Shown one piece after another: positions 1 through 36,404 of a DNA stretch of 36,404 bases. The translations under genes were made by a program, and so were the position numbers. Location of the stretch: positions 1 through 36,404 of the forward strand of contig QCRX01000007.1 in NCBI GenBank assembly GCA_003209275.1, given 5' to 3'. Origin of the DNA: Prochlorococcus sp. AG-463-P14. GTDB taxonomy: Bacteria > Cyanobacteriota > Cyanobacteriia > PCC-6307 > Cyanobiaceae. Under the pieces are notes generated by a model. The model searched no databases. It saw nothing but the letters and a program-made list of their open reading frames with translations, and had not been told where the DNA came from. The first letter of the stretch is position 1. Each line of letters begins with the position of its first letter.

Positions 1-1
1 G

Positions 2-1192
2 GCAGCTATGTTTGATTTGGGAGTGCCAAGAGAAGTTATTGAGAACCCTCTCTCTTCTCTTGGCTTGGGAAAATCTTTTAGCCTTAAGATTAAAGAAGAA
101 AGAAGTTTTGGTATTAGAGGGTTACAGATTTCTGTAGATACTCTCGAAGAAAACCCACCTGCGCGTACCTGGAAAAATATAAAAGAAGTTATTAATAATG
201 CATCGTGGAATGATTCATTGCGCACAAAAGTCCTAGATGTTTTCAAGTTAATTGCTGAAGCGGAGGCTAATGTTCATGGAACCTCTTCTGAAGAAGTTCA
301 CTTTCATGAAATTGGTGCAATTGATTCTCTGGTAGATGTAATAGGTGTATGTGCAGCAGTTGAATATTTGCGTCCAGAACAGATTCTTTGTTCGATCCCT
401 CCAGCTGGTTATGGAACTGTAAAAACTTCTCATGGACTTTTACCTGTACCTGTTCCAGCTGTATTAGAAATCGCGAAAATAAAAGGTGTTGAACTTTCTG
501 GAGAGGAAAATGTTCCAGAAGGAGAATTGACGACGCCAACTGGTTTCGCTTTGATGGCCATATTGTCAGATAGTTTTGGCAAGCCAGCTTCTTTTGGTAT
601 TACTTCAATTGGAGTTGGCTTAGGGCATCGGAAGTTGGATCGCCCTAATTTATTGCGAATTATCCAGATTAATAATTCGCAATCTGGAGAAAGACAAGAA
701 TTCACTAATGCTATGCATTGGGAAAGATTAGTAATTCAGGAAGCATGGATTGATGATTCAACTCCTGAAGACATTTCTAGCCTTGTTGAACAATTAAAGA
801 TTGCTGGAGCAATAGAAGTGGTTTGTCATCCAGTTCAGATGAAAAAAGGAAGGCAAGGAATATTAGTTTCAGCAATTGTATCTCCAGAAAATTCTTGTGA
901 TTTACGCTTAACTTGGTTTTCAAAAGGCACAACTCTTGGCCTTAGAGAAAGAATAGATGGGAGGTGGGTTTTGCCCAGAAGGTGCGGCTATAGCTCAACA
1001 TCTTTCGGAAAAATATCCATGAAACAAGTTAAGAGAATAGATGGCAGATTGACAATTAAAGCTGAACATGATGATATAATAAGAATAAGCAAAGAGTTAG
1101 GAAAGTCTATAGATGAGGTTCGTAGGGAAGTTGATTTAGGGGCTTATGAATTCATACCTTCTGAAGAATGGACCTGGGGAATATCCTCTTGA
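2..1192 (+). CDS. larC: LarC-family nickel insertion protein (DUF111), 5' end cut by window edge
   Basis: The reading frame is open to the first base of the window, so the N-terminus is missing; the ATG at position 8 is internal (the residues ahead of it are Ala-Ala, leading into MFDLGVPREV). Family knowledge: LarC is a CTP-dependent nickel cyclometallase that inserts nickel into the pincer cofactor used by lactate racemase-type enzymes. Seen here: the His/Glu-rich block VHFHEIGAIDSLVDV, the block PAGYGTVKTSHGLLPVPVP and the TTPTGFA segment, all typical of DUF111 proteins. It is a single uninterrupted frame, unlike the frameshifted larC1/larC2 of lactobacilli. Its stop overlaps the start of the downstream membrane protein, suggesting co-translation. 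No larA, larB or larE lies in the window, so which enzyme would receive the cofactor is unknown. Confidence 0.88.
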   Translation, partial: AAMFDLGVPREVIENPLSSLGLGKSFSLKIKEERSFGIRGLQISVDTLEENPPARTWKNIKEVINNASWNDSLRTKVLDVFKLIAEAEANVHGTSSEEVHFHEIGAIDSLVDVIGVCAAVEYLRPEQILCSIPPAGYGTVKTSHGLLPVPVPAVLEIAKIKGVELSGEENVPEGELTTPTGFALMAILSDSFGKPASFGITSIGVGLGHRKLDRPNLLRIIQINNSQSGERQEFTNAMHWERLVIQEAWIDDSTPEDISSLVEQLKIAGAIEVVCHPVQMKKGRQGILVSAIVSPENSCDLRLTWFSKGTTLGLRERIDGRWVLPRRCGYSSTSFGKISMKQVKRIDGRLTIKAEHDDIIRISKELGKSIDEVRREVDLGAYEFIPSEEWTWGISS

Positions 1193-2160
1193 AAAAACTT
1201 CTCACTTTCTTTCGATTGTTAGGTAGAAGAATTACGCCTTCTTTGAAATTGCGAGATTATGTAACTGTATTCTCATTAATTTTTCTGTCAATTATTATTT
1301 TTAATAATGCCGAAGAGTTGATCTCTCTTCAGATAGATCGGGCTTCATTGTTGTGGATGACATTAGCATTTTTTGTTAGTTTAATTAGCATATTAGTCAA
1401 TGCATTAGCTTGGATTTTTCTCCTTAAATGGCTTGGATATAAATCCAAGAAAATCAAACTTTTAACTCTCTTTATAACCAGTAACTTATTGAAGTATCTA
1501 CCTGGTGGCATATGGCATTTTATTGAAAGACTTCGTGTGCTTCGTTCTGAAATTCACACAGGTCAGGCTGCCGCCTCTGTGGTCTTAGAACCAGTCTTGA
1601 TGTCTGTGGCGGCATTGCTTTTTGTCCCACTGGGTGGATGGCAATCAGGCTTGGGCGTTCTATGTATTCTTCCTGCAATCCTATTATTTTCTAAATTTCG
1701 TGAGCCTCTTATTCGAAAATTAGAAGGCCTAAAATTTGACTATTTGAAGACTATAAAGCCCGATCTTTTTAATGATAAGAACACAGAAAAATCAGTTGAT
1801 AGGAAAACAAAGGCTCTATGGAAGCCTCTTTTAATAGAGATGCTTTTTGTATTTCTTAGGTTCTTAGGCTTTTGGTCCTCCTTGCAGGCCTTTTCTATTG
1901 AACAATCCTTACCTATTAATGAGTGGTTGGCTGCTTTTTGCTTTGCTTGGACTTTGGGGCTAATCGTTCCCGGTGCACCTGGAGGAATTGGAATTTTTGA
2001 AAGCTCACTTTACTTTAGGCTTGGATCTTCAGTCCCTCAGGCTGAAATTATTGCTGTTTTACTATGTTATAGAGTATTCGTAAGTGTTGCTGATTTGTTT
2101 ATAGCCAGTGGAGCTTATTTAGTTAATTGGATTTTACCTAAGAGTAAATCTATTAGTTAG
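1189..2160 (+). CDS. Multi-pass membrane protein, lysylphosphatidylglycerol synthase TM/UPF0104 family
   Basis: A predicted inner-membrane protein of about 323 residues with several hydrophobic helices. Near the C-terminus it carries the PGGIGIFE block, the usual mark of the UPF0104/AglD-MprF transmembrane family, whose better studied members move or make charged lipids. No C-terminal acyltransferase domain is present, so a lysyl-PG synthase activity is not supported; lipid flippase or transport is only an inference. Start choice: TTG at 1189 overlaps the larC stop as TTGA and has GGGGA eight bases upstream, which I prefer to the ATG at 1168 that adds seven residues. The pair with larC is probably one transcript. 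The downstream gene is convergent, with only 36 bp between. Confidence 0.8.
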   Translation: MKKLLTFFRLLGRRITPSLKLRDYVTVFSLIFLSIIIFNNAEELISLQIDRASLLWMTLAFFVSLISILVNALAWIFLLKWLGYKSKKIKLLTLFITSNLLKYLPGGIWHFIERLRVLRSEIHTGQAAASVVLEPVLMSVAALLFVPLGGWQSGLGVLCILPAILLFSKFREPLIRKLEGLKFDYLKTIKPDLFNDKNTEKSVDRKTKALWKPLLIEMLFVFLRFLGFWSSLQAFSIEQSLPINEWLAAFCFAWTLGLIVPGAPGGIGIFESSLYFRLGSSVPQAEIIAVLLCYRVFVSVADLFIASGAYLVNWILPKSKSIS

Positions 2161-2196
2161 AAATAAACTAGGAATTGATTATTTAAAACTTAAAAA

Positions 2197-3855
2197 TTAA
2201 TTGGTTTGTTCAACTGATGATCTCTGTTTAGATGGTTCTTTAAGACCGCTATTTGACCCTATACTTTGATGGTCTAACCCTGGAATTAACGCTAAGGAAG
2301 CTATTAGTCCTAAAGAGAGAATCATTAAAGCAGGTAATATTGATTCGGCCATCCTCTCATCACTTGCATATTGAAAGATTCGAACTGAGAGAGTGTCAAA
2401 ATCAAATGGTCTTAAGACAAATGTAAGTGGTAACTCCTTTAGTGTGTCTACAAAAACAAGAAGTGCTCCTACGGCTATAGGTCCTTTTAAAAGTGGTAAA
2501 TGTATTCTTCGAAGAACTTCAGGCCACTTGCACCCAAGTCCTGTAGCTGCTTCATCCAGGCTTGGTGAAAGTCTTTCGAAGGCTGCGTCAAGTCCTCCTT
2601 TTGCTACTGCTAAGAAGCGATCGCTATAACCCCAGACGAGTAAAACCACTGGTGCAAGTTTCCATGGAGCACCACTAAACGAAAGAAGTGCAAGAGCCAG
2701 GACAGCTCCTGGGATTGCATAACCAATCCCAGATAAAAAAGAAATCGTGCGGATCCACGGTGTTGGATTCCATCTTTTTACGATGCTTATTAAAAGTGCA
2801 GCTATTACAGAAAAGGTTGCTGCAGCAATTCCAAGCCCAAGGCTTCGAATAGTTAGCAGAAAGAGTTCATAGTCAAGTTTTTGACCAAGCTGATCAATAT
2901 TTACGATTGTCCAAAGAATTGGGATGCCTAGAGTGAATGTTGGTGGTGCAAGGGCAAGTGCTTGAGCAAATAATGCTCTAAAACCTTTTAGTTCCCAGGC
3001 TGGAGCTTCTCCTCCCGCAGCCCCTTCTGTCCACCGGCGACTGCGCCTTCTAAGTGCTTTCTCGTAGACGACAAGGGAAATAACAATGAAAAGCGCACAT
3101 AGAGCTAGTCCTATTGCCCCAGAAGGGTTGCCTCTTGCACCCCAGTTTTCAACTATGCCTGCTGAAATACTTGGCACATTGAGAAGTTGTACAGCTCCTA
3201 GCTCATTAACTACTTCCATTCCCATTAATGCAATTCCAGCTCCAATAGCTGGAAGAGTCATTGGCAATGCAATACGTCGGAAACTATTCCACGGACCAAC
3301 TCCTAAACTTCTACATGCTTCGAGTTGAAGCCTTCCGCATTTTGCAAAACTTTCTGTGCTTAGAAGGAAAACATAGGGATAAGTTGTTAATGACATGATT
3401 AGCACTGCCCAAGGCATGCCATTAATTCTTATGGCATTTATGCTTCCTAGATCTATCAATGTTGCTGATAATAAATAAGCAGGTGTTGCTAATGGAAGTA
3501 GCTGAGCAACTCTTAGAAAACTTCTTCCAGGAAATCGACAGTTTGCAAGCAGCCAGCCATTTGCGCTCCCAATTATGCCTCCTATAAAAGAAGTGGAAAA
3601 AAGCAGAAATAAAGTTCCACGCACTTGACGTGAGCCGTCAAACCCTAGGTTTACAGAACCATCCCTGAGTCCAGTAAACCCTTCAAAGATGAGGCCAAAT
3701 AGTGGTAAAAGAGCAAAAAATGCAATGCTTATTGCTATTAAAGTGAGTACGATTCTTCCAGAATGCCATTGATCATTTTTTAAGGAATTTTTTTTTGAGG
3801 AGATAACTTTACGAAAAAACTCCTTCATGAATTTTATCTTTAGATGATCACGCAT
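2197..3855 (-). CDS. Iron(III)-type ABC transporter permease, double-domain (FutB/HitB-like)
   Basis: A 552-residue inner-membrane permease with two tandem BPD_transp_1 domains and about 12 predicted helices. Both halves hold the EAA loop that docks the ATPase: EACRSLGVGPWNSFRRIALP in the first and DEAATGLGCKWPEVLRRIHL in the second, each followed by further helices. Length and duplication match the SfuB/HitB/FutB permeases for ferric iron. The substrate-binding protein (FutA-like) and ATPase (FutC-like) are not in the window; in picocyanobacteria these parts are often scattered. The start could be ATG 3855 or the in-frame ATG at 3828 (MKEFFRK), neither with a strong Shine-Dalgarno sequence. 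Iron is inferred from resemblance; other substrates such as thiamine or phosphonate remain possible. Confidence 0.85.
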   Translation of the reverse strand: MRDHLKIKFMKEFFRKVISSKKNSLKNDQWHSGRIVLTLIAISIAFFALLPLFGLIFEGFTGLRDGSVNLGFDGSRQVRGTLFLLFSTSFIGGIIGSANGWLLANCRFPGRSFLRVAQLLPLATPAYLLSATLIDLGSINAIRINGMPWAVLIMSLTTYPYVFLLSTESFAKCGRLQLEACRSLGVGPWNSFRRIALPMTLPAIGAGIALMGMEVVNELGAVQLLNVPSISAGIVENWGARGNPSGAIGLALCALFIVISLVVYEKALRRRSRRWTEGAAGGEAPAWELKGFRALFAQALALAPPTFTLGIPILWTIVNIDQLGQKLDYELFLLTIRSLGLGIAAATFSVIAALLISIVKRWNPTPWIRTISFLSGIGYAIPGAVLALALLSFSGAPWKLAPVVLLVWGYSDRFLAVAKGGLDAAFERLSPSLDEAATGLGCKWPEVLRRIHLPLLKGPIAVGALLVFVDTLKELPLTFVLRPFDFDTLSVRIFQYASDERMAESILPALMILSLGLIASLALIPGLDHQSIGSNSGLKEPSKQRSSVEQTN

Positions 3856-3991
3856 TGTTATTTATGGATTTGATTTTTAGTTGCAATGATTAAATAGGTT
3901 TGTCTATTATGTTATTGAGGTTTAGAAAGTTAATTTTCGTCTTAGGGTTTTGATTGTCAAAGTTTAGTCTTTTGAATCTTCTGTAAAGGAG

Positions 3992-4138
3992 TCAAAGGCT
4001 TTCCTTCTTGACTGGTATAGGTATAAGTGCTGGTTCCATTAGACCACCCCCAGAGTTGTCGTCATCTGAATCAGTCATTAGCAGAAAGGCTAATAGGCTT
4101 ATGACAACAAGTGTGATAGCAGCAAGCAGTTCGGTCAT
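3992..4138 (-). CDS. Small single-span membrane protein, 48 residues, function unknown
   Basis: An ORF of 48 codons running ATG 4138 to TGA 3992. It begins MTELLAAITLVVISLLAFLL, a clean transmembrane helix, then has an acidic patch (DSDDDN), a GGG turn, a proline-containing stretch (EPALIPIPV) and a basic end (KKESL). This layout resembles the small one-helix proteins common in picocyanobacterial thylakoid and plasma membranes, but I do not recognise the family. It lies alone in the roughly 490-bp gap between the CobW gene and the iron permease, on the same strand as both. No clear Shine-Dalgarno sequence precedes the ATG. The composition of the helix and the tidy fit in a gap argue for a real gene; conservation in relatives would decide. 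Confidence 0.55.
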   Translation of the reverse strand: MTELLAAITLVVISLLAFLLMTDSDDDNSGGGLMEPALIPIPVKKESL

Positions 4139-4347
4139 GACCCACTTTTGTTGAAGGCCACATTAAGCAAAGAAAGCCTTTTTTGCTCGACAAAGGAGAA
4201 TGATGTTGCAAAACCTAGGTTTCAATTGAAAATGAATTTGTTTTCAGAGGCTATGAGATAATTCAATTCTTGTGAATCAGTATTGAGCAGATAATTGATT
4301 TTATTGAATATAAGAAGAGTGAATAACTTATATATATTAATAATTCT

Positions 4348-5424
4348 TTAGGTGAGGCCCTTTCCTGAATGATGGGCAACGCAGGCTTGTAATTGCATTT
4401 TTATTTTTGAATGATTTATCTTCTTTCCTATTAGAACTAGTTGATTTTTCTTTTCGTCATGCCAATCACTATCGTCAATAGAGAAACGTTTCCCTGCCAA
4501 GTGAAAGATATGTCTTCTTTCACTTTCATTGAACCAAAGTATTCCTTTGGCTCGAAAAACTTCTGCAGGAAGTTGATTATCTAGAAAATTCTGAAATTTC
4601 CTGAGAGAAAAAGGACCATCACTTTTGAATGAAAAAGAACTAAATCCTTCTATCTCTCCTGAATGGCTTTTAATTTCTTCTCTGTCATGCTCATGCTCAT
4701 GCTCATGCTCATGCTCATGCTCACAATGAGTATGGTTTTGGGAAGAGTGATCTTCGTGCTTTTGCAATTTGTCGGTTTCGAAAAGTCCAACACTCATTAT
4801 TAGAGGTAATGAAACTTCGCAATTCAGTGATCTTAAAATCCTCGCATCTTTTTTTAGTATGCGGAGTTCAGCTTCAATTTCTATGAGTTTCTTTTCTGTT
4901 ACTAGATCGCATTTGTTTAAAAGCAAAATGTCACCGTAAATTATTTGTGATCTGCCTACATCTGTCTCTAATATTTGTGGACCAAAGTTTTCTGCATCAA
5001 TTAATGTGATTATTGAATCAAGTCGAGTTGAATCTCTTAGATCACTTCCAAGAAAAGTCATTGCTACTGGTAGAGGGTCTGCCAGGCCAGTTGTTTCAAC
5101 AATTAAATAGTCAATAGAGTCTTTCTTCTCAAGAATCCTATTTACAGCTTTTAGGAGCTCTCCATTTATAGAACAGCAGATGCAGCCATTGCTAAGCTCT
5201 ATCATATCTTCACTAGTGGTAATTATTAGCTCGTTATCAATTCCTATTTCTCCAAACTCATTAACAAGAACAGCTGTTCTTAAACCTTTCTGATTACTAA
5301 GAATGTGATTTAAAAGTGTTGTTTTCCCTGCGCCAAGGAATCCAGTTAGGATTGTGACTGGTATTCCTAGCGATTCTTCGGAATCAGTTGTTTGAATAAG
5401 ATGGTTGATAGTTGAATTTGACAT
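4348..5424 (-). CDS. CobW/G3E-family GTPase, putative metal chaperone
   Basis: A 358-residue cytoplasmic GTPase of the COG0523/CobW family. Visible motifs in order: Walker A GFLGAGKTT at residues 28-36, the metal-binding CICC at 81-84, a DxxG-type region ETTGLADP near 110, the NKCD guanine-specificity motif at 170-173, a His-rich loop at about 223-248 (HCEHEHEHEHEHEHD), and the C-terminal CobW_C domain (AKGILWF, HLAGKRF). Family knowledge: such proteins deliver zinc, cobalt or other metals to client enzymes, GTP hydrolysis driving transfer. The His loop suggests zinc or nickel but the metal is not determined by sequence. No Zur box was identified. A hairpin at 5473-5501 separates it from the upstream dehydratase gene, suggesting its own transcript. 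Confidence 0.9.
   Translation of the reverse strand: MSNSTINHLIQTTDSEESLGIPVTILTGFLGAGKTTLLNHILSNQKGLRTAVLVNEFGEIGIDNELIITTSEDMIELSNGCICCSINGELLKAVNRILEKKDSIDYLIVETTGLADPLPVAMTFLGSDLRDSTRLDSIITLIDAENFGPQILETDVGRSQIIYGDILLLNKCDLVTEKKLIEIEAELRILKKDARILRSLNCEVSLPLIMSVGLFETDKLQKHEDHSSQNHTHCEHEHEHEHEHEHDREEIKSHSGEIEGFSSFSFKSDGPFSLRKFQNFLDNQLPAEVFRAKGILWFNESERRHIFHLAGKRFSIDDSDWHDEKKNQLVLIGKKINHSKIKMQLQACVAHHSGKGLT
4686..4721. repeat. Six tandem copies of a 6-bp unit (catgct) inside the CobW gene
   Basis: Six perfect head-to-tail copies of catgct on the plus strand, read on the minus strand as alternating GAG and CAT codons. They encode the Glu-His repeat of the metal-binding loop. The unit length is a multiple of three, so copy-number change would lengthen or shorten the loop without breaking the frame. 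Confidence 0.95.
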
Positions 5425-5472
5425 TAGATTAATTGGTGAAGTGCTTACTTAGAGAGATTGCAGATGGTACAA

Positions 5473-5501
5473 AATTTTAAATGTGCTCTGCACTTAAAAT
5501 T
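5473..5501 (-). terminator. Hairpin with U-tract, likely terminator after the pterin dehydratase gene
   Basis: On the minus strand a 12-bp stem (ATTTTAAGTGC pairing with GCACatTTAAAAT, one 2-nt bulge, loop AGA) is followed directly by TTTTGTACC. It lies between the stop of the dehydratase gene (5533) and the start of the CobW gene (5424). The form fits a weak intrinsic terminator; the stem is AT-rich apart from its tip. Confidence 0.45.
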
Positions 5502-5532
5502 CTTTTGAGCAAGAGTCTAATGAATTATCTTG

Positions 5533-5814
5533 TTAAAGTTTATCGATTTCTTTCGCAAGTTTAATATCAAGATTGCTTAATCCTCCTAGGTCATGAGTAG
5601 TTAACTCAATCTTTACAGAAGAATAAACATTGCTCCAGTTAGGATGGTGTCCAAGTGATTCAGAAATAATTGCCACTTTTGTAATAAATCCAAAGGCTTC
5701 TATAAAGTTTCTAAATTTCCATCCTCGACTGATTTTCCCTTGTTTAATTTCCCAGTCTGGGATCTCACTAGCTAAAGTCGCAAGTGCTTGTTTCGTTAAA
5801 AGTGTGGATTGCAT
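5533..5814 (-). CDS. Pterin-4a-carbinolamine dehydratase (PCD/DCoH family)
   Basis: A 93-residue cytosolic enzyme of the usual PCD length. The active-site block GHHPNWSNVYSSVKIELTTHD (residues about 55-75, written in part) contains the paired His56-His57, Pro58 and His74 expected for dehydration of 4a-hydroxytetrahydropterin. The opening residues WEIKQGKISRGWKF match the usual substrate-side strand. No phenylalanine hydroxylase gene is in the window; in bacteria lacking that enzyme PCD homologues have been linked to molybdopterin or folate salvage, so the physiological role here is open. It lies six bases downstream of the YjbQ-like gene on the same strand, so the two are probably co-transcribed, and a terminator-like hairpin follows it. 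Confidence 0.92.
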   Translation of the reverse strand: MQSTLLTKQALATLASEIPDWEIKQGKISRGWKFRNFIEAFGFITKVAIISESLGHHPNWSNVYSSVKIELTTHDLGGLSNLDIKLAKEIDKL

Positions 5815-5820
5815 GAAGAA

Positions 5821-6474
5821 TCATTCTTTACTTGCTTGATCATCCTCGCTAATTAGTTCATGAATTCGGTCGATAAGTAAATCAACATTTGTTTCTATGC
5901 CCTCATCTGATGCCCAAGCATCAGGGTTATTTTTCTGAAGAATAATTTCGTTCAGTTTTGAGGCATTCCTTCGAGACATTTCCATGGAAATGCTTGAATT
6001 TGCTAGGCCTTGATTTTTTGATGAAACTTCTCCGATGGCATGTAAAACAATTTTTCGTAAATGGCATGCATGACGATGTTCCCAGAGATACACCGCTTGC
6101 CAAGTACCTAGTACGAGTTGACCTGCATCCACACTTAAGCTCAAGCAACTACAAGTAAGAGCTGAGCGAATATGCGCTGGCATATCGTCTGGACCTTCGT
6201 CGTTATGGAGATATTTGACAGGTTTTTCTTGGCCATTTATCGACTGAAAGCTCTTTTCTGGGACCAGTGCTTTCATGTAAGCGGAAAGATCCTTTAGAAC
6301 TCTTGGGTCTGCATTCTCATTAATGGTAAGACTGCAGCTTGTGTGCTTCACAGAGATATTAAGAAGCCCTTGTTTGAGATTATTCTCAGCTATCCAAGTA
6401 TTTATTGCTGGGGTTATATCCGTGAAGCCCTCCCCAGAGGTCTCAAATGAAAGTTCGGAAAGTCTTTGTTCCAT
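5821..6474 (-). CDS. YjbQ/UPF0047 family protein with C-terminal extension
   Basis: Residues 1-150 form a complete YjbQ (UPF0047) domain: VKHTSCSLTINENADPRV, HNDEGPDDMPAHIRSAL and LGTWQAVYLWEHRHACHLRK hold the family's conserved His, Asp and Glu residues. Some family members show secondary thiamine-phosphate synthase activity; the true role is uncertain. After the domain, about 68 further residues (MEMSRRNASKLNEII, NNPDAWASDEG, NVDLLIDRIHEL) form a charged helical tail that ordinary YjbQ proteins of about 140 residues lack. Start choice: ATG 6474 (MEQRLSEL) has GAGAAGG ten bases upstream; the ATG at 6495 adds seven residues and overlaps that Shine-Dalgarno site. The gene precedes the pterin dehydratase with a six-base gap. 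Confidence 0.85.
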   Translation of the reverse strand: MEQRLSELSFETSGEGFTDITPAINTWIAENNLKQGLLNISVKHTSCSLTINENADPRVLKDLSAYMKALVPEKSFQSINGQEKPVKYLHNDEGPDDMPAHIRSALTCSCLSLSVDAGQLVLGTWQAVYLWEHRHACHLRKIVLHAIGEVSSKNQGLANSSISMEMSRRNASKLNEIILQKNNPDAWASDEGIETNVDLLIDRIHELISEDDQASKE

Positions 6475-6723
6475 TTCTTTTAAGCCTTCTCTCATTTATC
6501 AGCTTGATTCCAGAAAATTGCAAGTAATTGATATTAATGGCGATAGTTGATTCAAGAAAATCGAATCAGTGCAAGTGTGAGCTATACCTTTTTTGGCGTA
6601 AAAATTGTGTATTTGCTTTTTTAGCGTTTAGAACGTTCGATCCTTAAAGGTAGACATTGAACTTGATAATTTGAACTAGAGGCCTTTAAGTGATTATCGT
6701 TCTTTTAGTATTGAAATAAGACA

Positions 6724-8274
6724 TTGCCTTCCCTCGCTTGGAAGCGACTGGGGGAATATCTGAGAGAGACCCAGCTTCTTGGTTCTATTCAGAGCACCCT
6801 CTATTGGGATCAGAACACCAGGATGCCTCCTGCAGGATCTTCCTGGCGTGGAGAACAATTAAGTCTCCTAGCAAGACTTTTGCATTCTCGTCAGAGCAGT
6901 CAGGCTTTTGAGGATCTACTTACAGAAGCAAAAGATGAATTTCGCGAAGCAAGATCTTCTGGGAAACTTGACGAAACGCAAGAATTTGAGAGAGGTAGAA
7001 ACCTGGAACTTCTTCAGCAGGGGTTCAGTCGGCAGAAGAACTTAGACTCTGGATTGGTAGGAGAGCTTGCGACTGCTCAGGCAGAAGGTTATAGGCTTTG
7101 GCAGGAAGCGAAAGAAAATGCTGACTTTTCTTTCTTTGCTCCAGCTCTAAGAAAGTTAATTGCGCTCAGGAAGGAGCAAGCAGCCCAATTGGCTGAACCT
7201 CGAAGCTGTTGGGAAACATTGGCTCAACCATTTGAGCCTGACCTAACAAAAATCAGACTTTCAGAGCTATTCGCTCCATTACGTCGTCGCCTTCCAGAGC
7301 TTTTAGAGACAGTCCGCGGTTGGGAGCCAAGTCCCAGAAGCAAATGGGACTTGGATGAATTAGTTCAACAGAAACTTTGCGATCGACTCCTTAAAGATTG
7401 GGGTAGAGATCAAAGCATTACTTGTGTTGCAAGATCACCGCACCCTTTCTCAACAACTTTGGGACCAAAAGACTTTCGTCTTACTACTCGAGTAGTGCCT
7501 GGACAGCCCCTTTCTTGCTTTTTGGCTACTGCCCATGAGTGGGGACATTCTTTATATGAACAAGGATTGAATTTTCAAAGTCATCAATGGTTTGCATGGC
7601 CTTTAGGACAAGCAACTTCTATGGCTGTACATGAAAGTCAATCACTTTTTTGGGAAAACAGAATTGCAAGAAGTTTTTCATTCTCAGAGCGTTTTTGGCA
7701 TCATTTTGCGGAAGCCGGCGCTCCGATTGATTCTGGTAATTCTTTATGGAGAGAGATGAATCCGTTGACTCCAGGCCTTAATCGTGTTGAGGCTGACGAA
7801 TTGAGTTATGGGATTCATATTCTGATTAGAACTGATCTTGAGTTCGCTTTGTTAGAAGAAGGATTATCCGTTGATGATTTGCCTGAGGAATGGAACAAAA
7901 GGTACGAGAACATTCTTGGAGTTGTTCCTCGGAATGATGCTGAGGGTTGTTTGCAAGATGTTCACTGGAGTGAGGGACAGTTTGGCTATTTCCCTTCTTA
8001 TCTTTTAGGGCATTTAATAAGTGCTCAAATTGCTGAAGCGATGTCTGATGGTCTTATAAGTCTTGGTATTGAGGCTCAGGATCCGATCGACTGGTGTATT
8101 CGAACAAGCAATGAATCCATGATGCTTTCTTGGCTAAGGAAAGAAGTTCATCCATATGGGAGGCAGGTTAATGCAGAGCAATTGGTTCAAAAGGTCACTG
8201 GAAAACCTTTGTCAAGTAATGCATTCCTCAAATATCTAGAGAGAAAACTTGAGCAACTTTCGCCTGATACGTAA
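6724..8274 (+). CDS. M32-family metallocarboxypeptidase (carboxypeptidase Taq type)
   Basis: A 516-residue cytoplasmic zinc carboxypeptidase. The zinc motif HEWGH is at residues 271-275 and the third ligand Glu sits in HESQSLFWEN at about 303-312; the family blocks STLYWDQNTRMP (N-terminus), HPFSTTLGPKDFRLTTR and GQFGYFPSYLLGHLISAQ are all present. Length fits the family (about 500). M32 enzymes remove C-terminal residues from peptides, so a role in peptide recycling is inferred. Start: a TTG at 6724 giving MPSLAWKRLGEYL is the only plausible one, since an in-frame stop lies at 6712 and the first ATG would cut into the conserved N-terminus. The stop is 28 bp before the pyrophosphatase start. 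Confidence 0.93.
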   Translation: MPSLAWKRLGEYLRETQLLGSIQSTLYWDQNTRMPPAGSSWRGEQLSLLARLLHSRQSSQAFEDLLTEAKDEFREARSSGKLDETQEFERGRNLELLQQGFSRQKNLDSGLVGELATAQAEGYRLWQEAKENADFSFFAPALRKLIALRKEQAAQLAEPRSCWETLAQPFEPDLTKIRLSELFAPLRRRLPELLETVRGWEPSPRSKWDLDELVQQKLCDRLLKDWGRDQSITCVARSPHPFSTTLGPKDFRLTTRVVPGQPLSCFLATAHEWGHSLYEQGLNFQSHQWFAWPLGQATSMAVHESQSLFWENRIARSFSFSERFWHHFAEAGAPIDSGNSLWREMNPLTPGLNRVEADELSYGIHILIRTDLEFALLEEGLSVDDLPEEWNKRYENILGVVPRNDAEGCLQDVHWSEGQFGYFPSYLLGHLISAQIAEAMSDGLISLGIEAQDPIDWCIRTSNESMMLSWLRKEVHPYGRQVNAEQLVQKVTGKPLSSNAFLKYLERKLEQLSPDT

Positions 8275-8302
8275 AGTAGGAAATTGGGATTATTTTTTTA
8301 GT

Positions 8303-8890
8303 ATGGCCAACATTGAACAGGCCCCAAGCCGTAGCATGCCAAATTTGTTGCATGTTCTGCCTGCATTTGCAAATGAAGCTGATTTAAGGCTCAACACAAT
8401 TATTGAGCTTAATTCCAATACGATTAACAAGTATGAGCTAATAACTGAAACTGGTCATTTAAAACTTGACCGTGTTGGATATTCATCTTTGGCATACCCA
8501 TTTGCTTATGGCTGTATTCCTAGGACTTGGGATGAAGATGGTGATCCCTTGGATATAGAAATAGTTAGTGTTACAGAGCCTTTAATCCCTGGCTCAATAG
8601 TTGAAGCAAGAATAATTGGGATAATGACTTTTGATGACGGCGGTGAAGTCGATGATAAGGTTATCGCTGTTGTTGCTGATGACAAACGTCTTGATCACAT
8701 TAAGAGTTTTGAGCAGCTAGGTGAGCAATGGTTAAAAGAAACTAAATACTATTGGGAGCATTATAAAGATCTTAAGAAGCCAGGAACTTGTAGAGTTAAT
8801 GGCTTCTTTGGTGTTGAAAAAGCCATAGAAATCATTAAGTCATGTGAGGCTCGTTATCTTTCCGAAATTGACCCTAAGCTAATAGATTAA
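8303..8890 (+). CDS. ppa: Family I inorganic pyrophosphatase, intact active site
   Basis: A 195-residue soluble pyrophosphatase that hydrolyses PPi to phosphate and pulls biosynthetic reactions forward. The family signature is complete as EDGDPLDIE (Asp79, Asp81, Asp84), followed by the metal-binding FDDGGEVDDK and the phosphate-binding YKDLKKPG. The ATG at 8303 (MANIEQAP) is chosen; an in-frame ATG at 8249 would overlap the carboxypeptidase gene. The N-terminal 30 residues and the block YPFAYGCIPRTW differ from the standard cyanobacterial enzyme, whereas the second homologue at 23863 has the standard cyanobacterial N-terminus but a changed signature. This copy is therefore probably the working enzyme and may have been acquired from outside the cyanobacteria; that origin is inference. 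Confidence 0.9.
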   Translation: MANIEQAPSRSMPNLLHVLPAFANEADLRLNTIIELNSNTINKYELITETGHLKLDRVGYSSLAYPFAYGCIPRTWDEDGDPLDIEIVSVTEPLIPGSIVEARIIGIMTFDDGGEVDDKVIAVVADDKRLDHIKSFEQLGEQWLKETKYYWEHYKDLKKPGTCRVNGFFGVEKAIEIIKSCEARYLSEIDPKLID

Positions 8891-8963
8891 ATATTCTCAA
8901 GGCCTTATATTTTCAATTAATTGAATTATTCTTATCGCTAATAAATGCTTCTAGAACTTTATG

Positions 8964-9917
8964 TTATGACCCTGGCCTTACTTCTTTAAAAATTTCATGG
9001 AGAATTTCTTCAGCACCTTGATTTTTAAGAGAGTTTGCTAGTTCTATGCCGATTGATTCGGGGCTATTAGCCGAACCATTTGCTGTATCACGGATTAATC
9101 TTTTGCCATCAAGACTTGCAACCATACCAATAAGGCTTAGTTGATTATCTTTTACTTCGCTATTTACGCCGATAGGTACCTGACAACCTCCTTCTAGTTC
9201 TCTTAGAAAGGCTCTCTCTGCAAGGCATCTTTGCGAGGTTGGCTTGTCTTCTAAGCATTTAATCGTTTCAAGTACGTCAGGTGACCCATCAACACATTCA
9301 ATACCTAGTGCACCTTGGCCGACCGCGTGAAGAGATACCGAGCTTGGAATTATCTGATGAATGCGGTTGGCAAATCCAAGCCTTGTTAGGCCAGCCGCAG
9401 CGAGAATTAGACAGTCGTATTGCTCTGCATCAAGCTTTTCGAGTCTTGTGAGTACATTTCCTCGTACATCTTTGAACACAAGATTTGGGTAAGTATGTCG
9501 AAGTTGTGCAAGGCGTCTAAGAGAGCTAGTACCTACAACAGATCCTGCCGGAAGAGTTTCCAACTTATATTCAGCATTTTTAGTATTTACTACTAGTGCA
9601 TCGGCAGGGTCTTCTCTTTTGGTAATACAGCCAAGTATCAATCCATCTGGAAGGTTTGTGGGTAGATCTTTTAGGGAATGAACTGCTATTTCTGCTTGAC
9701 CTAAAAGCATCTGCGCTTCAAGTTCTTTAGTGAAAAGACCTTTATCACCAATCTTGGCTAGAGCTACATCTAGGATTTTGTCTCCTTGTGTTGCCATTGC
9801 TTCTATTGAAATGGCTATATCTGGGTGCGCTTTGGCTAGCTCTTCCTTGACCCAGTTTGTCTGGACCATGGCCAGCTGGCTTCGGCGGGATGCGATGCGC
9901 AGTTGGTCTAAGGCCAT
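8964..9917 (-). CDS. hemC: Hydroxymethylbilane synthase (porphobilinogen deaminase)
   Basis: A 317-residue cytosolic enzyme that polymerises four porphobilinogens into hydroxymethylbilane, the shared precursor of heme, chlorophyll and cobalamin. Visible family blocks: [14 protein letters not shown] at the N-terminus, the catalytic-Asp region VHSLKDLPT at about 79-87, [12 protein letters not shown] at 129-140, [12 protein letters not shown], and [11 protein letters not shown] with Cys245 that carries the dipyrromethane cofactor. The start ATG 9917 gives the usual short N-terminus. It is downstream of the sigma-factor gene on the same strand but separated by 385 bp, so it is probably transcribed on its own. 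It converges with the pyrophosphatase gene. Confidence 0.97.
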
Positions 9918-10096
9918 TGGAAATTATTAGTATCTATTCACATTAATCAAGCGACCTAACCATATTTCCTAAGTTTGACAATCCCTTATTGGAATGACTT
10001 GACCAAGATATTAGGAAATTCTTTTTTTCAGAAGGTTATACCCTTTATGTATTTCTATGGAAAGTTGATCAAATTTCTTTTGAGGAGTTAATAAAA

Positions 10097-10145
10097 ATAA
10101 GCCATCAAGAAAAATGCCTTATTTTCTAAGATAATGGCTTTAGAA
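10097..10145 (-). terminator. Possible intrinsic terminator downstream of the sigma-factor gene
   Basis: Read on the minus strand, AAGCCAT and ATGGCTT pair around a long loop that itself contains an inner stem (GAAAAT with ATTTTTC), and the structure is followed by ATTTTTATT. Outer stem of seven pairs only, so this is a weak candidate. Confidence 0.25.
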
Positions 10146-10206
10146 AAGGATTTGGCTAAACTATCTTTATAGAAACATTGTTCTTTTATCTCTTCTGTTC
10201 AGTCCT

Positions 10207-10240
10207 TACCAAGTAAATTCTATATAGAATTTACTTGGTA
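10207..10240. repeat. Perfect 34-bp palindrome, 17-bp arms with no spacer
   Basis: Arm sequence TACCAAGTAAATTCTAT followed immediately by its exact reverse complement. It lies 63 bp past the sigma-factor stop codon and 290 bp upstream of the hemC start. In RNA it would form a hairpin of 15 pairs with a small loop. Neither strand has a run of T after it, so a standard rho-independent terminator is not the obvious reading; a protein-binding dyad or an RNA-stabilising 3' hairpin are alternatives. Confidence 0.9.
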
Positions 10241-10302
10241 TCTTTCATAATAGACTTTAAAAGTATATTCGAGATAGCCTCCTTTGATAATAAAGAGCTA
10301 TT

Positions 10303-11616
10303 TTATTTGATGTATTCCTTGAGTACCCCATTCCTATTTGGATGACGGAGCTTTCTTAGGGCTTTTGCTTCTATTTGTCTGATTCTTTCTCTGGTGACAT
10401 CAAAAATTTGTCCGATTTCTTCTAGCGTCTTCATTCTGCCATCGTCTAATCCATATCTAAGTCTAAGAACATCTCTTTCTCGTGGACTAAGAGTTGCAAG
10501 AACTCCTTCCAAGTCTTCTCTAAGTAGGTTTTTAGCAACATCTTGTTCAGGGTTTTCAATATCTGCTTCTATAAAATCACCTAGGCGTGAATCTTCTTCT
10601 TTTCCTATCGGTGTTTCTAGTGATATTGGTAATTGTGCACTTTTAGCTATAAATCGAAGCTTTTCGATTGTCATTTCCATGCTTTCGGCAATCTCTTCTT
10701 CAGTTGGCTTCCTGCCAAACTCTTGACTAAGTACTTTTGTTGTTTTTTTGATTCTAGAAATTGTTTCGTAGAGATGTACTGGAAGGCGAATTGTTCTGCT
10801 TTGGTCTGCGATCGCTCGTGTGATTGCTTGGCGAATCCACCAGGTCGCATAAGTCGAGAACTTGTAGCCCTTTTCGTGGTCAAATTTTTCAGCAGCTCGA
10901 ATCAGTCCAAGACTGCCTTCTTGAATTAGATCTTGGAATGAAAGACCTCTGTTCATATATTTCTTTGCGATTGATACAACTAGACGAAGATTGGACTGGA
11001 CCATTTTTTCTTTAGCTCGTCTACCAAGCATTAGTCGGCGACGAAATTTAACTAAAGGCATTTGCTCTAGGGCTGCCCATTCTTTAGTGGTCGGATATTG
11101 ACCATTGTCCACTTCAAATTGAGCTGCAACTTCTTCGAGGTGAAGTAAGTCGGCAATTTTACGGGCGAGTTCAATTTCTTCGTCTGGTCTGAGTAGTCTG
11201 ATGCGACCAATCTCTTGTAAGTAGACCCGAATAGAGTCTTCTGTATAAACCCCTTTAGGACCAATTTTTATACTTGCAAGTGCTTTTGCTCTTGCTTCTT
11301 GTTCACTAAGAGAGATTGATAATGTTGGACTTATTTCTTCTTTTATATCTGCAATAGAAGGCGATGTTTCTTTTATTACTGGATCTGTTGGCTTAATGCC
11401 TTCTTTTTTCTTAGAAGATTCTGAGATGGTTGATGCCTTTACGTTCTTAGTAGTAGTTGAAGGTACAGCCTTCTTTGAAGATCGTGCAGCTGAAGTGGGC
11501 TTGACTTTTTTTGCTTTGCTTTTTGTTTTGGATCCTCCTTTAGGAACGGCTGCACTTTTTTTTGCAGCTTTTGGCGGAGTCTTTACATTTGAAGCTTTTG
11601 TGGCAGCAGCAGTCAT
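10303..11616 (-). CDS. rpoD: Principal (group 1) sigma-70 factor RpoD/SigA
   Basis: A 437-residue sigma factor. Residues 1-100 are a low-complexity Lys/Ala/Ser/Thr-rich tail; region 1.2 begins at about 127 ([16 protein letters not shown]); region 2 at about 205-275 has [12 protein letters not shown], the core-binding [20 protein letters not shown] and the -10 recognition helix [15 protein letters not shown]; region 3 follows ([11 protein letters not shown]); region 4 has [10 protein letters not shown] and the -35 recognition helix [18 protein letters not shown]. The full set of regions and the exact 2.4 sequence point to the housekeeping factor, not an alternative group 2 sigma, though cyanobacterial group 2 factors are close relatives. 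The gene diverges from priA across a 370-bp region. Confidence 0.92.
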
Positions 11617-11986
11617 ATCGGTAAAGGCGAACGAAAGATGAACTCAACTAGGCAGTAAAAACCTGAAAAAGAAAAGCAAATGACCATCACACCAGGGGAG
11701 ATCACAGATCGTTTAGCTATAAACCAATAAAATTAATGATCAGAAAACCTCTGTGGGATTTTGGTTGATCGTCTATTGGCTATTAAAGGAACTGTGTTTT
11801 GGTTAAACCTGAAAAGGAGGTATGCATGGACTGGGGCAGGGATGTCAGGGGCTTTCTCAGACCGGCCGACCAATAATTGGAGTTATCCAAATGGTTCTAG
11901 CTTCGTGTCTTCCCACTGGACGGAACTCTGCTCAGTTCCGACAACAGCCTTTGAGCTGTCCAACAACCACATTTTAAAAAAAATTT
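11617..11986. other. 370-bp divergent intergenic region, rpoD leader and priA upstream sequence
   Basis: The sigma-factor side (11617-11810) is AT-rich. From about 11813 to 11965 the sequence is richer in GC than its surroundings and carries a full Shine-Dalgarno sequence, short overlapping reading frames and two adjacent hairpins: GGAACT/AGTTCC at about 11923-11940 and ACAGC/GCTGT at about 11943-11959, enclosed by TGGAC and GTCCA. It ends in an A-rich tract just before priA. I do not recognise a known riboswitch, 6S RNA, SRP RNA or tmRNA here. Promoters for both genes must lie in this region but I cannot place them with confidence. Confidence 0.5.
11814..11820 (+). promoter_or_regulatory. 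Full Shine-Dalgarno sequence AAGGAGG ahead of short reading frames
   Basis: AAGGAGGT is an exact complement of the 16S anti-Shine-Dalgarno end, unusual in this window where most genes lack one. Five bases separate it from ATG 11826, which opens a 16-codon frame ending at 11876 (MDWGRDVRGFLRPADQ). ATG 11822 in another frame opens a 51-codon ORF to 11977, but with a one-base spacer. A third frame is also open from TTG 11761 to 12003. A leader peptide for priA or an RNA element is possible; which, if any, frame is translated is not known. Confidence 0.4.
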
Positions 11987-14239
11987 GTGACCTCGGCAAG
12001 TAATAAATCATTATTGGTTTTTCAAGAGGCTGATGTCTGGCTGGATGTCGGACGAGAAGGGAAGTGCTTTACCTATATAGATCGACATAGATATGACGTG
12101 AATACTGGAGATTTGGTGTTGGTCAGATTGCGCGGAAGATTAATGCAGGGCCTTGTTGTCGCTAAGCGTCCTTGTATTTCTTTGGAAAGGCGCTTGGCAG
12201 ATATCGAAAAGTTGGTTCAGCGAGCGGCAGTCGATTCTCAATGGCAAGAATGGTTGGAAGCAATGGCTGCAAGTTGTTATACAAGTTCTTTCCGAATGTT
12301 AAAAGCGGCTTTGCCACCAGGTTGGCTAGGTCAGCGAGATGTCTCCTCTAGTGAGCCAAGACTTTTTTGGTGGGTTTGCTTGAAATATGGTGATTTTTCG
12401 AATGAAAAGCTTCCATCTAGGCAGGCAGCTCTTGTGGCTGAATTGTCTGTAAGGGGTGGGGGAGGATGGCAGAAAGATCTTCAAAATGAAGGATTTTCAC
12501 TGGGAGTTATTAAAAGTCTGATTTTGAATGGGAGAGCTTTTCGTGAAAAACGAGAATTTAATCCTTTAGGAAATACTTCAATAGATTTACAGGAAGATAA
12601 GTTTGAGAAGGAATTACCCCAAGCTTTAACTGATGAACAGCAATCAGCACTAAATACTTACGAATCTCAGTCTCCAGGTGAGGCACTTTTGCTCTGGGGC
12701 GTAACAGGTTCAGGAAAGACTGAGGTCTATTTGCAAATTGCAGATCGTGAATTGAATAAAGGTAATAGTTGCTTGATACTTACTCCTGAAATTGGATTAA
12801 TCCCACAATTAGTTGATCGATTTAAGAGAAGATTTGGATCAAAAGTATTTGAATATCATAGCGGTTGTTCTAATCGAGAGCGAGTAGCTACTTGGAGGGA
12901 ATGCCTGACTTCTTCAGTGCCTTTAATTATTGTTGGAACTAGATCATCAATCTTTCTTCCTCTGTCACTTTTAGGCCTGATAGTTCTTGATGAAGAGCAT
13001 GATAGCTCCTATAAACAGGAGTCGCCAATGCCCTGCTACCACGCTAGAGATCTTGCTTTAGACCGCGCACATAGAACCGGAGCAAAAGTGGTGCTAGGTA
13101 CTGCTACTCCATCACTTTCGACATGGAAATCTATTTATCCAGAAGGAGAAATTGTACTTGCACGTTTGACTCGACGTATTTCAAATAGACCCTTGCCAGA
13201 AGTAAATATAGTTGACATGAGACAGGAATTAGCCTCAGGTCACCGTCATCTTGTTAGCAGAAAATTGATGGAATATCTTCGAAAATTACCTGAAAAGAAT
13301 GAGCAAGCTGTTGTATTAGTTCCAAGAAGGGGTTACAACACTTTTTTGAGTTGTCGAAGTTGTGGAGAGGTTGTGCAATGTCCAAATTGTGATGTGGCTC
13401 TAAGTGTTCATAGGAAAAGAAACGGATATCAGTGGTTGAGATGTCACTGGTGTGACCATCGAGAGGAAATTGAGGTGAATTGTAAATACTGTGGCTCTAA
13501 AGCTTTTAAGCCTTTTGGAGCAGGCACTCAAAGAGTTATGGAACAACTTTCAGAAGAACTTCAAGAGTTGAGATTGCTTCGTTTTGATCGTGATTCAACA
13601 GGAGGTAGAGATGGCCATAGAAAGCTTCTTGAGCAATTCGCTTCTGGGAAAGCAGATGTGCTCGTAGGCACTCAGATGCTTGCAAAAGGTATGGACTTGC
13701 CTCGAGTAACGCTAGCTGCTGTTATCGCGGCAGATGGTTTATTGCATCGACCTGATTTGCAGGCAACTGAGCAAAGTCTTCAGTTGATGATGCAGCTTGC
13801 AGGACGTGCTGGTAGAGGTGAACTGCCTGGAAAAGTATTTGTTCAGACTTATTGCCCCCAACACCCTGTGATTATTCACTTGGTGGATGGTCGTTATGAG
13901 GAGTTCTTAAAGCATGAGGGCAAGCTGCGACATGAAGCACGTTTGGTGCCCTATAGCCGAGCATGTTTGCTTCGACTTTCAGGAGAATTTGCTTCAATTA
14001 CTGCTACTGCTGCGGCTGCTTTAGCTGAAAGGTTAAGGCCTTTATGTGAATCAAAAGGGTGGGTTTTGATTGGACCCGCTCCTTCTATGGTCGCGAGGGT
14101 TGCAGGTAGAAGCCGATGGCAACTTTTACTTCATGGGCCAGAAAAAAGCGAATTGCCTCTCCCTAAAGGAACCACTCTTTGGAATGAATTGCCTCGTGGA
14201 GTTTTTTTATCAATAGATCCAGATCCAATTCAGCTATAA
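11987..14239 (+). CDS. priA: Primosomal protein N' (PriA helicase)
   Basis: A 750-residue superfamily 2 helicase that reloads the replisome at stalled forks. Seen: an N-terminal DNA-binding domain, Walker A GVTGSGKTEVY at about 238-248, DEEH at 335-338, the GTRSSIF and TATPSLSTW motifs, and a zinc-binding domain with eight cysteines at about 456-502 (CRSCG, CPNCD, CHWCD, CKYCG). Helicase motifs V and VI are present as GTQMLAKGMDLPRV and QLAGRAGRG. The start GTG 11987 (MTSASNKSL) gives the normal length. The gene ends four bases from the convergent 14244 gene. Its leader (11813-11977) is unusual, see separate entries. Confidence 0.96.
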   Translation: MTSASNKSLLVFQEADVWLDVGREGKCFTYIDRHRYDVNTGDLVLVRLRGRLMQGLVVAKRPCISLERRLADIEKLVQRAAVDSQWQEWLEAMAASCYTSSFRMLKAALPPGWLGQRDVSSSEPRLFWWVCLKYGDFSNEKLPSRQAALVAELSVRGGGGWQKDLQNEGFSLGVIKSLILNGRAFREKREFNPLGNTSIDLQEDKFEKELPQALTDEQQSALNTYESQSPGEALLLWGVTGSGKTEVYLQIADRELNKGNSCLILTPEIGLIPQLVDRFKRRFGSKVFEYHSGCSNRERVATWRECLTSSVPLIIVGTRSSIFLPLSLLGLIVLDEEHDSSYKQESPMPCYHARDLALDRAHRTGAKVVLGTATPSLSTWKSIYPEGEIVLARLTRRISNRPLPEVNIVDMRQELASGHRHLVSRKLMEYLRKLPEKNEQAVVLVPRRGYNTFLSCRSCGEVVQCPNCDVALSVHRKRNGYQWLRCHWCDHREEIEVNCKYCGSKAFKPFGAGTQRVMEQLSEELQELRLLRFDRDSTGGRDGHRKLLEQFASGKADVLVGTQMLAKGMDLPRVTLAAVIAADGLLHRPDLQATEQSLQLMMQLAGRAGRGELPGKVFVQTYCPQHPVIIHLVDGRYEEFLKHEGKLRHEARLVPYSRACLLRLSGEFASITATAAAALAERLRPLCESKGWVLIGPAPSMVARVAGRSRWQLLLHGPEKSELPLPKGTTLWNELPRGVFLSIDPDPIQL

Positions 14240-14243
14240 AAAT

Positions 14244-14741
14244 TTATCTTGCAATGATTGAATGACAACTACTTAGGAGAATGGTCAACATACTAAGAAC
14301 AATAAAAACAAAAGTTGAAAACCCTAATCCCAATCCTTTAGTAGCTCCAGTAGGAGGAGGTGGCGGTATTTTTTTAAGGTTTTTGCGTGCCTGACTTGGT
14401 TTATTTAAAGATTTGCCTTCGAAGGTTGTTAACTCAACCCTTGGTAATTCTATGGACCAATTTCTTGGCCTTTGTAAACTTGGGGCTTCCAAAATCGAAA
14501 GCAATTGTTTCGATTGTTGGCGGATATCAGGATCTTTACATTGGGTGAGAAGACGACAGATTGAAATAGCTTTTTTCTCTTCACCTTGTCCCATAAGAGC
14601 AGTAATCATAAGCATTCTGACTTTGGATCCTTCTTCTTGACTCGCAGGAAATTTTTTAGCTAATGGTTCAAGGAATTTTAGGCATTGTCCATAATCTCCT
14701 CGTTGTATCGCTGCTTCAGCTGATCCCAAGGAAAAGACCAT
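14244..14741 (-). CDS. Tail-anchored protein with TPR-like helices, function unknown
   Basis: A 165-residue protein I cannot name. Residues 1-85 read as paired amphipathic helices of TPR type (AAIQRGDYGQCLKFLEPLAKKFP, shown partly; then a second repeat around KKAISICRLLTQC). A linker follows with a polyproline turn (KKIPPPPPTG, about 123-132) and then one hydrophobic C-terminal helix (GFSTFVFIVLSMLTILL), which suggests a cytoplasmic domain anchored by its tail. It starts two bases after the argB stop and is therefore probably in the DUF2854-argB transcript. It is convergent with priA, with four bases between. A scaffold or adaptor role is only a guess from the repeats. Confidence 0.75.
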   Translation of the reverse strand: MVFSLGSAEAAIQRGDYGQCLKFLEPLAKKFPASQEEGSKVRMLMITALMGQGEEKKAISICRLLTQCKDPDIRQQSKQLLSILEAPSLQRPRNWSIELPRVELTTFEGKSLNKPSQARKNLKKIPPPPPTGATKGLGLGFSTFVFIVLSMLTILLSSCHSIIAR

Positions 14742-14743
14742 TC

Positions 14744-15667
14744 TTAACTTCTACTCGTCAGCATTGTGCCTATGCCTGCATCAGTAAATATTTCTAGAAG
14801 AAGTGCATGAGGAATCCTTCCATCAATAATATGTGCAGCTGAGACTCCTTGGGCTAATGCTCTAATACAACACTCTGTTTTGGGTTTCATACCATTATTA
14901 ATGATACCTTCACTTATTAGTTGACGGGCCTCAGATAAACGCAATTGCCTAAAGAGAGAGGAATGGTTATCTTTATCTCTTAGTATCCCAGGTGTATCGG
15001 TTAAAAGAATTAACTTTTCTGCCCCAATGGAGGCGGCTAATTCGCCTGCAACTGTATCCGCATTTATATTATGAGAGATACCATCTGATGTTGCTGCAAC
15101 ACTAGAGATTACCGGAACATACCCTTTTGCGAGTAGGGGCTCAAGCACGTCTGGATTGACTCTGACTATGTCTCCAACTAATCCATAACTACCATCTCCT
15201 AAAGTTCTTGCTTCTACTAGGCCAGCATCAATACCACTTAACCCAACGGCAAGAGAATCAAGTTTATTTAGTCCATTTACTATTTGTTTATTTACACGGC
15301 CAATTAAGACCATCTCAACAACATTCATTGTTTCTAAATCGGTAATGCGTAATCCGTCTTTAAACTTTGACTTAATGCCAAGCCTCTTTAGCCATTGATT
15401 GATCTCTGGTCCTCCACCATGAACGATTACTGGCTGAACTCCAACAGTTGAAAGTAGAGCAATATCTCTAAAAACTGCTTCTTGCAGGTTTTCATGGGCC
15501 ATGGCGGCCCCACCATATTTAATTACAACTCTTCTCCCTCCAAAACGTTGGATATATGGCAAGGCTTCACTAAGAACAGAGACTCTGAGCGAGTCAGCTG
15601 CAGAATGATTTTCTGGAGATTGTTTTGCAGAAGAAAATGCTTCTTGAATTGCTTTAGCTAGGTCCAT
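14744..15667 (-). CDS. argB: Acetylglutamate kinase
   Basis: A cytosolic amino-acid kinase of about 307 residues that phosphorylates N-acetylglutamate in arginine synthesis. Visible: [10 protein letters not shown] near the N-terminus, the nucleotide/substrate loop [26 protein letters not shown], and [11 protein letters not shown]. In cyanobacteria this enzyme is the classic target of PII (GlnB), which relieves arginine feedback; the N-terminal helix implied in arginine sensing is present ([13 protein letters not shown]). Start: ATG 15667 (MDLAKAIQ) is preferred, overlapping the upstream DUF2854 gene by 14 bp; a TTG at 15718 preceded by AGGAG would add 17 residues. Likely operon: DUF2854 gene, argB, then the repeat protein. 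Confidence 0.95.
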
Positions 15668-16226
15668 CCTCTTTTGAGATCGCCTCTTTGTTTTGTTTTG
15701 GAAGAAGTAATAGATCAAGCTCTCCTGATGCTGGAGAGGTGAATTCAGCGTAAAGACCTTTGGTGAAAAATCTTCCTAGACGCTCTTGTTTGTCTTGCCA
15801 ACGCTCAAGATTTACTCCAGCAAGTTCAAATCTCAAACGAACACCATATTGTTTGTTTGTTTCCAAGGCTTCAATTTCAATTAATTGAGGAGGGTTCTCT
15901 TCATCCCATAAGTTGAGAACTTTAAGTGAAGACTCCAGGTGAGCATTTTGTCCATATCGCCATCTTGTTACGTCATTAAGAAGCTTAGAAAGTTCTTGCG
16001 GGGCGTTCTTTTTGAAATTGGCCAGGCTTGAACTCTTGATTATTTTTTTCGCTGGAGGTAATTCTGATGTCTTTAGAGCTAGTCCTGCTAAGAAAATAGG
16101 AAAGCCATAAAAGAGAGTGGGCACGCTTAGATTTGCTGCACCAGTTAGATAAGCAACTCCTCCAATTACGGTTAGTACGCCTCCTGCGATAATAATTAAG
16201 CTTGCTGGAGAAAATAAATTCTTCAT
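15654..16226 (-). CDS. DUF2854 membrane protein
   Basis: A 190-residue protein with two N-terminal transmembrane helices ([19 protein letters not shown] and [14 protein letters not shown]) followed by a soluble domain. The helix pair, the [10 protein letters not shown] junction and the [10 protein letters not shown] block match the cyanobacterial and chloroplast DUF2854 family, whose function is not established to my knowledge. Its location could be plasma or thylakoid membrane. The 3' end overlaps the argB start by 14 bp, so the two are probably translationally linked, although no functional link to arginine synthesis is known. ATG 16226 is the only reasonable start. Confidence 0.82.
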
Positions 16227-16278
16227 GTTGGTAGTGGTTTTGCTAACGGTTGCTGGATGACTTTGATGATTAGTACTT

Positions 16279-16476
16279 ATGTCTTTTTCTAGAAAGCAAT
16301 CAAACGATTTAGGAGAGTTGATAATTCGACTTCAAGAAGATAGGGCCTGGTTGCTTGAGCAGATTGATCGTGGCAGATGGCCTGAGCTTCGTCTTGATTT
16401 GGCTGCATTAGAGAGGGAGTTAGGCCAGCTTCTAATTAGGGCCGAAGAGAGGCTAGAGGAGGAAAATGGTATTTAG
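16279..16476 (+). CDS. Small charged helical protein, 65 residues, unknown
   Basis: A 65-residue protein beginning MSFSRKQSNDLGELI and consisting almost wholly of charged and leucine residues in a heptad-like spacing (LLEQIDRGRWPELRLDLAAL, then ERELGQLLIRAEERLEEE), which predicts two long helices or a short coiled coil. No signal or membrane segment. I do not recognise the family. It diverges from the DUF2854 gene and converges on ssb with 15 bp between the two stops. The clean helical pattern supports a real gene. Confidence 0.65.
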   Translation: MSFSRKQSNDLGELIIRLQEDRAWLLEQIDRGRWPELRLDLAALERELGQLLIRAEERLEEENGI

Positions 16477-16491
16477 GAGATCAGTAATAGA

Positions 16492-16965
16492 TCAGAAGGG
16501 GATTTCATCTGTATCAGGGACTAGAGGAGAAGTATTCCAGCTCACATTCTCTTCTCCTGGAGAAGTTTGAGTTGATTGACTTTGTTTGGCTTGGTCTGCA
16601 GGGTTAGATGAGGATTTTTCAGGAGGTGGAAAACTATTTGGATCTTGATTTTTATTTTGATCTTTACTTAGAAGATGAAGCCTAGATAGCGTAAGTTCTG
16701 CACGCTTTTCTTTGGTTCCATCTTGCCGAGGGATAGTGTTCATTCGCAAGCGACCTTCTAAGACAAGTCTTTGCCCCTCGTTAATGCGATTCTGAAGGTC
16801 TTGGGCCATATTTCCCCATCCAACAACTTTGAGTTCTCCAGGGGAATCATCCGGCCTAAGCCCGTCGAAACTAACTTCCATTTCTGCAATTGGAGTTTTG
16901 TTGTCTTGGGTGTAGCGAACTGTAGGGGCTTTTTTGACTACAACTTCAAGGACACAGTGGTTCAT
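16492..16965 (-). CDS. ssb: Single-stranded DNA-binding protein
   Basis: A 157-residue SSB. Residues 1-105 are the OB fold (MNHCVLEVVVKKAPTVRY at the start, VVGWGNMAQDLQN and GRLRMNT typical of SSB strands). A Gln/Asn/Ser/Pro-rich linker follows, and the protein ends in the acidic tip DTDEIPF, the docking site for replication and repair proteins such as PriA, which is also encoded in this window. It is divergent from cobK with starts about 26 bp apart, so promoters must overlap the coding sequence. Confidence 0.9.
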   Translation of the reverse strand: MNHCVLEVVVKKAPTVRYTQDNKTPIAEMEVSFDGLRPDDSPGELKVVGWGNMAQDLQNRINEGQRLVLEGRLRMNTIPRQDGTKEKRAELTLSRLHLLSKDQNKNQDPNSFPPPEKSSSNPADQAKQSQSTQTSPGEENVSWNTSPLVPDTDEIPF

Positions 16966-16991
16966 TTCTCTTCTTGGTGGTGAGGGCCATC

Positions 16992-17795
16992 CTGATGCAC
17001 AGTCGAAAGAATGACCATAGGCATCTTTGGCTTTTGTCAGGTACTTCTGAAGGACCTTGGTTAGTGAAGGCCTTGCTTAAAGAAGGTTGGAAGGTAAGCG
17101 TAAGCGTTGTTTCGGCTAATGCAGCATTGGCTTATAAAGATATGCCTATAGAGGACCTTTGGATTGGTGCATTAAATGGTGCTGAAGAGATAAAGGGCAT
17201 ACTGCAGAAAGCTAAAAGCGCAAATAAAGCATTCGAATGGGTTATTGATGCAACACATCCTTTTGCTGTGTTAATTAGTGCTGACTTGAATAACGCTTGC
17301 AATGAATTTGCACAGAGATTAATTAGGTTTGATCGCCAAATTAGAAGACCCTCTGATGCCTTTATGATTAGGAATTTAAAAGAACTTTCCAATGCTTCCT
17401 TAAAGGGTAAAAAGCTTTTGTTTGCTATAGGTGTTCGACATCTCTCTGAAGCTGTAAAAGCAGCCCGAAGTGCAGGAGCAAATGTTTTTGCTCGCGTTCT
17501 TCCTTACCCAATCAGCCTTCAGGAAGCCTTTTCTTGTGATATCCCAGAGGAACAGTTAGCGGTGCTTCATCCTTTTAGGGGAATATCTTCTGGAGAATTA
17601 GAGAGCGCACTTTGTAAAAAGTGGTCCATTGACGCTGTGGTTTGTAGACAATCAGGTGGATTTACTCAGGAGCTTTGGGAAGCAGTCTGCAAGAAACAGA
17701 ATGCTGAGCTTTGGATAATTGAAAGACCAGTACAACTTCTTGATGGAGAAAAAGTAGCGACATTGAGTGAGTTGTTAGATAGACTTTGTATTTAA
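16992..17795 (+). CDS. cobK: Precorrin-6A reductase (CobK/CbiJ)
   Basis: A protein of about 267 residues matching the CobK/CbiJ family, which reduces precorrin-6A (or cobalt-precorrin-6A) with NADPH in corrin ring synthesis. Visible: LWLLSGTSEGPWLVKALL at the start, WVIDATHPFAVLIS, the segment RFDRQIRRP, LLFAIGVRHL and VVCRQSGGFTQ. Low-light Prochlorococcus makes its own cobamide, so the gene fits the expected pathway. Start: ATG 16992 has GTGAGGG eight bases upstream and gives a short N-terminus; the GTG at 16974 would add six residues. It is followed 41 bp later by cutA. Confidence 0.9.
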   Translation: MMHSRKNDHRHLWLLSGTSEGPWLVKALLKEGWKVSVSVVSANAALAYKDMPIEDLWIGALNGAEEIKGILQKAKSANKAFEWVIDATHPFAVLISADLNNACNEFAQRLIRFDRQIRRPSDAFMIRNLKELSNASLKGKKLLFAIGVRHLSEAVKAARSAGANVFARVLPYPISLQEAFSCDIPEEQLAVLHPFRGISSGELESALCKKWSIDAVVCRQSGGFTQELWEAVCKKQNAELWIIERPVQLLDGEKVATLSELLDRLCI

Positions 17796-17836
17796 AAATA
17801 CAAAAGAAGCTTATTTCTTTTTAAGAGTCATTCTTT

Positions 17837-18172
17837 ATGTCTGAACAAAATTCTACTTCTGAGTTGGTTTTAATTCTTACTAATGAGTCTGACCTTGATA
17901 GGGCTAATGCTCTTACCAAGTCTCTTTTAGAGCTTAAACTTGTTGCATGTGTGAACATGTTTAATGTTCAGTCTCATTACACTTGGAAAGATAAATTAGT
18001 TAAAGATGAAGAGGTTCAGTTGATTATAAAAACATCTAAGGAGAATCTTGAAGAACTTTTGAATGTTATCCAGAAGTTGCATAGCTATGAGACTCCAGAA
18101 TTAATCTTTTGGTCTGCTTCAGTTAGTGAAAAATATGGGAATTGGCTCGAAAGTGTTCTATCTCCTGTTTAA
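17837..18172 (+). CDS. cutA: Divalent-cation tolerance protein CutA
   Basis: A 111-residue protein of typical CutA length. The family blocks are clear: the N-terminal ELVLILTNESD, ACVNMFNVQSHYTWKDKLV, EVQLIIKTSKENLEEL and LHSYETPELIFW. CutA forms a very stable trimer of ferredoxin-like fold that resembles PII signalling proteins; the copper-tolerance role assigned in E. coli is doubtful in cyanobacteria. It lies 41 bp after cobK on the same strand; an AT-rich hairpin at 17802-17821 sits between them. It converges with the PfkB kinase gene, the two stop codons four bases apart. Confidence 0.93.
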   Translation: MSEQNSTSELVLILTNESDLDRANALTKSLLELKLVACVNMFNVQSHYTWKDKLVKDEEVQLIIKTSKENLEELLNVIQKLHSYETPELIFWSASVSEKYGNWLESVLSPV

Positions 18173-18176
18173 GCTT

Positions 18177-19187
18177 CTAGTCTAGGTATGAATTCAGAGA
18201 ATCTTTTAGAGAAGATTGAGAACGAGGACCAAATTGTGTGACTATTTTTCCTGCGCAGATTGAGCCAATTTTTCCACAGGTTAATAGGTCTTCTCCATTT
18301 GTGTACCCATAAAGAAAACCACCTGCATATAAATCTCCTGCTCCAGTGGTATCAATTGCATCCCCAAAGTTATAAGAATTAATTACAAGCTCATGATCTT
18401 TTGAAATGATCACCGATCCTTTTTCTCCATATGTAAGAGCAGCAACTTTGCATTTATTCTTTGTTTCTTCAACTGCTTTTTCGAAGCTGTTTAGTTGGTG
18501 AAGAGAACAGATTTCGCTTTCATTGGCAAATAAGATGTCTATGTGATTCTCGATAAGCTCAAGAAAACTCTTTCTGTGTCGATCAACACAGAAAGCATCT
18601 GAGAGGGATAGAGCCACTTGGCCCCCTGATTCTTTTGAGGCTTTTGCTGCAGCAATGAATGCACTTTTTGCGGCTGGATTGTCCCAAAGATACCCTTCTA
18701 AATATAAAACTTTTGATTCACTAACCATCGAAAGATCAAGATCTTCAGGCTCCAGAAGTACAGAAGCACCTAAATATGTGCACATTGTTCTCTGTGCATC
18801 TGGGGTTACGAAGATAATGCAGCGAGCAGTTGAGGGACCTTTAGTTGCCGGAGGAGTGTTGTAGATGGCCCCAACAGAACTGATGTCATGAGTGAAAATC
18901 TCTCCAAGCTGATCATTCCTTACTCGGCCTATAAATCCAGCTTTACCTCCTAATTGAGCAATAGATGAAAGTGTGTTGGCGGCAGATCCTCCCGAGCTTT
19001 CTACACCAGGACCAATTGATCGATAAAGCTCATCAGCTTGTTTCTCATTTAAGAGGGACATACTTCCTTTCTTAAGACAATATTTTTTCAGAAAAGATTC
19101 ATCAGCCCTAACTATTACATCAACTATTGCATTGCCTATTCCAACTACGTCTAGAGGTTGACTTTGTGATGCTTTAAATATAGTCAT
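18177..19187 (-). CDS. PfkB-family carbohydrate/adenosine kinase
   Basis: A 336-residue cytosolic ribokinase-fold kinase. Signature 1 appears as GGSAANTLSSIAQLGG at about 66-81, and the C-terminal signature as DAIDTTGAGDLYAGGFLYG with the catalytic Asp of GAGD. The opening DVVGIGNAIVDVIVRADE and the lid segment resemble bacterial adenosine-kinase-like proteins. The substrate is not settled by sequence: adenosine is favoured because purA lies directly upstream (21 bp), but other sugars or nucleosides are possible. Probably transcribed with purA. Confidence 0.85.
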   Translation of the reverse strand: MTIFKASQSQPLDVVGIGNAIVDVIVRADESFLKKYCLKKGSMSLLNEKQADELYRSIGPGVESSGGSAANTLSSIAQLGGKAGFIGRVRNDQLGEIFTHDISSVGAIYNTPPATKGPSTARCIIFVTPDAQRTMCTYLGASVLLEPEDLDLSMVSESKVLYLEGYLWDNPAAKSAFIAAAKASKESGGQVALSLSDAFCVDRHRKSFLELIENHIDILFANESEICSLHQLNSFEKAVEETKNKCKVAALTYGEKGSVIISKDHELVINSYNFGDAIDTTGAGDLYAGGFLYGYTNGEDLLTCGKIGSICAGKIVTQFGPRSQSSLKDSLNSYLD

Positions 19188-19208
19188 TAATGATTTGTTT
19201 ATTGGTGC

Positions 19209-20522
19209 TCAAGAATTAAGAAGCGCCCGCTTGGGACCATGAATAGGATCCTCTACAACAATTGTTTGGTCCCGACTGGCACCAAGCGAAACGATCGCAA
19301 TAGGAACTTCCATTAGTTCAGCAAGAAAGCGAAGGTAGTTCATTGCTGTAGAAGGCAATTCTTTTAACTGTCGGCAGTTTGCTGTAGAACATTCCCAGCC
19401 AGGTAGTGTCTTGAAGATTGGTTTGCACCTAGCAAATTCCTCTGCACTGCTTGGGAAATATTCAATACGTTTTCCATCTAGTTCATAGGCGATACAGACT
19501 TTAATTTCGTCTAGTTCATCAAGTACATCAAGCTTGGTAATTGCGAGACAATCCAAGCCATTAACTTCTACTGCATATCTCCCAATTACACCATCAAACC
19601 AGCCACAACGCCTTCTTCGGCCTGTTGTGGTGCCAAATTCACCCCCTCTATCGCATAATTGATCATTGAGAGGGCCTTTTAGTTCTGTTGGGAAAGGCCC
19701 TTCTCCAACCCTTGTGGAATAGGCCTTAGCTACACCGATAACTCTATCTATGAGAGTTGGCCCTACTCCAGCACCGATGCAGGCTCCTCCAGAGACTGGG
19801 TTTGAAGAAGTGACAAAAGGATATGTTCCATGATCTAGATCTAAAAGCGTTCCTTGGGCTCCTTCAAAAAGAATGTTTTTTTTGTTTCGGGCAGCTTGAT
19901 GAATTGCTCTTGAGCATTCGACTACATGTGGAGCTAGCCGTTTCCCATAGCAAAGGTATTCATCTATTACTTCTTCAGGATTAAGAGCTGAGACTCCATA
20001 GATCTTTTCAAGCAGTTCATTCTTCTCGCTAAGTGGAGCTGATAGCCGTTCTCTAAGTCTGTGTTCATCTAATAAATCTATAATCCTTATCCCATTTCTT
20101 TGCGCCTTGTCAGCATATGTAGGGCCAATACCTCTTCCTGTAGTCCCTATTCTTTGATCCCCACGCCGCTGTTCCATCGCTTGATCTAGTAAGCGGTGGT
20201 AAGGCATCGTCACATGAGCGTTTGAAGCTAGTTGAAGTCCTGAGATATCAATTCCATTCTCAATGAGCATGTCGAGCTCAGAAAGCATGACTTTGGGGTC
20301 AACGACTGTACCTGAACCAATTAAACAAATGGTTTCTGGATAAAGGATTCCCGAAGGGATTAAATGCAGTTTTAGAACTTTGTCATCTACGACAATTGTG
20401 TGACCTGCATTCACACCTCCCTGATAGCGGACAACCACATCAGCAGAGCGACTCAATAAGTCGGTGATTTTCCCCTTTCCTTCATCACCCCATTGAGCAC
20501 CTATGACTACAACGTTGGCCAA
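19209..20522 (-). CDS. purA: Adenylosuccinate synthetase
   Basis: A cytosolic GTP-dependent ligase that converts IMP and aspartate to adenylosuccinate, the first step to AMP. Seen: [15 protein letters not shown] (P-loop) at the N-terminus, the catalytic [42 protein letters not shown], and the GTP-specificity region AITKLDVLD. Start: I take TTG 20522 (LANVVVIG read as MANVVVIG), which gives the normal N-terminus of about 437 residues; an ATG at 20546 would add eight residues. Neither has a good Shine-Dalgarno sequence. Gene order psb27-purA-kinase on one strand suggests a shared transcript for purA and the kinase. Confidence 0.95.
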
Positions 20523-20614
20523 TGACAATTCGGCCCGAAGCCGCATTACTGCACGATCGACAACCTTCGCAGATCTCCCTGCCCTGAGTCAAAGAACTGA
20601 ATTAAAGAGTATTT

Positions 20615-21049
20615 TTAGCCCTCATTTACTACTAGCTTCTCAGCTTTCGAAAGCTCTTTGGTTAAACGCTCTTTGAGTCCTTCAGGGATAGGACGGTTGG
20701 AAAAAGTCTTTATATGACCTGCCATTGAGTTAAGAGCAGTTTGCATGGTGGTAAAGGAGACTGAATCATTTACCTCTGAACGATTCCTATATCTTGAAAT
20801 GTAGTCAGTAATAAGTAAGACAGAATCTTTTTGGGCTTCTGCACGGCCTTCGGAATCATTAGGAATCGCTACAACCTCTTTTAGGCTACGAGCCACAGAG
20901 ACTGTGTCGTTTTGGTAGTTCCCAGACATTGAAGTCTTGGCCGCTTCAGCACTAGGGCCAAAGGATGTAAGTGACAGACAGAGACCTATGAAAATAGGCA
21001 AAGCTACCCTCATCAGCGTTTCGAATAGCCGACGTAAGGCAGAAGTCAT
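20615..21049 (-). CDS. psb27: Photosystem II assembly protein Psb27
   Basis: A 144-residue precursor with an N-terminal signal peptide (basic start, hydrophobic RVALPIFIGLCLSLTSFG, cleavage likely after SAEAA) and a four-helix lumenal domain containing GNYQNDTVSVARSLK and LTKELSKAEKLV. Psb27 binds CP43 on the lumenal face of immature or damaged photosystem II and keeps the manganese cluster unassembled. Many cyanobacterial Psb27 are lipoproteins; here the only Cys in the signal is within the hydrophobic core and not in a convincing lipobox, so soluble lumenal export looks likelier. The first ATG is used; an in-frame ATG at the MRVALP segment would give a shorter signal peptide. It sits between proS and purA. 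Confidence 0.88.
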   Translation of the reverse strand: MTSALRRLFETLMRVALPIFIGLCLSLTSFGPSAEAAKTSMSGNYQNDTVSVARSLKEVVAIPNDSEGRAEAQKDSVLLITDYISRYRNRSEVNDSVSFTTMQTALNSMAGHIKTFSNRPIPEGLKERLTKELSKAEKLVVNEG

Positions 21050-21095
21050 TTCTTGAATGCAATTACTATGACTTTAGAAGGCTTATTACTAGCAG

Positions 21096-22886
21096 TCATC
21101 TTCTTTTGTCGAATATCTCAGTTAAAAGCTTTGTTAAAGCTGCCTCTGTATTAGTTGAAATGATTTGTTTATTCGATCTTTCGACTAGCTCGATTTGACC
21201 TGAGGCTGCATCTCTTCCCACCACAATGCGCCATGGAATTCCGATAAGGTCTGCGTCTTTAAATTTGACTCCAGCTCTTTCAGATCTATCGTCAAGTAAA
21301 GCGTCGATCCCTTTTGTCTTTAGTTCAGAATATATTTTCTCCCCTAATTTTACTTGATGATTATCTTTCATATTTGCTATCACAATAATTACTTCAAAAG
21401 GAGCTATTGATATAGGCCAGGTGATACCAGAGTCATCATGATTTTGTTCTACGGCTGCTTGAGCAAGTCGTGAAATCCCTATCCCATAGCACCCCATCCA
21501 GAATGGTTCTTGGATACCTTTCTCATTAGTGAAATTTGTTTGAAGTGCTTTGGAGTATTTACGCCCGAGTTGGAATATATGTCCTACTTCAATACCTCGT
21601 TGTTCTTCTAGCTTTTGGTTTTCATCATGAATGCATCTATCTCCGGCTTTGGCCTTTCTTATGTCAACTCCCTTAAAAGTACCCTCAAAATTTGTCCAGT
21701 TCATGCCTCCTAAATGTCTATCTTCTTGGTTAGAGCCACATACAAAATTTTCCATCTCCAGTGCTGTATGGTCGACAACTCGATGAAAATATTTATTCCA
21801 ACTTCGGGAATTTGCTAATACTAAATCCGCAAGATCAGGCCCAATTGAACCAAATGGTAGGTCTGATAAATCTTGGTCCTTTAGTGCTTCATCAGTAATT
21901 ATAGAAATATCTAATATTTTTTTGTTTAGTTCTTTAGATAGAATGTTTACAAGCTTTACTTCATTTAGTTCTTGATCTCCTCGAATGCAAACAAGTATTG
22001 GTTGCTCCACATTATTTTCCAGAAGAGCAATCATAAGAATAACTTTTAGTATTTGAGATGGGAATAGTTCTTGTTTAACGCATAATGAATTAATATTTTC
22101 CTGGTTTGGTGTATCAAAAGAAAAGGGTGTTCTTTCTTTTGATGGTTTAGGAGGTGGGGCTACTGAAATAGCCTTTTCTTGATTCGCTGCATATATCCCA
22201 TCAGAACTCTTGAGAATAAGATCCTCTCCGGTTTCTGCTGTGACCATAAACTCTTGTGAGGCAGCTCCACCTATTGATCCACTGTCTGCCTCTACAGCAA
22301 CTGTTTTAATTCCACATCTGTCAAATATTTGTTTATACGTAGCATCCATATCCGAATAGGTTGACTTTAAACCTTCTTCAGTTGCATGAAATGAATATGC
22401 ATCTTTCATGATGAATTCTCTGCTACGCATTAATCCAAACCTCGGACGAATTTCGTCTCGAAACTTCGTTTGAATTTGATAGAGGTTGACAGGAAGTTGT
22501 CGATACGAATGAAGTATTTCGCCTGCAAGGGTTGTGATTACTTCTTCATGGGTGGGACCAAGGCCCAGATTTCTTCCTTGGCGGTCTTTCAAATTGAACA
22601 TGAGACCTTCACCTGCTGTGTACTCTTGCCATCGGCCACTGCGTTCCCATATTTCGGCAGGGTGAAGTTGAGGTAAGAGGGTCTGCAAAGCACCAGCAGA
22701 GTTCATCTCCTGTTGAACGATTGAAGTTATTTTCTGCAAGACTCGCGACATTAATGGCATATATGCATATATGCCTGAAGCGACACGACGGATGAAACCC
22801 CCTCTAGCAAGTAGTTGGTGGGAAGCGATTTCAGCGTCAGATGGTGTGTCTCGCAGCGTCACCAGCATTAGGCGGGAGACGCGCAT
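21096..22886 (-). CDS. proS: Prolyl-tRNA synthetase
   Basis: A class II aminoacyl-tRNA synthetase of about 596 residues, bacterial type. Seen: MRVSRLMLVTLRDTPSDAE at the start, motif 2 region FRDEIRPRFGLMRSREFIMKD (in part), the insertion domain with GPDLADLVLANSRSW, motif 3 region GCYGIGISRLAQA, and a C-terminal anticodon domain (IAPFEVIIVIANM, DDRSERAGVKFKDADLIG). Start: ATG 22886 fits the family; an upstream ATG at 22928 adds 14 unconserved residues. The gene diverges from the HTH-like gene with about 146 bp between starts. Confidence 0.96.
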   Translation of the reverse strand: MRVSRLMLVTLRDTPSDAEIASHQLLARGGFIRRVASGIYAYMPLMSRVLQKITSIVQQEMNSAGALQTLLPQLHPAEIWERSGRWQEYTAGEGLMFNLKDRQGRNLGLGPTHEEVITTLAGEILHSYRQLPVNLYQIQTKFRDEIRPRFGLMRSREFIMKDAYSFHATEEGLKSTYSDMDATYKQIFDRCGIKTVAVEADSGSIGGAASQEFMVTAETGEDLILKSSDGIYAANQEKAISVAPPPKPSKERTPFSFDTPNQENINSLCVKQELFPSQILKVILMIALLENNVEQPILVCIRGDQELNEVKLVNILSKELNKKILDISIITDEALKDQDLSDLPFGSIGPDLADLVLANSRSWNKYFHRVVDHTALEMENFVCGSNQEDRHLGGMNWTNFEGTFKGVDIRKAKAGDRCIHDENQKLEEQRGIEVGHIFQLGRKYSKALQTNFTNEKGIQEPFWMGCYGIGISRLAQAAVEQNHDDSGITWPISIAPFEVIIVIANMKDNHQVKLGEKIYSELKTKGIDALLDDRSERAGVKFKDADLIGIPWRIVVGRDAASGQIELVERSNKQIISTNTEAALTKLLTEIFDKRR

Positions 22887-23032
22887 GAGTGATATGGCAG
22901 GTGAGGAGGGAAGATAACATCTGCCCAAAATGACCGATTCACAAATTGTCTCAATTTTTTTGGAAACAATCTCTTTTGAATGGAGGAAGGTCTGCTAACT
23001 TCAACCAACTCAATTCGGTCCTTACTTTGATT

Positions 23033-23497
23033 ATGTTTAATGGATCGGATAAATTTCCTTCTGCACAATCCTCTTCCTCTGCTGATTTAAGTAAAGATAT
23101 TCATGAGGCAATACTCCAGTCTGAGACATTGGTTTGCATAGATGATGTTCAGAAATCTTTGAATCGATCAAGAGCATCTGTTTATAGATATACAAATACG
23201 GACCCACGTAATCTTAATCCCTCATTTAATCCTAGGAAGTTAAACCCTGAATATAGAAGTGATCAGAAAGATCCACTGCAATTTCATCCAAATGAAGTAG
23301 CACGTTTTGCAAAAGATGTTCTAAGGATTAAAGAAGTTACTGTTGAAGTGTTGAACTCTCCTTCTTCTGCAACACAAGAGGTTTTGGCCAGCATTCTTGA
23401 AGAACTTCGTTGTATTAGTTCCTGCTTACAGGGTATGAAGGATTCTCCTGCAGATATTTCTTCTCATCGAGAACGACAGGATCGATCAGCAGCATAA
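23033..23497 (+). CDS. Uncharacterised protein with a helix-turn-helix-like core
   Basis: A protein of about 154 residues from ATG 23033; a TTG at 22946 would add 29 unconserved-looking residues. I cannot name it. A Ser-rich N-terminus is followed by ETLVCIDDVQKSLNRSRAS and VYRYTNTDPRNLN, which look like a helix-turn-helix whose recognition helix is SRASVYRY, comparable to MerR- or excisionase-type domains. Then comes a basic Asn/Pro-rich segment and two amphipathic helices (VARFAKDVLRIKEVTVEVL, VLASILEELRCISSCLQ) that could dimerise. No membrane segment. It sits divergently from proS. A DNA-binding role is inference from the pattern only. Confidence 0.7.
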   Translation: MFNGSDKFPSAQSSSSADLSKDIHEAILQSETLVCIDDVQKSLNRSRASVYRYTNTDPRNLNPSFNPRKLNPEYRSDQKDPLQFHPNEVARFAKDVLRIKEVTVEVLNSPSSATQEVLASILEELRCISSCLQGMKDSPADISSHRERQDRSAA

Positions 23498-23621
23498 TTG
23501 CAGTAGAGATGACAGAATAAGGAAAGCTTTGTGGCAGTGCTAATCCCTGCCAAATAAGCCACTCCTTGGAGAATTACAACTTTTGTACCCTCTCCTTGGG
23601 GTTGTACCCAATCACCCATGC

Positions 23622-23951
23622 ATGGATCCCGAACCAGCCGCAGCTTTAAGAACTTCTGTCCCCGTCGATTCGACTACACGGTTCTCTCATCAAGAGAACT
23701 CTCAAGGGATTGACGATGAAGACCCTTTCAGTTTGAACGGCCCCACCATTTCTTTGCTTGGAATAACTATTGCAATTGCAACAATTGGGATTCCATTGGC
23801 AGCAGTCCTTACGGAAAGGCAAACTGGTCGTGAAAGCATGGTCCCTACAGCCTTGAAAAGCGATGGATCTCAGCCCTCTTCCTCCATCTCCTTCACCAGG
23901 GCTAGTGAACTTGGTGGTGGAAATACCAGCAGGCAGCAGGAACAAATATGA
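23622..23951 (+). CDS. Single-span membrane protein overlapping the pyrophosphatase homologue
   Basis: A frame of 109 residues from ATG 23622. An acidic, disordered-looking N-terminus (SQGIDDEDPFSLNGP) precedes one clear transmembrane helix (ISLLGITIAIATIGIPLAAVL), and a Ser/Thr/Gly-rich tail follows. The last 89 bp overlap the start of the pyrophosphatase homologue in another frame, an unusually long overlap for this window. The helix supports a real protein; the tail has low complexity, and it is possible that the protein is conserved only up to the helix. The frame extends upstream to TTG 23583 but ATG 23622 is preferred. I do not recognise the family. Confidence 0.6.
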   Translation: MDPEPAAALRTSVPVDSTTRFSHQENSQGIDDEDPFSLNGPTISLLGITIAIATIGIPLAAVLTERQTGRESMVPTALKSDGSQPSSSISFTRASELGGGNTSRQQEQI

Positions 23952-24390
23952 GTATTTTTCTGAAGCAGGAGTGATGGCTTTAGACAGAGTCCTCCATTCC
24001 TCTGTTCGATATCCATTTGATTATGGATTTATTCCTAATACTCTTGCAGAAGATGGAGCTCCACTCGATGCAATGGTGATTATGGAAGAACCAACTTTTG
24101 CAGGGTGTTTACTTAAAGCTAGGCCAATAGGAGTCCTCGATATGCATGATTCAGGCGCATATGATGGGAAATTATTATGTGTTCCTGTCGCAGATCCTCG
24201 CCAAAGGTCAATTACCAGTATTCGTCAAATTGCGCCTAATCAATTAGAGGATGTTTCTGAATTTTTCCGTACTTATAAAAGTTTAGAAGGAAGGGTTATT
24301 GTAATAGATGGGTGGAGAGACTTTGATGCTGTAGATGATCTTTTGAATAATTGTATTTCTGCTATGAAGTCTAAATTAGAGGATGTATAA
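23863..24390 (+). CDS. Family I inorganic pyrophosphatase homologue with altered active site
   Basis: A 175-residue protein with the standard cyanobacterial pyrophosphatase architecture: MDLSPLPPSPSPG start, VEIPAGSRNKYEYF, YPFDYGFIPNTLAEDG and RTYKSLEG. The signature, normally DGDPLD, reads DGAPLD: residue 66 is Ala where the family has the Asp equivalent to E. coli Asp67. The other metal ligands appear kept (Asp64, Asp69, and the two Asp of HDSGAYDGK), as are the Lys and Tyr of TYKS. By family knowledge loss of this Asp should greatly lower activity. An intact pyrophosphatase is encoded at 8303, so this copy may have a regulatory or other role. Overlaps the upstream membrane protein by 89 bp; a GTG further in (near 23904) is a weaker alternative start. 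Confidence 0.88.
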   Translation: MDLSPLPPSPSPGLVNLVVEIPAGSRNKYEYFSEAGVMALDRVLHSSVRYPFDYGFIPNTLAEDGAPLDAMVIMEEPTFAGCLLKARPIGVLDMHDSGAYDGKLLCVPVADPRQRSITSIRQIAPNQLEDVSEFFRTYKSLEGRVIVIDGWRDFDAVDDLLNNCISAMKSKLEDV

Positions 24391-24421
24391 TACTAATATT
24401 TTTTAGAAATAAGGATTTATC

Positions 24422-24799
24422 ATGAATGATCTTTCTAGATCTTATAAGACTTATTTTTATAGTTATTCTTCATGCTCAACCTGTAGAAGGGCTAAGAGTT
24501 GGCTAGAAGAGAATGAAATTGATTACATTCTAATAGATATTTTAAAGAATCCTCCAGACAAGGAAACTCTGAGAAAAGCTATTAGCCAGTTGGAGGATAG
24601 GAAACTTCTCTTGAATACAAGTGGAAAAAGCTATAGAGCTCTTGGAGCTTCTTTCGTAAAGGGCATGAATGATGTTGAGCTTATAGAGTCATTATCTTCA
24701 GATGGGGGATTGATTAAGCGACCATTCTTAATTTCTAATAAAGGTGAAATATTAGTAGGCTTTAAGGTTGATCAATGGACGAAGACGTTGTTAGAATGA
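24422..24799 (+). CDS. ArsC/Spx-family thioredoxin-fold protein
   Basis: A 125-residue protein with the CSTC motif at residues 18-21 (SCSTCRRAKSWLEENEI), DILKNPPDKETLRKAI, and the C-terminal block LIKRPFLISNKGEILVGF. This is the ArsC/Spx/MgsR family. A C-x-x-C pair favours the Spx/YffB-like branch over true arsenate reductase, which carries a single N-terminal Cys; whether it reduces arsenate, acts on a thiol, or binds RNA polymerase is not decided by sequence. ATG 24422 follows the pyrophosphatase homologue by 31 bp, so the two are probably co-transcribed; lepB follows after 111 bp. Confidence 0.85.
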   Translation: MNDLSRSYKTYFYSYSSCSTCRRAKSWLEENEIDYILIDILKNPPDKETLRKAISQLEDRKLLLNTSGKSYRALGASFVKGMNDVELIESLSSDGGLIKRPFLISNKGEILVGFKVDQWTKTLLE

Positions 24800-24910
24800 A
24801 TTTTATAGCTCATTATGATGAATAGAATCTTCTTGATTTCAATAAAGAGCAGATCTTATAGATAAACTATGCATATGCATCAATTTTTATCCAAATTCTG
24901 AATTTCTCAA

Positions 24911-25618
24911 GTGAAAAAAGAAGTTGAAAAAATCGGAAGAAATCTTTCTGAGTCCAAGGGAAAGGCAGCCTCAAGATTCTCTTTATTTTGGGACTTCTGG
25001 GGTCCAATCATCTTTACTTTTACGGCATATATAGGTATCCGAAATTACGTTGCTGAAGCTAGGTATATTCCCTCGGGCTCAATGCTCCCAGGCCTGCAAA
25101 TTCAAGATCGCTTGCTTATTGAAAAGATCACTCTGAGGAGAAGAACCCCTCGCAGAGGGGAAATTGTTGTATTTAACTCCCCCTTTTCTTTTGACCCTTC
25201 CTTGAGAGCTACAAAAAATCCATTATCTCTAAAATGTGTATTTTTAAATTTTCCAATAGTGTCTTCTTTGACTGGTCTTGCTGATCCAGCTTGTGCAGCT
25301 TATATCAAGAGAGTAATAGCCATACCTGGGGATCAATTGTTAATCAGCAATAAAGGAAAAGTATTCATTGATGGAATTAAAGTTAAGGAACCATATGTTA
25401 CTAACTATTGTCAATCTAAGGATAATTTCGAGAATAATTGTCCAATAATTAACTTAAAAGTCCCGCAGGGACATGTCGTAGTTTTGGGGGACAATCGTAG
25501 TAACAGTTGGGATAGTCGGTTTTGGCCAGGAGGAGCACTTTTGCCTAACGATGAGATTTTAGGAAGAGCTATTTGGAGATTTTGGCCTATTAGTCGGTTG
25601 GGCTCTCTGAGTATTTAA
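24911..25618 (+). CDS. lepB: Signal peptidase I
   Basis: A 235-residue membrane-anchored serine protease that removes signal peptides. One N-terminal helix (GPIIFTFTAYIGIRNYV) leads into box B with the nucleophile Ser57 in SGSMLPGLQIQDRLL; box D contains the general base Lys133 in YIKRVIAIPGDQ; box E is GHVVVLGDNRSNSWDSRFWP. Between residues 92 and 128 there is an extra loop (SLRATKNPLSLKCV and following) compared with short Gram-positive enzymes. Start GTG 24911. Its last 29 bp overlap the 3' end of the convergent dihydroorotase-like gene. Confidence 0.95.
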   Translation: MKKEVEKIGRNLSESKGKAASRFSLFWDFWGPIIFTFTAYIGIRNYVAEARYIPSGSMLPGLQIQDRLLIEKITLRRRTPRRGEIVVFNSPFSFDPSLRATKNPLSLKCVFLNFPIVSSLTGLADPACAAYIKRVIAIPGDQLLISNKGKVFIDGIKVKEPYVTNYCQSKDNFENNCPIINLKVPQGHVVVLGDNRSNSWDSRFWPGGALLPNDEILGRAIWRFWPISRLGSLSI

Positions 25619-26864
25619 GGCCGCAGGCTACAACTTTCCCTAACATATTTCTTCCTTGCCAAGGTTGGTTAGCGGCTAAGGGTGATCTTGAATGGAATCG
25701 ATCTTGAATCCAATGTTTATTAGGGTCAAAAAGTAGCCATCTTTTACTGCCGAGATATAAATTCTCCTCAGGAGCATTTAGTAATTTTGATGGCCCAAAG
25801 CTAAGAGCTTCCCAAAGCTCTTCTATTGAAAAATTGGATTTGACTACTAATTCTTGCCATAAAGCTGAGAGTACAAGTTGGTGTCCGCTTAGTCCTGGTG
25901 GTCTCTGATCGAGAGGTTGTTCTGTTTCCTCTTCATTGAGAGGTATGGAATGAACTGCTACAGCATTAAGTGTTTTGTCTTTTAAAGCTTTGATCAAAGC
26001 TTTGCGATCTTGAGGACTTCCGATTGATGGAGAAACACGCCATCCAATTTCGGAAAGATTTAGAGCAGCTCTATCAGTGACTAGATGCCACCAGAAGACA
26101 CTCGCCAAAGGTTTGTTTGAGCTTTTGGCAAGAATTGAGACACCGTCTTTGGTTGAAAGGTTCATTAATCGAATAGATCTTTCTGGGTGCAATTTCTGTA
26201 GCTCGAGTAGTTGAGTAAGAGGCAGGGTTTCACTAGCTAGAGGGTCAGGCACCCAACCTGCACGAAGGGTTTCGACGCCTTCTCTGACAATTCCATCTCC
26301 TTGAATATTTTTATCTCTAGGTGCAAAAAGCAGTGGAGAATTTCCCATTTCTCCAAGTAAAAGTCCTTGTTTCAAAAGATCTATAGGTGGAGAATAATCA
26401 TCCTCGGCGAGTCCAATAGCCCCATGCTCAATAAGGTCTGCATGTGGAGAGAGGGCTTTACCTTCACCTCCTTTGCTGAAACTTCCCCATAAGTGAATGG
26501 TTACATCATTCAGAGGGTCGTTGAAGCTTCTTAATAATTCTGATTTGTCACGCCAATTAGAACTTCTAGGAAGGAGGGCAATTTGCCCGTATCCAGCATT
26601 GGCAGCTGCTTTACGAATACTTCTTAAACTTTCTGTAAGCCCGTTAATGGGCTCTTCAAGCACTGAATGAGGATCAACTAGGCAAGGCGCTAATAGTTTT
26701 TCTTTCGAAGGCTTTGGATTGATGCCTTTTCCTTTCGCTAAGTCCCTAGCAAGGTCTCCAAAACCAATTAGATGTCCTTTATCAATCAATACAGCATCTT
26801 CAACTACTGGTTGATTAGAGCCGTAGAGGATTTGAACAGGATCTAGTAGATGTGAATCATCCAT
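25590..26864 (-). CDS. Dihydroorotase-like amidohydrolase lacking catalytic residues
   Basis: A 424-residue amidohydrolase-fold protein resembling PyrC type I by length and layout (LLAPCLVDPHSVLEEPINGL, GAIGLAEDDYSP, the C-terminal GLSGHQLVLSALW). Two catalytic blocks are changed. The metal motif DxHxH reads DPHSV (residues 64-68), so the second His is Val. The catalytic block normally TDHAPH reads VHSIPL at about 304-309. Both argue that the protein cannot hydrolyse dihydroorotate. Inactive dihydroorotases are known from pseudomonads, where they support the assembly of aspartate transcarbamoylase; a similar structural role is inferred. The true PyrC is not in this window. Start ATG 26864 gives a four-base gap to the upstream gene; an ATG at 26903 would overlap it. 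Confidence 0.85.
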   Translation of the reverse strand: MDDSHLLDPVQILYGSNQPVVEDAVLIDKGHLIGFGDLARDLAKGKGINPKPSKEKLLAPCLVDPHSVLEEPINGLTESLRSIRKAAANAGYGQIALLPRSSNWRDKSELLRSFNDPLNDVTIHLWGSFSKGGEGKALSPHADLIEHGAIGLAEDDYSPPIDLLKQGLLLGEMGNSPLLFAPRDKNIQGDGIVREGVETLRAGWVPDPLASETLPLTQLLELQKLHPERSIRLMNLSTKDGVSILAKSSNKPLASVFWWHLVTDRAALNLSEIGWRVSPSIGSPQDRKALIKALKDKTLNAVAVHSIPLNEEETEQPLDQRPPGLSGHQLVLSALWQELVVKSNFSIEELWEALSFGPSKLLNAPEENLYLGSKRWLLFDPNKHWIQDRFHSRSPLAANQPWQGRNMLGKVVACGLKYSESPTD

Positions 26865-26868
26865 TAGG

Positions 26869-28200
26869 TCATAAAGCTCCTGCTGCTGTGCTATCGAGGA
26901 CACCTCCGAGATGGGAAGTGAGATTGAGACATGTCACAACGTCAGGTTGGCTGGGATCATTTGATATGTCGACTATTGTCACGCCGCCATTTCCTTGCTT
27001 TACCATCCAAATATCTGCAGGAGTAAGCCCAAGAAGGTGACAGAGGATTGTTTTGTTAACAGCATCATGGGCTACTACTAATGCGGTTTCGTTAGGGTTC
27101 AGCTCGTTGGCGATCATTGCCCAGCACTTTACTGAGCGAGTCCATACATCTTGGATCGACTCTCCTTCTGGCATTTGAACTTTTTCTGGGGAATCTTTCC
27201 ATTCTTGAAGCAATTCTGGCCAGTTTGACTTGATTTCGGATTCAAGCTTTCCTTCCCAAAGGCCATGTCCTATTTCTAGAAGACCTTTCTTCGCCTGGAT
27301 ATTAATTTCTGGATGAGAAGTGAGGATTTCTTTCGCTGTTTGCATTGGTCTAGACAAAGGACTGCTAAAGGCTTTATCTAATTTCACTTTCTTTAGGAAT
27401 GACATGGTTGACTTGGCTTGATTTTCCCCGTTGTTGTTTAGGGGGATATCAATTTGCCCTTGAAAACGTTCTTGAAGGTTCCAGTCTGTTTCTCCATGCC
27501 GAACAAGAATTAGACGTGCATTTGTACCTTTTGAGGGTAAAGAAGTTGTTAGATGGGATGTATTGTTTAAACATTCAATTTGAGTCGTGCATAATTTTGA
27601 TTGATGTGGAGAAAGATTTAGAACTGATATAGACGCATTGTCTAGTCGGATTCTCCTAAAACCATTATCAGGTTCACCTACTAATAAAAGTATTAAACAA
27701 CGAAGAATAGCGTTATGACCAACAATAACAACATTTTTATCCATCTCTGGGGAGTGTTGCTGAAGGATTTTATCTAAGAATTCCTTTGCTTGTTTGATGA
27801 GTTCTTCAATGGGGTAATAATTACTTCCATCCTCATGCTTGAGTACAAGTTTGTTGGGTTGTTTTTTCCAAGTGTTGTAGTCACTGGGAAATTTTTCTTT
27901 TATTTCCTCAGCAGTGAGACCACTCCATGGTCCAAGATCAATTTCTAGTAACCCTTGATCAATAATTAGACTGTGATTTTGTTTGATCTGTTTGGTGAGT
28001 ATGGTTGCAGTTTTCGCCGCTCGTTCTAGAGGAGAGGAGTAAACAGCGTTAATTTGCAAATCTGCTAGGGCCTCACCTGTTCGCAAAGCTTGTTCTTCTC
28101 CCTCAGTAGTGAGGCGGGAAAGGTCATTACGACCTTGAATTCTTTGTTCGCTATTGAAGCTACTAAGACCATGACGAACAAGTAAAAGACGCAAAGTCAC
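26869..28200 (-). CDS. Two-domain histidine phosphatase (phosphoglycerate mutase-like)
   Basis: A fusion of two complete histidine-phosphatase domains. Domain 1 has LLLVRHGLSSFN at the N-terminus, SPLERAAKTA, LLEIDLGPWSG and VIVGHNAILR. Domain 2 (from about residue 225) has LILVRHGETDWN, SPLSRPMQTA, LLEIGHGLWEG and LVVAHDAVNK. Each thus retains the RHG nucleophile, the Arg and the second His, so both may be active. Cyanobacteria commonly have a protein of this form; it is usually labelled phosphoglycerate mutase, but a phosphatase for a sugar phosphate such as carboxyarabinitol phosphate is equally possible. The start is taken as GTG 28200 (VTLRLLLVRHG read as M); a GTG at 28257 would add 19 residues. 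Confidence 0.9.
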   Translation of the reverse strand: MTLRLLLVRHGLSSFNSEQRIQGRNDLSRLTTEGEEQALRTGEALADLQINAVYSSPLERAAKTATILTKQIKQNHSLIIDQGLLEIDLGPWSGLTAEEIKEKFPSDYNTWKKQPNKLVLKHEDGSNYYPIEELIKQAKEFLDKILQQHSPEMDKNVVIVGHNAILRCLILLLVGEPDNGFRRIRLDNASISVLNLSPHQSKLCTTQIECLNNTSHLTTSLPSKGTNARLILVRHGETDWNLQERFQGQIDIPLNNNGENQAKSTMSFLKKVKLDKAFSSPLSRPMQTAKEILTSHPEINIQAKKGLLEIGHGLWEGKLESEIKSNWPELLQEWKDSPEKVQMPEGESIQDVWTRSVKCWAMIANELNPNETALVVAHDAVNKTILCHLLGLTPADIWMVKQGNGGVTIVDISNDPSQPDVVTCLNLTSHLGGVLDSTAAGAL

Positions 28201-28309
28201 TCGCAAATTGTTTTGTCTGTGGCCATCGTATGGGGAATATGTCGTCTTACTCTTCACTAGATAAGGAGAATCTTTATCTGCTGATGGTTGTTTGTTGAAT
28301 GAGTTCCCT

Positions 28310-29668
28310 ATGAGAAAAGGTGCCCCGACCTGGAAACTTGCGCTAGCTGTCCTTTCCGTCCTGTTGACAGCACTGATTTGGATTAAAGGCCTAGAGGAGA
28401 GTTTTAGTCGCCCTTCAGTTACACCACAATTATCTCTGAATCAGCGAGAAATGTCTTTTCTTGCTGAACCTGCGCTTCCTAGCGCGTTGCGACCATTTTT
28501 GGTTGGAGAGAACCCAGAAGATTCTTTAAGAGAAAGTCTGAATGAAATTCCTCTTGAGGAAATTAGCGATCGTAATAAGCTAGTACTAGCAGCTCTGGAA
28601 CCCCTAAGAGAAAGACGTCGCGCTTTATTGGGAGAGGTATTTCCAGAAGATTCTTTATTAGAAGTCAAGCAGGTTCTCTTGGCGAGTAAAAGCGAGTTGA
28701 AGTCTTCTCTTTTAGAGCTTGATGGTTCTGGAACAAAAAAGAATGATCCATTGTTGTATCAAATTAGTTGTCTCGCGATTGGGGGAGGTTATGAACAGTG
28801 CGTTGACTTTGAAATTTCTAGGAACAGAGCCTTTCGACTTTCCCTAAGTCAATTCGTTCCATTGCTTTCAGTATTAGTTGGAAGTGGCTTGTTAATTCGA
28901 CAGCTTTGGATGATTTTTCGAAAAAAAGCTGTTCCTTGGCCTCCACTAAGCCCATTACCACTCTCACTTGTAGACATGCTTCTTCTAGTCGCAGGAGGGT
29001 TTGTGGTCTTAGGAGAGGTTATTTCTCCGACTTTAATAGCTCCTATAACAGAGGGTTTCACAAAAGGGTTGGCGAGTCCAGTGAATGAATCTCTAAAAGT
29101 TTTTGTTGGTTATATATCCATGACAATTCCTCCATTGCTGATTTTGCGATATCAAATAGTTGGTCTAGGAAAAATTGAAAAACCTATAGGTGGATGGCTT
29201 CAATGGCGTTTCTTCCCTTTGGATCGAGCTTTTTTTAAGGCCATTAAAGGTTGGTTAATGGTTATGCCACTTGTTTTGCTAACTGGATGGCTAATGAATT
29301 TGTTTGTAGGTGATCAAGGAGGAAGTAATCCTCTGCTTGAACTTGTTTTAAGAAGTCGCAACCCTTTGGCTCTGACTTTGCTGGTTTTGATTACGGTCGT
29401 TTTGGCGCCTTTGTTTGAAGAATTAGTTTTTCGCGGTGCGTTGCTTCCAGTCTTAGCAAATTCATATGGCTCGCTTCTTGGTGTGGTAGTTAGTGGTTTG
29501 GTTTTTGCTTTGGCTCATTTAAGCGTTGGGGAATTCCCACCATTATTTGTATTGGGGGTGGGACTTGGTCTGATGAGGTTAAGTTCAGGCCGACTTTTCC
29601 CATGTGTTCTTATGCATTCCATTTGGAATGGATTTACGTTTACTAGTCTGATTTTGCTTGGTGGATAG
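28310..29668 (+). CDS. CPBP-family intramembrane metalloprotease with long N-terminal domain
   Basis: A membrane protein of 452 residues from ATG 28310 (a TTG at 28292 adds six). An N-terminal helix (KLALAVLSVLLTALIWI) is followed by some 150 soluble residues, then several helices. The CPBP (Abi/CAAX protease) motifs are in the C-terminal third: EELVFRG with Glu370, Glu371 and Arg375; HLSVGEF with His403; HSIWN with His436 and Asn440. Family knowledge: such proteases cut prenylated or other membrane substrates, and homologues serve in protein processing or bacteriocin immunity; the substrate here is unknown. The gene diverges from the histidine phosphatase. Confidence 0.9.
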   Translation: MRKGAPTWKLALAVLSVLLTALIWIKGLEESFSRPSVTPQLSLNQREMSFLAEPALPSALRPFLVGENPEDSLRESLNEIPLEEISDRNKLVLAALEPLRERRRALLGEVFPEDSLLEVKQVLLASKSELKSSLLELDGSGTKKNDPLLYQISCLAIGGGYEQCVDFEISRNRAFRLSLSQFVPLLSVLVGSGLLIRQLWMIFRKKAVPWPPLSPLPLSLVDMLLLVAGGFVVLGEVISPTLIAPITEGFTKGLASPVNESLKVFVGYISMTIPPLLILRYQIVGLGKIEKPIGGWLQWRFFPLDRAFFKAIKGWLMVMPLVLLTGWLMNLFVGDQGGSNPLLELVLRSRNPLALTLLVLITVVLAPLFEELVFRGALLPVLANSYGSLLGVVVSGLVFALAHLSVGEFPPLFVLGVGLGLMRLSSGRLFPCVLMHSIWNGFTFTSLILLGG

Positions 29669-29753
29669 ATGTATTAGTACTATCTTGTCTTTAGTTAGGG
29701 CTTGCTCTGTACTGTTGATGGTGTTTCACTTAATTTAAGAATTGATTTAAGCG

Positions 29754-30227
29754 GTGATAGTTGTAGCTCAGCGGTACAGGACTTCTTATAAACGTGCTGC
29801 TTCAATTAATCGCTCTATTAGTCCACGCCAATTGATTAATGGATCATTCCCTAAGAGGACGATTTCCAGGCAATTCCCTTTGGTCGCTGGTCTTCATAAG
29901 GCTGCTGATGGAGCTTTGATTGGTGTCCTTGTCGCAGTGGGGTTGATGTCTACTCTCGCTTTGCATTGGCAACACCTTTGGACAGTTGCGTTCGCTAGGT
30001 TAGAAACAACGCGTGATTTAACTCATAGATTAACTGATTCGACAGCAATGCTAGAGCGTTATCTACTTCAGAATACGAGTTTACCTCTTTCTATGGTGCC
30101 TACTAAGGCTGACAACCTTTTGTATCTAGAGAGTCCTTATTTGCTTGGTAAGTTCCAGTCGAAAGGCTCAGAGAAGTTAGCCATTTTAAGAGGATTTGTC
30201 TCCAATCCCATTAAACACGGCTATTGA
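29754..30227 (+). CDS. Single-span protein ahead of ftsI, FtsL-like candidate
   Basis: A 157-residue protein I cannot identify by sequence alone. Its topology is that of FtsL: a basic cytoplasmic N-terminus (RYRTSYKRAASINRS), one transmembrane helix (GALIGVLVAVGLMSTLAL, about 53-70), then an outer segment with a possible heptad pattern (LETTRDLTHRLTDSTAMLE, LLQNTSLPL). In many bacteria ftsL sits directly before ftsI, and here the stop overlaps the ftsI start. The N-terminal residues in front of the helix and the length exceed typical FtsL (about 100-120). The start is GTG 29754, the only in-frame start before the helix apart from a TTG near 29830. Assignment as FtsL is inference. Confidence 0.65.
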   Translation: MIVVAQRYRTSYKRAASINRSISPRQLINGSFPKRTISRQFPLVAGLHKAADGALIGVLVAVGLMSTLALHWQHLWTVAFARLETTRDLTHRLTDSTAMLERYLLQNTSLPLSMVPTKADNLLYLESPYLLGKFQSKGSEKLAILRGFVSNPIKHGY

Positions 30228-32020
30228 TTCCACTTCCTCCGAAACGTTCTCGACGTAGACGTTTGAGGGCTAACTCACTTGAGCCCATCTCATCTGTTCG
30301 ATTGAGATTAATTTTTTTATTTCTTTGTTTTGGATTATTTGGGCTTATTGGGAGGATGACTTGGTTGCAAGTTTTGCAAGCACCTGAATTAGAAGCACGT
30401 GCTCGTGCAGTTCAAACTCAAAGGATTAACCCGCTAGGAAGACGAAGGTCAATAGTTGATCGAAGAGGACGATTAGTAGCTATGGATGAGGAGCGTTTCC
30501 GGCTATGGGCTCACCCTAGATATTTTAATTTTCCAGGTGATGCTCCCTCATTAATACGAAAACCAGTTGACGTAGCTAATAAATTATCTCGATTATTAGG
30601 AGTTTCGAAATATCAATTATTGAATCGATTAGGTGATAGAGCTTCAGGCATTAATCTCGCAGATGGAATTGACTCTGAGATTGCCTCCGAAATAAAAAGC
30701 CTTGGTATTAGTGGATTAGATCTTGAGCCCTATCCTCAAAGGGTTTATCCGCAGGGAGCACTCTTCGCAAATGTTGTTGGGTTTTTAAACCAGGATCGTA
30801 TTCCTCAAGCTGGACTGGAACAGAGTCTACATAAGGAACTATTGCGTTTAGAAAAGGCTCGTGTCTTTCGCCGAGGTGCAGATGGCACTCCTCTCCCAGA
30901 TGATTTAGCTCCAGGAACTTTTTCTGAAGATGATTTAAATCTACACTTAACTTTGGATGCACGACTTCAGGAGCTGGCAGCAAAGGCATTGGCGACTGAG
31001 GTGAGTAAATGGAAGGCTAAAAAGGGAGTCGCGATAGTTATGGATGTCAATAACGGCGAACTCTTGGTATTAGCTTCTACTCCTACTTATGATCCTAATA
31101 AATACTGGGAATTTTCGCCTGCTCTTTTTCGGGAGTGGTCTGTTCAGGATCTTTTTGAACCAGGCTCTACCTTTAAACCTATTAATCTTGCTTTAGCTCT
31201 TCAAGAAGGTGCTATTCATTCTAAAGGAAGCGTTAATGATACTGGGAAATTAAGTGTTGGGGGATGGTCTATTTATAACCATGATCGTAGAGCTAATGGA
31301 GTTATTGATTTTGCAAGAGTGCTTCAGGTGTCTAGCAATGTTGGAATGGTAAAAGCAATGCGTCAATTAAAACCTTCTAAATACTGGGATTGGCTTCATC
31401 GTTTGGGTCTGGATATGAGGCCCCAAACTGATCTCCCTGGTGCAGTGGCTGGTCAATTAAAGATGAAAGATCAATTTGTCTCTAAGCCTATTGAGGTGGC
31501 TACAGCTTCTTATGGTCAGGGTTTTTCTCTTACACCATTGAAACTTGCACAGTTGCATGCTCTTATTGCAAATGGAGGCTTCGTAGTTAGACCACATATA
31601 ACAAGAGGGCTGAAAGGAGGTAATGAAATTGTCTCTTCAGGGCCACCTAGTGATTTTCAGATTCTGCGTTCAGAAGTCACTAAGACAGTTCTTGAGTGGA
31701 TGGAATCCGTTGTCGAAAAAGGAACTGCTATCGGAGTTAAAACACCTGGGTATCGCATAGCAGGGAAAACAGGCACTGCTCAGAAGGCATTTAATGGTCG
31801 TTATGAGACTGGAGCAAAAATTTGCAGCTTTGTAGCGAGCTTGCCTGTAGATAACCCCCGTTATGTAGTTCTTGTTGCAGTTGATGAGCCCCAGGGGGAA
31901 CATGCTTATGGCTCTACAGTTGCTGTCCCAGTGGCCAAGAAGATTATTGATTCATTGTTGGTATTAGAAAAAATTCCGCCAAGCAGTAACAAGAGGGTAT
32001 TGCAGCCTGCAAAAGGTTGA
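30224..32020 (+). CDS. ftsI: Septal peptidoglycan transpeptidase FtsI (PBP3)
   Basis: A 598-residue class B penicillin-binding protein. A basic N-terminus and one helix (LRLIFLFLCFGLFGLIGRM) anchor it in the membrane, followed by the PBP dimerisation domain (RRSIVDRRGRLVAMD) and the transpeptidase domain with the nucleophile motif STFK at 315-318, SSN at 370-372 and KTGT at 515-518. It cross-links septal peptidoglycan. The start TTG 30224 overlaps the upstream FtsL-like stop as TTGA, giving MIPLPPKRSRRR. A 3' leader of 88 bp separates it from tal. Confidence 0.95.
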   Translation: MIPLPPKRSRRRRLRANSLEPISSVRLRLIFLFLCFGLFGLIGRMTWLQVLQAPELEARARAVQTQRINPLGRRRSIVDRRGRLVAMDEERFRLWAHPRYFNFPGDAPSLIRKPVDVANKLSRLLGVSKYQLLNRLGDRASGINLADGIDSEIASEIKSLGISGLDLEPYPQRVYPQGALFANVVGFLNQDRIPQAGLEQSLHKELLRLEKARVFRRGADGTPLPDDLAPGTFSEDDLNLHLTLDARLQELAAKALATEVSKWKAKKGVAIVMDVNNGELLVLASTPTYDPNKYWEFSPALFREWSVQDLFEPGSTFKPINLALALQEGAIHSKGSVNDTGKLSVGGWSIYNHDRRANGVIDFARVLQVSSNVGMVKAMRQLKPSKYWDWLHRLGLDMRPQTDLPGAVAGQLKMKDQFVSKPIEVATASYGQGFSLTPLKLAQLHALIANGGFVVRPHITRGLKGGNEIVSSGPPSDFQILRSEVTKTVLEWMESVVEKGTAIGVKTPGYRIAGKTGTAQKAFNGRYETGAKICSFVASLPVDNPRYVVLVAVDEPQGEHAYGSTVAVPVAKKIIDSLLVLEKIPPSSNKRVLQPAKG

Positions 32021-32108
32021 CTTTAGAGAAATTTCTTGTGTTCCTAGACAAGGGGTGTAATCCTTCAAAACCTCGCTAGGTTACGTTCCTATAAAAGGTG
32101 TTCGCTCC

Positions 32109-33281
32109 ATGGCTACTCTCCTTGAGCAACTCTCCTCAATGACTGTTGTTGTTGCGGATACTGGTGATCTTGAAGCTATTAAGACGTTTACTCCCAGGGA
32201 TGCAACAACTAATCCATCTTTGATTTTGGCAGCTGCGCAGATACCTGCTTATCAGAGTCTTATTGATGAGGCTTTGAAAGCCTCGAGGCAGAAAATTGGT
32301 AATGGCACTGCCGTTGAGGAAGTTGTTCATGAAGCCCTAGATGAGATTTGCGTAATGTTTGGACAGGAGATTCTTAAGATTGTTCCTGGGAGGGTTTCAA
32401 CAGAAGTAGATGCGCGCCTTAGCTTTGACAAAGACGCGACTATCTCTAAGGCAAGGAAGCTAATTTCTCTTTATAACGAGGCTGGCATCTCTAAAGATCG
32501 TGTCTTAATTAAGATTGCTGCTACATGGGAAGGAATAAAGGCAGCAGAAGAGCTTGAGAAAGAAGGTATTCACTGCAATTTAACCTTATTATTTGGTTTT
32601 TCTCAGGCCGTTGCATGTGCAGAAGCTGGAGTTACTCTTATTTCTCCATTCGTTGGACGCATACTAGATTGGTATAAAGCACAATCAGGGAAAGAATCTT
32701 ATCCTGGCAATGAAGATCCAGGCGTAATTTCAGTTACTAAGATATTTAATTACTACAAGAAATTTGGATACAAGACGGAAGTAATGGGGGCTAGTTTTCG
32801 CAATGTTCAGGAAATTATTGAATTGGCTGGTTGTGATCTGTTGACTATATCTCCGAAACTACTTGATCAGTTAAGACAATCTCAAGAAGATTTAACGCGT
32901 AAACTTGATGCTGTTAATCCAATAAGCGCTGACGATAAGATAACTCTAGATAAAATAAATTTTGATTTGATGCTGAAAAATGATCGTATGGCTAGTGAGA
33001 AACTTGAAGAAGGTATTCGTGGTTTTAGCAAAGCAATTGATACTTTGGAATCACAGCTTGCTCATAGGCTTGCAGTAATAGAAGGAGGAAATGCCTTTAC
33101 TCATGTTGTACATGAGATATTTATGTTGAATGATTTGGATGGTGATGGATGTATAACAAGAGAAGAATGGTTGGGAAGTGATGCGGTTTTCGATGCTCTT
33201 GACAATGATCATGACGGTAGACTCCTTCAAAATGATGTTATTTCTGGTTTAGGTGCTGCATTGGCTCTTAGTAGAGTTTAA
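32109..33281 (+). CDS. tal: Transaldolase with two C-terminal EF-hand motifs
   Basis: A 390-residue protein. Residues 1-320 are a transaldolase barrel: [24 protein letters not shown] at the start (in part), the Schiff-base Lys135 in [30 protein letters not shown] and [12 protein letters not shown]. It moves a dihydroxyacetone unit between sugar phosphates in the oxidative pentose phosphate pathway, which runs at night in cyanobacteria. The last 60 residues hold two EF-hand loops: [12 protein letters not shown] (342-353) with Asp at 1, 3, 5 and Glu at 12, and [12 protein letters not shown] (365-376) with Asp at 1, 3, 5 and 12. Calcium binding is therefore likely; its role in the enzyme is not known. 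The stretch 33282-33387 after it is AT-rich and holds no gene. Confidence 0.94.
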
Positions 33282-33387
33282 AAGAATTAAATTTCTTAGA
33301 ATAGTAATTAGTAGATTTATATTCTTGTTTACTTTTCTAAAGCTATTTGATTCTCAATATAAAAAAGTTTTAAAAGTATTTTTACTC

Positions 33388-33609
33388 TTATAGATATTTC
33401 CAGTCTGCTCCATCAGGTATCTCAGGGGAGGCCTTTTCATCCTTAGGCTCTTGATATAGAACTCTCCATTCGGGGACTCTGCATTTGATGAAGTCTGCTT
33501 TTTCTATTTCTATGCCACCTTTTTCACTATGGCTTGCCAAGAAACCTGATTCCCAAGAGCCACCTTTTAGACCACCTTTAAACCAAACCCAAGCTTTTTC
33601 TTTTTTCAT
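33388..33609 (-). CDS. Small conserved-looking protein, 73 residues, unknown
   Basis: A 73-residue protein beginning MKKEKAWVWFKGGLKGG and ending PDGADWKYL. It is rich in Trp (five) and Gly with alternating charged and aromatic residues, suggesting a small beta-fold; no membrane or signal segment and no Cys pair. I do not recognise the family. It lies between tal (convergent) and the reductase gene, with 96 bp upstream containing short AT-rich dyads. Its length, tidy composition and lack of overlap with a larger frame favour a real gene. Confidence 0.7.
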   Translation of the reverse strand: MKKEKAWVWFKGGLKGGSWESGFLASHSEKGGIEIEKADFIKCRVPEWRVLYQEPKDEKASPEIPDGADWKYL

Positions 33610-33705
33610 TGGTTAAATTCTCATGAGAAACAGCATATACATAAAAGGCCTTTTTATTGTCAATCTTGTTGGTAATTTTTTTGAAGAATTTGGTAGATCT
33701 AGATA

Positions 33706-34836
33706 TTAGCTTTTTTGAAAAAGCAATCTTTTGATAACCCTTTGAGCAATATCACCATAACCTAATTTCCCAGAAAGTATTTCCGCAATTCTCTTTGGAG
33801 CAGTTGGCCTCTTAACTCCTAATTGGTAACCAACTTTTGGGAATCGATAGAAAACTTGAGCAATTCGTCTTCCCCAAGCCATTGAGTCACCCCACCTTTG
33901 TTTCATTATTTTTGTGTAATCAGATAAGTCTTTGCTGTCTTTGTTTAACCAATTGTTGAGTGCATGAGCTGCTTCATAACCGCTCATGAGTGCTGGACGT
34001 AATCCTTCAGCTAGGAAAGGATCGCATAATGACGCTGCATCACCAATGGCGAGGATTCCTTCACTATGAAGAGGATAGTGTCCATTCCAAACCCTTAACA
34101 AAGACTCTTGACGAACGCCTGCTTTTCGATCGAAACCAAGATTTGGTAGTAATTCGTCCAAGACATCGTTGAAGTCGGCAGCATGGCTACCGATGAATGT
34201 GCCAACTCCAATATTCACTCCGTCAGACAAGGGAAAAGCCCATGCAAAACCTTGCTGAACCAAGCCAAATTCAAACCGGGCTGTTCCTTTCTGTAGGTTG
34301 CCTCTTCCTTTTAGTCGTACAGACGTGGTTACGGCATGATGCTGTCGCTTTGGTCCTAAACCAAATATTGTTGGCCATGGTGAGTTTGAACCATCAGCAA
34401 TCACAATTGCTTTTGCTTCTAGAGTTTTCCCTTCTTTAGAGGTGAGCTGCCATATCCCTCGATGTTTTTGCAAATTGAAAACTTCAAAAGGTCTTATGTA
34501 TTCAGCACCTGCATTTATTGCTTCATTAATAAGAAGATTATCTAGTTTTTCTCTACGCACTATCCAAAAAGGAGAAGACCCGGGAAGCTCTGCCAAGACT
34601 TGGTCTTTAAGACACCAACTGAAATCAACTTTAGTTATTACTTCATCAACGACTTCTTTGAGCTCGAAAGGGAACCATTCTTGAACTGCAGATGCCATGC
34701 CTCCTCCGCAAGGTTTGATCTTGCTGTATAAGTCTTTTTCAAGAAGAGCTACATTTTTTCCTGCTAGTGCTAAATGAAAAGCGGCCGCAGAACCAGCTGC
34801 ACCTGCCCCAATAATTAACACATCTTTTAGGCTCAA
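33706..34836 (-). CDS. Geranylgeranyl reductase-family FAD-dependent oxidoreductase
   Basis: A 376-residue flavoprotein of the ChlP/geranylgeranyl-reductase family. The FAD site is plain: [19 protein letters not shown] at the N-terminus, then [10 protein letters not shown], and [19 protein letters not shown] at about 265-285. ChlP itself saturates the phytyl chain of chlorophyll and tocopherol; this protein diverges from that consensus and may act on another isoprenoid or lipid, so no symbol is given. The C-terminus ([13 protein letters not shown]) is basic and amphipathic. The start is TTG 34836, overlapping the frr stop as TTGA; a GTG at 34821 is an alternative. It is the last gene of a pyrH-frr-reductase run. 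Confidence 0.85.
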
Positions 34837-35381
34837 ACTTTTAGGATCTCTGCTTCTTTTTCAGAGAGATGCTTCTCGAGTTCATTTATAAATTTATCAG
34901 TTAGCTTCTGAATGCTGTTTTGTTCGTCATGACTTTGATCTTCTGATATTTCTCCATCTTTTTCTGATTTTTTTACTTTATCGATAGCATCTCTTCGAAT
35001 ATTCCTGAGGGCCACTTTTCCTTCCTCTGCATATTTCGAAGCTAGTTTGCAAAATTCTTTGCGACGTTCTTCAGTTAAGGGAGGAACATTTATTCTAATT
35101 ATTTTGCCGTCGTTATTGGGAGATAAACCAAGGTCACTTGTTGCAATTGCTTTTTCTATTAAAGCTAATGAGCCTGCGTCAAATGGCTGTATCGAGATTG
35201 TTTGTGAATCAGGGATAGATATAGTCGCTAATGATTTAAGTGGTGTTTCCGCACCGTAATACTCAACTTTTAATCGATCTAATATAGATGGGTTTGCTCG
35301 TCCAGTACGAATGGAATTAAAAGTTCGCTGTGCGGCATCTACTGATTTCCGCATGGTGGATTCAATTTCCTTGTTCGACAT
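34833..35381 (-). CDS. frr: Ribosome recycling factor
   Basis: A 182-residue protein, the standard RRF length, which with EF-G splits ribosomes after termination. Visible blocks: [23 protein letters not shown] near the N-terminus (in part), [31 protein letters not shown] and [16 protein letters not shown]. Start: ATG 35381 ([10 protein letters not shown]); the ATG at 35477 adds 32 residues and overlaps pyrH, so is rejected. The gene follows pyrH, a pairing common across bacteria, with 52 bp between, and overlaps the reductase gene by four bases. Confidence 0.96.
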
Positions 35382-35433
35382 GTGCTGCAAATAGAGAGAA
35401 AGACTTTTAGAGCGAATAGCAAAGGTATCAAGT

Positions 35434-36147
35434 TCAGCTTGAGTTGCTAATCCTTGAACCAATGGGATCCCCCGCAACTGCTTTGCCGATATTCCCAGGT
35501 TCGAAAAGGTCGAAAACTACGATTGGGATGTTGTTGTCTTTGCAAAGGGCAATTGCAGTACTATCCATTACGGCAATCTCTTGACTTAGTACTTCTTGGA
35601 AGGTGAGGTTGTCATAGCGAATTGCATTAGAGAAACGTTTTGGGTCTTGGTCATAAACACCATCTACTTTGGTGGCTTTGAAAACAACATCTGCATTAAT
35701 TTCTGCAGCCCTTAAAGCAGCAGTTGTATCAGTAGTAAAAAAAGGATTACCACAACCGCCCCCAAATACGACGACTCTGCCTTTCTCAAGATGTCGAATA
35801 GCCCTTCTGCGGATATAGGGTTCAGCAACTTGTTGCATCTCGATTGCGCTTTGAACTCTGGTTGGCACACCAGTCCTTTCTAGCCCGTCTTGAAGAGTAA
35901 TTGCATTCATTACTGTCGCGAGCATCCCGACATAATCAGCAGTGGCTCGATCCATACCAGCCGCTGATCCCTTCAGGCCTCTAAAGATATTTCCTCCACC
36001 AACAACAATTGCAAGCTGTGTTCCATTGGCGACAACCTTGGAAACATCTGAAGCAATTGAATGAACAATTGCCGGATCAATCCCGTAAGGCTTGTCCCCC
36101 ATCAGCGCTTCACCGCTGAGCTTCAGAAGTACTCTCTTGTAAGACAT
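35434..36147 (-). CDS. pyrH: UMP kinase
   Basis: A 237-residue cytosolic amino-acid-kinase-fold enzyme that phosphorylates UMP to UDP. Seen: [13 protein letters not shown] at the N-terminus, [13 protein letters not shown] at about 47-59, [51 protein letters not shown] and [20 protein letters not shown]. All are family blocks. The start ATG 36147 is the usual one. It heads the pyrH-frr-reductase run; divergent from the partial gene at the right edge across 116 bp that must carry its promoter. Confidence 0.97.
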
Positions 36148-36263
36148 TCATAGTCGATATCTTGATGACAGTAGCAAGTCTTGTGCGGACACCTATCTAG
36201 CCGACCAGTTTGTGTGGCAATTCCATTTGAGTTTGCTTTGGTTGAAAAACAGGCTTTTTCTTT

Positions 36264-36404
36264 ATGAAAGAAGGCTTTGATAGTAGAAGTGCAATGATGG
36301 CACGATTGACAATCTCAGCATTAGATAGAGTTAGCAAAGATCCTTCATGCTGGTCCAATCCCAGTGTTCATCGTGCTTTGCTAGTAAGTGGTTTATCTGT
36401 TTTG
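36264..36404 (+). CDS. Partial unidentified gene, N-terminus only
   Basis: An open frame of 47 codons from ATG 36264 to the end of the window with no stop; an in-frame stop lies at 36243. The visible protein starts MKEGFDSRSAMMARLTISAL and continues DRVSKDPSCWSNPSVHRALL before ending in a mildly hydrophobic VSGLSVL. I do not recognise it from this piece. The ATG sits in the loop of a small TTCTTT/AAAGAA hairpin and lacks a clear Shine-Dalgarno sequence; the double ATG at codons 11-12 is an alternative start. Confidence 0.5.
   Translation, partial: MKEGFDSRSAMMARLTISALDRVSKDPSCWSNPSVHRALLVSGLSVL

Follow-up and report, generated by a model that had tools for sequence, protein, structure and literature searches.

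A conserved pseudoknotted RNA element at the start of priA in Cyanobiaceae

The region between a sigma factor gene and priA

We analyzed a stretch of 36,404 nt from contig QCRX01000007.1 of Prochlorococcus sp. AG-463-P14 (hereafter the window, whose positions serve as coordinates throughout). Two divergent genes frame the region of interest. The gene on the minus strand encodes a sigma factor of the RpoD/SigA type (NF005643, 724.9 bits at a cut-off of 500) and the gene on the plus strand encodes the replication restart helicase PriA (TIGR00595, 544.6 bits at a cut-off of 230, together with PriA domains). Between them, and running into priA, lies a conserved structured RNA. The start codon of priA is predicted to be a GTG inside the 3' end of this RNA, the choice of codon being our reading of the sequence. 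The features are as follows; percentages refer to paired cells in a count over 62 loci described below.

10303-11616, minus strand: divergent sigma factor gene (RpoD/SigA type)
11814-11977, plus strand: Shine-Dalgarno (SD)-like AAGGAGGT and open reading frames from ATG 11822 and ATG 11826, unconserved and judged to be chance features outside the system
11835-12004, plus strand: whole conserved structured RNA (30-locus alignment, covariance model match of 183.4 bits, 62-locus covariation)
11836-11839, plus strand: 5' strand of P1 (pseudoknot), GCAG, pairing with 11928-11931
11845-11851, plus strand: 5' strand of P2, UCAGGGG (96.3%)
11852-11858, plus strand: CUUUCUC, the asymmetric internal loop that separates P2 from P3 (conserved in the alignments)
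11859-11862, plus strand: 5' strand of P3, AGAC (97.6%; A-U exchanged for G-C in 7 loci)
11865-11901, plus strand: variable P4/P5 arm (75.3% and 81.7%, with many compensatory changes)
11907-11910, plus strand: 3' strand of P3, GUCU (62-locus count)
11912-11919, plus strand: 3' strand of P2, CCCACUGG (CCCnCUGG in the alignment; 62-locus count)
11921-11940, plus strand: P6 hairpin, CGGAAC/GUUCCG (88.0%; changes on both sides at 5 of 6 pairs)
11928-11931, plus strand: 3' strand of P1, CUGC, inside the P6 hairpin loop (unsupervised scan and 62-locus count)
11944-11959, plus strand: P7 hairpin, ACAGCC/AGCUGU (85.3%; changes on both sides at 5 of 6 pairs)
11960-11983, plus strand: linker CCAACA followed by an A-rich single-stranded stretch (AUnnUAAGAAA-like in relatives; alignments)
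11987-14239, plus strand: priA
11996-12000, plus strand: conserved 3'-terminal motif GCAAG (61 of 62 loci have it, or GCAAC, among the last 25 nt of the element)

A first-pass annotation had described the region as a GC-richer leader and had named three possible explanations, namely a small RNA, a short gene or a leader peptide acting on priA. The features it listed are present in the window: the SD-like AAGGAGGT at 11814-11821, ATG 11822 (51 codons) and ATG 11826 (16 codons), a third open frame from TTG 11761 to 12003 (80 codons), two adjacent hairpins at 11921-11940 and 11944-11959, which correspond to P6 and P7, and TGGAC at 11917-11921 facing GTCCA at 11958-11962. The stretch is indeed richer in GC than the sequence just upstream (0.47-0.53 versus 0.34-0.43 in 100-base windows), but the contrast is modest, with windows inside priA reaching 0.49.

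A leader peptide or short gene starting at ATG 11822 or 11826 would agree with the good SD-like sequence and the open frames seen in the window itself. The relatives argue against it. Only two of the 62 loci, the window and L007, have AGGAGG within 45 nt upstream of the conserved block. Each frame through the element is open in at most 26 of the 62, and none of them has an open frame in phase with the element's 3' end. The lengths of the element fall on all residues modulo three (21/23/18 loci), and the products of the 51- and 80-codon frames, the two longer ones, have no match in NCBIfam or Pfam. Because the SD is so rarely present, the frames are not kept and the lengths are not confined to multiples of three, we conclude that the region is not coding. 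A leader peptide, or an attenuator working through a conserved short frame and its ribosome-binding site, was rejected on the same grounds, and we give next to no credence to a coding explanation. What did stand of the three initial proposals was a structured RNA and the connection to priA.

A consensus scan of 11600-12200 found no terminator-like site and no promoter-like site on the plus strand; the two promoter-like sites it found both lie on the minus strand. A promoter -10 at TATGCAT (11821-11827) was considered and dropped, being missed by the scan and, by eye, inconsistent among relatives.

Conservation and fold of the element

When 99 genomes, among them that of the window, were searched at the DNA level, 42 of the 61 genomes belonging to its family (again counting its own) gave matches at E < 1e-5. 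The best matches span approximately 11836 to 12001, that is, 3' of the SD and both ATGs. The conserved unit at 11835-12004 is therefore not the segment first singled out: it starts 3' of the SD and both ATGs, it extends beyond 11977, where that segment ended, over the predicted priA start, and it holds a pseudoknot that had been missed. An alignment of the 30 best-scoring matches (L001-L030, window included, weaker matches left out) contains 31 invariant columns out of 180, paired as well as unpaired, together with many indels and a variable middle arm.

The structure was derived using RNAalifold and hand inspection. Its core is an H-type pseudoknot in which the 3' strand of P1 lies in the P6 loop and the P2-P5 domain is inserted in the first loop. 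All helices of the element are 4 to 7 bp long. In the window the innermost pair of P7 is C-A, the helix in the derived fold being ACAGCC/GGCUGU. CAAC directly after P7 (11961-11964 in the window) is kept in 49 of 62 loci without an established pairing partner, and the GCAAG/GCAAC motif at the 3' end, which in L098 occurs as GCAAG just past the aligned end, is likewise without a partner. Compared with shuffled sequences, a single-sequence fold of the region is unremarkable (z -0.60), so the window by itself allowed few conclusions.

The fold was examined by covariation across a broader set of loci. We built a covariance model (R1) that lacked P1 and used it to align 62 loci from 62 genomes, drawn from 66 sources; four sources without an R1 match (L109, L110, L112 and L119) were left out. 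On this alignment, with P1 added and a candidate helix P8 removed, 39 pairs were counted. Standard pairs make up 88.1% of 2287 cells, and changes on both sides occur at 30 of the 39 pairs, compared with 19.4 ± 1.9 in shuffles and at most 18 in slid versions. The covariation score reaches 0.263, against 0.124 ± 0.005 for shuffles and no more than 0.083 for slid versions. Since related sequences may beat shuffles without any structure, the comparison with slid versions, in which relatedness is preserved, is the more telling one. The covariance analysis that had been proposed for this region shows helices with compensatory changes in the 62 loci.

The pseudoknot helix P1 is paired in 95.0% of cells and shows changes on both sides at 4 of 4 pairs, evidence which is independent because P1 was absent from the model that made the alignment. 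In an unsupervised scan of all column pairs, P1 pairs reached z values of 9.6 and 9.2 and ranked among the six highest, with some unpaired column pairs also at z 7. Compensatory versions can be seen by eye, such as GCAC/GUGC in L095 and GCUG/CAGC in L089. We regard it as practically certain that this is a real conserved structured RNA.

The position between divergent genes might alternatively suggest conservation as DNA, for instance as a promoter or operator of the sigma factor/priA pair. Against this, compensatory changes run across the helices including the pseudoknot, and 47 of 62 loci carry a U-G pair in P2 that corresponds to an A-C mismatch on the opposite strand; a DNA element is accordingly about as implausible as a coding one. 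It is mainly this U-G pair, together with the position before priA, that assigns the RNA to the plus strand. The overall count of G-U against A-C (123 to 92) weakly favors the same strand.

Parts of the fold vary between lineages. The P4/P5 arm varies most: in L093, L095, L097 and L103 it is shorter, or a small hairpin on P3 takes its place, so neither its sequence nor its length is essential. Members of genus g5 (L087, L088, L089 and L105) have no evident P6 and another stem in place of P7, for example GGUUGG/CCAACC, but P1 (CCUG/CAGG in L105, overlooked by the alignment and found by eye), P2, P3 and the 3' motif are still recognizable by eye. An additional hairpin, P0, occurs 0-5 nt before P1 in L082, L083, L086, L030, L077, L079 and others (for example GGGC-CAAA-GCCC). 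It scores at least 10 in 15 of 29 GC-rich loci versus 6 of 33 AT-rich loci; a longer form is seen by eye in genus g9 and in G049. Most AT-rich members, the window among them, show no such hairpin or an unclear one.

Three further pairings were tried and not retained. The helix TGGAC/GTCCA, which would enclose the two hairpins, is complementary in 89.4% of cells in the 30 loci, but 271 of 500 shuffles reach its covariation. Its UGG/CCA part is complementary in most of the 62 loci, but the next pair is A-C in 27 of them, and A-U replaces G-C in only 3. As it conflicts with P2, P6 and P7, this helix was kept only as a possible alternative state. The P8 hairpin ACUUG/CAAGU over the priA start is complementary in 88.7% of cells in the 30 loci and 72.5% in the 62, and was dropped. 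For a long-range helix between an upstream UGUUG/GUGG and CCAACA, shuffling the upstream sequence gave duplex energies just as good (mean z -0.21 in the 33 AT-rich and 0.09 in the 29 GC-rich loci).

Position at priA and distribution across genomes

At every one of the 62 loci the element is followed on its own strand by PriA homology, which overlaps it or lies within approximately 75 nt of its end; this upholds the link to priA made initially. In the 30-locus set priA is downstream in all 30 and a divergent sigma factor gene upstream in 29, the exception (L015) starting near a contig end. A 24-letter core pattern with 22 specified letters occurs in 73 stretches of named genome records; priA follows directly in 70, and the other three stretches end within 190 nt of the match. 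At all 62 loci the structured element overlaps or abuts the start of the gene, the placement expected of an autogenous translational operator.

The start codon itself is not fixed relative to the RNA. An in-frame ATG, GTG or TTG lies inside the element in 48 of 62 loci, in 34 of them as a GTG or TTG starting 17 nt before the last base, and in the remaining 14 every possible priA start lies past the end of the element. These 14 loci also keep the 3' GCAAG/GCAAC, and in L027 the motif sits between an in-frame stop and the first possible start. Since the motif is kept where it does not code, the 3' end is conserved as RNA and not as protein; the shifting start also means that there is no fixed distance between RNA and start codon.

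The sigma factor gene is adjacent in 60 of 62 loci as well, so adjacency alone cannot show which neighbor matters, and the position next to priA could be inherited synteny. The distance from the element to the conserved part of the sigma factor gene varies from 188 to 1025 nt (approximately 1.7 kb in G058), whereas the overlap with the priA start stays, which we count in favor of priA as the relevant neighbor.

The same observations bear on whether the RNA acts in trans as an independent small RNA whose gene merely abuts priA. A length of approximately 170 nt and a strong conserved fold would suit such an RNA. A candidate from 2005, cluster 229, has also been tabulated with sequences of MIT9313 and WH8102 and an alignment length of 161 columns; it was classed among 'putative ncRNAs' as an untested computational prediction (Table 1 of PMC1242208). 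Length and species fit, and cluster 229 may be the present element. In that case the element was predicted in 2005 without a structure, a distribution or a link to priA (Table 1 of PMC1242208). On the other side, the block runs into or abuts the priA start in 62 of 62 loci, which a free small RNA would not need, and the consensus scan of 11600-12200 revealed no terminator-like site. The latter result argues for a leader over both an independent small RNA and a transcription attenuator, for which no intrinsic terminator was found by the scan between leader and gene. We therefore consider an independent small RNA improbable.

Within Cyanobiaceae, model R1 detected the element in 348 of the 400 genomes searched; of the 251 genomes with a completeness of 90% or more, 236 have it. 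Nearly all gave a single match per genome. Among the 52 genomes without an R1 match, 13 were checked for priA. Five of these have no convincing PriA match in the assembly, in two a contig end cuts off part of priA, and in G170 the upstream sequence breaks off with the contig 86 nt short of the PriA homology. The remaining five, four of genus g9 and G049, have a priA preceded by what we judge, by eye and not by score, to be a diverged version of the same plan. In g9 it consists of GGUCAGU with ACUGACC in the loop of AGCG/CGCU (one P1 mismatch in two g9 genomes), and in G049 of CGGCAG with CUGCCG in the loop of GACGA/UCGUC. G049 scores 12 bits with R1 and has no match with the broader covariance model R2, and neither model gives a credible match in g9. 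For G105, G134, G140, G162, G103, G116 and G159, which lack an R1 match, R2 gave no credible match either. Four g9 loci (L110, L112, L113 and L119) carry a long stretch before priA, reaching up to about 300-500 nt upstream. It aligns among g9 species, differs strongly from the sequence in other Cyanobiaceae and may contain an enlarged form of the element.

Searches of wider samples used the stricter filters of Infernal, which lose weak matches. In 386 genomes of the phylum R1 gave 58 matches within the same family; 13 further matches were weak (E 0.001-0.095, no more than 22.4 bits) and came from a single other family. R2 gave 36 matches within the family in 291 genomes of the class and five weak ones (E 0.016-0.043, at most 23.2 bits). 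Unfiltered R1 searches of 19 of 30 outgroup priA loci yielded nothing above 5.8 bits, and no similar plan before priA was seen by eye in seven plus-strand outgroup loci. Across the phylum and class samples and the outgroup priA loci, no convincing copy was found outside Cyanobiaceae. Named strains with the core pattern include Synechococcus WH7803, RCC307 and WH 5701. The 73 stretches with the pattern comprise 72 with cyanobacterial titles, no viral contig, and one from a metagenome-assembled genome that bears the name Bifidobacterium breve (L208; the core lies at 1246 of contig CALPNT020000028.1). In L208 the element is followed by priA and preceded by a sigma factor gene, so the contig looks picocyanobacterial and its label or bin is probably wrong.

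Proposed function and relation to known RNAs

The window and 14 relatives had no match to Rfam 15 at gathering thresholds, in agreement with the initial impression that the region fits neither a recognized riboswitch nor a known cyanobacterial RNA. Lax Rfam scans of three stretches gave only matches far below gathering scores. No tRNA or tmRNA gene, including the two-piece cyanobacterial tmRNA, was detected by ARAGORN or by Rfam.

We propose, with somewhat better than even confidence, that the element is a folded 5' leader of the priA mRNA that would act in cis on priA translation. The RNA would belong to the priA transcript, its pseudoknotted domain would serve as a binding site, and binding would alter access to the A-rich start region 3' of P7. 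Against the proposal stand the result that the scan of 11600-12200 gave no promoter-like site on the plus strand, the shifting priA start and the adjacency of the sigma factor gene in most loci. The conserved CUUUCUC loop at 11852-11858 is a candidate binding site. A two-state switch might also be envisaged, in which the CUGG of P2 pairs instead with the CCA after P7; neither the 30-locus nor the 62-locus check gave covariation support for this alternative pairing.

As to what reads the fold, the presence of one copy per genome, at the same gene at every locus checked, suggests a protein as the most likely reader. A cis-acting element bound by a protein is nevertheless a tentative assignment, and autogenous repression by PriA itself, our first candidate, is a rather speculative one.

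Another reading is that of a riboswitch, in which the P2/P3 internal loop and the P1 pseudoknot would bind a small ligand such as a nucleotide or alarmone and PriA synthesis would be adjusted to the state of replication or nutrition. The compact pseudoknot with a conserved start region adjoining it is in keeping with this, as are the 31 invariant columns over 30 loci, some of which lie in the P2/P3 internal loop. A conserved, covarying, aptamer-like fold was found in what would be the 5' leader of the priA transcript. A riboswitch that senses a common metabolite is usually found in front of several genes, whereas this element occurs at a single gene at every locus checked and as one copy in nearly all genomes, and it matched no Rfam riboswitch. 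A riboswitch, with a small ligand as the reader of the cis-acting element, is the main rival of a protein reader, though an unlikely one.

The fold might instead be a processing or decay site at which a ribonuclease cuts and thereby sets the stability of the priA mRNA. In Bacillus subtilis, RNase III is reported to cut the priA mRNA within a long-range structure (PMC11780869). The duplexes described there are 10-36 bp long (PMC11780869), as opposed to helices of no more than 7 bp here. A site of the B. subtilis type, with a duplex of at least 10 bp, was therefore rejected, the helices of the element being 4 to 7 bp, and we consider a processing site very improbable.

Returning to the proposed cis-acting leader, we put it forward as a possibility, with rather less than even confidence, that the element represents a new class of ligand- or protein-sensing RNA switch that is confined to Cyanobiaceae and would set the level of PriA. 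If so, replication restart would be under RNA-level control in some of the most abundant photosynthetic cells. A single-copy pseudoknotted RNA tied to priA throughout the family would be a handle on how replication restart is set, and the alignment, the pseudoknot and the named carrier strains make it directly testable. Control of priA through its leader is not known to us. In the literature searched, the sole result on priA at the RNA level was the RNase III cleavage in B. subtilis (PMC11780869). Regulatory proteins are reported to be very few in Prochlorococcus (PMC2518516), which makes it likely that conserved RNA elements carry real control.

In the literature searched, which lay mostly outside subscription journals, we recognized no description of an RNA element at cyanobacterial priA. 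The terms 'priA' and 'primosom' do not occur in the main texts of PMC1242208, PMC2518516, PMC7368042 and PMC2662882, nor in those of PMC2864571, PMC8632094 and PMC11109978. An array study of MED4 left out every probe with a gene of the same orientation less than about 100 nt away (PMC2518516), so that most of a leader like the priA element would have been hidden from it. As far as these searches reach, the element is new in its fold and in its target.

Several known systems invite comparison. Similar in presumed working are autogenous leaders of replication proteins, namely the pseudoknot leader of phage T4 gene 32 and the operator of T4 gene 43. As in the priA element, a folded or pseudoknotted 5' element is combined there with an A-rich stretch at the start codon of a replication protein. 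The priA element differs in being larger (P1 plus the inserted P2-P5 domain) and chromosomal, and binding to it is putative; the comparison concerns working and makes no claim of kinship. The Yfr small RNAs of Prochlorococcus and Synechococcus are separate transcripts, unlike the proposed priA leader. They share with the element that they are lineage-conserved RNAs encoded between genes of related organisms (PMC1242208, PMC2518516). The glnA, Downstream-peptide, psaA, PhotoRC and Cyano-1/-2 RNAs, which comprise structured leaders and riboswitch candidates, are likewise conserved, covarying RNAs of marine cyanobacteria, several of which precede genes (PMC2864571); the priA element stands apart from them in that 'priA' and 'primosom' do not appear in the main text describing them and the window has no Rfam match. 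The priA mRNA of B. subtilis, finally, also contains a structure that bears on the fate of the RNA, but it holds duplexes that span 10-36 bp among the sites described (PMC11780869), whereas the cyanobacterial element is built from short helices and a pseudoknot and is conserved within one cyanobacterial family.
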